Part shown: one piece after another, positions 1 through 36,567 of the stretch
Position numbering within the stretch: position 1 is the first letter of the stretch
How the letters are laid out: each line of letters opens with the position of its first letter
Virus record (IMG/VR): IMGVR_UViG_3300047476_000714
Span: 1 to 36,567 of that record
DNA: 36,567 bases
DNA from: a virus
Strand: one strand, 5' to 3'
The notes under the pieces: model-generated
Told to the model about the DNA's origin: nothing
Seen by the model: the letters and a program-made list of their open reading frames with translations, nothing else
Databases searched by the model: none
Position numbers and translations under genes: made by a program

Positions 1-1
1 T

Positions 2-511
2 AAGTGTGCATCTGACACAGCTATGTTCTCTATGACCGACTCTTATGTCAAGCGTATCACAGCACGTAAACGCGACGTTAGACCAACACACTTTGGTAAA
101 ACGTGCACAGTAGACCTCGAAGTCAAGGTTACTACCGATCGTCCTAAGATCGATGCCTTTGTTGATGGTCGATTCATGTATAAAAACGGTGAATCGATGC
201 AGTTCAAAATGGCAACAAACAAACCCACAAAAGTTTACATGTTTCACATCGAAGGTAAGAAAGCTACCATGATGTGGCCTACTTTCGTCGGTACAAACAA
301 CAATGTTACCAATGAGTTGACAGTACCAACTCAAGGTTATAAGATGATTGCTCGTGCAAGTAAATTTGACGAGTCCATAGTATTCGTGTTCTCAAATGAA
401 GACTTAAACTTCATGCGTGACTACGATGTGAATGATCTGAATGCGAAGTTGCTTTCCATTCCGATCGCTGATAGACGAATTGTTCGTCGCAACCTTGTTA
501 TTGAACAGTAA
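2..511 (+). CDS. DUF4384-like protein, 5' end outside window
   Basis: The frame is open to the window edge (codons from base 2), so the gene probably starts upstream; the first ATG is at 23. The middle has the pattern of DUF4384 domains of bacterial surface lipoproteins: a beta stretch KVYMFHIEGK, then MMWPTFVGTNNNV, then a second strand region ELTVPTQGYKMIARA and FVFSN. In bacteria this domain is often encoded beside LPP20-type lipoproteins and CsgG-like secretion proteins, and the next gene here, 11 bases on, is LPP20-like. The two are probably co-transcribed. Family assignment is by pattern only. Confidence 0.7.
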   Translation, partial: KCASDTAMFSMTDSYVKRITARKRDVRPTHFGKTCTVDLEVKVTTDRPKIDAFVDGRFMYKNGESMQFKMATNKPTKVYMFHIEGKKATMMWPTFVGTNNNVTNELTVPTQGYKMIARASKFDESIVFVFSNEDLNFMRDYDVNDLNAKLLSIPIADRRIVRRNLVIEQ

Positions 512-522
512 GGAACTATATT

Positions 523-1275
523 ATGAAAAAGGTTATTTTAGCAGCAACGATTGCCGCAGCACTAACAGGTTGTGGCACTACATCTACATCGTCTAACTCC
601 ATGTTTGGACCATCAGAATGGCGTCAAGGTTCTGATAATGTGGATACTTCAATTGCACCTGCATGGTTCACTGAGTATCGCACTAAGGATGACACAAACA
701 TCTTTGCAGTGTCGACAGAATATTCTACTGACCTTCAGTTTGCTATCGACAAAGCTAACTTAAGTGCTAAGCGTCAAATCGCTGCACAGATGGACAGCAC
801 GATCAGCAGCATGATGAAAGACTATGCAACAGAATCTGGCTCAGCGACAAATGCTGACGTCATGAGAGAAGTTGAACGTGTTACTCGTCAGGTAACAGCA
901 CAAGCACAAATCATTGGCTTCAAACGTGATCGCTTCGAGATTAAGCGAGAAGGTAAAGGTTATCGTGTTTACAGTCGCATGATCTTCCCGTATGACGACT
1001 CAAACAAGATCTTAGCTGAAACCATTCGTCGTAACAAGATGTTAAAACTTCAGTTCGAGAAGTCAGAAGCATATCGTGAATTAGATCATCATACAGGCAC
1101 TCCATCGTATGAACCTAAGCAGACAAAACAGCAACCAACAGAACAGAAAAAGTCACTTTCTGAACGAGCAAATGAGCTTCCCCATCATACCATAAGTGAT
1201 CCGGTCGTAAAAAAGCAGGTTGAAGATGCAATTGCACGTGGAGATGCAGTTATCATGACCCAGACTATCAGGTGA
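523..1275 (+). CDS. LPP20-like outer-membrane lipoprotein
   Basis: A 250-residue protein with a clear lipoprotein signal: MKK, a hydrophobic core, then the lipobox LTGC at residues 14-17. The mature part (WFTEYRTKDDTNIFAVSTEYSTDLQFAIDKA, split here only as a reading guide by its W, F and A residues) resembles LPP20 family lipoproteins, which share a 'VGxxxxxSxQxAxxxAxxxAR' type helix; here AIDKANLSAKRQIAAQM is the equivalent. The C-terminal third is Gln/Lys-rich and probably disordered. It would be acylated and held in the outer membrane of the infected cell. RBS AAGGAACTATATT precedes the ATG. A DUF4384-like gene lies just upstream. Confidence 0.75.
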   Translation: MKKVILAATIAAALTGCGTTSTSSNSMFGPSEWRQGSDNVDTSIAPAWFTEYRTKDDTNIFAVSTEYSTDLQFAIDKANLSAKRQIAAQMDSTISSMMKDYATESGSATNADVMREVERVTRQVTAQAQIIGFKRDRFEIKREGKGYRVYSRMIFPYDDSNKILAETIRRNKMLKLQFEKSEAYRELDHHTGTPSYEPKQTKQQPTEQKKSLSERANELPHHTISDPVVKKQVEDAIARGDAVIMTQTIR

Positions 1276-1321
1276 GATCTGGTGCACGGACAGGGGCTGG
1301 AGTATTAGAACTTAGGGCCTA

Positions 1322-1350
1322 TGTACAAATGACAAGAAATGTGGTATAAT
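1322..1350 (+). promoter_or_regulatory. sigma-70-type promoter
   Basis: TGTACA at 1322-1327, 17-bp spacer, TATAAT at 1345-1350 preceded by TGTGG. It drives the three-gene run 1385-2461. One of about 14 near-identical promoters in the window. Confidence 0.8.
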
Positions 1351-1384
1351 ATAACCTGGAAAATGAAACTTTGCGAGTTATATA

Positions 1385-1633
1385 ATGGCTATAGACGTAA
1401 TACAGGAAACTAAGGAACAAGTAGAGCAAGTGACACAAACCATTACGAAAGTAGATGGTTGGTCACAAGCTTTCGACGACATCATTCATTATGATTTTAG
1501 TGGATTTTCTACTCTAATCGTAGTGTTGCTTATCGTAGTCTTAATCAAACCTATCCTTTTCTTCTTGCGTTTTGCTATCGCAGGTGTCATTGTGTTTATG
1601 TTCGTTAAATATTTCTTATACTATGCAAACTGA
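1385..1633 (+). CDS. small membrane protein, unknown
   Basis: An 82-residue protein. Residues 1-35 are polar and amphipathic; residues 38-80 hold two closely spaced hydrophobic segments (LIVVLLIVVLIKPILFFL and FAIAGVIVFMFVKYF). This suggests a bitopic or hairpin inner-membrane protein. The stop overlaps the next gene's start by 11 bases, implying translational coupling. No family recognised. Confidence 0.7.
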   Translation: MAIDVIQETKEQVEQVTQTITKVDGWSQAFDDIIHYDFSGFSTLIVVLLIVVLIKPILFFLRFAIAGVIVFMFVKYFLYYAN

Positions 1634-2177
1634 TCCAAATTCAAAATTCATTCTCGATAAACTTGGCGAGATCAATCTCTATACAACTTATCGTGTGGAT
1701 CAAGCATTTGTTGACCAACGCGAAAAGAAGATTAAGTCATACAGAGACAACAATGGCAAAAAGCGTACTGATGAAGAACGCCGATTGGATATTGACTGCG
1801 AATTTATCGACGAGATGGTAAAACAATCTGGCAAAGATTATATCCTTGAGTCTTCAGAATCTCGCAAGCATGACTTTCGTTTTCGCAAAGATCCAGAAGG
1901 TGTGATTTGGTGTGTCGACAACAAGATCGTACACGAAGACATCTTTTGGTTGCATCAAAATAAGTACATGCAATATTTAGAATCGTACAACCAAGGCAAA
2001 TTGCATTACTTTGCATTTTGGAAGTTTATGGATCGTCCAGCAAAAGCTTTAAAGGTTGGTGATAAACCAGAATTTTTGTTGCTATCAGTTATTCCTGCTG
2101 GAACACTGCTGCACAAGATGTGTAATCCTCGTGAAATGACAAAAGACAAGGAGAAATTTAAAGTATGCGTGGTGTAG
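1623..2177 (+). CDS. hypothetical protein
   Basis: 184 residues from the ATG at 1623 (MQTDPNSKF), which overlaps the previous stop in the sequence ATGCAAACTGA. The frame is open upstream to 1572, but the coupled start is more likely. The protein is charged, with many Lys, Asp and aromatic residues and no signal or membrane segment. It ends at TAG, a stop used by only about five genes here. A suppressor tRNA (CUA) is encoded at 9750; read-through would add about 60 residues out of frame with the next gene. Function unknown. Confidence 0.7.
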   Translation: MQTDPNSKFILDKLGEINLYTTYRVDQAFVDQREKKIKSYRDNNGKKRTDEERRLDIDCEFIDEMVKQSGKDYILESSESRKHDFRFRKDPEGVIWCVDNKIVHEDIFWLHQNKYMQYLESYNQGKLHYFAFWKFMDRPAKALKVGDKPEFLLLSVIPAGTLLHKMCNPREMTKDKEKFKVCVV

Positions 2178-2461
2178 ATCGTTACTTACTTCGTAAAGAT
2201 ATTGCTGAAGAATTACACGATTGGGTATTCTTCAGTGGATCAAGTGACAAAGTCTATGGCTTTAAGAAAGTCACTGATGGCAAAGATTCGTACTACGAAG
2301 TGCCATTTATATCTGACTTCATTAAAGGTTTTATTATGGTCGATACTCCTCGTAGTATCAGTTTGATGGCAAAACGTTGCGACGGAAAAGAATTCAACAA
2401 GCGTTTTCGTACAGCAGACGATGCTAAAACGTTTTTGACACACAACTGTATGCGTTATTAA
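2165..2461 (+). CDS. hypothetical protein
   Basis: 98 residues, start overlapping the previous stop by 13 bases; RBS AAGGAG lies about ten bases upstream (2149-2154). Mixed alpha/beta composition with a repeated 'FRTADDAKTFLTHN' type tail. No domain recognised. Last gene of the 1385-2461 run. Confidence 0.65.
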   Translation: MRGVDRYLLRKDIAEELHDWVFFSGSSDKVYGFKKVTDGKDSYYEVPFISDFIKGFIMVDTPRSISLMAKRCDGKEFNKRFRTADDAKTFLTHNCMRY

Positions 2462-2496
2462 TTTTATTGATAATGATCATTAATATTATTATTTCT

Positions 2497-2524
2497 TTGC
2501 ATAAGCGCTTTTCGCATATATAAT
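2497..2524 (+). promoter_or_regulatory. promoter of the ahpC-ahpD operon
   Basis: TTGCAT at 2497-2502, 16-bp spacer, TATAAT at 2519-2524, inside the string CATATATAAT. It differs from the TGTACA family, so the peroxide genes may be timed differently. Confidence 0.55.
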
Positions 2525-2572
2525 TCTAGATTAACAAAATTAATCAACTACACATTTCAATAAAGGAAAATT

Positions 2573-3109
2573 ATGAAGACCGTTGGAGACAAATTAGAAA
2601 AGTTCGTTGTAACTGGTGTAAATCCTGGTAGCGACAAGTTCTTCGATATCACTGAAGAATCATTTGCTGGTAAGTGGAAGATCATCGTATATTACCCTAA
2701 GGATTTTACATTCGTATGTCCTACAGAGATCGTAGCATACGACAAGTTATTCCAAGACTTTGCAGATCGCGATGCAGTTCTATTGACTGGTAGCACAGAC
2801 AATGAATTCTGTAAACTTGCATGGCAAAATGCTCATGAAGATCTAAAGAAGATCAAACATATTCAGTTCGCAGATACTCAGCGTGATTGGGATAAGTCAT
2901 TGATCGAACAGTTGGGTGTGTTCTATGCTCCTGCTGGTGCAGCTCTTCGTGCTACATTCATCGTTGATCCAGATAATGTCATTCAACATGTGACTGTAAA
3001 CAACTTAAACGTTGGTCGTTCACCTGAAGAAACACTACGTATCCTTGATGCGTTACAAACAGGCGAACTATGTGCATGTAACCGTACAGTTGGTGGAGAA
3101 ACTCTATAA
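2573..3109 (+). CDS. ahpC: AhpC-type 2-Cys peroxiredoxin
   Basis: 178 residues, full length. It reduces hydrogen peroxide and organic peroxides. The peroxidatic site is FTFVCPTEI with Cys49, with Thr46 and Arg126 (ALRATF) completing the usual triad. The C-terminal GELCACN motif (Cys167, Cys169) matches the three-Cys actinobacterial-type AhpC, which is recycled by AhpD rather than AhpF. The next gene, overlapping by one base, is AhpD, so substrate and reductant are co-encoded. RBS AAAGGAAAA. No residue needed for activity is missing. Peroxiredoxins are unusual in phages; the enzyme may protect the infected cell or particle from oxidative damage (inference). Confidence 0.95.
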   Translation: MKTVGDKLEKFVVTGVNPGSDKFFDITEESFAGKWKIIVYYPKDFTFVCPTEIVAYDKLFQDFADRDAVLLTGSTDNEFCKLAWQNAHEDLKKIKHIQFADTQRDWDKSLIEQLGVFYAPAGAALRATFIVDPDNVIQHVTVNNLNVGRSPEETLRILDALQTGELCACNRTVGGETL

Positions 3110-3615
3110 TGGCATTCAACGACACTATCAAAGGTGCGTTGCCAGAATACGCAAAGGATACTAAGCTAAATTTAGATGCTGTCCTTTTGCGTAGCACACT
3201 AGATCCTGATGTTGCCATTGGTTGTGCTGTAGCAGCATTAGCGGCAACAGGTAATGGTAAAGTGTTGAGTATTCTATTGGCTGATGCACCTGTACATGCA
3301 GAGTCTGCGATGACTGCTGCAAGTATTATGGCACAAAACAACGTATGGTATCCGTATGTTGAGATGGCAGATGATGAGAGTCTAAAAGGTTTGCCTGCAC
3401 AGTTGCGCATGAATGCTATCGCATCACACGGTGGAACAACTAAAGCAAACTTCGAAGCATTTAGTCTTGCTGCATCAATTGTTGGTAAGTGTCACTTCTG
3501 CGTGAAGGCACACTATGATACATTAAAAGCAGAAGGTTATAGTGTTGAACAACTTCGCGATATTGGTCGCATCGCATCTGTGATGAACTCTGTCGCAAAA
3601 GTTTTAAATAGTTGA
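3109..3615 (+). CDS. ahpD: AhpD-type alkylhydroperoxidase
   Basis: 168 residues, the usual length. AhpD is a CxxC protein that passes electrons from lipoylated dehydrogenase subunits to AhpC. The active site is complete: KCHFCVKAHYDTL with Cys128, Cys131 and His135, and Glu116 in KANFEAF acting as proton relay. The N terminus (ALPEYAKDTKLNL) is also typical. ATG overlaps the ahpC stop (TAATG), so the pair is translationally coupled. Ends with TGA just before a spacer with a second promoter-like box. Confidence 0.95.
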   Translation: MAFNDTIKGALPEYAKDTKLNLDAVLLRSTLDPDVAIGCAVAALAATGNGKVLSILLADAPVHAESAMTAASIMAQNNVWYPYVEMADDESLKGLPAQLRMNAIASHGGTTKANFEAFSLAASIVGKCHFCVKAHYDTLKAEGYSVEQLRDIGRIASVMNSVAKVLNS

Positions 3616-3657
3616 AAAAAACTCTCACTTGAGAAGAAAATTTGTATATATAAATCT

Positions 3658-3786
3658 ATGAACAAAATATTTACATCCCAAAAACCTAGAATGACGTTTA
3701 GTCAGGTAGCGTTACGCCCTGAGCACACATCACTATGGTCAATGGGCTATGACTGCGCGAATATCGGCGGAGGTAGCGGGGATTGA
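3658..3786 (+). CDS. possible 42-residue protein
   Basis: ATG at 3658 opens MNKIFTSQKPRMTF and ends ANIGGGSGD at TGA 3786. A TATATAAA box ends three bases before the ATG, which would give a leaderless or nearly leaderless message; no good RBS is seen. A terminator follows at 3815. Alternatively the stretch is a short non-coding RNA running from the box to the terminator. No family recognised. Confidence 0.35.
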   Translation: MNKIFTSQKPRMTFSQVALRPEHTSLWSMGYDCANIGGGSGD

Positions 3787-3814
3787 GTAAGTAAGTTCAA
3801 CTAGATTTTACTCA

Positions 3815-3847
3815 AAGCCTCGGACCTAAAAAACCCGAGGCTTTTTT
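3815..3847 (+). terminator. intrinsic terminator
   Basis: AGCCTCGG and CCGAGGCT arms (GC-rich, 8-9 bp) around a short A-rich loop, followed by TTTTTT. It separates the ahpC-ahpD region from the tRNA control region. Confidence 0.85.
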
Positions 3848-3867
3848 CTTATCTGAAACAAAAGTAT

Positions 3868-3890
3868 TAGTCTACTAAAACGGTAGACTA
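3868..3890. repeat. 23-bp palindrome copy 1 (operator-like)
   Basis: Arms TAGTCTAC and GTAGACTA, 8 bp, perfect, around seven bases. It ends three bases before the TGTACA -35 box at 3894. An exact copy is at 3958 and a diverged one at 35065 in the same position relative to a promoter. Probably a repressor or activator site. Confidence 0.7.
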
Positions 3891-3893
3891 CTA

Positions 3894-3922
3894 TGTACAA
3901 AACCCAAAATTCAGGGTATAAT
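3894..3922 (+). promoter_or_regulatory. sigma-70-type promoter
   Basis: TGTACA 3894-3899, 17-bp spacer, TATAAT 3917-3922. It sits between the two palindromes; its transcript starts about 30 bases before palindrome 2. Confidence 0.75.
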
Positions 3923-3957
3923 GAATGAAATTCAGCAACAATGTATGATGCTGCTGA

Positions 3958-3980
3958 TAGTCTACTAAAACGGTAGACTA
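3958..3980. repeat. 23-bp palindrome copy 2 (operator-like)
   Basis: Identical to copy 1 at 3868-3890. It lies 12 bases before the -35 box of the promoter in front of the tRNA array. Confidence 0.7.
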
Positions 3981-3992
3981 TTAAAGATAGCA

Positions 3993-4021
3993 TGTACAAA
4001 GTTCAAAAGATGTGGTACAAT
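3993..4021 (+). promoter_or_regulatory. promoter of the tRNA array
   Basis: TGTACA 3993-3998, 17-bp spacer, TACAAT 4016-4021 after TGTGG. The first tRNA begins 20 bases later. Confidence 0.75.
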
Positions 4022-4040
4022 TACTCATCTTAAAAATTGT

Positions 4041-4114
4041 AGGGCTATAGTGTAGCGGTAACACAGTTGACTTTGACTCAACTATCGTAGGTTCGAATCC
4101 TGCTAGCCCCGCCA
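4041..4114 (+). tRNA. tRNA-Gln(UUG)
   Basis: Loop CTTTGAC gives anticodon UUG. T loop TTCGAAT, encoded GCCA end. The first acceptor pair is A1.C72, a weak pair as expected for Gln tRNAs. Confidence 0.9.
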
Positions 4115-4143
4115 AAGTATTTGAAAATAGTTTGAAAAAACTA

Positions 4144-4172
4144 TGTACAAAGCAAAACGGTTGTGGTATAAT
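4144..4172 (+). promoter_or_regulatory. sigma-70-type promoter
   Basis: TGTACA 4144-4149, 17-bp spacer, TATAAT 4167-4172 after TGTGG. It lies upstream of tRNA-Ser(UGA), with about 50 bases of leader. Confidence 0.8.
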
Positions 4173-4227
4173 CATACCTCAATCAGATCGCAAGATCACA
4201 TGTTCTTTAACAATTTGTAGCAATTTT

Positions 4228-4317
4228 GGAAGCGTGGCAGAGCCCGGTTTATTGCACCTGTCTTGAAAACAGACGATCCGAAAGGGTCCGTGAGTTCGAA
4301 TCTCACCGCTTCCACCA
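4228..4317 (+). tRNA. tRNA-Ser(UGA)
   Basis: GGAAGCG/CGCTTCC acceptor, loop CTTGAAA, long variable arm as in Ser, ACCA end. The last A also starts the inverted repeat of the next spacer element. Confidence 0.93.
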
Positions 4318-4421
4318 TATTTAAGTACATCAAAGGCTGATGCGCGCGGCCGATGTTGCGGAAACAGCTTCACCATTGGTGGGGTTGACAGGTTCAATTC
4401 CTGTACGGTGTACTTAAATAT
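4317..4421 (+). other. folded tRNA-like spacer element closed by a 15-bp stem
   Basis: ATATTTAAGTACATC (4317-4331) pairs with GGTGTACTTAAATAT (4407-4421), with one G-U. The arms abut the CCA of tRNA-Ser(UGA) and the first base of tRNA-Ser(GCU). Inside is a good T-arm, ACAGG/CCTGT around TTCAATT (4388-4404), but no usable anticodon arm and no CCA. It may be a decayed tRNA or a spacer that folds away between two tRNAs. Confidence 0.5.
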
Positions 4422-4511
4422 GGTGAATTGGCAGAGAGGCTTATTGCGTTTGTTTGCTAAACAAAAAATCCTTCACGGGGTTCATAGGTTCGAATCCTAT
4501 ATTCACCACCA
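4422..4511 (+). tRNA. tRNA-Ser(GCU)
   Basis: GGTGAAT/ATTCACC acceptor, anticodon loop TTGCTAA, long variable arm, ACCA end. It starts at the base after the spacer stem. Confidence 0.93.
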
Positions 4512-4516
4512 AATTT

Positions 4517-4591
4517 GGGCTGCTAGTATAGGGGGAATTACACTGGCTTTGCACGTCAGTAATCGGAGTTCGAGTCTCCGGCGGTCCACCA
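4517..4591 (+). tRNA. tRNA-Ala(UGC)
   Basis: Acceptor GGGCTGC/GCGGTCC contains the G3-U70 pair that marks alanine tRNAs. Anticodon loop TTTGCAC. ACCA encoded. Confidence 0.93.
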
Positions 4592-4598
4592 AATTTAT

Positions 4599-4672
4599 AT
4601 CTCCGTAGTGTAATGGCAGCATACGAGTCTCCAAAACTCTTGGTCGCGGTTCGAGTCCGTGCGGGGATGCCA
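4599..4672 (+). tRNA. tRNA-Trp(CCA)
   Basis: Acceptor ATCTCCG/CGGGGAT, loop CTCCAAA gives CCA, discriminator G, CCA end encoded. Confidence 0.9.
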
Positions 4673-4677
4673 AATAT

Positions 4678-4751
4678 CAGGGTGTAGGATAATGGTAGTC
4701 GACGAGTCTTGGATACTCGAGGAGCAAGTTCGATTCTTGCCTCCCTGACCA
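4678..4751 (+). tRNA. tRNA-Pro(UGG), copy 1
   Basis: Acceptor CAGGGTG/CTCCCTG with one T-T mismatch, stem CGAGT/ACTCG, loop CTTGGAT. A second, more canonical Pro(UGG) gene is at 6882. Confidence 0.88.
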
Positions 4752-4762
4752 TAATATAATGT

Positions 4763-4840
4763 GCCCTCGTGGACAAATTGGTAAAGTCGGCTCTCTCAAA
4801 AGGAGCAGTTCTCTCAGTTCGAATCTGAGCGAGGGTACCA
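4763..4840 (+). tRNA. tRNA-Leu(CAA), short variable region
   Basis: Stem GCTCT/GGAGC, loop CTCAAAA gives CAA. The D-arm (GGACAAATTGGTAAAGTC) is Leu-like, but the variable region has only about six bases instead of a long arm. Confidence 0.85.
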
Positions 4841-4848
4841 AAGAATAT

Positions 4849-4926
4849 GCACCGATGGCCGAGCGGTCCAAGGCAACTGATTGCAAACCAGTAAAATCGC
4901 AAGTTCAAATCTTGCTCGGTGCTCCA
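4849..4926 (+). tRNA. tRNA-Cys(GCA)
   Basis: GCACCGA/TCGGTGC acceptor, loop TTGCAAA, discriminator U as required for Cys, CCA encoded. Top of the anticodon stem has an A.C mismatch. Confidence 0.9.
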
Positions 4927-4932
4927 AATAAT

Positions 4933-5008
4933 GCGGCTATAGTCTAATGGATAAGGCAACGGTCTTCTACACCGTAAGATGTGGGTTCGACTCCTGCTAG
5001 CCGCGCCA
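4933..5008 (+). tRNA. tRNA-Arg(UCU)
   Basis: GCGGCTA/TAGCCGC acceptor, stem ACGGT/ACCGT, loop CTTCTAC, discriminator G, CCA encoded. Confidence 0.93.
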
Positions 5009-5016
5009 AATGACTA

Positions 5017-5045
5017 TGTACAACATACAAAAAGTATGGTATAAT
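5017..5045 (+). promoter_or_regulatory. sigma-70-type promoter inside the tRNA array
   Basis: TGTACA 5017-5022, 17-bp spacer, TATAAT 5040-5045. It drives tRNA-Leu(UAA) and the genes after it. Confidence 0.8.
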
Positions 5046-5062
5046 AGATGTAAGAATAAAAT

Positions 5063-5139
5063 GCGGATGTGACGGAATTGGTATACGTATCAGACTTAAA
5101 ATCTGAGTTCTGAGGGTTCGAGTCCCTCCCTCCGCACCA
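5063..5139 (+). tRNA. tRNA-Leu(UAA), short variable region
   Basis: Stem TCAGA/TCTGA, loop CTTAAAA. Only five bases (GTTCT) lie between anticodon stem and T stem, so the Leu long arm is missing, as in Leu(CAA) at 4763. Confidence 0.88.
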
Positions 5140-5145
5140 ATCAAT

Positions 5146-5220
5146 ACTCGGTTAGATTATCGGTTAGATCAACGGCCTTTCAAGTCGTAGAGACGGGTTC
5201 AATTCCCGTACCGAGTACCA
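5146..5220 (+). tRNA. tRNA-Glu(UUC)
   Basis: ACTCGGT/ACCGAGT acceptor, stem ACGGC/GTCGT, loop CTTTCAA, T loop TTCAATT, ACCA encoded. Confidence 0.92.
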
Positions 5221-5346
5221 AACGTTGCTGGTAACAGCGTCATCTTCTTCGAGATGTAAAACATGAAGAACGTTATTCAGTTTGATAGATGAAACTGACG
5301 TAGGAGTATCACGTAAAGGGGCTCAGATTTTGGTAGTATCTAAAGC
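5221..5346 (+). other. spacer with several hairpins, no gene seen
   Basis: Hairpins include GCTG-gtaa-CAGC, CATCT/AGATG and CAGTTT/AAACTG. No tRNA consensus or credible ORF. Confidence 0.4.
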
Positions 5347-5437
5347 AACTACTGCTGTTAATTGTACGGTTCAGCACAACATAAACCGACTTCGCCTCGC
5401 TTAAGGTGACTGTAAGTATACTTGCAGTAGTTGACCA
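5347..5437 (+). other. tRNA-like element ending in ACCA
   Basis: CAACTAC pairs with GTAGTTG, followed by ACCA; the pairing extends to 10 bp. A D-arm-like hairpin (CTG/CAG with a GG-containing loop) follows the 5' acceptor, and a TGTAA/TTGCA hairpin precedes the 3' acceptor with a six-base loop in place of TTCRANT. The best anticodon reading (UCG) needs a mismatch and a pyrimidine at 37. Probably a decayed or highly divergent tRNA. Confidence 0.35.
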
Positions 5438-5449
5438 AACATAGCTTAT

Positions 5450-5523
5450 ACTCTCATAGCTCAAAAGTAGAGCACTGGGCTGATAACCTAGAGACAAAGG
5501 AGCGTTACCTTTTGAGAGTACCA
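5450..5523 (+). tRNA. tRNA-Ile(GAU), odd T loop
   Basis: ACTCTCA/TGAGAGT acceptor, stem CTGGG/CCTAG, loop CTGATAA. The T loop reads AGCGTTA rather than TTCRANT, closed by AAAGG/CCTTT. Confidence 0.85.
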
Positions 5524-5726
5524 TTAATTAGTGTTGTTGTGGAAAAATTCAGTGTTCACTTGAATAATGCACTCTCACTGACAGCTCTGTGTGCACGCAC
5601 CTGTTACGAGTTACGCTAAGACGAAAGTGGAATAAACTATCGACGGATAGCCCATACAAGTTTTAGGTGGTAAAAGCAAACGACAATAGGGTTATTGTTG
5701 TCCATAACATAGCAACACTAATTAAT
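5523..5726 (+). ncRNA. folded ~200-nt spacer RNA between tRNA-Ile and tRNA-Asp
   Basis: Closed by a perfect 14-bp stem, ATTAATTAGTGTTG (5523-5536) with CAACACTAATTAAT (5713-5726), and a second 7-bp stem, TTGTGGA/TCCATAA. The arms touch the A of the tRNA-Ile CCA and the base before tRNA-Asp. Inside are hairpins ATTCA-GTG/CAC-TGAAT, CTATC-gacg-GATAG and ACAATA-gggt-TATTGT. No credible ORF. It matches no RNA family I recognise. Confidence 0.55.
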
Positions 5727-5805
5727 GGTACGTTAGCATAGTCTGGCTTAATGCACTTGCTTGTCACGCAAGAGATCAGGGGTTCAAATCCCCTACGTAT
5801 CGCCA
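5727..5805 (+). tRNA. tRNA-Asp(GUC)
   Basis: GGTACGT/ACGTATC acceptor, stem CTTGC/GCAAG, loop TTGTCAC, discriminator G, CCA encoded. Starts right after the spacer stem. Confidence 0.92.
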
Positions 5806-5814
5806 GTTTTCAAT

Positions 5815-5885
5815 CGCGGGGAGTCAGGGTAGAGGAGAGTCTCATAAGCTTATCCTAGAAGGTTCGAGTCCTTCCCCCGCAACCA
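5815..5885 (+). tRNA. initiator-like tRNA-fMet(CAU)
   Basis: Acceptor CGCGGGG with CCCCGCA leaves the C1.A72 mismatch that marks bacterial initiators, and the CCCCGCAACCA end matches bacterial fMet tRNAs. Loop CTCATAA. The anticodon stem lacks the usual three G-C pairs, and the D-arm is short (71 nt total), so initiator function is inferred. Confidence 0.75.
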
Positions 5886-5887
5886 GT

Positions 5888-5953
5888 TTTGTTGTTAAGG
5901 TGTGTCGCGTAGCGATAAACTTTAAGTAGAGATCTTAACGACAAATTTTTTAT
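5888..5953 (+). terminator. terminator-like hairpin between tRNAs
   Basis: 14-bp stem (5888-5901 with 5932-5945, two G-U pairs) around a 30-base loop with its own TCGC/GCGA hairpin, followed by TTTTTT. It could stop transcription or just separate tRNA-fMet from tRNA-Asn. Confidence 0.5.
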
Positions 5954-6031
5954 TGTGCTCGAGCAAGCAAGGTGTATGCGCCTGACTGTTAATCAGGAAT
6001 GAGCTAGGTTCGATCCCTAGGAGCACAGCCA
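5954..6031 (+). tRNA. tRNA-Asn(GUU)
   Basis: TGTGCTC/GAGCACA acceptor, stem CCTGA/TCAGG, loop CTGTTAA, discriminator G, CCA encoded. Confidence 0.93.
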
Positions 6032-6037
6032 GTTTAT

Positions 6038-6127
6038 GGGTAAGAGGCGAATATGGTTAGTGTCGCGGCGGACTGTAAATCCGTTACTTAGGAACCGTTG
6101 GGGGTTCGAATCCCTCCTTACTCACCA
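6038..6127 (+). tRNA. tRNA-Tyr(GUA)
   Basis: GGGTAAG/CTTACTC acceptor, loop CTGTAAA, long variable arm as in bacterial Tyr tRNAs, ACCA encoded. Confidence 0.93.
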
Positions 6128-6133
6128 ATTAAT

Positions 6134-6208
6134 CGGAGACAAACTTTGAAGGTGAAGTCCTGCCTCTTAAGCAGAGAGAACCAAGTTCGAGTCTTGGGTG
6201 TCCGACCA
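6134..6208 (+). tRNA. tRNA-Lys(CUU)
   Basis: CGGAGAC/GTGTCCG acceptor with one mismatch, CTGC/GCAG stem, loop CTCTTAA, T stem CCAAG/CTTGG, ACCA encoded. Confidence 0.88.
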
Positions 6209-6210
6209 GT

Positions 6211-6407
6211 TTTGCAAGTGTTAGTAAATGAAAATCACGATCGTAAGTAGCTGGCCAGCAAAAACGATTGTAAACAACGAGGGACGCAATATCCTAGCAC
6301 AAACATAGTAAACGTTGGATTAGTAATTGCAATAACGTACCGAGTCCTCGCAGCTGCCTTGATTAGGGGTGAATGGTTCTTATAATTATGGTAGAACTAC
6401 TTGCAAA
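6211..6407 (+). ncRNA. folded ~197-nt spacer RNA after tRNA-Lys
   Basis: TTTGCAAGT (6211-6219) pairs with ACTTGCAAA (6399-6407). Nested inside are CGAGGGAC with GTCCTCG, then GCAAT with ATTGC, then ATCC with GGAT, forming one long interrupted helix, plus a GTTCT/AGAAC hairpin near the 3' end. No ORF of note. Not a family I recognise. Confidence 0.55.
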
Positions 6408-6502
6408 TTTAGCACTCGCGTTTGTTGACCGCGTATAATGAGATAAGTCGTCAACAGTCTACAGACCCCACGTTGACCAGTGCGTGTAATCACTGGTCAC
6501 CA
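6408..6502 (+). other. hairpin region ending in an ACCA minihelix
   Basis: TGACCAGTG and CACTGGTCA form a perfect 9-bp hairpin (6475-6500) that ends ACCA at 6499-6502, like a tRNA acceptor minihelix, but no 5' acceptor partner or anticodon arm is found upstream. Also holds GTTGAC/GTCAAC. The final A starts the next spacer repeat, as at real tRNA ends. Confidence 0.4.
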
Positions 6503-6623
6503 TTTAAAATCATTCTCGACGGGATGTAACCGCCAAAGTGAGCGGCCAAGTTTCGGTCTATCTGACAATAGGCGAAAAGTATGTGTGTCAGCACTAACGA
6601 ATGTATCGAGTGTGATTCTAAAT
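6502..6623 (+). other. spacer closed by an inverted repeat before tRNA-Met
   Basis: ATTTAAAATC (6502-6511) pairs with GATTCTAAAT (6614-6623) with one mismatch; the right arm ends at the base before tRNA-Met. Same geometry as the spacers at 4317 and 5523. No credible gene inside. Confidence 0.45.
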
Positions 6624-6698
6624 GGTAACGTAGCAAAGAGGCCTTGCACTTTCTTCATACGGAAGCTAACGTTGGTTCGAATCCAACCGTTACCACCA
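6624..6698 (+). tRNA. tRNA-Met(CAU), elongator type
   Basis: GGTAACG/CGTTACC acceptor fully paired, unlike the initiator at 5815. Stem CTTTC/GGAAG, loop TTCATAC. A lysidine-modified Ile(CAU) cannot be excluded by sequence, but Ile(UAU) at 8028 makes that less needed. Confidence 0.85.
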
Positions 6699-6703
6699 AG
6701 ATA

Positions 6704-6709
6704 TATAAT
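6704..6709 (+). promoter_or_regulatory. TATATAAT box before tRNA-Thr
   Basis: GATATATAAT at 6700-6709 ends five bases before tRNA-Thr. The same box precedes tRNA-Sup, tRNA-His and the 2OG oxygenase gene at similar close range. Confidence 0.4.
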
Positions 6710-6714
6710 CTTAT

Positions 6715-6790
<76 letters not shown>

Positions 6791-6798
6791 ACAAATTT

Positions 6799-6872
6799 GC
6801 TCTATTCGTATATTGGTATTATATCGGTTTTGTAGTCCGACGAAGGTGGTTCGATTCCATCATGGAGCACCA
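6799..6872 (+). tRNA. tRNA, anticodon best read as UGU (Thr), divergent
   Basis: GCTCTAT/ATGGAGC acceptor, good T-arm (GGTGG/CCATC, loop TTCGATT), ACCA encoded. Stem TCGGT/TCCGA has a T-T mismatch next to the loop TTTGTAG, so the register and identity are less certain. Confidence 0.7.
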
Positions 6873-6881
6873 ATTAATTAT

Positions 6882-6958
6882 CGGAGTGTAGCGCAGTCTG
6901 GTAGCGCACCTGGTTTGGGACCAGGGGGTCCAAGGTTCGAATCCTTGTACTCCGACCA
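6882..6958 (+). tRNA. tRNA-Pro(UGG), copy 2
   Basis: CGGAGTG/TACTCCG acceptor, stem CCTGG/CCAGG, loop TTTGGGA. Very close to bacterial Pro(UGG) tRNAs, including the D-arm GCGCAGTCTGGTAGCGC. Confidence 0.93.
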
Positions 6959-6971
6959 ATAAGGAGTCTGT

Positions 6972-7163
6972 ATGAGTGACGGTGGAAAAGGATGTAAACC
7001 TCGTCCGTTTAGTGTATCACAAGAAGAATACGATAAACGATGGGATACAATTTTTCAACGAGATCTTCCTAAAGAAGAAATTGTTGAAAAAATAGAAGAC
7101 GAAAAAGAAATAAAAATCAAAGCGTCGATTCCTGAGATTAGAATCAAAGGTTCGACAAACTAA
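6972..7163 (+). CDS. small conserved phage protein (MSDGGKG type)
   Basis: 63 residues starting MSDGGKGCKPRPFSVSQEEY, an N terminus I recognise from small proteins of unknown function in many phages. The body is acidic and basic by turns (EEIVEKIEDEKEIKIKAS). AAGGAG six bases before the ATG. It sits between tRNA-Pro and tRNA-Gly, in the same direction. Confidence 0.8.
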   Translation: MSDGGKGCKPRPFSVSQEEYDKRWDTIFQRDLPKEEIVEKIEDEKEIKIKASIPEIRIKGSTN

Positions 7164-7169
7164 AACAAT

Positions 7170-7245
7170 GCGGGAATAGCTCAGTTGGTAGAGTACTTGC
7201 TTGCCAAGCAAGACGTCGCGAGTTCGAACCTCGTTTCCCGCTCCA
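7170..7245 (+). tRNA. tRNA-Gly(GCC)
   Basis: GCGGGAA/TTCCCGC acceptor, stem CTTGC/GCAAG, loop TTGCCAA, discriminator U as in Gly, CCA encoded. Confidence 0.94.
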
Positions 7246-7284
7246 TAAAATATTAACAGAGTTGTTAGTCAAGAATTCAACATG

Positions 7285-7292
7285 TATAAATA
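7285..7292 (+). promoter_or_regulatory. T4-type late promoter box before the HNH gene
   Basis: TATAAATA, five bases before the HNH ATG at 7298. It would give this selfish gene its own late expression. Confidence 0.5.
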
Positions 7293-7297
7293 CTTAC

Positions 7298-7741
7298 ATG
7301 AAGATAGATAAACAACTAATTATAGATGCATGTAACAATTCTGCTTCAATGTCAGAAGCTGCATCGAAGTTTAATATTAACTTTCAAACTTTTAGAAAGT
7401 ACGCCAAAGAACTTGGTGTATGGCACACTAATCAATCTGGAAAAGGAATTTCTAGGAAAAAGGCTGATGGCAAAGATAAATTTGCATTATCAGATATTTT
7501 AAATGGGAAGCATCCGCACTATAGTAGTCATAAGCTTAGATTGAGATTGATTGCCGAAGGTTTAAAAGAAGATAAGTGTGAGGAATGTGGTATTGTAGAT
7601 TGGAATGGCAAAATATTGCCTAAACATTTAGAACATGTAGATGGCAATCATTACAATCATGATTTTAATAATTTAAGAATTTTATGTCCAAACTGTCATC
7701 AGCAAACTGATACACACGGAAGTAAAAAACTTAAAAAATAA
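7298..7741 (+). CDS. HNH homing-type endonuclease
   Basis: 147 residues from the ATG at 7298; the frame is open to a TTG at 7262. The N-terminal half is a helix-turn-helix type region (ASMSEAASKFNINFQTFRKYAKELG). The C-terminal half is an HNH nuclease with two Zn-binding pairs: CEECG, then HLEHVDGNHYNHDFNNLRI (split at H, D, N), then CPNCH. This layout is that of free-standing homing endonucleases in phages. It sits within the tRNA array, its TAA overlapping the spacer before tRNA-Leu(UAG), so it is probably a mobile insertion. Codon use is more AT-rich than nearby genes. Confidence 0.88.
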   Translation: MKIDKQLIIDACNNSASMSEAASKFNINFQTFRKYAKELGVWHTNQSGKGISRKKADGKDKFALSDILNGKHPHYSSHKLRLRLIAEGLKEDKCEECGIVDWNGKILPKHLEHVDGNHYNHDFNNLRILCPNCHQQTDTHGSKKLKK

Positions 7742-7742
7742 T

Positions 7743-7825
7743 GCGGATGTGGCGAAATAGGTAGACGCGCGAGTCTTAGAAACTCGTACTTCGGTGTGTG
7801 GGTTCGATTCCCTCCATCCGCACCA
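7743..7825 (+). tRNA. tRNA-Leu(UAG)
   Basis: GCGGATG/CATCCGC acceptor, stem CGAGT/ACTCG, loop CTTAGAA, and a variable arm with a TTCG loop. Unlike the other two Leu genes, the class II arm is kept. Starts one base after the HNH stop. Confidence 0.93.
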
Positions 7826-7833
7826 ATAACAGA

Positions 7834-7853
7834 GTGGCCCTCCTAGGGCACCA
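7834..7853 (+). other. short hairpin ending in ACCA
   Basis: GCCCT-cc-TAGGGC followed by ACCA, then the ATTAATT spacer that follows real tRNAs here. Looks like a leftover acceptor/T-arm of a lost tRNA, or a minihelix. Confidence 0.35.
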
Positions 7854-7862
7854 ATTAATTTT

Positions 7863-7938
7863 CCCGATAAAGCTAATCTAGTGAAAGCGCTGGTCTGAAA
7901 AGCCAGAGAGCTTGGTGCGTAACCAAGTGTCGGGACCA
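7863..7938 (+). tRNA. tRNA-Phe(GAA), odd T loop
   Basis: CCCGATA/TGTCGGG acceptor, stem CTGGT/GCCAG, loop CTGAAAA. The T loop reads TGCGTAA instead of TTCRANT, closed by CTTGG/CCAAG. Confidence 0.85.
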
Positions 7939-7944
7939 ACATAT

Positions 7945-8020
7945 GCCCCGTTGGTGAAATGGATAATCATATCGTGCTACGAACGCGAAGGTAGAGGTTC
8001 GATTCCTTTACGGGGTGCCA
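7945..8020 (+). tRNA. tRNA-Arg(ACG)
   Basis: GCCCCGT/ACGGGGT acceptor, stem TCGTG/CGCGA, loop CTACGAA, discriminator G. A34 would need deamination to inosine by host TadA to read CGY/CGA. Confidence 0.9.
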
Positions 8021-8027
8021 GATGAAT

Positions 8028-8122
8028 GCTCCTGTAGTTTAACGGTAAAACTCCAAGCTTATACCTTGGCGATGTCTCTAGATGAGGGAATGATGTGGGT
8101 TCGAATCCCGCCGGGAGTACCA
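8028..8122 (+). tRNA. tRNA-Ile(UAU) with a long variable arm
   Basis: Stem CCAAG/CTTGG, loop CTTATAC gives UAU, which reads AUA directly. The variable region is about 25 bases with a TCTCT/AGGGA stem, a class II feature not expected in Ile. Its true amino acid could therefore differ. Confidence 0.8.
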
Positions 8123-8132
8123 AAGTTCTACA

Positions 8133-8161
8133 TGTACAACACATAAAAAATGTGGTATAAT
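8133..8161 (+). promoter_or_regulatory. sigma-70-type promoter
   Basis: TGTACA 8133-8138, 17-bp spacer, TATAAT 8156-8161 after TGTGG; about 30 bases before the gene at 8193. Confidence 0.8.
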
Positions 8162-8192
8162 ATAACCTATACAATGCAAAGGAAAATGAAAT

Positions 8193-8771
8193 ATGCAAAT
8201 CAATCTTCGTAAAGCAAGCGCAATCCAATCTGAGATCCGTAAAGCGATCGCAGGTGTTAAGGCAACTGACAGCGTGTCAGTAACTGAATTCACCGCAGAT
8301 GTTGACGCTGCATTGAGCAAAGGTGCTTTAGAGTTTACACAAGCTCTTCAGCGTAAAGAAGCTTTGAATAAAGCTTTGTTCCAGATTCGTGCGGCAGCTG
8401 GTCGTGCAAATGTGGAGAGTGGTATTAGTGACGTGTTGGCTGACATCCAATTGTTGGATGCACAAATCTCAATCAAGAGTACCATCGCTTCTACTGCACC
8501 ACGCAAAGAAGTAACAGAGATCAATGCTCGTATCGTTAAGATGAAGCAAGCTCCGTCTTCAGATCGTAGTGTGTTGTACGGTGAACGTTACAACACGGTT
8601 GAAACAACTGTTGTGTCTGAACAAGACATCAATGTAGCTAAGGCAGAACTAAAAATGCTTAAGCGCGACAAACAAGCTTTAGCTGATAAACTATTGCAGT
8701 TGAATGTGAACACCCTCATTCAGTTGAGTGATCCAACAAAGTTGACTCTTCAAGAAGAAGGGTTGATCTAA
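8193..8771 (+). CDS. coiled-coil protein, unknown
   Basis: 192 residues, almost all helical by composition: Ala, Lys, Glu, Gln and Leu in heptad-like runs at residues 40-110 and 140-185, with a central linker (APSSDRSVLYGERYNTVE). No signal or membrane segment. It has its own promoter and RBS (AAAGGAAAATGAA) and stands alone inside the tRNA array, before a folded non-coding stretch. I do not recognise the family; an oligomeric scaffold is possible. Confidence 0.75.
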   Translation: MQINLRKASAIQSEIRKAIAGVKATDSVSVTEFTADVDAALSKGALEFTQALQRKEALNKALFQIRAAAGRANVESGISDVLADIQLLDAQISIKSTIASTAPRKEVTEINARIVKMKQAPSSDRSVLYGERYNTVETTVVSEQDINVAKAELKMLKRDKQALADKLLQLNVNTLIQLSDPTKLTLQEEGLI

Positions 8772-8777
8772 GTTTCG

Positions 8778-9030
8778 GAGGTAAGAAGGATAAGAGAATC
8801 TGCATTAGATAAGCGCACAAACAAATACTGACTTAACAGTATTTGGTTAGCCTTGAACGCTAATCCGAACAACTGTGGCCAACCATAGTTAGTTGCTCCT
8901 ATAGATACGACGTGACTGTCGCTTGCTTGTTGATAATAGGAACCTAGTACTTTGTGGCCTGCTTTTTGTTATTTGTCTGTTGCAGGTTGCTGAGCGACTT
9001 ATCGCGGTTCAAATTGAATTCTTATCTCCA
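8778..9030 (+). ncRNA. folded ~250-nt spacer RNA before tRNA-Gly(UCC)
   Basis: GGAGGTAAGAA (8778-8788) pairs with TTCTTATCTCC (9020-9030), one G-U. Inside are strong hairpins: AAATACTG/CAGTATTT, GGTTAGC/GCTAATC, AACTGTGG-ccaa-CCATAGTT, CCTGC/GCAGG and GCGA-ctta-TCGC. No credible ORF. Unrecognised RNA. Confidence 0.5.
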
Positions 9031-9041
9031 CCCCTAACAAC

Positions 9042-9114
9042 GCAGGTGTTCTCCTGGGAGAGGACACAGCCTTCCAAGCTGTCGGAGAGGGTTCGAATCC
9101 CTTCACCTGCTCCA
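9042..9114 (+). tRNA. tRNA-Gly(UCC)
   Basis: GCAGGTG/CACCTGC acceptor, stem ACAGC/GCTGT, loop CTTCCAA, discriminator U, CCA encoded. Confidence 0.94.
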
Positions 9115-9132
9115 TTAAAGAATTGCTACAAA

Positions 9133-9321
9133 TTGTATAGAATAGACGAAAAGAAATTTGAAACATTAGATGAAGCATTAGTGTACGCAAAAGAATTGGG
9201 TACATTCGTGACTATCAAAGGTAATAACATAGAAGTATGCGGTAAGTTTGGTGTAGACTCTGTTAAAGACGGAACATGTCCAGATGGAATTGCATATGAT
9301 TGGAAAAAGAGACGAAAATGA
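9133..9321 (+). CDS. small conserved-type phage protein, TTG start
   Basis: About 62 residues between tRNA-Gly and tRNA-Lys, ending CPDGIAYDWKKRRK. The 'FVTIKGNNIEVCGKFGVDSVKDG' region looks like a real beta-rich fold with two Cys. There is no ATG in frame after the tRNA; the most likely start is TTG at 9133, with no clear RBS. The frame is open upstream through the tRNA, which cannot be coding. Function unknown. Confidence 0.6.
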   Translation: MYRIDEKKFETLDEALVYAKELGTFVTIKGNNIEVCGKFGVDSVKDGTCPDGIAYDWKKRRK

Positions 9322-9349
9322 AACGAAAACATAAACCTCGAAAACTTTT

Positions 9350-9424
9350 GGGGGTATAACTTAACGGCTAAAGTATCTGGCTTTTAACCAGAAAATCAGA
9401 GTTCGATTCTCTGTGCCCCTACCA
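9350..9424 (+). tRNA. tRNA-Lys(UUU)
   Basis: GGGGGTA/TGCCCCT acceptor, stem TCTGG/CCAGA, loop CTTTTAA, ACCA encoded. Confidence 0.93.
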
Positions 9425-9542
9425 AAAGATTATATAAAAGCTTTCTAAGTAACTACACTGGAACAACAGCAAAACTTCCGATGAAACCGGTCGAAGGAAG
9501 AATCTGCCAGGAAGAGTTGGGTTACCAAGGATTCAAGCGCCA

Positions 9543-9566
9543 TAGAGAGCCTCTATATAATTTTTT
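9543..9566 (+). terminator. terminator-like hairpin before tRNA-His
   Basis: ATAGAG-agc-CTCTAT followed by ATAATTTTTT. The same bases hold a TATATAAT box (ending 9561) ten bases before tRNA-His, so it may end one transcript and start another. Confidence 0.5.
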
Positions 9567-9570
9567 CAGT

Positions 9571-9644
9571 GGTGTTAGTAGTGTAGTGGTTGCACAACTG
9601 TCTGTGAAACAGTTAGAGAGGGTTCGATTCCCCCTTTCACCCCA
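9571..9644 (+). tRNA. tRNA-His(GUG)
   Basis: Stem ACTGT/ACAGT, loop CTGTGAA. A 5' G at 9571 can act as the extra G-1 facing C73, as His tRNAs need. The acceptor stem has two T-T mismatches and the T-arm register is slightly unclear. Confidence 0.85.
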
Positions 9645-9653
9645 AATATTTTT

Positions 9654-9729
9654 GCCTGGTTGACCCGAGAGGTTAGGGACCCTCCTTACAAGTGGGATTA
9701 TGTTGGTTCGAGTCCAACACCAGGTACCA
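9654..9729 (+). tRNA. tRNA-Val(UAC)
   Basis: GCCTGGT/ACCAGGT acceptor, stem CCCTC/GTGGG with one mismatch, loop CTTACAA, ACCA encoded. Confidence 0.92.
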
Positions 9730-9739
9730 GATTTTGATA

Positions 9740-9745
9740 TATAAT
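9740..9745 (+). promoter_or_regulatory. TATATAAT box before the suppressor tRNA
   Basis: GATATATAAT ends four bases before the tRNA. A start here would give an almost leaderless tRNA transcript. Confidence 0.4.
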
Positions 9746-9749
9746 ACAT

Positions 9750-9824
9750 GCTTCTATAACATAATGGTTAATGTGAACGTCTCTAAAACGTGGTATCCGA
9801 GTTCGATTCTCGGTAGGAGCACCA
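9750..9824 (+). tRNA. tRNA-Sup(CUA), amber suppressor
   Basis: GCTTCTA/TAGGAGC acceptor (one G-U), stem ACGT/ACGT, loop CTCTAAA, so 34-36 is CUA, which reads UAG. T-arm CCGAG/CTCGG with loop TTCGATT and ACCA are normal. The charged amino acid is unknown; discriminator is A. Last tRNA of the array. Confidence 0.88.
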
Positions 9825-9839
9825 AAATAAAAGGAGAAA

Positions 9840-9881
9840 ATGATGAAGGGTTTACATCTCTAGATTCAGAAGCCACCGTAA
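9840..9881 (+). other. mini-ORF with in-frame UAG right after the suppressor tRNA
   Basis: AAAGGAG then ATGATG opens MMKGLHL, stops at TAG 9861, and with read-through would add IQKPP before TAA 9879. A strong RBS before so short a frame suggests a leader peptide or chance. Confidence 0.3.
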
Positions 9882-9931
9882 TTTTACCTGTAACTTTAAA
9901 GAACACTTTTATTTTTACAAGGAAAATTACA

Positions 9932-10309
9932 ATGACTATCGAATTAAAAATCAAACAAAAACACTTAGCTCTTGAGCCAAACATTATTCGCACTGAAGAA
10001 CGTAAACTCAAGAAGCAAATGCAACATAACAGAGGTGAAGGCAAATATTGGGATCTTGACAGAAAACGTCAAGAACTTAGCAATCATCGCCGTTGGAATG
10101 TAAGAAACGAATCGCGAGCTACTCATCTAGCACGTGCGTTCATCGAAGGTAAACCATACGCCTACGTTGAAAAGAAACGTAATGATGAGGGCTTATTTCA
10201 ATTGTATATCGTTCCACGTATTGTAGCCATGGCGCAACGATATGGAAAACGAGAACATAGAGGAATTACGGCAGACGTAATTAAAGAATGGTCTAAAACA
10301 GGAGTCTAA
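9932..10309 (+). CDS. conserved-type phage protein, unknown
   Basis: 125 residues from the ATG at 9932 (RBS AAGGAAAATTAC). The frame is open upstream through the suppressor tRNA, so longer starts are rejected. Very basic N-terminal half (EERKLKKQMQHNRGEGKYWDLDRKRQELSNHRRWNVRNESR, noted by its Arg/Lys clusters), then 'ARAFIEGKPYAYVEKKR' and 'ITADVIKEWSKTGV'. Nucleic-acid binding is plausible from charge only. One base before the HNH gene, so co-expressed. Confidence 0.75.
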   Translation: MTIELKIKQKHLALEPNIIRTEERKLKKQMQHNRGEGKYWDLDRKRQELSNHRRWNVRNESRATHLARAFIEGKPYAYVEKKRNDEGLFQLYIVPRIVAMAQRYGKREHRGITADVIKEWSKTGV

Positions 10310-10310
10310 A

Positions 10311-10868
10311 ATGAATGTGCTAGCACTTGACGTAGGTGGAATTCCACGTCAATGGTTAAACTTTGAACAAGCAATATTGTACCATGCAAAGGGACAGGTA
10401 GCTTGGTCTCTTGGCGATACAGTCGCTAAGTTCAGAGGAGGCATGCGCAAAGACGGCTCTGAATCATACTTAGAATCACCATCTATAATCGCTATTAAAG
10501 GTGGTGAAGGATTTAACCCAGCTAAGTTTGGACGAGTTGTATTAAGCAATAAGACTCTTTTCGGGAGAGACAAACATGTTTGCGCATACTGCGGTAATCA
10601 TTTTACTTCTAATCATCTTTCCCGTGATCATATCGTTCCTGTGTCACGTGGCGGTCAGAATGTTTGGATGAATGTAGTTACTTCTTGCAAGAAGTGCAAC
10701 TCTGTAAAGAGTGACCGCACTTTAAAAGAAGCTGGATTGGAACTATTGTACATTCCTTACGAACCAAACCACTACGAACACATGATCCTTATGAATCGTA
10801 ACATACTTGCAGATCAGATGGAATATCTACTAACAGGTGTGCCAAAACATTCACGGGTTTTGTCTTAA
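10311..10868 (+). CDS. HNH endonuclease
   Basis: 185 residues. The core is CAYCGNHF (Zn pair 1), LSRDHIVPVSRGG (the DH of HNH), WMNVVTSCKKCNSVKSD (N, Zn pair 2). An N-terminal domain (residues 1-85) has a short beta pattern with 'WLNFEQAILYHAKGQVAWSLG' seen in a large family of bacterial and phage HNH proteins. It lies one base after the previous stop and just before a terminator, so it looks like a resident phage gene rather than an intron-borne one. DNA nicking or cleavage expected; target unknown. Confidence 0.88.
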   Translation: MNVLALDVGGIPRQWLNFEQAILYHAKGQVAWSLGDTVAKFRGGMRKDGSESYLESPSIIAIKGGEGFNPAKFGRVVLSNKTLFGRDKHVCAYCGNHFTSNHLSRDHIVPVSRGGQNVWMNVVTSCKKCNSVKSDRTLKEAGLELLYIPYEPNHYEHMILMNRNILADQMEYLLTGVPKHSRVLS

Positions 10869-10874
10869 ATCAAC

Positions 10875-10894
10875 AAAGGTCCTTCGGGACCTTT
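10875..10894 (+). terminator. hairpin with UUCG loop
   Basis: AAAGGTCC-TTCG-GGACCTTT, a very stable tetraloop hairpin after the HNH stop. There is no long T run, so it may be a terminator or a message-end stabiliser. Confidence 0.6.
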
Positions 10895-10907
10895 GCCATT
10901 TGTGATA

Positions 10908-10913
10908 TATAAT
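10908..10913 (+). promoter_or_regulatory. TATATAAT box overlapping the 2OG oxygenase start
   Basis: GATATATAAT ends three bases before the ATG at 10917. If used as a -10, the message would be leaderless. Confidence 0.35.
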
Positions 10914-10916
10914 ATT

Positions 10917-11462
10917 ATGAAAAACTATATCTCTGTATTTGATAACGTACTTGAAGACGACTTTTGTAAAGGTCTAATCGATAAATTCGAACGCACAAAG
11001 ACTGCGTGGATCCGAAGAGACGATACATTCAAGACTTTCAATGAAATTAACTTCGGTGCACATCCAATGTTTGCTGAAGATCAAAACTATATCTTGTCTC
11101 GCGTACAACCATTTGTTGATAAGTACTGCGAAGCACATCAGATCAAATTCTTCCCTAAACAAATTGGTTTCGAACAAGTACGCATGAAGAAGTACGAGAT
11201 CGGAGGCAAAGATGAGTTTAGGGAACACGTAGATGTTGGTGATCATGCGTCTGCCCGTCGATTCTTAGTTATGTTCTTCTATCTCAATAACGTAGCAGAT
11301 GGCGGTGAGACCGCTTTCATCGGGATCGATCATGATCTACGAGTGCAACCAAAGACTGGTCGCATGTTATGTTTCCCTCCAATGTGGACACACCCACATG
11401 CCGGTCTCCCTCCAATCTCTAATACAAAATACATTGCTGGTACTTATTTGCACTACACTTAA
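10917..11462 (+). CDS. 2OG-Fe(II) oxygenase (prolyl-hydroxylase-like)
   Basis: 181 residues, double-stranded beta-helix fold of the P4H-like family. The iron site is visible: His104-x-Asp106 (FREHVDVGDH) and a distal His161 (THPHAG); Lys171 (TKYIAGTYLHY) would hold 2-oxoglutarate. 'YLNNVADGGETAF' is the typical family signature. Such genes are common in T4-like phages of aquatic bacteria; substrates (protein, nucleotide or glycan) are unknown. ATG 10917 is chosen because upstream TTG/GTG starts would lie inside the promoter-like box. Confidence 0.92.
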   Translation: MKNYISVFDNVLEDDFCKGLIDKFERTKTAWIRRDDTFKTFNEINFGAHPMFAEDQNYILSRVQPFVDKYCEAHQIKFFPKQIGFEQVRMKKYEIGGKDEFREHVDVGDHASARRFLVMFFYLNNVADGGETAFIGIDHDLRVQPKTGRMLCFPPMWTHPHAGLPPISNTKYIAGTYLHYT

Positions 11463-11465
11463 CTG

Positions 11466-11494
11466 TGTACAGCATGTAAAAAATGTGGTATAAT
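11466..11494 (+). promoter_or_regulatory. sigma-70-type promoter
   Basis: TGTACA 11466-11471, 17-bp spacer, TATAAT 11489-11494 after TGTGG; drives the run from 11521. Confidence 0.82.
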
Positions 11495-11520
11495 ATACCT
11501 ATGTTATGTAAAGGTGTCGT

Positions 11521-12438
11521 ATGAAAATCGCAATCACTAGTGATGTCCATTTAGAATTTGGTGCGCTAAATATCGAAAACACAGAAGGTGCTGATGTGCT
11601 TGTGTTGAGTGGTGATATCTGTACTGCAAAAGACTTTGATGTAGTTGCTGCAAGTTATGGTGATATGCCACACTCAAAGAAAGCTATGCGCTTCGTAGAC
11701 TTCTTTAAGGCGTGCTCACAAAACTTTAAACACGTTGTTTATGTCATGGGTAATCATGAGCACTACAACTATGATTTTAAGTTCACTGCAAAAGATATCA
11801 AGAAAAACCTTGAGCATCTCGAGAATGTGTACTTACTTGACAATGAAGTTAAGAAGATCGACGATGTTACATTTGTTGGTGGTACCATGTGGAGTGATAT
11901 GAACAAGCGTGATCCGCTTACTCTATTTCATATGAAGAGCATGATGAATGACTTCCGTTGTGTTAAGAATAGCAATCGTGAAGTGTATCGTACAGTCCCA
12001 TTGTACAAGCGTAAAGCCGATGACAGTGGTTATGAACTCGATGAAAAAGGTTACATGATCCAAGTAGGTTCAAAAAAGAAAGCTGAACCTGCACATTTTT
12101 CTCCTGAGGATGCAGCAGACGAGTTCGATAAGTTTGTTGGATATCTGAAGACTGTATTAAACAACGAAGATAAGTTTGTAGTGTGTACTCATCATAGTCC
12201 AAGCTTGAAGTCATGTCATCCTCGTTATCAACATGATACGCTTATGAATGGCGGTTATCATTCAGATCTTGAGTATATGATGGAAGATCGTCCTAACATC
12301 AAGTTGTGGACACATGGACATACACACGAAGACTTTGATTATATGGTATACGACACTCGAGTTGTATGTAATCCTCGTGGTTATATCGGTTACGAAGGTC
12401 GTGCTGATAAATGGAAGTTGAAAATTGTGGAGGTTTAA
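11521..12438 (+). CDS. calcineurin-like metallophosphoesterase
   Basis: 305 residues. The metal-binding motifs of the family are in order: SDVH (Asp8, His10), SGDI (Asp32), GNHE (Asn78, His79), THHSP near 222, and WTHGHTH near 263. It would hydrolyse phosphomono- or diester bonds with two metal ions; the substrate (nucleotide, nucleic acid or protein) cannot be told. An insertion around residues 150-195 (Lys-rich, KRKADDSGYELDEKG) lies between the N and H motifs. The RBS is AAAGGTGTCGT. Its TAA overlaps the next ATG. Confidence 0.92.
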   Translation: MKIAITSDVHLEFGALNIENTEGADVLVLSGDICTAKDFDVVAASYGDMPHSKKAMRFVDFFKACSQNFKHVVYVMGNHEHYNYDFKFTAKDIKKNLEHLENVYLLDNEVKKIDDVTFVGGTMWSDMNKRDPLTLFHMKSMMNDFRCVKNSNREVYRTVPLYKRKADDSGYELDEKGYMIQVGSKKKAEPAHFSPEDAADEFDKFVGYLKTVLNNEDKFVVCTHHSPSLKSCHPRYQHDTLMNGGYHSDLEYMMEDRPNIKLWTHGHTHEDFDYMVYDTRVVCNPRGYIGYEGRADKWKLKIVEV

Positions 12439-12629
12439 TGGCTGCAGTTCAAGAACTAACTAATTTTTATTCAGATGATGGTAAGCGTACGGCGACAGTC
12501 ATGCGCTTACTTGAATCGAAGACTTATCAAGTCTCTGTAACTAATGATAGCGGAAGCGGATTTAATGCTAAATTCGACACATTAGTAGATGCTGAAAACT
12601 TTGCTGAAGATTGGGTGTTACCGCGATGA
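12438..12629 (+). CDS. small hypothetical protein
   Basis: 63 residues starting MAAVQELTNFYSDDGKRTATV at TAATG, coupled to the phosphoesterase. It reads like a small beta-rich fold. Function unknown. Its stop overlaps the next start (ATGA). Confidence 0.65.
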   Translation: MAAVQELTNFYSDDGKRTATVMRLLESKTYQVSVTNDSGSGFNAKFDTLVDAENFAEDWVLPR

Positions 12630-12901
12630 AAAAAGAACTTGTGATGGTCGAATGCATTTCTACGTTTCGCATGCGATATGTTGTTGAAGTGCCTGAAGGT
12701 AAGAAGGAATGGGCTCTCGACACAGTTACTATGAATGAAGCAGATGAATTCTCACAGGAACATCTTGGTGAGACCATCGTAAGTCATCGAGTAATTACAA
12801 ATGAAGAGTATCTAAAAATCTTTGACGAAGATAATGCATACCTAAAAGATTGGGAAGAAGAATCAAAATTCAGATACGTTCATAGGAGCAATGATGAGTG
12901 A
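12626..12901 (+). CDS. small hypothetical protein
   Basis: 91 residues (MKKELVMVECISTFRMRYVVE). The repeated pattern 'RYVVEVPEGKKEWALDTV...EADEFSQEHLGE' is found in small early proteins of T4-like phages, function unknown. Overlaps both neighbours by a few bases. Confidence 0.7.
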   Translation: MKKELVMVECISTFRMRYVVEVPEGKKEWALDTVTMNEADEFSQEHLGETIVSHRVITNEEYLKIFDEDNAYLKDWEEESKFRYVHRSNDE

Positions 12902-13118
12902 CGGTATCAAGCGTATGTACGAAGATGCATACGAACAAGCATATAAGTTGGGTGTAGAAAAGATTGCTGCTAAAAAGCCAGAAGACATTTATGGTCTGCT
13001 GAAAGACTTGCAAAGTGATATTCAACATCTTAATTATGATGATAGTCTACAACTTACACGCAACCAATGGGCAACATTGCATAGATTGAATACAGTAATT
13101 AAAGAATTAATGTCATGA
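12894..13118 (+). CDS. small hypothetical protein
   Basis: 74 residues from the second of two adjacent ATGs (12891, 12894); the AGGAG at 12884 is better spaced for the second. Helical, charged (MSDGIKRMYEDAYEQAYKLG). No family recognised. Confidence 0.65.
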   Translation: MSDGIKRMYEDAYEQAYKLGVEKIAAKKPEDIYGLLKDLQSDIQHLNYDDSLQLTRNQWATLHRLNTVIKELMS

Positions 13119-13885
13119 AAATTTATCTTGGAAAACCAACAAATTGGTTTGGACCTTACCAACTTGCCGAACTACTTTGTTTTTGGGCACCTAAAGTCAA
13201 AGACGAATTTGGTTTTAAAGAAAAACCTGAGTGGGTAAGTGACTTCGGTGAATTCTTAGCGTATGGCTTTCATAAGAAAAAGCCAGAAAACGACGTGTTT
13301 CGTAGTAAGCGCAAAGAACTTCCAAAGACATTGCTTTACAAGTTCTTAGAATGGGTACACTCTAAGAAGATCGAGAAGAAGTATATTAAGATCGATTATT
13401 GGGACACATGGAGCATCGATCATACACTTGCACCAATCATCTTACCGATGTTGAAGCAACTGAAAGAGACTAAACATGGTTCAGGTTTCATTGATCTTGA
13501 AGATGTACCTGAAGCAATGCGCTTGACTACTACTGAAGATTATGATGATCAAAAAACATTTGATTTTTATAATGATCCAGAGTTGACAAGACAAAACATT
13601 CAATGCGATGTACATGATCGTTATGAGTGGGCTCTCGATGAAATGATCTTCGCATTCGAACATCTTGTTGATGATTCGTGGGAAGACAAGTATAGAAGTG
13701 GTGAGATCGATTGGGTTTCAGAACCATGTAAATTTGATGCAGATGGCAAACCTACGCTGTATCAGTTTAAAGATGGTCCAGATCATACTTACAAATGTGA
13801 TTATGACGGACTATTCGAAGAGTGGAAACGTGTAGACAACGGTCTCCGTTTATTTGGCAAGTATTTTAGAACATTATGGGATTAA
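13115..13885 (+). CDS. conserved phage protein, unknown
   Basis: 256 residues. The segment YWDTWSIDHTLAPIILPMLKQ (shown up to its Q) with the following 'ETKHGSGFIDLEDVPE' is a signature I recognise from hypothetical proteins of many T4-like and other aquatic phages. Rich in Trp, Tyr and acidic residues, no membrane segment. Overlaps the previous stop (ATGA). It has a second acidic half with DDSWEDKY. Its job is not known. Confidence 0.8.
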   Translation: MKIYLGKPTNWFGPYQLAELLCFWAPKVKDEFGFKEKPEWVSDFGEFLAYGFHKKKPENDVFRSKRKELPKTLLYKFLEWVHSKKIEKKYIKIDYWDTWSIDHTLAPIILPMLKQLKETKHGSGFIDLEDVPEAMRLTTTEDYDDQKTFDFYNDPELTRQNIQCDVHDRYEWALDEMIFAFEHLVDDSWEDKYRSGEIDWVSEPCKFDADGKPTLYQFKDGPDHTYKCDYDGLFEEWKRVDNGLRLFGKYFRTLWD

Positions 13886-13886
13886 T

Positions 13887-14069
13887 ATGCAATACATTAT
13901 TATTATCGTGATCGCGCTAGGTCTTATCATCGGTGGACCAATCGCATCTATCTGGTCATTAAATGCTTTATTTAATTTAGCAATTCCTGTTACCATCGAA
14001 ACATGGCTAGCATCTTTCTGGTTGACAAGCATCTTAGGTAGCTCTATCATCAAGACAAAGGCAAAGTAA
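13887..14069 (+). CDS. small two-helix membrane protein
   Basis: 60 residues from ATG 13887: hydrophobic residues 2-20 and 38-52 with a short loop between. Similar small 'IGGPIASIWSLNALF' type membrane proteins are common in aquatic myophages. Holin function is possible but unproven. Stop overlaps the next ATG. Confidence 0.7.
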   Translation: MQYIIIIVIALGLIIGGPIASIWSLNALFNLAIPVTIETWLASFWLTSILGSSIIKTKAK

Positions 14070-14392
14070 TGGATATTCTGGTAGGTATAGTAATCGGTAT
14101 CGTTATAACTCTTGCGATCGCAAATGCAGTTGCTCGTGTGTATATACACATCCAAAGTAAAAAGCTTGATGCTGCGCTCGAGAGCGGTCTTGCTAAACTA
14201 AAAGAAACTATTGTACCTGCTAGAATCGAAGATGTAAACGGAATGCTGTTTCTTTATAACAAAGAAACTGAAGAATTCTTGGCTCAGGGTAAAACTTTTG
14301 AAGAATTAAACCGCTCTGCTAAAGATAGATTCCCCAACAAGTTGTTCAACGTACCTCAATCAGAACTTGATAAGTACACAAAGAAAGGATAA
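14069..14392 (+). CDS. membrane-anchored small protein
   Basis: 107 residues: an N-terminal membrane anchor (ILVGIVIGIVITLAIANAVA) and a soluble part with 'LFLYNKETEEFLAQGKTFEEL', a pattern of conserved phage proteins of unknown role. Start TAATG coupled to the upstream membrane protein. Confidence 0.7.
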   Translation: MDILVGIVIGIVITLAIANAVARVYIHIQSKKLDAALESGLAKLKETIVPARIEDVNGMLFLYNKETEEFLAQGKTFEELNRSAKDRFPNKLFNVPQSELDKYTKKG

Positions 14393-14394
14393 CA

Positions 14395-14652
14395 ATGAAC
14401 AGTAAAATGGTTTATGCCATAATAATTTCATTAACATTAATATTTGGAGGACTGATCGCTTGGGGAATGTTAGCCACTCAGTGGAAGACAGAAACCATTA
14501 AGATGTCTCTCCAACAAGGACAAAATCCTTTATATGCAATGTGTGCGATGGAAAGCCACACTGAACTTTGCAAAAACATGGTAATGGCTATGTCACTTTC
14601 CGGTCAATTTAAGGACGCCTCAGCTCCTATAGCTTCACCCCCGAAAAAATAA
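14395..14652 (+). CDS. small membrane protein
   Basis: 85 residues, one N-terminal membrane segment (YAIIISLTLIFGGLIAWGML) and a Met/Cys-containing tail with two Cys in the likely periplasm. Could be a holin or spanin-like part, since tail-tip and lysin genes follow, but no family is recognised. Confidence 0.65.
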   Translation: MNSKMVYAIIISLTLIFGGLIAWGMLATQWKTETIKMSLQQGQNPLYAMCAMESHTELCKNMVMAMSLSGQFKDASAPIASPPKK

Positions 14653-14655
14653 CCA

Positions 14656-14663
14656 TATAAATA
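14656..14663 (+). promoter_or_regulatory. T4-type late promoter box
   Basis: TATAAATA, 25 bases before the PAAR gene. Right after it, AGAGATATC and GATATCTCT can pair across the RBS (TAAGGA). Confidence 0.65.
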
Positions 14664-14687
14664 GAGATATCTAATAAGGATATCTCT

Positions 14688-15014
14688 ATGCCAGGAATCG
14701 CGAGGGTTGGAGTAGATAAAGCCGGTGGAGTAGTCACCGGTAATTTAGCTCCCACAGTATTCATTAATGGTGCACCTGTTGTAGTAAAAGGTGCCACTAT
14801 CGCCGGCCACGGTCGTTCTCCACATGATGCTTCAGTTATGGACGAGGCATCTGTTGACGTGTTTGCAAATGGTATAGGTATCTGTAGAACTGGTGATTTG
14901 GCCACATGCGGTCATGCTATCACAGGATCTAGAAACGTATTGACTGGATTTTATCCAAATCCTGGTCCAACTCGTTTCGGTGTTTCTAAATTTGGTATAG
15001 AAAAGCTAGGATAA
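14688..15014 (+). CDS. PAAR-repeat spike-tip protein
   Basis: 108 residues with the PAAR pattern: MPGIARVGVDKAGG, PTVFINGAPVVVKGATIAGHG, VDVFANGIGICRTGDLATCGH, and a glycine-rich end. PAAR proteins cap the baseplate spike and sharpen the puncturing tip, often binding a metal through His and Cys; His42 (near AGHG) and the C-GH region fit. It begins a late structural/lysis set with its own late promoter. Confidence 0.93.
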   Translation: MPGIARVGVDKAGGVVTGNLAPTVFINGAPVVVKGATIAGHGRSPHDASVMDEASVDVFANGIGICRTGDLATCGHAITGSRNVLTGFYPNPGPTRFGVSKFGIEKLG

Positions 15015-15016
15015 TT

Positions 15017-15436
15017 ATGGCATTAAAATTTGCAGATAACGTTGGATCACAATTATTTGATCCATTGACTGACACAGACATTTATGCAGTGATTGAATCG
15101 GTATCATCGTTTCCAACTGGTATCAGTTCAGCTGATCCTGCAATTGCTACGATTGCTAATGACGACAATAGCTTGTCAGAACAAATTAAAATTACAAATA
15201 TCGATAGACCAAACAAAACTCTAACCATTGAAAGAGGCATGTACGGTTCTACTGCTATTGATTGGCCAAAAGGATCTAAATTAGAAATTAGAATCTCTTC
15301 AGGATTTATGAGCGAATTTGAAAATCAAATCAACCTAAGAACTGATGCTGCTTTGGCCGCTGCCGCAACTACCGGAAACACAAACATTGAAAATAAATCT
15401 AAGGCTGCTTTCGCAGTCGCATTCGTACTAAGCTAA
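15017..15436 (+). CDS. tail or baseplate-associated protein
   Basis: 139 residues. The stretch 'KTLTIERGMYGSTAIDWPKGSKLEIRIS' (signature G-x-x-x-x-x-W-x-x-G-x) recurs in tail-fibre and baseplate proteins of aquatic phages. The C terminus is an Ala/Asn-rich helix. It starts three bases after the PAAR gene, which supports a structural role. Confidence 0.65.
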   Translation: MALKFADNVGSQLFDPLTDTDIYAVIESVSSFPTGISSADPAIATIANDDNSLSEQIKITNIDRPNKTLTIERGMYGSTAIDWPKGSKLEIRISSGFMSEFENQINLRTDAALAAAATTGNTNIENKSKAAFAVAFVLS

Positions 15437-15445
15437 GGAGCTCTA

Positions 15446-16072
15446 ATGTCTTTTGAATTTGATTTTACGCAAGAAAAACTAGCACATATCATCCCTAACG
15501 CACGTTATGGTGTTGATACATGGTTCAATGAATTATATGAACTATTACCTGTGTTCGGTATTAATACAGTTGCTCGTGTTGCTGCATTCGTTGCACAAAC
15601 AGCACACGAATCTGGTGGTTATACAGCTCTTAAAGAGAACTTAAACTATCGTGCAGAGACACTACAAAAACTATGGCCAAATCGTTTCGATGCTGCTACT
15701 GCAGCTGCATACGCAGGTAAACCAGAAGCTATCGCTAATAAAGTTTATGGTGGTCGTATGGGTAATGGCACTGAAGAAACTGGTGACGGTTATAAGTATT
15801 GTGGACGTGGTCTATTACAGTTGACTGGTAAAGATAACTACTCACGCTTCGCACAATATGCAGGTCTAGCAGTTGAAGATGCACCTGAATACATTGAATC
15901 ACCACGTGGAGCTGTTCACTCAGCTTGCTGGTTCTGGTCAACAAATGATTTGAATACATATGCAGATGCTGGTGATTTTATGGGCATGACTAAGCGTATC
16001 AACGGTGGTACAATCGGTCTTGATGATCGTATCAAGCATTATAATCACGCTGTAGAAATTCTATCAGCATAA
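15446..16072 (+). CDS. GH19-type endolysin (chitinase-like)
   Basis: 208 residues. The glycoside hydrolase 19 fold is clear: AQTAHESGGYTALKENLNY with catalytic Glu55 and Glu64, 'YGGRMGNGTEETGDGYKYCGRGLLQLTGKDNY' (motif GRG-x-x-Q-L-T), and 'NGG' near the end. In phages these enzymes cut the glycan strands of peptidoglycan. No signal peptide, so a holin or similar is needed. RBS AAGGAGCTCT. A second hydrolase (SleB type) is at 26051. Confidence 0.95.
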   Translation: MSFEFDFTQEKLAHIIPNARYGVDTWFNELYELLPVFGINTVARVAAFVAQTAHESGGYTALKENLNYRAETLQKLWPNRFDAATAAAYAGKPEAIANKVYGGRMGNGTEETGDGYKYCGRGLLQLTGKDNYSRFAQYAGLAVEDAPEYIESPRGAVHSACWFWSTNDLNTYADAGDFMGMTKRINGGTIGLDDRIKHYNHAVEILSA

Positions 16073-16082
16073 AAGAATTGTT

Positions 16083-16141
16083 GTAACTCCTTCAACACGA
16101 AGGACTTCTGGACGCGGGTTCGACTCCCGCCTCCTCCACCA
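16083..16141 (+). ncRNA. ssrA: tmRNA acceptor piece (3' part), permuted
   Basis: T arm GCGGG-TTCGACT-CCCGC (16114-16130), acceptor strand CTCCTCC (16131-16137), then ACCA. In a normal tmRNA this is the 3' end, but the matching 5' strand lies downstream at 16230. Just upstream is CTTCTG (16105-16110), which pairs with CAGAGG (16249-16254) as helix P2, and a TCCTTC/GAAGGA hairpin. The string GGACGCGGGTTCGACTCCCG is close to bacterial tmRNA 3' ends. Confidence 0.92.
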
Positions 16142-16229
16142 AAAGTATACTTAAATCTGTAAAAAGATCGGGATTGGTAAGCCGGAACCTCTACTCAGTA
16201 AGTTCATTTCACCATAGTATACTTTTGAT
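16142..16229 (+). other. intervening segment of the permuted tmRNA
   Basis: AAAAGTATACT (16141-16151) and AGTATACTTTT (16217-16227) form an 11-bp stem that continues the acceptor helix, so the two tmRNA pieces are held together before the loop is cut out. Confidence 0.8.
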
Positions 16230-16391
16230 GGGGGAGCCATGGTTTCGACAGAGGTAGATAGTAGAGACGGCAACACGGTAGATGACGACCGCAAATCGCA
16301 TAAATAAAGTAAACGCAAACGACTCACAGTTCGCATTAGCAGCCTAAACGCCGCTTAGGGTTTCGCAGGTTCCTCGTAACAGAATACCTGC
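16230..16391 (+). ncRNA. ssrA: tmRNA coding piece (5' part), tag ANDSQFALAA
   Basis: Starts GGGGGAG (pairs with CTCCTCC, including G3-U70, the alanine identity pair), then CATGGTTTCGACAG typical of tmRNA 5' ends. The resume codon GCA is at 16315; the tag reads ANDSQFALAA and stops at TAA 16347. CCTAA pairs with TTAGG (16343-16359), placing the stop in a helix as usual. A GCAGGT/ACCTGC hairpin (16365-16391) ends the piece. It rescues stalled ribosomes with SmpB, presumably from the host. Confidence 0.93.
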
Positions 16392-16413
16392 ATTTTAACA
16401 TAAGGAATGTTAT

Positions 16414-16653
16414 ATGAAGAAATTAATGTTAGCATTAGCAATTGCATTTGGTATGACGAGCGTACAAGCTGCTGATCCAAAACCCGCACCAAAGTTGGAT
16501 TGCACTAAACCTGCAAATAAGAACAAAGGTCCATGCTTAAAAGCACCAGAATCTAAGGTGAAGCCAACTATCGCTGCACCTGCAGACAAGAGTGTACGTA
16601 AAGCTCCTGCTGCAACACAGAAGAAAGCTGCTGAGAATAACGCTAAGCAGTAA
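16414..16653 (+). CDS. small secreted (periplasmic) protein
   Basis: 79 residues with a classic signal peptide (MKKLMLALAIAFGMTSVQA, cleavage after AQA-like VQA) and a short basic, Pro/Ala/Lys-rich mature part with two Cys (DCTKPANKNKGPC). It starts 23 bases after the tmRNA and may share its transcript. Unknown function. Confidence 0.75.
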   Translation: MKKLMLALAIAFGMTSVQAADPKPAPKLDCTKPANKNKGPCLKAPESKVKPTIAAPADKSVRKAPAATQKKAAENNAKQ

Positions 16654-16698
16654 CCGCCACTAGTCGGCCACTAGTATACACACAAAGGAAACACACAC

Positions 16699-16956
16699 AT
16701 GACTAATAAAACACCATTCGAAATTAGACAAGAACTACTAGGACTTGCTAAGGATAGACTCTCAACAGAGTACTTTGCAAAGCTTGAGGAGACTCGTGCA
16801 TTTGATGATCCAGAACTACAGAAAGAATTCTTGAAGAATCATAAATTCCCAACTGCAGAGGCGATCGTGAATGAAGCTAAGTTACTTAACGAGTTTGTAA
16901 GTGGTAGCGGTGCGACATATAGCACTGCAACAGGATCCACTACTCGTAGTAAGTAA
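16699..16956 (+). CDS. small conserved-type phage protein
   Basis: 85 residues, opening MTNKTPFEIRQELLGLAKDR; this start pattern is common in small T4-like phage proteins of unknown role. C terminus is Ser/Thr/Gly-rich (GSGATYSTATGSTTRSK). RBS AAAGGAAAC. Faces the minus-strand block across a two-way terminator. Confidence 0.75.
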   Translation: MTNKTPFEIRQELLGLAKDRLSTEYFAKLEETRAFDDPELQKEFLKNHKFPTAEAIVNEAKLLNEFVSGSGATYSTATGSTTRSK

Positions 16957-17014
16957 CTGCAGAGAAATGGCTTTTTATAGATAGATCTATCAGAGGCCGG
17001 GAGCTGGATATAGA

Positions 17015-17040
17015 AAAGGGGACATAAAGTCCCCTTTCTT
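17015..17040. terminator. bidirectional terminator
   Basis: AAAGGGGAC-ataaa-GTCCCCTTT with T-rich flanks on both strands, between converging genes. Confidence 0.85.
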
Positions 17041-17055
17041 TTGCGTGCTAGTTTA

Positions 17056-17562
17056 TTACATTGGTGGTCGTACGATAGGTACGACTGGAACCACTGGCAC
17101 TGTAGGTGGTACTTCAACACTTGGTACAGCAACAGTAGGCACAACTGGTGGAATACCAGGAGTTGGTAATGGTGCACGTGGTAGCGGTGCTGGTGGAAGT
17201 GGAGATGATGGTCTATTAACGCCTGATGCCATATCCATAGCTTTCATTGCAGCATCTTTATCCTTACCTGCTAACATGATACCTGATAGTGTACCTGTCA
17301 AGAACGTAGCGATAGGAATAATCAACTCGAAGAACTTCTGATCGATCGGTGAGATAGCGTTCAGAGGTTGTGTAACGAAGATGATAGAATACAATACTAC
17401 GAACACGATACCTGTAAGAGTAAGTGCTAAGCAGATACCAATAAAGAAGCGAAGACGAGCCATAAGCTGATCTTCAGTGTAAATAAACACTTCTTCGCTT
17501 GACGCTTGAGGCTTATCATTCACTTTTTCTAATTTTTCTTTGTTGAATAGATCTAAGTTCAT
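17056..17562 (-). CDS. membrane protein with Pro/Val-rich tail
   Basis: 168 residues. Residues 36-60 and 80-98 are membrane segments (FFIGICLALTLTGIVFVVLY and FFELIIPIATFLTGTLSGIM). After 'AGKDKDAAMKAMDMASG' a low-complexity tail of Pro-Val-Pro repeats runs to the end, likely extended and outside the membrane. Last gene of the minus-strand run; overlaps the next by four bases. No family recognised. Confidence 0.7.
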   Translation of the reverse strand: MNLDLFNKEKLEKVNDKPQASSEEVFIYTEDQLMARLRFFIGICLALTLTGIVFVVLYSIIFVTQPLNAISPIDQKFFELIIPIATFLTGTLSGIMLAGKDKDAAMKAMDMASGVNRPSSPLPPAPLPRAPLPTPGIPPVVPTVAVPSVEVPPTVPVVPVVPIVRPPM

Positions 17563-17840
17563 TTACAATTTGCTCCTGTTACTGGTGGTTTTGGTGGCGC
17601 TTTAGCAGCTTCAGCCTCTGTTGGTGGTCCTAAACGTGGATCACGTTGACCTTTAAAGATATGTTCTGGACATGTACGTGTCACATCGCATAATGGTTTT
17701 TGACACTGCGGAGAATCCCAATTTTTAGGATCCTGGCAAGGATAGCGGAATGAATCTCCACCCACAATGGCTAAACCAAGCGGGAGGAAAATAATTAGAG
17801 CTAACCATTTAAATAATTTTTTATCATTCATGTTGTTCAC
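17559..17840 (-). CDS. small membrane or secreted Cys-containing protein
   Basis: 93 residues, one hydrophobic segment (LFKWLALIIFLPLGLAIVGG) then a mature part with six Cys, e.g. RYPCQDPKNWDSPQCQKPLC and TRTCPEH. Anchored or secreted, probably disulphide-bonded in the periplasm. Unknown. Confidence 0.7.
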   Translation of the reverse strand: MNNMNDKKLFKWLALIIFLPLGLAIVGGDSFRYPCQDPKNWDSPQCQKPLCDVTRTCPEHIFKGQRDPRLGPPTEAEAAKAPPKPPVTGANCK

Positions 17841-17873
17841 ACATAGACCTTTCTCAACTCCTATTAATACTGC

Positions 17874-18350
17874 TTACTTAGCGAGCGGGTTATCCAAAGC
17901 TTTTTGGATCTTACTATCAATTTCTTTACGTAGTTGACGTACATCTTGTTCAGTCTCGCGCTGAGACTGTTTAGTTGTACGCTCTACACCTTCAACAACT
18001 CCTTCTAAACGACGGATGTCATTCTTCAGATCGTTCTTGATATCACGAGTATAATCAGATGACTTCTGTGAATTCTCTTCAACGATAGCCAACTTCTTTT
18101 CAATTTCTGTTAAGTCTGGAGTTACATACTTCTCGATCTTAGTCTTCATATCTTGATATGACTTATAGACTTCGAACGTACCATACAAACCGCCAAGGAT
18201 AGATGATACTAATGTGAATGCAACCATTAATTTAGCTGGCGTAAATTCATAGCCACCGATACTAATAACAGTATCTTTACTAGCATACTTCTTTACTGCT
18301 GCTTCTGCATCGTCAATCTTTTTATTGACGTCCTTAATTTCTTCTGTCAT
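17874..18350 (-). CDS. membrane protein with long coiled coil
   Basis: 158 residues: soluble N terminus, a membrane segment near residues 36-55 (LMVAFTLVSSILGGLYGTF), then a coiled coil to the end with heptads of Lys/Glu/Ile (IEKKLAIVEENSQKSSDYTRD). The shape fits phage proteins sometimes annotated near holins or spanins, but the family is not clear. Confidence 0.72.
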   Translation of the reverse strand: MTEEIKDVNKKIDDAEAAVKKYASKDTVISIGGYEFTPAKLMVAFTLVSSILGGLYGTFEVYKSYQDMKTKIEKYVTPDLTEIEKKLAIVEENSQKSSDYTRDIKNDLKNDIRRLEGVVEGVERTTKQSQRETEQDVRQLRKEIDSKIQKALDNPLAK

Positions 18351-18359
18351 TTTAATTCC

Positions 18360-18629
18360 TTATTTTTTTGACATCCATGTTGAAATGCCAACATAGGCAC
18401 CAACAATGCTTCCCATAGCAATCCAATAAAGATCAAGCATGTCTTTAATTCTATCGAGTTTAGCCTCAGGGACTATGAATAGAATTGCCGCAGCAGTGGC
18501 GATCATAGAAATTAATGATACCCAAGCCATGCGACGGCGATTGACAGCTTTTCTCTCATAAGCTTGCTGTTCTGTTTCAGTGACTTGACCATCACCGTTA
18601 ATATCGATATTATCTTCTGTATTGCTCAT
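18360..18629 (-). CDS. EF-hand-containing two-helix membrane protein
   Basis: 89 residues. The N terminus has a near-perfect Ca-binding loop DINGDGQVTETE (D1, N3, D5, T9, E12), as in EF-hand/dockerin loops. Two membrane segments follow (residues 34-53 and 68-83). A holin-sized protein that may sense calcium. Its 5' end overlaps the end of the 648-residue gene by 20 bases. Confidence 0.75.
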   Translation of the reverse strand: MSNTEDNIDINGDGQVTETEQQAYERKAVNRRRMAWVSLISMIATAAAILFIVPEAKLDRIKDMLDLYWIAMGSIVGAYVGISTWMSKK

Positions 18630-20556
18630 TCACCATCTCCTCGTGTAATTTGTCCGATGGACCCATAAGTCCACGGGACACTCGCTTATTATCAACGTTG
18701 TTTTGATTTGCATAAACAACATATGGCTTATAACCAATCACATCGCGCATGACTACTTTGTTATAAGCATCAAATCCAGGTGTGTAACCCATCGCAGCGA
18801 TAACCACATTCTGTACTTGCTTCTGTGATTCTATGTCTGCGACTTTACCCATATTGCTAGCTAAGTTCTTACCTTCCTCTACAGCTTTAGCTCGAGCTGC
18901 TGCGACTCTTCTTTCTTGCAACTCTTGTCTTGCTGTCTTAGGTTGTTCTCCCTTTGAGCCAGAATCCGACGAAGCAGTCTGATTAGTTGATGTCGATGAT
19001 ACACTTGTGCTAGCAGCATCTTTCTTCTCTTCTTTCTTTTGTTCAACAGCGACTGCAACCGCTACAGGTGATGTAGGTTGTGCAGCAGATTGTTGAGACG
19101 TTTGTGACACTGTAGAAGTTACTGATACTGGTGACACAGATGTTGCACTTGTCGCTGATGTACTGCTTGATGTTGCTATCACAGCATCAACTGTTGAGTT
19201 ACCTGTTGATGAAACACCTGTTGATACTGTACCGTCATTACTGACAGTTGTTGTTGGTGTAACAGTAGAAACTGCTGCCACCGATGCAGGCGTAGGTGCT
19301 GAACTCGTAGTAGTTGATGTGCTTGTCTGTGTTAATGCTTGTTGTGTAGCGTATGCTTGTGCATAGTTAGGACAACGCGTGTTGTATAAACCATTTAATG
19401 AACACTGTTGCGCGAAATAAGCATCAGCATAATTTGGACAAGATGCACTGTATAAACCACTTACTGTACATTGTTGACTAAAGTAGGCGCTAGCATAACC
19501 AGGACAAGTTGTTGAGTAAAGCGAATTAAGACTGCATTGTTGTGACAGATACGCTTGATCATATCCTGTGCAACTTGTTGAGTATAAAGCATTCGCTGAA
19601 CATCGCTGTTGTAAGTATGCGGATTCATAACCTTGACATGTAGTTGAGTAAAGAGGATCTATAGAACACTGGTAATTTAAGTAAGCAGTCGCATACCCAG
19701 GACAATTGATGTCATACATCGGATTTGCTGAACACTGTTGACTAAAGAATGCTTGTTGATATCCAGGACATGTTGTGCTATACAATGAACTGATCGTACA
19801 CTGAGCAGTCGTATAACCTGGGCATGTCGGTGAAGATAACGGATTAATTGTACATTGATCTGTACCTGTAAATCCACCATTTGTATTCCAACTTACACCA
19901 CCAGTTGATGAGTTGATATTCCAACCGCTACCGTGATAGTATTGGAAATATTCTCCCTTAGATAAATCTCCTGACATACCAGATGTTACTGCATTCCACT
20001 GCACCATCGCACCAGCAATACGAGTATCGACGTTACCAGCAGAATTAATCTTAATCTCAAAGCTGTTACCACCTTGTGATGAACAGCATTGACTTAAGTT
20101 ATACCAACCATATGTCATTTGATTAGGTTCACGGAGATAGAATTGATTTTGACCGTTCCATGAATATAAGTCAGTGTGTACACCAAAGATTGTATAGTTG
20201 TATGCAGGGTTTGTAGTGTTTCTTAAGTCTACACCTGAACAACAACCTCCACCAAGTCCTGATTGCCATGGATTTTGAAACGTCACGTAACCATTCGTAG
20301 CGGCCCACGAATTATTAAATGTTCTTCCAAAAAATGGGAAGTTAAATCCCAATGGAACTTCAGTAATATGGTCATCCCACGTTGTGATGTTGACTGCATT
20401 CGGGTTAGAACGTATGTCTTGAAGAGGCAAAGCATTAACACCAGTACCAACTGTTATGCTCAAACCTGGTGCACCAGGAATAGGCAATGTTACAATTTCA
20501 GCTGATGCTGTAATCGTACAGATGATTAGTGCTAATGCTAATAGTAGCTTCTTCAT
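18610..20556 (-). CDS. secreted protein with NIDO-like head and 22-residue Cys repeats
   Basis: 648 residues with a signal peptide (MKKLLLALALIICTITASA). Residues 55-215 resemble a nidogen (NIDO)-type beta domain: VPLGFNFPFFG, TNGYVTFQNP, FGVHTDLYSW, FEIKINSAGN, GAMVQWNAV. Residues 234-405 are eight repeats of about 22 residues with the plan C-x9-C-P-G-Y-x-x-A-Y. Residues 410-520 are Ser/Thr/Val-rich and disordered, then a basic helix. It looks like an extracellular adhesin or cell-surface protein; a virion role is possible. The upstream gene also carries a signal peptide, so both go to the envelope. Confidence 0.82.
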   Translation of the reverse strand: MKKLLLALALIICTITASAEIVTLPIPGAPGLSITVGTGVNALPLQDIRSNPNAVNITTWDDHITEVPLGFNFPFFGRTFNNSWAATNGYVTFQNPWQSGLGGGCCSGVDLRNTTNPAYNYTIFGVHTDLYSWNGQNQFYLREPNQMTYGWYNLSQCCSSQGGNSFEIKINSAGNVDTRIAGAMVQWNAVTSGMSGDLSKGEYFQYYHGSGWNINSSTGGVSWNTNGGFTGTDQCTINPLSSPTCPGYTTAQCTISSLYSTTCPGYQQAFFSQQCSANPMYDINCPGYATAYLNYQCSIDPLYSTTCQGYESAYLQQRCSANALYSTSCTGYDQAYLSQQCSLNSLYSTTCPGYASAYFSQQCTVSGLYSASCPNYADAYFAQQCSLNGLYNTRCPNYAQAYATQQALTQTSTSTTTSSAPTPASVAAVSTVTPTTTVSNDGTVSTGVSSTGNSTVDAVIATSSSTSATSATSVSPVSVTSTVSQTSQQSAAQPTSPVAVAVAVEQKKEEKKDAASTSVSSTSTNQTASSDSGSKGEQPKTARQELQERRVAAARAKAVEEGKNLASNMGKVADIESQKQVQNVVIAAMGYTPGFDAYNKVVMRDVIGYKPYVVYANQNNVDNKRVSRGLMGPSDKLHEEMVNEQYRR

Positions 20557-21077
20557 TACTTTTGTTCGCCGCTATCTCTAATTGGTTGCTCTTTTGCTTT
20601 TTCTTTTGTTTGTACTACTGTATCGTCTTCTTTGATACGACCTTTAGTTTTCCAAATTTCTTTAGCAGATTCACCAATTTTGCCTTGTACAGGACATGGT
20701 GTACCAGCGTCGATCATAGCTTGGAATACGCGGTCGTCTTGACATAGAGTAGCAACTGCAGCTACTTTCATACCCATGTCATATAAGTTTTTTGATAGTT
20801 TAATACGTTCACAATTCATATCTCTTACGGTAGTACCAAGAGAGATACCAAGAATTTGTGTCTGTACTGCACCAGATGCTGCAGTGGCGCATACGTCATT
20901 GTTAATAGTCGTGATTGCAGGGGCCACAGCTGTTGGTGGCGGTGATTTTACTGTTGTTGTGCTGTTTGATGTAGAGTCAGTATATGATCTACTTGTCGAG
21001 TCAGTTACGATTGGCTGTGCCCAAACGCTTGATGTAGTCATAACAAAAAGCACCGCGATAGCGATCTTTTTGTACAT
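20556..21077 (-). CDS. secreted protein, unknown
   Basis: 173 residues. Signal peptide MYKKIAIAVLFVMTTSSVWA then a Ser/Thr/Pro linker. The core 'CATAASGAVQTQILGISLGTTVRDMNCERIKLSKNLYDMG' with four Cys is a pattern seen in proteins of aquatic phages. First gene of the minus-strand run and probably partner of the 648-residue secreted protein, with which it shares one base. Confidence 0.78.
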   Translation of the reverse strand: MYKKIAIAVLFVMTTSSVWAQPIVTDSTSRSYTDSTSNSTTTVKSPPPTAVAPAITTINNDVCATAASGAVQTQILGISLGTTVRDMNCERIKLSKNLYDMGMKVAAVATLCQDDRVFQAMIDAGTPCPVQGKIGESAKEIWKTKGRIKEDDTVVQTKEKAKEQPIRDSGEQK

Positions 21078-21135
21078 GTTTTTTCCCTATGGAAGTTGTA
21101 ATATTGCAAGAGTGCTAACTGCTCACTCCTTTCCT

Positions 21136-21143
21136 TATTTATA
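21136..21143 (-). promoter_or_regulatory. T4-type late promoter, minus strand
   Basis: TATAAATA read on the minus strand, 59 bases before the ATG at 21077. It overlaps the plus-strand box. Confidence 0.6.
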
Positions 21144-21147
21144 AATA
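21140..21147 (+). promoter_or_regulatory. T4-type late promoter, plus strand
   Basis: TATAAATA, 31 bases before the gene at 21178, inside the palindrome TTATTTATAAATAA. Confidence 0.6.
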
Positions 21148-21177
21148 AATGTAAATAAACATTGACATGGATCAAAA

Positions 21178-21687
21178 ATGAAAGCACATATATTGGGAAA
21201 TGGACCATCCATTGAGCTATACCAACCTACAGATGGACTAATTATAGGTTGTAACATACAGGAGCACCCAGTTGATGTTTCCGTTGTATTGGACAAAAGG
21301 CCGTTTTTAAAGTATTGTGGTAATCGCAGTCTTTTTCAAGGCAAACCAATCATTACATCTGAATATGCTATGCCAACACTCATAGAACAAGAGATAACTC
21401 ATGAGTTTGACATATGGCATAAAGTAGCATATTTAGAAAAATACATGAGCGCTGGTCATGTAGCAGCGCATTGGCTAATAGATCACGACTACACAGAGAT
21501 CCATCTATGGGGATTTGACTCAATTTGGGCAGACACAATAGAGACAAAAACAGACAAGATCATAGAGAGAAGTAGAGCTCAATTTGACTTATACATACAT
21601 TGGCGAGAACGTTGGCAAAAATATAAAGGATTTGGCATCATCGTTCACAACACAAAAGAAGGCACACCACTGGAAGAATTACTATGA
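21178..21687 (+). CDS. DUF115-like / motif LGNGPS protein
   Basis: 169 residues. It opens with a Rossmann-like loop HILGNGPSIELY and contains 'SAGHVAAHWLIDHDYTEIHLWGFDS', both seen in DUF115/6-hydroxymethylpterin-diphosphokinase-like and related glycosyl-transfer proteins, which move activated sugar or pterin groups. The core is short for the family, so this may be a minimal version. Stop overlaps the next start by four bases. Confidence 0.65.
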   Translation: MKAHILGNGPSIELYQPTDGLIIGCNIQEHPVDVSVVLDKRPFLKYCGNRSLFQGKPIITSEYAMPTLIEQEITHEFDIWHKVAYLEKYMSAGHVAAHWLIDHDYTEIHLWGFDSIWADTIETKTDKIIERSRAQFDLYIHWRERWQKYKGFGIIVHNTKEGTPLEELL

Positions 21688-21962
21688 AAGCATCAGACAT
21701 TCAAGAGATAGACTTTGACTTCGGTTTCACTGCAGTCGACGAAGAAGAACTAGAGACCGTACAACAAGCTACTGCACAAGTTGAAGCAACCAGTGGTGAA
21801 GTACAAACACTCAAAGATAAGTTAGTGCTCTTACGCAAGTCGATCGAACCACTGCTGAAGAACTTAGAAGCAAATCCAGAGAAAGCATACATTCACTGGC
21901 CAGATCGTACGAGCAAAGTAAAAGCATTCAGGACTAAGTTAGACAGTATACAGAAATTGTAA
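21684..21962 (+). CDS. coiled-coil phage protein
   Basis: 92 residues, acidic N terminus (DIQEIDFDFGFTAVDEEEL) and a helical body ending 'NPEKAYIHWPDRTSKVKAF', a pattern of small conserved T4-like phage proteins of unknown role. Followed by a terminator. Confidence 0.72.
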   Translation: MKASDIQEIDFDFGFTAVDEEELETVQQATAQVEATSGEVQTLKDKLVLLRKSIEPLLKNLEANPEKAYIHWPDRTSKVKAFRTKLDSIQKL

Positions 21963-21995
21963 CTAAAGTATACATTCCAGCCACCGTCCGTGCAA

Positions 21996-22020
21996 GCCAA
22001 TGATTCCATTGGCTTTTTTT
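21996..22020 (+). terminator. intrinsic terminator
   Basis: GCCAATG-attc-CATTGGC followed by seven T. The sequence CCGTGCAAGCCAATGATTC, which includes its left arm, recurs at 35033-35051, where the hairpin is partly lost. Confidence 0.9.
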
Positions 22021-22075
22021 ATGATTCCACCATGTGAAAAAGCGAAAAAAAGTGCGAAAAAAAGTCCCCAGGCTA

Positions 22076-22104
22076 TGTACAAACTGCAGGGAATAGGGTA
22101 TAAT
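22076..22104 (+). promoter_or_regulatory. sigma-70-type promoter
   Basis: TGTACA 22076-22081, 17-bp spacer, TATAAT 22099-22104. Confidence 0.78.
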
Positions 22105-22135
22105 GGATCCATAAATTGAATAAAGGAACAAACAA

Positions 22136-22291
22136 ATGATTCGTACTGTGATTGGTTTTCTGTTGGTCTTTGGTGCTGTTGGCGGTATTGACAATGCCAC
22201 TGATGCACAATTACCTGCACTCATCTTCATTGGAATGTTAGGTCTTTTGTCTATGATGTTCGGTGTTCAAAAAATTAGCAATAAAATTTAA
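22136..22291 (+). CDS. small two-helix membrane protein
   Basis: 51 residues: MIRTVIGFLLVFGAVGG, a short polar loop (IDNATDAQL), then a second membrane segment (LIFIGMLGLLSMMFG). RBS AAAGGAACAA. Similar tiny proteins are common in aquatic myophages; function unknown. Confidence 0.75.
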   Translation: MIRTVIGFLLVFGAVGGIDNATDAQLPALIFIGMLGLLSMMFGVQKISNKI

Positions 22292-22301
22292 GGGGCCCCA
22301 G

Positions 22302-22330
22302 TTTACAAACATGTAAAACTGTGGTATAAT
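22302..22330 (+). promoter_or_regulatory. sigma-70-type promoter
   Basis: TTTACA 22302-22307, 17-bp spacer, TATAAT 22325-22330 after TGTGG, six bases from the next ATG, so the message would be leaderless or nearly so. Confidence 0.82.
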
Positions 22331-22335
22331 ATATC

Positions 22336-22491
22336 ATGACTAAACGAAAAGTAACTCGCAAAGCAAATCCTATAGCTAAGGATCTGCGTACACCGAAGTA
22401 CCGTATGCGTGTAGTCATGAGCAAGAAGTTGGTCTTTGATCGACAAGCGACTAAACGTGAAACTGAAAAGGAGTTAAATTATGGGTCGTAA
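22336..22491 (+). CDS. small basic protein, ArfA-like ribosome-rescue candidate
   Basis: 51 residues. The segment NPIAKDLRTPKYRMRVVMSKK lines up by eye with the core of ArfA ([21 protein letters not shown] in E. coli): N, I, L, P, R-x-R-V and K-K are shared. ArfA brings RF2 to ribosomes stalled on non-stop messages when tmRNA is absent. A phage with tmRNA carrying an ArfA-like protein would have two rescue routes. The resemblance is short; a DNA/RNA-binding small protein is the alternative. ATG is six bases after the -10 box. Confidence 0.5.
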   Translation: MTKRKVTRKANPIAKDLRTPKYRMRVVMSKKLVFDRQATKRETEKELNYGS

Positions 22492-22978
22492 AGCACGAGT
22501 GTATGAAGCGGATTTTGTAAAGAATTTCGAAAGCAAGTTTTTTGCAGCACATCCCGAAGTTAAAAGCGGTGCCACTTTCCAGTGGAAGGATGCAATTAAA
22601 GTTATTCGCGCGATGGGCTTGAATCCTCGCAATGGTAACGAGTATCCATTCTACTTCTTCACTAACCAAGTGACGAAAGGTGTCTACAAGATGCCTACGA
22701 AAGGTGCACTTATCAAAGGTACACCGGAAGCTGATGCAGCTCTGGCACCTAAAACGAAGTTGAAGGCTACTAAAGCCAAAGTGTCGACGGTTACATCGTC
22801 TGCACCTAAAGCTAAAGTTGCAAAAGTTACCGCAACCAAAGTGACTGCATCAAAACGTGCAGCTAAGGAAGACTCAGATATCGGTACCGGTGGTTTCGAT
22901 AATACTGTTGGCTATGATGACGTAGTGTCTCTGCGCAACGAATTCGGTCTTGGTGACTTCCGCAACTCAATGGACTAA
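22481..22978 (+). CDS. histone-H1-like DNA-binding protein
   Basis: 165 residues. Residues 1-70 look folded ('QWKDAIKVIRAMGLNPRNGNEYPFYFF', no family recognised). Residues 88-135 are a Lys/Ala/Thr/Val-rich tail (KLKATKAKVSTV, APKAKVAKVTATK) like histone H1 or bacterial H1-like proteins. An acidic C terminus follows. Probably compacts or coats DNA. Overlaps the previous gene by 11 bases. Confidence 0.7.
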   Translation: MGRKARVYEADFVKNFESKFFAAHPEVKSGATFQWKDAIKVIRAMGLNPRNGNEYPFYFFTNQVTKGVYKMPTKGALIKGTPEADAALAPKTKLKATKAKVSTVTSSAPKAKVAKVTATKVTASKRAAKEDSDIGTGGFDNTVGYDDVVSLRNEFGLGDFRNSMD

Positions 22979-23082
22979 GCAACTCCTTTCCTAAAAGAAA
23001 GCTTAGACTGACCACCACATTCGGGAGAATCTGGCTATATAGGTCGCCGCATAGAGTAAGCGGCTCTTACTGAAGGAACTAT

Positions 23083-23259
23083 ATGATTCGGTTGATTTTG
23101 ATTTTCGCATTGTTGTTTTTGGTGTTCTATGGTGGCATCGCAGCAGCAATTAAAATGAGTGGCAAAGAGAAGTGGGCTTATACAAAGATCGCTCTCTATA
23201 GCTTTGTGTGTGCAATCCTTGCAGTCGTTGTAATGACTGCTATCGTTATCATGTTTTAA
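23083..23259 (+). CDS. small two-helix membrane protein
   Basis: 58 residues: membrane segments at 2-22 and 38-57 with a basic loop (KMSGKEKWAYTK). RBS GAAGGAACTAT. Sits nine bases before the SPFH gene, so it may work with it at the membrane. Confidence 0.75.
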   Translation: MIRLILIFALLFLVFYGGIAAAIKMSGKEKWAYTKIALYSFVCAILAVVVMTAIVIMF

Positions 23260-23267
23260 GGAATATT

Positions 23268-24068
23268 ATGAAGACATCTATGAAACTTTTGGCTCTCGTT
23301 GCTGCAATTGCTGTGCTTCCCGCTTGTACTCGTATTGAGACTGGTGAGGTTGGTGTACGCGTTGGCTTCGACAAACAAGTTAAGCAAGGCGAACTCTTGC
23401 CAGGTTCGTTCAATCAAGTGCTCATCGGCGATGTGATCACTTTCCCAGTTAAAGACGTTGCTGTCAAAGTTGAAGACATGACGCCTATCGCTAAAGACAA
23501 TTCTACAATGAAGGACTTCGATGCTGTTGTAATCTACAACATCAATCCTCAGCAAGTCGCAGAGTTGTATTCAACTAAGTCACAAAGCTTCCACGTGAAG
23601 CACAACGGTGACACATATCTCATGTACAATTACATCTTCAACGCTGCACGTAACGGCATCTACAAAGCTGCACGTAAATACGAAGCTCTTGACATGAACG
23701 ACGCACGTGCTGCAATGGAAGTACAGATTCGAGAAGAAATTCAGAAGAGTCTTGTAGAAGAAAAACTTGATGGCGCGATCACCATCGGACAAGTGTTGAT
23801 TCGAAACGTGTTGCCTGCTGACAGCGTTGTAGAATCTGCAAATGCTTTGGTTCGCTCTAAGAACGAATTCAAGCAGAAAGAAGTCGAAGTAGCTACTGCT
23901 AAGAAAGAAGCAGAACGTATGGCAGCTTTGTCTAATCAAGGTTCTCAGTCTATCGCATACATGAATGCACAAGCTGCATTGAATATCTCTGAAGGTATCA
24001 AGAACGGTAAGGTTCAGACGATTGTTGTACCGTCTAACATGACTGGTCTCATGATCAACGGTAAGTAA
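23268..24068 (+). CDS. SPFH/prohibitin-family lipoprotein
   Basis: 266 residues from ATG 23268 (RBS AAGGAATATT). Signal with lipobox LPAC (Cys20), then an SPFH/band 7 domain (TGEVGVRVGFDKQV, DAVVIYNINPQQVAEL, EIQKSLVEEKL) and a C-terminal coiled coil (KQKEVEVATAKKEAERMAAL). Bacterial SPFH proteins form ring cages that organise membrane proteases and domains; phage versions are known and may shield phage proteins from FtsH. A lipoprotein anchor in place of a membrane helix is unusual. Followed closely by another membrane gene. Confidence 0.88.
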   Translation: MKTSMKLLALVAAIAVLPACTRIETGEVGVRVGFDKQVKQGELLPGSFNQVLIGDVITFPVKDVAVKVEDMTPIAKDNSTMKDFDAVVIYNINPQQVAELYSTKSQSFHVKHNGDTYLMYNYIFNAARNGIYKAARKYEALDMNDARAAMEVQIREEIQKSLVEEKLDGAITIGQVLIRNVLPADSVVESANALVRSKNEFKQKEVEVATAKKEAERMAALSNQGSQSIAYMNAQAALNISEGIKNGKVQTIVVPSNMTGLMINGK

Positions 24069-24070
24069 TC

Positions 24071-24574
24071 ATGGAAGATATCTTAGCAATATTGCTAATC
24101 GTAACCGCCCTTGTGGCGGTTATTGGTTTAGGCAAACTAATTGTGAAATACAGAGAGCGTCGTCAACAACTTGCTGACGAACGTGAAACAGCAATCGCAG
24201 AAGCACAAGCAGCATTAGCTCGTGATCGCGAACGTCGTCGCCTTCAAATTCAAGATGCATTGCAAAATAATCCAACGACTCAAAAGAAGATGGACACATA
24301 TCGCAAAGAGACAGCAGCCAAACCTTCTTATGCGCCATCTCCAACACAAAGCGTGAAGGATTCTAGTAACGATGACTTTTTAACTGGCATGTTAACTGGC
24401 ATGTTGATTGACAGTGCAGTAAATTCACTGGCTCATAAATCAGGAGGATCTGATCCGATTGATTTTCCAAAGACAGAACGCAGTGATTCTTGGTCAGCAC
24501 CAAGTTCTAGTTCTGATTCATCTTCATCGGGCGATTCATGGAGTTCTGACTCTGGCCCTTCATCTGATTGGTAA
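24071..24574 (+). CDS. membrane protein with Ser-rich tail
   Basis: 167 residues: membrane segment 3-22 (DILAILLIVTALVAVIGLG), an Arg/Glu-rich coiled region (REETAIAEAQAALARDRERR, simplified), 'DDFLTGMLTGMLIDSAVNS', and a C-terminal run of Ser/Asp/Trp (SSSSDSSSSGDSWSSDSG). Tails like this occur in phage and bacterial proteins of unknown role. Starts two bases after the SPFH stop, so likely co-functional. Confidence 0.75.
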   Translation: MEDILAILLIVTALVAVIGLGKLIVKYRERRQQLADERETAIAEAQAALARDRERRRLQIQDALQNNPTTQKKMDTYRKETAAKPSYAPSPTQSVKDSSNDDFLTGMLTGMLIDSAVNSLAHKSGGSDPIDFPKTERSDSWSAPSSSSDSSSSGDSWSSDSGPSSDW

Positions 24575-24578
24575 TATT

Positions 24579-24821
24579 ATGTTTAATCGAGAAGACTTAC
24601 AAACTAAACTTCGTGGTGGTATTCATCAAATCGTATTCACGAAGAAAGATGGCACAGAGCGCAAGATGTTTTGCACATTGAGCGAAGCTGTTATTCCAGA
24701 GGAACATCGACCTAAGAAAGGCACAACTATTAAAGTGAACGATAACGTGCTCGCTGTGTTTGATGTAGAGAAACAGGGATGGAGATCATTCACCATCGCT
24801 GATGTAAAGAGTGTACAATAA
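24579..24821 (+). CDS. DUF2693-like small phage protein
   Basis: 80 residues from ATG 24579. The pattern 'REDLQTKLRGGIHQIVFTKKDGTERKMFCTL' and later 'NDNVLAVFDVEKQGWRSF' fits the DUF2693/WYL-like small proteins of T4-like phages. A nucleic-acid-related role has been proposed for such folds, but not shown here. Confidence 0.72.
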   Translation: MFNREDLQTKLRGGIHQIVFTKKDGTERKMFCTLSEAVIPEEHRPKKGTTIKVNDNVLAVFDVEKQGWRSFTIADVKSVQ

Positions 24822-24840
24822 TAACTCGTTGTGGTATAAT
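24812..24840 (+). promoter_or_regulatory. sigma-70-type promoter
   Basis: TGTACA 24812-24817, 17-bp spacer, TATAAT 24835-24840 after TGTGG. Its -35 lies within the end of the preceding gene. Confidence 0.8.
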
Positions 24841-24857
24841 AACCCAACGGAGGAAAT

Positions 24858-26054
24858 ATGGCAACAGTAAAAATTAACGGCAAAGCATTTAAACCACCAA
24901 AGAAACGTATCACTAACCCTTTGATGGTTGACGAGAAGTACACTGGTGAAGAACCCATTTTTACTGGTGTCGAATTCAAAGACGAGACTCATCGCAAAGT
25001 CTCGCTGATGAATGCATTCAATTATTACAACTACTTCAACAGCGGTAAACACTTTAAGAAAGATCTAATCAAATATGCTAAAGACGAGCTTAAATTCTCT
25101 AAAGACAAACTTGATTTGTTGGATCGGTCGCCTGACTGGACTTCTGAGCTACAATCTGGAGCTCTTCTTCGTATGCGTAGTCGTGGGCTTATTTTACGTG
25201 ATAACGAATATTCGCACATAAACAAAACGCTTGAGAAGATGATGGACTTTGCCATTCGCAAAGTTAAAGAAGATCAAATCGCAGATGCTAAAGATGCAGC
25301 AAATGGTCATGTTAAGCGTGAAGTCATTTCTGTACAAGAACGTCTTCGCATGAAGATTGATGCTACAGTTCTCGGTGATCTTGAGGACATGTTGGATCAA
25401 TGGATTATGGGTGAATCTCCATCCATCGACATCTATGAAGCCATGAAAGCAGCTATTTTGCCTGCTATGGCGTCTAAAGTCATCATCGACTGGGCTCAAA
25501 AACACCTTGTGGAGATTCAAGGTGCTATAAATAAGACAGATCCTCAGTTAGTTGAGGGTTATTCTCATCTTACATTAAAGCGTAAGAAAGAATTTGCATC
25601 ATGGTTCGAGGGTATTATTGCAGACGCTCAGCGTTTTGGTACTAACACCAAGACTGTTCGCAAAGCCCGTACGAAAAAACCCGTATCTCTCGAGAAACAA
25701 GTCTCGAAGCTCAAATACTTGAAGGAGTCGCCCGAGCATAAATTAGTTTCGATCAATCCGTCTCTGATAATCGGTGCCACAGAGTTGTGGACTTACAATG
25801 TTAAGTACAAAGCTCTAACGCGCTATATCGCTGAGTCAGGTCTTGGGTTTGAAATCAAGGGCACTTCCCTTAACAAGTTCAACAACACCGAATCCCAAAC
25901 ACGTACACTACGTAAGCCTGAAGAAACGTTATCAGAGGTGCTGTCGTCTTCAAAAACGAAAGCAGCCAAACTTTTCAATTCGTTAACTACGAAGCCAAAA
26001 GAACCAAATGGACGGATCAACGAAGATACGATCATTTTAAAGGTAACTAAATGA
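24858..26054 (+). CDS. conserved phage protein, unknown
   Basis: 398 residues, no signal or membrane segment. Helical middle (residues 60-260) and a conserved-looking end 'ELWTYNVKYKALTRYIAESGLGFEIKGTSL'. Proteins with this end are common in T4-like phages of aquatic bacteria, without known function. It has its own promoter and overlaps the next gene by four bases. A TATAAATA string at 25526 inside it is probably chance. Confidence 0.78.
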   Translation: MATVKINGKAFKPPKKRITNPLMVDEKYTGEEPIFTGVEFKDETHRKVSLMNAFNYYNYFNSGKHFKKDLIKYAKDELKFSKDKLDLLDRSPDWTSELQSGALLRMRSRGLILRDNEYSHINKTLEKMMDFAIRKVKEDQIADAKDAANGHVKREVISVQERLRMKIDATVLGDLEDMLDQWIMGESPSIDIYEAMKAAILPAMASKVIIDWAQKHLVEIQGAINKTDPQLVEGYSHLTLKRKKEFASWFEGIIADAQRFGTNTKTVRKARTKKPVSLEKQVSKLKYLKESPEHKLVSINPSLIIGATELWTYNVKYKALTRYIAESGLGFEIKGTSLNKFNNTESQTRTLRKPEETLSEVLSSSKTKAAKLFNSLTTKPKEPNGRINEDTIILKVTK

Positions 26055-26587
26055 CAGAAATATTAGTCGCGATCACTACATGGATATCGGCGCTTGTAAC
26101 ACCGATCCCACTAAATGAGCAAGATGTATATTGTCTAACACGCAACGCATACTACGAAGCGAAAGGGGATTCGCAGATGTCACAAATCGCTGTGACACAC
26201 GTAGTGTTAAACCGCATGAACACAGAAGGTTTTCCAAAGAAAGCATGTGATGTGGTTTATCAGAAGAATAAAAACCCAGAGAGTCAACGAGTAGTATGTC
26301 AGTTCTCGTGGACTTGTGATAGAAAATTGATGGGACAATTACCCGCACAAGAAGCAACAAGTTGGAGAGAATCACTCGCTGCAGTTGAAAAGGCTTTAGC
26401 GATGTATTACCATCGAAGAGTTGACGTCACTGAAGGCTCAACATTCTATCATGCACATTATGTCAATCCAGGTTGGAGAGGCGTTGAGAAGGTAACCACT
26501 ATCGGAAGCCACATTTATTATAGGACTCGTGAAAAATGTCAGAACAACCAGACGGACTGTACACAAAAAAGTCGTTCTCGAATTTAG
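26051..26587 (+). CDS. SleB-type cell-wall hydrolase
   Basis: 178 residues, Hydrolase_2/SleB fold: 'LTRNAYYEAKGD' (catalytic Glu36), 'IAVTHVVLNRM', 'CQFSWTCD', and 'FYHAHYVNPGW'. Such enzymes cut the glycan strand of peptidoglycan. N terminus is hydrophobic (ILVAITTWISALVTPIP), possibly a signal-anchor. It ends at TAG, with a TAA four codons later; the end overlaps the gp33-like start by 52 bases. Confidence 0.88.
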   Translation: MTEILVAITTWISALVTPIPLNEQDVYCLTRNAYYEAKGDSQMSQIAVTHVVLNRMNTEGFPKKACDVVYQKNKNPESQRVVCQFSWTCDRKLMGQLPAQEATSWRESLAAVEKALAMYYHRRVDVTEGSTFYHAHYVNPGWRGVEKVTTIGSHIYYRTREKCQNNQTDCTQKSRSRI

Positions 26588-26772
26588 TTCAAGAACGCGT
26601 AAAGAAGGATCGATCAACATACCTTGATGCAATCATTGATATTTGCAAAGAACGTATGATTGATCCTGAAGACATCGCAAAATTATTGAGTAATCCCATT
26701 AAGGCAAAGCTTGAAGCCGAAGGGATGAATTTAGGTTATTTGAAAAAGAAGAATGAGCTTACGTTCGACTGA
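26536..26772 (+). CDS. 33: gp33-like late-transcription coactivator
   Basis: 78 residues. The pattern 'SYLDAIIDICKERMIDPEDIAKLLSNPIKAKLEAEGMNLGYL' (here quoted in pieces: S-YLDAI, DPEDIAKLLS, IKAKLEAEAMN-like) is typical of T4 gp33 relatives, which bridge host RNA polymerase and the sliding clamp at late promoters. Its place before gp59 and gp32 matches T4. It agrees with the TATAAATA boxes found in the window. Confidence 0.8.
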   Translation: MSEQPDGLYTKKSFSNLVQERVKKDRSTYLDAIIDICKERMIDPEDIAKLLSNPIKAKLEAEGMNLGYLKKKNELTFD

Positions 26773-27373
26773 TCCGTTTGATGCATACAAGATCTACATA
26801 GGTTGTAAGCTTCACTTTGAGTCAAACTCGTATGACTATTTTAAATACAATGGTAAGACGAGTGTAAACGCAAAATCATTCTTTGCTCGCCGAGATAAGT
26901 TCTTCTTTGCAAAGGTCGTAAAGAAGTACGGACTCGATGAGCTCAAGACATTCTATGCATGTAACTTCGCACATCATGGCACCAAGTGGATTGGTGATTT
27001 GAATGAAGACCGCGCGGATGAGACTTACAAAGCATACAAAGCTTTGACAGAATCTTTCACGTATCGCTTCAAAAACTGTATAGATAATATTATATCGACG
27101 AATGACTTTAAGAGTTTATTTGTGGTAGAGGATGGACAACATCCTAAACTCGTTAAGATGTTACTTCAAGACGAGATACCACTCGAGATTTTTATTGTCC
27201 TTAATCGATATATTGGATTTATGCCAAAGTTCGACAAACAGATTACGGATCCCATCATGTGGCCCGAACTCTCGAAGAAGATCAAGAAGTATAATCCATT
27301 CATCACGGTGAATAACGAAAAAGTCAAGGATGCGCTAAAAGATTGTTTACAATCAAGTGCAGATGTGGTATAA
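26753..27373 (+). CDS. 59: gp59-like helicase loader
   Basis: 206 residues. Its N terminus, DPFDAYKIYIGCKLHFES, then 'YDYFKYNGKTSVNAKSFFARRDKFFF', is the signature of T4 gp59, which loads the gp41 replicative helicase on forked DNA coated with gp32. The fork-binding basic residues are kept. Overlaps the gp33 end and is followed by gp32, its partner. Confidence 0.92.
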   Translation: MSLRSTDPFDAYKIYIGCKLHFESNSYDYFKYNGKTSVNAKSFFARRDKFFFAKVVKKYGLDELKTFYACNFAHHGTKWIGDLNEDRADETYKAYKALTESFTYRFKNCIDNIISTNDFKSLFVVEDGQHPKLVKMLLQDEIPLEIFIVLNRYIGFMPKFDKQITDPIMWPELSKKIKKYNPFITVNNEKVKDALKDCLQSSADVV

Positions 27374-27374
27374 T
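27346..27374 (+). promoter_or_regulatory. sigma-70-type promoter of gene 32
   Basis: TTTACA 27346-27351, 17-bp spacer, TATAAT 27369-27374 after TGTGG. The -10 box overlaps the gp59 stop. Confidence 0.82.
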
Positions 27375-27419
27375 AGTTATTCCATACAATGTTAAAACAC
27401 TGCTATATAAAGGAACTAT

Positions 27420-28316
27420 ATGTCTTTAGCAAATCTCAAAGCAAGTCGCTCAGGCGATATCTCTAAGCTAGTTGCAGCCGCTGAAAAAGTTGGCGGTGGT
27501 GCACAACAGCAATCCTATGAAGACAATCGACAGTGGAAACCAGAAGTCGACAAAGCTGGAAACGGTTTTGCGGTTATTCGTTTTCTACCTGCACCAGCTG
27601 GTGATGATTATCCATGGACTCGTTACTGGGACCACGGTTTTCAAGGTCCAGGTGGTTGGTACATCGAGAAGTCTCTCACATCGATTGGTCAACAAGATCC
27701 AGTCTCTGAACTCAACTCCAAACTTTGGAATAGCGGACTAGAATCCGATAAGGATATTGCACGTAAGCAGAAGCGTCGTCTTCACTATGTGTCTAACATC
27801 CTTGTTGTATCTGATCCTGCTCATCCCGAAAATGAAGGCAAGGTTTTCCTATTCCAATATGGTAAGAAGATCTATGACAAGATGATGGATGTTATGCAAC
27901 CACAATTCCAAGATGAGCAACCGGTAAATCCGTTTGATCTATGGGAAGGTGCAAACTTTAAGCTTAAGATTCGTAACGTTGAAGGTTATCGTAACTATGA
28001 CAAGTCAGAGTTCGATAAGCCAAGTGCACTCTTCAATGGCGATGAAGACAAGCTCGAAGCAGTTTACGCTAAGTGCTACTCACTCAAAGAGTTTACAGAT
28101 GCATCTAAGTACAAGTCTTATGATGAACTGAAAGCTAAGCTTGAGCGTGTACTTGGTGGTTCTGCTCCACGTACCACAGCTGAGTCAATCACTCTCGATG
28201 AATCTTCATCTGCACCATCTGCTCGCACTGCAGCACCAAAGATGGCACCAGTTGAAAGCGACGAAGGTGATGATGAGACTCTCAGCTACTTTAGTAAGTT
28301 AGCTAACGAGGCATAA
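27420..28316 (+). CDS. 32: gp32-like single-stranded DNA-binding protein
   Basis: 298 residues. 'NGFAVIRFLPAPAGDDYPW', 'RYWDHGFQGPGGWYIEKSLTSIG' and 'FLFQYGKKIYDKMM' are the core of T4 gp32-type proteins. N terminus (SLANLKASRSGDISKLV) is the cooperativity region; the C-terminal tail is acidic (ESDEGDDETLSYFSKL), as needed for partner binding. The Zn-binding Cys/His set of T4 gp32 is not obvious. RBS AAAGGAACTAT. Confidence 0.95.
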   Translation: MSLANLKASRSGDISKLVAAAEKVGGGAQQQSYEDNRQWKPEVDKAGNGFAVIRFLPAPAGDDYPWTRYWDHGFQGPGGWYIEKSLTSIGQQDPVSELNSKLWNSGLESDKDIARKQKRRLHYVSNILVVSDPAHPENEGKVFLFQYGKKIYDKMMDVMQPQFQDEQPVNPFDLWEGANFKLKIRNVEGYRNYDKSEFDKPSALFNGDEDKLEAVYAKCYSLKEFTDASKYKSYDELKAKLERVLGGSAPRTTAESITLDESSSAPSARTAAPKMAPVESDEGDDETLSYFSKLANEA

Positions 28317-28655
28317 TTGCCCGGAGTTTACAAACAAAAGGTATGTCCTGAATGCAAGAAGGTTCACCGTAAGCGTGGACCTTTTTGCTCTCAGGCGTGC
28401 TCTAACGCGCATAGACCAATCGGTGACAAGACAAGACTCAAGCATTCGCATAATGCAAAAGAGTGGAAGAAAACACCAGAGGGTGTAGCAAGCACTAAGA
28501 AGTTTGCCCGCGATATTGAGAAGCACAAACAAAATTTGATTCGTCGTGAGAACGGCGAGTATGTATTACAAGATGATGATTGGTATGTTGTACCCGATTA
28601 TAGCGATAAGGAAGACATACGTGACAATGATAATTGGGAAGAAGCAGAATGGTAG
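28317..28655 (+). CDS. zinc-finger-like small phage protein, TTG start
   Basis: 112 residues. The TTG at 28317 overlaps the gp32 stop (TAATTG). Four Cys: CPEC and CSQAC (residues 10-31), a treble-clef-like finger. C terminus is acidic. Stop TAG overlaps the next start (ATGGTAG). Similar proteins follow gp32 in aquatic T4-like phages. Confidence 0.72.
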   Translation: MPGVYKQKVCPECKKVHRKRGPFCSQACSNAHRPIGDKTRLKHSHNAKEWKKTPEGVASTKKFARDIEKHKQNLIRRENGEYVLQDDDWYVVPDYSDKEDIRDNDNWEEAEW

Positions 28656-29065
28656 AATATCCTTTTGAGATTAATTACAAACAGATCATTCATTGCGATG
28701 GTGTGTTAGAGTGCACGCGTGATTTAGCACGTACATTGAGTCATAATCCATACATCTCGTTTGGCGATTATATGAATGAACTGCCAACATCCATATTAGA
28801 GCATCTATTACATGTGGCAGAAAATGAGGAAAACGACCACTTTGACGAGTTGTTACTAATCTCTGAGATGTTAGCCCGAGCAGAGGGATTGGAACCATCA
28901 CAAAGCGAACAGCAATCACTGACTCGATTGAAGGTATTAATGTCGATCCTTGCGGTCGAAGGTCTATATCGTAGAGGTTTGATCAGAGCATATCGAGAGA
29001 ACTATTCATTTGGTGAAGACATGATGAATAAGATAGTTGCAAAGAGGTTGGACGATGATTCGTAA
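28649..29065 (+). CDS. hypothetical protein
   Basis: 138 residues from ATG 28649, helical and acidic ('LEHLLHVAENEENDHFDELLLISEMLARAEG'). No family recognised. Coupled to both neighbours. Confidence 0.7.
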   Translation: MVEYPFEINYKQIIHCDGVLECTRDLARTLSHNPYISFGDYMNELPTSILEHLLHVAENEENDHFDELLLISEMLARAEGLEPSQSEQQSLTRLKVLMSILAVEGLYRRGLIRAYRENYSFGEDMMNKIVAKRLDDDS

Positions 29066-29261
29066 GAAAGAAACACTAAAGGCAGCATGTGATGATTTAC
29101 TCGTTGCATTACTAGGCAAAAGTGAGTTGTGCGAAATGTGGTGGAAGACTCAGAACAGAGCTTTCAATCACAAGACACCACAAGAGCTATGGGATGCTGA
29201 TGGTGCCTCAGACGTATATAATTATTTGATGCATCATGCGTTTGCTGGTGGTGGATCATGA
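29055..29261 (+). CDS. MbcA/ParS-Xre (DUF2384)-like small protein
   Basis: 68 residues. 'ALLGKSELCEMWWKTQNRAFNHKTPQELW' followed by 'VYNYLMHHAFAGG' fits the toxin-binding C-terminal domain of DUF2384 antitoxins (W-W-x-x-x-N-x-A-F, T-P-x-E-L). No toxin gene is seen beside it, so it may act as an anti-toxin or have another phage role. Confidence 0.65.
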   Translation: MIRKKETLKAACDDLLVALLGKSELCEMWWKTQNRAFNHKTPQELWDADGASDVYNYLMHHAFAGGGS

Positions 29262-29318
29262 TATATAATAAAGGACACATGTCCTTTACATTCAACACAA
29301 CACACTAGGAGACACACT

Positions 29319-29903
29319 ATGAATGTTTATATTCTATTGGACCGTTCAGGTTCTATGCAAAGCCTCTGGTCAGAGGCACTCAGCTCGATCAATGGATACG
29401 TTAAGAAGCTAAAAGATAAAGATCAAATTTATCTTGCAGTGTTTGACAACTTATCACACGAGACAATCCGCGATTGCAAAGTAAAAGATTGGAAAGATGT
29501 CACCAACGAGGATGCACAACCTCGTGGAGGCACACCTCTGTATGACTCATGTGGACGTATCATGTCACTCGCAGAGGATATCAAAGCTAAGAAGTCTATG
29601 TTAGTCGTAATGACTGATGGCTATGAGAACGCATCACAAGAGTACTCACAAGCAGCAATCAAAGCGAAAGTAAAGGCGTGGGAAGAAAAGAAATGGGAAG
29701 TTGTATTCCTCGGTGCTAACTTCGATTCAGTAGAATCTGTATCAGGTTCTGTTGGAGTTGCATCAGGTAAGACACTAAACTATGGTGTTGGTAACTTTGC
29801 TCGCGGTATGGACATGTTAGCAACTTCGACTATGGCTTATGCTGCTACAGGTGCAGCGATCAATTTCACTGACGCTGATAAGGCATCACTGCAAACTAAA
29901 TAA
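29319..29903 (+). CDS. vWA-domain protein
   Basis: 194 residues, a lone von Willebrand A domain. The metal site is complete: DRSGSM (Asp8, Ser10, Ser12), the Thr of GGTPLYDS, and MTDG. vWA domains bind metal-dependent protein partners, as in chaperone or co-chelatase systems; no MoxR-type ATPase is adjacent. A GATATATAAT box lies at 29260-29269. RBS AGGAGACACA. Confidence 0.88.
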   Translation: MNVYILLDRSGSMQSLWSEALSSINGYVKKLKDKDQIYLAVFDNLSHETIRDCKVKDWKDVTNEDAQPRGGTPLYDSCGRIMSLAEDIKAKKSMLVVMTDGYENASQEYSQAAIKAKVKAWEEKKWEVVFLGANFDSVESVSGSVGVASGKTLNYGVGNFARGMDMLATSTMAYAATGAAINFTDADKASLQTK

Positions 29904-29906
29904 CTG

Positions 29907-29957
29907 TTTACAGCAAAGAAAAACCGTGGTATAATATACTATATCACGGTTTTTTTA
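29907..29957 (+). promoter_or_regulatory. promoter nested inside a terminator
   Basis: TTTACA 29907-29912, 17-bp spacer, TATAAT 29930-29935. The hairpin AAAAACCGTG (29919-29928) / CACGGTTTTT (29945-29954) followed by T residues is an intrinsic terminator for the vWA gene; the -10 box is in its loop. Confidence 0.75.
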
Positions 29958-29962
29958 CGCTC

Positions 29963-30229
29963 ATGAAATATGTAATTGCAGGAAATAAACGAGAGTATGA
30001 TGAATTTCTTATGAAATACATACTTAGTCCAAATGAACACAAATATGTGTACGATGCAATCAGCGTACGAGGCACAGTCAATCCACAAGGTTATTTTGTT
30101 GGATCATGGAGAGATAGAGATGACATATCGGAAATCTTAGAGACAATGTGGTTGTGTATGCGAACTGAGAACAAAGAATTTGAGAAAGTTTTAGCTGAAT
30201 TTAGGTCACATAAAAGAGAGGTATATTGA
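29963..30229 (+). CDS. hypothetical protein
   Basis: 88 residues (MKYVIAGNKREYDEFLMKYI). A Rossmann-like first strand, then a helix with 'ISEILETMWLCMRTENKEFEKVL'. Similar 'YVIAGN..EY..F' starts occur in small T4-like phage proteins. No function known. Confidence 0.65.
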   Translation: MKYVIAGNKREYDEFLMKYILSPNEHKYVYDAISVRGTVNPQGYFVGSWRDRDDISEILETMWLCMRTENKEFEKVLAEFRSHKREVY

Positions 30230-30435
30230 TGACTATTCGTGAATTGACACTACGAGAGATGATTGTTGAACGCATTCTATTTGCTGTAGATGAAGACATG
30301 CTCGAAGAATTTTACCATGTAAATGATGATGATATTCAACACATGAGTGATATGGATTTAATGGACTTGTACGAAGAAGTTATCTTTGACACGGGTCATG
30401 CAAAAGGTTTGGAAGATGCAGACAATGAGCGATAA
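30229..30435 (+). CDS. small acidic protein
   Basis: 68 residues from ATG 30229 (TTG 30226 is in frame). Very acidic (VDEDMLEEFYHVNDDDIQHMSD). Overlaps both neighbours. Unknown. Confidence 0.6.
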   Translation: MTIRELTLREMIVERILFAVDEDMLEEFYHVNDDDIQHMSDMDLMDLYEEVIFDTGHAKGLEDADNER

Positions 30436-30706
30436 AGTGAATGAGATCTATGCGATCACTCAAGAAGAGTGCGCAGAGGTCGTACAAGCAATTAGTAAGG
30501 TGATGCGGTTCGGTTTGGACACATCACACAATGGTCGTACCAATCGAGAACACCTGTCAGAGGAACTCGGTGATCTTCAATGTATGATTAGTCTATTGAT
30601 GGAGACAGGCGTATGCGATATTGCTGATGTGAAGATGGCAGCACAACGTAAACGAGATAAGCTTCGTCAATGGTCAACAATTTTTAAAGGTGATGGCAAT
30701 GAGTGA
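30425..30706 (+). CDS. MazG-like nucleotide pyrophosphohydrolase
   Basis: 93 residues. The Mg-binding motif QEECAEVVQAISKV and EELGDLQCMISLLME are the ExxE and ExxD pieces of the MazG fold, which hydrolyses (d)NTPs or, in the stress setting, (p)ppGpp. Phage MazG genes may keep nucleotide pools or alarmones low. Start ATG 30425 overlaps the previous gene by 11 bases. Confidence 0.88.
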   Translation: MSDKVNEIYAITQEECAEVVQAISKVMRFGLDTSHNGRTNREHLSEELGDLQCMISLLMETGVCDIADVKMAAQRKRDKLRQWSTIFKGDGNE

Positions 30707-31028
30707 CTATAGTCCAGACAGGTGGCAAATCGTATCGCTAGTCCATGACGGCGAGCGTACTGATAAAGTGTTTGGTTCATGGTACGGTGGATATGGTGGT
30801 AGTGACTCATGGAAATTATCCTCGGGCATCACGAAGGTCGTAGAACATGACACACACTATGAAGTGCATAACGTCAGCGGTTCGATCTATACTTGTAGTA
30901 AGAACTGTGAAGGTATGAGCATGTATGCATTCGGCGTCTTTAAACGATTTGAAAAGCAAGCTGAAGAAAGCAATGGTCAATTCACGATCGAGAAGATCGA
31001 TATCAAGGACGTAAGGAACATCGTATGA
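30699..31028 (+). CDS. hypothetical protein
   Basis: 109 residues from ATG 30699 (other in-frame starts at 30690 and 30693). 'WKLSSGITKVVEHDTHYEVHNVSGSIYTCSKNCEG' is beta-rich; it looks like a small conserved phage fold. Unknown. Confidence 0.65.
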   Translation: MSDYSPDRWQIVSLVHDGERTDKVFGSWYGGYGGSDSWKLSSGITKVVEHDTHYEVHNVSGSIYTCSKNCEGMSMYAFGVFKRFEKQAEESNGQFTIEKIDIKDVRNIV

Positions 31029-31222
31029 AAGTATTTTTACACACAGATGACATCGATCGAATCAAGGCACTGATGGAAGCTATCGATTATGATGGCACAT
31101 TTGAGTTAGAGGTAGATAACTCATCTGGTATCGGCACGACAGTGACAGCACACGTACCTCAGGCAATCAACTGTTTGAAGGGTACATTTTCTTATGTAGT
31201 TAGTGATGTGGAGAATTGGTAA
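31025..31222 (+). CDS. small hypothetical protein
   Basis: 65 residues (MKVFLHTDDIDRIKALMEAI). Start overlaps the previous stop (ATGA). Beta strand, helix, beta layout. Unknown. Confidence 0.62.
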   Translation: MKVFLHTDDIDRIKALMEAIDYDGTFELEVDNSSGIGTTVTAHVPQAINCLKGTFSYVVSDVENW

Positions 31223-31731
31223 TGAGTAATTATGAAAAACATGCGTTTACAGAGTTTAAAGCTGCGGGATGGCTAAACGAAGATGGTACTTACATCGACG
31301 AGATGCAAGGTATGATATGTGATCACGTTCTAAAGCTGTTGAAAGTCTTCGATGGTGAGGGACATTCTGGATCATCAGCACCATACGCAATCAATTTATT
31401 CTCTAAGCTTGCCAAGTTCGAGACTGTAGCTCCACTGACTGGTGAGGATTGGGAATGGAACGAAGTATCAGAACGAATGGGTAGTAAGTGTTGGCAAAAC
31501 ACCCGAGATAGTAGAGTGTTTAAAGACGACGATGGTAAGGCATACTTCATCGAAGGGAAAGTTTTTTGGGAATGGAGCGGCACCAAAGAAGATCCATATA
31601 AGTCACATTATACATGCAGAGAATCACGTGTCTATGTAGAATTCCCTTACACACCAAAGACAGAGTATGTGTATCGTTATAGTGATGCAACTCCACCTGC
31701 TCCTAATCAAACAGAGGAAGGATTGTTATGA
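31222..31731 (+). CDS. hypothetical protein
   Basis: 169 residues from ATG 31222 at TAATG. Trp-rich middle (EDWEWNEVSERMGSKCW). Pattern found in early regions of aquatic phages; function unknown. Confidence 0.7.
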   Translation: MSNYEKHAFTEFKAAGWLNEDGTYIDEMQGMICDHVLKLLKVFDGEGHSGSSAPYAINLFSKLAKFETVAPLTGEDWEWNEVSERMGSKCWQNTRDSRVFKDDDGKAYFIEGKVFWEWSGTKEDPYKSHYTCRESRVYVEFPYTPKTEYVYRYSDATPPAPNQTEEGLL

Positions 31732-31895
31732 ACAGTTTCGTATTGATAGTGATGTGGTTGAACTCCACGGGTGCACAATTGGCTATGACTGAGGTCTCAT
31801 CAGCAGCTACATGTTATGAGTCAAAGGCACAGATTGAGAAGCACATGCAAAACATGAGAGACGTACGACTTAATGTGTTGTGCGTTAAGAAGTGA
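31728..31895 (+). CDS. small secreted-looking protein
   Basis: 55 residues (MNSFVLIVMWLNSTGAQLAM), hydrophobic N terminus and two Cys (TCYES, LCVKK). Not long enough for certainty. Start and stop overlap the neighbours, ATGA at both ends. Confidence 0.55.
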   Translation: MNSFVLIVMWLNSTGAQLAMTEVSSAATCYESKAQIEKHMQNMRDVRLNVLCVKK

Positions 31896-32155
31896 TGTTG
31901 ACTCTGTTTAAAAAACCAGAGGAAGCACGCGCTATCTCTGAGGATCTAAACTATGAACTGATGGAACTCATTAAGTACGGACACCCTCGCATGTCACACC
32001 ATCAAGGTGGATGGTATTGTCGAGTAGAGATGAACACGAACACTGTCGGTGCAAAGTTTGATATCGATAGTGGCTTCGATCACCCCACCCCCATTGTCGC
32101 ACTTAAAACATGTAGGGAACGGATCGAACAAGCATTAAGGCAGTTAGTATCATGA
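31895..32155 (+). CDS. small hypothetical protein
   Basis: 86 residues from ATG 31895 (MLTLFKKPEEARAISEDLNY). 'WYCRVEMNTNTVGAKFDIDSGFDHPTP' resembles small early phage proteins. Unknown. Confidence 0.62.
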   Translation: MLTLFKKPEEARAISEDLNYELMELIKYGHPRMSHHQGGWYCRVEMNTNTVGAKFDIDSGFDHPTPIVALKTCRERIEQALRQLVS

Positions 32156-32304
32156 GTATGTGGAATTGGTTCTTCGACCTTGGTCAGGAATCTCGTCTTA
32201 GTGAACATGATAAAAAGATAAAACAACTTGAGGAACGTATCGAGATCTTAGAGGGTTGGATACGATACTACGAAGAGAACAAAGGAACGATAGACAATGT
32301 TTAA
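32152..32304 (+). CDS. small coiled-coil protein
   Basis: 50 residues (MSMWNWFFDLGQESRLSEHD), with a Trp-rich start and heptad-like end (KIKQLEERIEILEGWI). Overlaps both neighbours. Confidence 0.6.
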   Translation: MSMWNWFFDLGQESRLSEHDKKIKQLEERIEILEGWIRYYEENKGTIDNV

Positions 32305-32554
32305 CCTATTTAAGAAGCGCACAGCGAAAGAATTCATTGAAGAGGCGAAGGAGACATACTTGCCACCTGAGAAAGAACAGAAGAAACCCGAGCACACATT
32401 CTATCGTGTCGGTATGACTGATGCCAATCGTGTCAGCTTCTCAATGGGTTACAGTGAATTCACCATGGATCGTGAAGGTTGCAATAGCTTGATTGCTGCT
32501 ATCACTACATTCCGTGACATGTTACCAGTACCAAAGGAAGAAACAAATGAGTGA
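32297..32554 (+). CDS. small hypothetical protein
   Basis: 85 residues (MFNLFKKRTAKEFIEEAKET). The N terminus resembles that of the gene at 31895 (F-K-K), hinting at duplication. 'FYRVGMTDANRVSFSMGYSEFTMDREG' is beta-rich. Unknown. Confidence 0.62.
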   Translation: MFNLFKKRTAKEFIEEAKETYLPPEKEQKKPEHTFYRVGMTDANRVSFSMGYSEFTMDREGCNSLIAAITTFRDMLPVPKEETNE

Positions 32555-32888
32555 AGGACCAGTGAGAGAATTAAATTGGTGGGAACACTACCCACTACAC
32601 AAGTTATGGTGCAATGACTTGTGCCCGCTCGTTCCACGTTTCTCGTACCGTGAGGCAGATGACTACAATGCATGGGATGCGAGCTTTCATTGGCTCATCT
32701 TTCATGTATGGACACTAAGTAACGTATCGCTTCAGTTTGACGTGGACATCCAACCATCACGCATCGGTTTTGGATTCTGTATCCCATTCCTACGTATCTG
32801 GGTGGGTTTTGCCCACATGTATGGACCAGTGTCTAACTTCTTCTATCGCTACCTCTCCCGCCACGGCAAGAAAAGCATCTATGAATAA
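32547..32888 (+). CDS. hypothetical protein
   Basis: 113 residues from ATG 32547. Trp- and Phe-rich (WDASFHWLIFHVWTLSNVSL), with 'FCIPFLRIWVGFAHMY' near the end; partly amphipathic but no clear membrane helix. Unknown. Confidence 0.65.
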   Translation: MSEGPVRELNWWEHYPLHKLWCNDLCPLVPRFSYREADDYNAWDASFHWLIFHVWTLSNVSLQFDVDIQPSRIGFGFCIPFLRIWVGFAHMYGPVSNFFYRYLSRHGKKSIYE

Positions 32889-33063
32889 GATTGAATATAA
32901 CCACAGGGAGACGAGTCTCACACATTTCATGGATCAATTCACCATCCAGAGACTCGAGCGTATCATCTACTTCGAAGAAAATTCTACTCCCACGAACCAT
33001 GAATTGGTAGCATCGTGTGAGGTGTTGATCGACCACCTCAAGGGGATCTGGGGAATCAAATGA
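32881..33063 (+). CDS. small hypothetical protein
   Basis: 60 residues from ATG 32881, overlapping the previous stop by eight bases. Helical, charged. Unknown. Confidence 0.58.
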   Translation: MNKIEYNHRETSLTHFMDQFTIQRLERIIYFEENSTPTNHELVASCEVLIDHLKGIWGIK

Positions 33064-33347
33064 AGTCTCGATGGGATGCGGGTCAGTTCAAGTTAAGAGG
33101 TAAGAAGACACGCATGCTATCATGTAAGTGCTGCACGATTGAAGATTTTAGGGACGACTATATGGATAAGCAAGCAGAGAAAGAGATCAGTGAGTTAGAC
33201 GAGGAGAGCATCAAATTCTATGGTCGACCACTGACAGGCAAGTATAAGCATTTTTGTATCGAGTTTGACTTCCTCCCGATCGATGAGCATTGTGAGGAGT
33301 TTAAGTATTGTATGTGTTTTGAGGATGAGGAGAAGACGTGTTCTTAA
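33060..33347 (+). CDS. small Cys-rich protein
   Basis: 95 residues with Cys pairs SCKCC and CMC plus CS at the end. Acidic C terminus. Possible metal binding. Overlaps previous gene (ATGA). Confidence 0.62.
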   Translation: MKSRWDAGQFKLRGKKTRMLSCKCCTIEDFRDDYMDKQAEKEISELDEESIKFYGRPLTGKYKHFCIEFDFLPIDEHCEEFKYCMCFEDEEKTCS

Positions 33348-33547
33348 CGTTCCTATTCATGGTGAAGGTGACATTGAGTCTATTCGTGTGTATGGCAAGT
33401 GGCGTGTTTCTCGGTAACACGTTTTGGAATTATAATGTCAAGCTCATGCCTTGGTGGTTCAAAGGATCACTCGCTCTCGTAGCCATTAGTTTCTTCACAT
33501 CATTATTCTTGACCGTATTTGCGGGCATCTGGAGTATCCCATCATAA
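33338..33547 (+). CDS. small two-helix membrane protein, GTG start
   Basis: 69 residues from GTG 33338 (an ATG is at 33359). Two membrane segments (VTLSLFVCMASGVFLG and LALVAISFFTSLFLTVFAGI). Possibly holin-like; its stop overlaps the next small gene. Confidence 0.6.
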   Translation: MFLTFLFMVKVTLSLFVCMASGVFLGNTFWNYNVKLMPWWFKGSLALVAISFFTSLFLTVFAGIWSIPS

Positions 33548-33660
33548 TGAGGATGATCATGATACTGTGGATCCTCGCCACGGTCCACGCATGTGCCAGT
33601 GTCAAGGTGTATTGCCCACACAACACAAAGTGCCATGCCGTGGGTAGTATACCGTTTTAG
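33547..33660 (+). CDS. tiny secreted protein
   Basis: 37 residues (MRMIMILWILATVHACASVK), hydrophobic start with a Cys that loosely fits a lipobox, then two more Cys. Could be a small outer-membrane spanin partner. Ends at TAG. Confidence 0.45.
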   Translation: MRMIMILWILATVHACASVKVYCPHNTKCHAVGSIPF

Positions 33661-33681
33661 TTGTAGTACTATCTTCTTACA

Positions 33682-33709
33682 TGTACAAACCCACCCCATG
33701 TGGTAAGAT
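33682..33709 (+). promoter_or_regulatory. sigma-70-type promoter
   Basis: TGTACA 33682-33687, 16-bp spacer, TAAGAT 33704-33709 after TGTGG. Confidence 0.65.
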
Positions 33710-33737
33710 CTATCCATACTCAATAAAGAAAGAACAC

Positions 33738-33911
33738 ATGTACAGCTCATATGAACAAGACTTGGAAGTGGTCAAAGCTAAGCTCGCCGAGCAAGGCATC
33801 CTCCACTACACCACGTATAAGGCAAACCATTGCGTGGGAGTCTCGTATGGAAGGATCAGCGCATACTACATCGTCCGCAACGGCAAAGTCGTAGACATCC
33901 AAATTGACTAA
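33738..33911 (+). CDS. small hypothetical protein
   Basis: 57 residues from ATG 33738 (MYSSYEQDLEVVKAKLAEQG), helix then three strands. RBS AAAGAA is weak. Unknown. Confidence 0.6.
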   Translation: MYSSYEQDLEVVKAKLAEQGILHYTTYKANHCVGVSYGRISAYYIVRNGKVVDIQID

Positions 33912-33921
33912 GGAAACGAAC

Positions 33922-34152
33922 ATGACAAGAAAACTCTTCTCCCTCGAGCTCGATATCTGCTCAGAATACCCCACCTCCGAACTCGCTAAGGACATGTCAA
34001 ACTATGGCCTCGTAGCCAAACTCGTCAATGCCAATGGGCCAGGGGGTGGAAATCCCGTGTATGAGTTCTCATCATACAATAAGGACGACTTGCTCGCCTT
34101 TGCAGAAGTATGTGGATATGAAGACATGGAAGGATACATCATTGAACGATAA
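33922..34152 (+). CDS. small hypothetical protein
   Basis: 76 residues from ATG 33922 (RBS AAGGAAACGAAC). 'LVNANGPGGGNPVYEFSSYNKDDLLAFAE' looks like a small alpha/beta fold. Unknown. Confidence 0.62.
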   Translation: MTRKLFSLELDICSEYPTSELAKDMSNYGLVAKLVNANGPGGGNPVYEFSSYNKDDLLAFAEVCGYEDMEGYIIER

Positions 34153-34339
34153 CCAACCTATCCTCGACGCCATAAGAAAGCTATGGTACGAGGAGAATAA
34201 TAAATCAACCGAGGGCATGGACAAGCGAGAGCTCGGTATCCACGTAGGAAAGAAAGCAGCGTATATAAAATGCATGAACATGATAAGCATAAGAAATGGT
34301 GTCAAAGATGCAAGCGATACCACTCCTCCCCGCCAGTAG
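34142..34339 (+). CDS. small protein, TTG start
   Basis: 65 residues from TTG 34142 (LNDNQPILDAIRKLWYEENN). Ends at TAG. Its end overlaps another frame (34270-34458), so one of the two may be wrong; the codon patterns of both look plausible. Confidence 0.45.
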   Translation: MNDNQPILDAIRKLWYEENNKSTEGMDKRELGIHVGKKAAYIKCMNMISIRNGVKDASDTTPPRQ

Positions 34340-34458
34340 ACATCAATAAGATCATCAAGCAACACTCAGACGAGATAGCAAGAGAGATAGATCGAGAAGC
34401 ACTCAAGGAAATCAAATCATCCTTAGGCTATGCAAGGACAGGATGGGGAAATAGATGA
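34270..34458 (+). CDS. small zinc-knuckle-like protein
   Basis: 62 residues (MHEHDKHKKWCQRCKRYHSS) with HxH-x-CxxC spacing that could bind a metal, then a helical tail. Overlaps the gene before and after. Confidence 0.5.
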   Translation: MHEHDKHKKWCQRCKRYHSSPPVDINKIIKQHSDEIAREIDREALKEIKSSLGYARTGWGNR

Positions 34459-34751
34459 TTAAGTATAACGAGCAGTATGATGCGTATTATGATGACACCA
34501 CAGGGGAGTGGACAGAATCAAAGTGCGATGATCCCACATGTGACTATTGTAAAGATCGCCCACGTTATTGTAAAGAACCCAATGGGACACCGTATATCAG
34601 TATCCATGATAGAGGAGACTTATTTGCGATAAGACTACACAGGTATGATAACATCTTTGTGACACTAGACAAGAGAGTAATCCCACAACTAATAGAACAA
34701 CTACAAGATATGGTAGCAACTGAGGCACGCGAAAATGGCAGTAATGAATAA
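34455..34751 (+). CDS. hypothetical protein
   Basis: 98 residues (MIKYNEQYDAYYDDTTGEW). Four Cys as C-DDPTCDYC-x8-C, then 'LFAIRLHRYDNIFVTLDKRV'. A small Zn finger is likely. Unknown role. Confidence 0.62.
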   Translation: MIKYNEQYDAYYDDTTGEWTESKCDDPTCDYCKDRPRYCKEPNGTPYISIHDRGDLFAIRLHRYDNIFVTLDKRVIPQLIEQLQDMVATEARENGSNE

Positions 34752-34992
34752 AATCTTATCATGGGTAGTGGAGAATGGGTTCGGGATAGTAGTGGGGATT
34801 TGGTTTCTGTCTTCAGTAGTGGACCTCAGCAACATCGCATTCACCGTACGCCACACAGACACAGAAACAAAGGTATCAGTAGAGACACCGATCACCAAAG
34901 AGAAACCAGAGAAACCAAAGGCCACTGAAAGTGGACATAAGGCCACCGAATCATCCCCACGGACCACGGACACACCCACTGCCACATGGTGA
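34735..34992 (+). CDS. membrane-anchored protein with Lys/Thr/Pro tail
   Basis: 85 residues, ATG 34735 (34744 also possible). One membrane segment (GFGIVVGIWFLSSVVDLSNI) then a repetitive Lys/Thr/Glu/Pro tail with 'KATESGHKATESS'. Unknown. Confidence 0.58.
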   Translation: MAVMNKILSWVVENGFGIVVGIWFLSSVVDLSNIAFTVRHTDTETKVSVETPITKEKPEKPKATESGHKATESSPRTTDTPTATW

Positions 34993-35032
34993 TAAACAGA
35001 ATTTATTTTACGGCGCCCAGGTCCAACCACTC

Positions 35033-35051
35033 CCGTGCAAGCCAATGATTC
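35033..35051 (+). repeat. 19-bp repeat of the 21988 terminator
   Basis: CCGTGCAAGCCAATGATTC, identical to 21988-22006. The hairpin's right arm is degenerate here and there is no T run. Confidence 0.6.
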
Positions 35052-35064
35052 TATTAGCAAATAA

Positions 35065-35087
35065 TAGTCCTACACGGCGGTAGACTA
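35065..35087. repeat. diverged third copy of the operator-like palindrome
   Basis: Arms TAGTCCTAC / GTAGACTA, one unpaired base, three bases before the -35 box at 35091, the same spacing as copy 1. Confidence 0.6.
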
Positions 35088-35090
35088 CTA

Positions 35091-35119
35091 TGTACAAATT
35101 CCCCGTTCTATGATAAGAT
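35091..35119 (+). promoter_or_regulatory. sigma-70-type promoter of the AAA ATPase gene
   Basis: TGTACA 35091-35096, 17-bp spacer, TAAGAT 35114-35119. Confidence 0.7.
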
Positions 35120-35150
35120 CTATCTAACAAATCAAATTAAGGATAGATGA

Positions 35151-36080
35151 ATGAAAAAAGACGTTGCAGTGATTATCAGCTTTGACAAGGCCGTGGGCAA
35201 GTTCAAGTGCTCTATCAATGGTCAGAAGTTCACGACTACCAAGCAGTCATACATCGAATACATGTTCAAGCAAATCACTGGCGAGAAGAAGTCATTCAAG
35301 GAGATCGAGGACATACAGAAGCCTGCGGTGTCCGAGAAGTTTGGCATCAACCAACGCTTTGGCTTCGTGGAGAAGATCGTTGGCATGGTCGCCACTGGCA
35401 TCCAGCCTTCCACAGTGATCACCGGTCAGGGTGGATTGGGTAAGACTTACACAGTCATGAAGCAGCTCAAGGCATCTGGTCTTCAGGACTATAACGAGTT
35501 GATCCAACGCCTGCCAGCTGGCTCAGTTATCCAGATGTCCAAGGTGTTTGTGACGATCAAAGGCTACTCTACTCCTAAGGGCTTGTACCGTACCCTGTTC
35601 GAGAACCAAAATGCGACGATCGTTTTCGATGACTGTGACTCGATCCTTAAAGATCCTATTGCTCTTAACTTGTTGAAAGGCGCTTTGGACTCCTATAGCA
35701 AGCGTATCATCTCTTGGAACGCCGAGTCCTTTGGCAAGGACGACGACCTTCCACGCAGCTTCGAGTTCAAGGGTCGCATCGTGTTCATCAGCAACATGGA
35801 CCAAGACAAGATTGACCAAGCTATCCGTAGCCGTTCCATGATGATTGACTTGTCCATGACAGACGAACAGAAGATTGACCGTATGGAGCACATCGCCGCC
35901 TCAGACGAGTTCTTGCCTGAGTATGACGCACAGATCAAAGCAGACGCATTGGCTCTTATCCGCGAAGTCAAGGACGAAGCTAAGGAGATCAGTCTCCGTA
36001 CGCTCATCTCTGTCGCTAAGATCCGCGCAGCCAACCCCAAGGACTACAAAGACTTGGCAACTTATGTATTGACTAACTAA
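35151..36080 (+). CDS. AAA-type ATPase
   Basis: 309 residues. Walker A is GQGGLGKT near residue 88, Walker B is IVFDDCD (about 163), sensor 1 'IVFISNMD' (about 207), and an Arg-finger-type region AIRSRSMMIDL (about 223). N-terminal 85 residues are phage-specific. AAA ATPases of this type remodel nucleoprotein or protein complexes; partners unknown. Third codon positions are clearly richer in G/C than in the rest of the window (e.g. TTCAAG, GTGATC), suggesting recent transfer or different selection. RBS AAGGATAGATGA. Confidence 0.88.
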   Translation: MKKDVAVIISFDKAVGKFKCSINGQKFTTTKQSYIEYMFKQITGEKKSFKEIEDIQKPAVSEKFGINQRFGFVEKIVGMVATGIQPSTVITGQGGLGKTYTVMKQLKASGLQDYNELIQRLPAGSVIQMSKVFVTIKGYSTPKGLYRTLFENQNATIVFDDCDSILKDPIALNLLKGALDSYSKRIISWNAESFGKDDDLPRSFEFKGRIVFISNMDQDKIDQAIRSRSMMIDLSMTDEQKIDRMEHIAASDEFLPEYDAQIKADALALIREVKDEAKEISLRTLISVAKIRAANPKDYKDLATYVLTN

Positions 36081-36090
36081 GGAGAGCAGT

Positions 36091-36201
36091 ATGACTAAAA
36101 TCAACAAGCTGTACCAACGACTCATCGCCATGGGAGTGACGGATCCTCAGGTAGCACACGCAATGATTGAAAGATACCTACGTACAGGAGTACTGAAATA
36201 A
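36091..36201 (+). CDS. very small protein
   Basis: 36 residues (MTKINKLYQRLIAMGVTDPQ), RBS AAGGAGAGCAGT. Helix-turn-helix-sized; stop overlaps the next ATG (TAATG). Confidence 0.55.
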   Translation: MTKINKLYQRLIAMGVTDPQVAHAMIERYLRTGVLK

Positions 36202-36380
36202 TGGACCAGAAGCAAAGGAATATTAGACTCGCCAAGGACTTGTGTTCTCAGGCTGAGGACTTGTTGGACGACTTCATCAGGGAGAACCTTGATCCGGCAT
36301 TGGAGATGGATGACTTGGTCGAGCAGTTTGACACCTGTAGGGAGTACATCCGACGGAACGTGTTTAGGGAGACAGTATGA
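36201..36380 (+). CDS. small helical protein
   Basis: 59 residues (MDQKQRNIRLAKDLCSQAED), acidic. Overlaps both neighbours. Unknown. Confidence 0.58.
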   Translation: MDQKQRNIRLAKDLCSQAEDLLDDFIRENLDPALEMDDLVEQFDTCREYIRRNVFRETV

Positions 36381-36514
36381 AACTATTCAACGCAGTGACA
36401 GACCTGATCCAGGCACGGATGTACATGTGTCTTCTGGGAGTGTTGATCGTGGTGGTGGGGATGCTGTCCCCATCCTTGGCAATGAAGTGTATTAAGGACG
36501 GGGTGAACAGATGA
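36377..36514 (+). CDS. tiny membrane protein
   Basis: 45 residues with one membrane segment (MCLLGVLIVVVGMLSPSLAM). ATGA overlap with the previous stop. Confidence 0.55.
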   Translation: MKLFNAVTDLIQARMYMCLLGVLIVVVGMLSPSLAMKCIKDGVNR

Positions 36515-36567
36515 TGGACAGCAGACCAGCCACCAACCGCCTGATCCGGATGTTGGACGAAGGCATC
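36514..36567 (+). CDS. start of a gene, cut by the window edge
   Basis: Reads MDSRPATNRLIRMLDEGI and runs off the end; an in-frame ATG is also at 36511. Coupled to the gene before. Too short to identify. Confidence 0.5.
   Translation, partial: MDSRPATNRLIRMLDEGI

Follow-up and report, generated by a model that had tools for sequence, protein, structure and literature searches.

A permuted tmRNA gene beside a phage endolysin gene

The window, by which we mean the whole stretch of DNA analysed (36,567 nt, a 36.6-kb IMG/VR fragment with 28 tRNA genes), contains a complete circularly permuted tmRNA gene of the betaproteobacterial type at 16079–16413 on the plus strand. The features of this locus, and two T4-like genes of the same record, are the following:

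15446–16072, +, endolysin gene (GH19-like), directly upstream of the tmRNA, its TAA stop (16070–16072) abutting the first piece (PHROG 181, E 3e-78; PF00182)
16079–16141, +, first-transcribed tmRNA piece, the 3' tRNA-like part with P2 strand CTTCTG, T-arm, CTCCTCC, discriminator A and CCA (RF04321 and RF01850 alignments, sequence; 5' end approximate)
16131–16137, +, 3' strand of the acceptor stem, CTCCTCC, pairing with 16230–16236 (sequence; acceptor covariation in relatives)
16142–16229, +, spacer (IVS) of 88 nt, a putative structured RNA element with terminal TGAT (element model R1, 110.6 bits on 16140–16227)
16142–16152, +, 5' strand of the precursor helix, whose partner strand ends at 16225 (inverted repeat; register test over 60 phage loci)
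16216–16225, +, 3' strand of the precursor helix, followed by TGAT at 16226–16229 (inverted repeat; register test)
16230–16347, +, second-transcribed piece, 5' part: GGGGGAG (16230–16236), GGTTTCGAC motif and P2 strand CAGAGG, to the tag stop (Rfam alignments)
16315–16347, +, tag reading frame ANDSQFALAA plus TAA, resume codon GCA (ARAGORN; sequence)
16348–16413, +, second piece, 3' part: beta-type hairpin GCAGGT..ACCTGC (16365–16391) and a short hairpin before the next gene (RF01850 match to 16417)
16414–16653, +, gene for a 79-aa protein with a signal-like N-terminus, next downstream; an orthologue follows the tmRNA in contig L128 too
26753–27373, +, T4 gp59-like helicase loader (PF08993/PF08994)
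27420–28316, +, T4 gp32-like ssDNA-binding protein (PF08804, E 1e-40; PHROG 224)

The Rfam model RF01850 (beta_tmRNA) matched the plus strand end to end (model 1–331, window 16041–16417, 156.2 bits, E 2e-48), RF04321 (tmRNA_permuted, model 1–213) matched 16079–16347 with 140.7 bits, and ARAGORN independently called a permuted tmRNA with the tag ANDSQFALAA*. The original prediction, made from the letters alone, had put a permuted two-piece tmRNA at this place and had named a covariance-model alignment beforehand as a test that might refute it; both models and ARAGORN bear the prediction out.

The acceptor 3' strand and the ACCA directly after it (16131–16141, with ACCA at 16138–16141) precede the 5' part (16230–16347) on the same strand, the order of a permuted gene. 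The T-arm reads GCGGG-TTCGACT-CCCGC, all seven acceptor pairs can form (GGGGGAG/CTCCTCC, including the alanine identity pair G3-U70), and P2 brings together CTTCTG and CAGAGG from different tmRNA pieces. The tag frame is intact, running from the resume codon GCA to an ALAA end (GCA..GCC, 16315–16344) and a TAA stop (16345–16347). A fully paired acceptor with G3-U70, a P2 formed across the pieces and this very tag had all been anticipated, and each is found. The T-arm and CCA part does lie upstream as predicted, and the gap, put at about 90 bases, measures 88 nt (16142–16229). The predicted extent of 16083–16391 was right in place and too short, since the first piece starts at about 16079 and the gene continues to 16413.

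Judged from its gp32-like and gp59-like genes, the window is a fragment of a T4-like phage, and these genes and the endolysin in the same record support the earlier interpretation of the tmRNA as phage-borne. The beta-type tmRNA is a betaproteobacterial gene family, and bacterial DNA inside a viral contig could thus be invoked; this is not plausible, as misassembly would be required for a record that also holds T4-like gp32 and gp59 genes, a phage endolysin and a 28-tRNA array, and as a syntenic copy occurs in phage contig L128 and tmRNA copies occur in phage genomes of 160–385 kb.

Pairing is retained among phage permuted tmRNAs. In 60 of them, observed pairing and pairing after shuffling of the partners were 100% and 87% for the T-stem, 99% and 90% for P2, and 100% and 95% for the acceptor, the acceptor percentage and the invariance of G3-U70 being partly built in by the selection (7/7 paired) and the scan pattern. 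Relatives reached by other routes also retain a full acceptor and G3-U70, and compensatory acceptor changes occur in L128 (GGGCGAG/CTCGTCC), in L287 (GGGGATG/CATCTCC) and in both L123 and L300 (GGGGCTG/CAGCTCC). On these grounds, namely the covariance-model E-values and the compensatory changes in relatives, a chance match to tmRNA is excluded. ALAA terminates 45 of the 60 phage tags, and intact tmRNA copies are held by L128, G038, G041 and G042, which are among the closest gp32/endolysin relatives of the window.

Two-piece tmRNAs of other phages and of bacteria

Whether phage-encoded two-piece tmRNAs had already been described was a question left by the original prediction. They had: that of phage Melnitz was described in 2022 (PMC9004378), together with an ARAGORN count of 53 two-piece forms among 133 distinct phage tmRNAs (PMC9004378). 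We found beta-type permuted tmRNAs in the cultured phages Xanthomonas XacN1 and Rb1, Stenotrophomonas Marzo, Alcaligenes QDWS595 and Acinetobacter BUCT628, mostly unlabelled in their records. Given the 2022 description and these cultured copies, the phage-encoded two-piece tmRNA is not new as a kind. The T-arm pattern is shared by 119 IMG/VR stretches, many of them permuted tmRNAs and part of them one-piece forms. Jumbo phage XacN1 (L121, AP018399) gave two equal-scoring permuted tmRNA matches, at record positions 37231 and 356026; the match at 37231 lacks an annotation and has two CTA-anticodon tRNAs and a GOLLD RNA nearby.

Melnitz, a cultured and harmless marine phage of the Methylophilales (MZ577097) that infects OM43 strain H5P1, resembles the window in being T4-like, in carrying a permuted tmRNA with CCA, acceptor, tag and spacer, and in having a spacer-end helix in the same register with TGAT ahead of the 5' piece. 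Its tmRNA is alpha-type (RF01849, 107 bits), whereas that of the window is beta-type, and its 142-nt spacer contains an ORF that the record leaves unannotated, whereas the window spacer is a structured RNA. The glutamine riboswitch of Melnitz (PMC9004378) lies downstream of the tmRNA, outside the spacer. The betaproteobacterial permuted tmRNA (RF01850; Cupriavidus plasmid copies) shares the architecture, P2, G3-U70 and 3' hairpin of the window gene, and the plasmid copies also share the spacer-end helix and a GAT ahead of the 5' piece. However, the Cupriavidus spacer is a plain hairpin of 32 nt (three copies measured), while phage spacers are mostly 50–240 nt and appear to carry cargo. Spacer cargo is also reported by the tmRNA database (PMC11915505), which comprises 11,946 permuted tmRNAs: one spacer has a tRNA-Ala gene and another a repeat; protein-coding spacers or a recurrent structured RNA are not mentioned in its main text. 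The part that appears new here is the spacer, with its end helix, an RNA absent from Rfam, its exchange between phages, and its coding versions.

The spacer ends form a precursor helix

A 21-nt inverted repeat, 90% complementary, runs through the acceptor and spacer of the window (16131–16151/16216–16236). Spacer ends pair over about 10 bp in a single register, right after CCA and four bases before the 5' piece. In 60 phage genes, collected before any spacer-based scan, 94% of cells were paired at offset 0/4 compared with 35–55% in other registers, and swapping partners between phages gave a mean of 62% and a maximum of 69%. Alpha-type phage tmRNAs show this pairing in the same register, and four Cupriavidus plasmid copies, our bacterial comparison, fold with similar pairing around a short, empty-looking spacer. 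Thus, by these comparisons, the precursor helix is a feature of the family and not a phage invention. TGAT is the terminal tetranucleotide of 116 of 128 distinct spacers, a set collected in part with patterns that include TGAT. Spacers of 25 nt also occur.

A conserved RNA in the window spacer

Two patterns recovered the window spacer family in 20 further viral contigs, and the element occupies the tmRNA spacer in 15 of the 20. Four others, L422, L428, L432 and L435, have it between tRNA genes of the same strand, a few bases from the adjacent tRNA. An alignment of eleven distinct copies, all close relatives, gave a branched fold in which 98.7% of cells were paired, compared with 34–40% when slid. 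Two-sided changes were seen at eight pairs, six in the end helix and two in the interior; with two covarying interior pairs and the other interior helices invariant, the interior fold is only moderately supported. The element model recovered L005, a divergent member outside the training set, at 49.8 bits; weak matches in L046, L062 and L103 were not accepted as members.

An Rfam search of 16120–16250 at gathering score found only the tmRNA ends and sub-threshold chance matches, with no family for the element, ruling out a known riboswitch or other Rfam RNA, and blastn of the element against named phages gave no match. By its alignment and these searches, the window spacer is a conserved structured RNA absent from Rfam. 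T4 rnaC and rnaD are small stable RNAs beside tRNA genes of a T4-type phage, and the window element is likewise found near tRNA genes; identity with them was rejected, the best model match on the T4 tRNA cluster reaching only 9.6 bits (E 5.4).

At L436 6982–7069 the element stands alone, between flanks CATCTCCATCA and TGATGGAGATG that resemble a tmRNA acceptor without the remaining gene. Other recurrent non-coding spacers with the same end helix are shared by L002/L011/L072, L006/L032/L353, L119/L352, L356/L359, L361/L378 and L350/L396, and members of these families, searched against Rfam at gathering score, returned only tmRNA and tRNA, with nothing for the spacers. The spacers of L041, L056 and L111 contain tRNA T-arm-like fragments, as if captured tRNA genes had decayed.

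Short reading frames in the spacers of other phages

Among 110 distinct spacers of 40–400 nt, 20 contain an ORF that starts with ATG at spacer position 9–21 and whose stop codon falls exactly within the last four bases; dinucleotide shuffles produced 2.1 such ORFs on average and a maximum of 6 in 300. The remaining 90 spacers are without such an ORF, and some recurrent ones are of unassigned nature. For many of the ORFs, the 5' strand of the end helix includes a Shine-Dalgarno-like sequence, AAGGA or AAGGAG. Their products are hydrophobic peptides of 22–27 aa, peptides of 32–41 aa and soluble ones of 52–64 aa. pN was lower than pS in 9/9 homologous pairs, by a small difference in two very close pairs. 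Homologues of three spacer-ORF families are encoded outside the spacer and end at the first tmRNA piece (L437, L099, L305, L292), the position at which the endolysin of the window terminates too.

In the alpha-type Melnitz gene, a Shine-Dalgarno-led spacer ORF (product MFKWLSKTRLVVITRDYF...) lies inside the annotated SsrA. It is kept in marine relatives, with pN of about 0.03–0.28 and pS of about 0.15–0.7. In this group the frame stops within the spacer or extends 13 codons into the second tmRNA piece, as it does in Melnitz itself; the C-terminal tail differs among relatives, and one pair there has pN above pS. The spacer ORFs of other phages thus appear to be short frames, many Shine-Dalgarno-led, under purifying selection.

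Spacer and mature tmRNA are exchanged separately

In L128 the mature pieces are 95.5% identical to those of the window, against about 52% for the spacer interior; its spacer is unrelated to that of the window and encodes MNDNLNSLAIGVVIVLIVFALVLL, and the downstream gene is common to both. L423 shows the reverse, its mature pieces being 64% and its spacer interior 84% identical to those of the window. An alike tmRNA around an unrelated spacer, and a diverged tmRNA around an alike spacer, argue that spacer and mature tmRNA move independently. T4-type portal genes place four longer records, two with coding and two with structured RNA spacers, among T4-like phages.

Function of the tmRNA and its spacer

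What does the phage tmRNA do? Neither the window nor any of 49 related phage records, several of them of 160–385 kb, yielded an SmpB gene, and we assume that host SmpB must serve the phage tmRNA. Host assignment by way of a metagenome-assembled genome was rejected: a tag-context scan of genomes matched only L126 (CAIMDH010000093.1), a 3-kb contig in a small-genome MAG, with a phage-like gene set (permuted tmRNA, three tRNAs, ClpP-like ORF). As no other match above the beta-type cut-off was found in 142 genomes of the class of this MAG, L126 looks misbinned.

We infer cleavage into two RNAs and a tagging role. The tmRNA is probably co-transcribed with the endolysin operon, and host tRNA-processing enzymes, presumably RNase P and 3' tRNA nucleases as in the known family, would cut before G16230 and after A16141. 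After the predicted cuts, the two pieces would stay joined by the acceptor stem, P2 and neighbouring helices, for which the pairing is seen. AlaRS would charge the molecule via G3-U70, and the ANDSQFALAA tag, because of its ALAA end, would be expected to direct rescued proteins to ClpXP. Most likely, then, the tmRNA serves trans-translation in the phage with host SmpB.

Two other readings of the tmRNA were weighed. It could be a decaying copy captured from a host and functionless in the phage: imprecise excision is known to leave phages with fragments of ssrA (cited in PMC9004378), and the record has no SmpB. This is very improbable, however, since the structural elements, tag, stop and CCA are all intact, compensatory changes preserve pairing, and the close gp32/endolysin relatives L128, G038, G041 and G042 have intact copies. 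It could also compete with trans-translation by the host, for instance by titrating SmpB, and not supplement it, as phage DS6A has a tag-less tmRNA-like RNA that reportedly inhibits host tmRNA (PMC11915505, PMC4131195). In the window, by contrast, nothing is missing from the tag frame, the resume codon or the ClpXP-type ALAA end, and 45/60 phage tags have the ALAA end, making competition an improbable role, if a less remote one than decay.

As for the spacer, the reading frames could be chance products of AT-rich sequence ending at a fixed TGA, because with TGAT fixed at the processing site (116/128 spacers) some frames must end there. Chance predicts 2.1 such frames where 20 are seen, and it leaves unexplained the excess of pS over pN in nine pairs and in the Melnitz group, as well as the homologous proteins whose genes lie beside the tmRNA but not in its spacer; we give this reading little credence. 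A stronger competitor makes the element purely a cis-acting maturation module that joins the two halves, steers RNase cleavage and leads no independent life. Nearly every gene of the set has the end helix, which bacteria share, and the termini of the element adjoin the cleavage sites. Against this, four phages carry the element between tRNA genes and L436 carries it on its own; some spacers measure 25 nt, so that a large fold is not needed; and coding spacers take its place in close relatives. We regard a maturation role alone as possible and the less probable account.

We are fairly confident in the combined reading, based on these comparisons, that an intact phage tmRNA probably acts in trans-translation with host SmpB and that its spacer is a swappable slot, with precursor-helix ends, for a structured RNA or ORFs. 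In the simplest mechanism, each tmRNA half would act as a tRNA in a polycistronic transcript, so that processing would both mature the tmRNA and free the intervening spacer, possibly as a usable RNA. In TGA-ending spacers, an RNase P cut before GGGGG would end the mini-message one base past the stop. The cargo of the slot would share the processing signals of the tmRNA, its stop lying in the TGAT at the expected RNase P site and its start site inside or beside the precursor helix. We lean, by a narrow preference, towards the more specific proposal that the spacer of the phage split tmRNA is a gene slot for membrane microproteins, small soluble proteins or mobile structured RNAs that are freed on tmRNA maturation. 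As such a slot would exist in both alpha- and beta-type phage tmRNAs, the expression of the cargo may be coupled to maturation of the tmRNA.

The two-piece tmRNAs of phages are known, yet unexplained, and spacer cargo in the form of conserved proteins and an undescribed RNA would help to explain what phages gain from the split form. tmRNA annotation may also hide genes, as with the Melnitz spacer ORF inside annotated SsrA. An RNA that tmRNA spacers have in common with the spacers of tRNA arrays points to a class of small phage RNAs riding on tRNA processing, and T4 rnaC and rnaD may likewise do so.

Two observations were made on the tRNA array of the window. It closes with a tRNA with a CTA anticodon (9750–9824), called 'Pyl' by ARAGORN and probably an amber suppressor; amber recoding found no support as an explanation for this tRNA, as a TAG that seems to be a genuine stop terminates a 178-aa frame at 26587 and the frame beyond it is closed. 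Three inter-tRNA spacers, at 4318–4421, 5524–5726 and 9425–9570, fold end to end with long helices of 14, 18 and 12 bp, nearly flush with the tRNAs, and the one at 4318–4421 includes a T-arm-like hairpin. These three spacers look like further small RNAs of the tRNA array.
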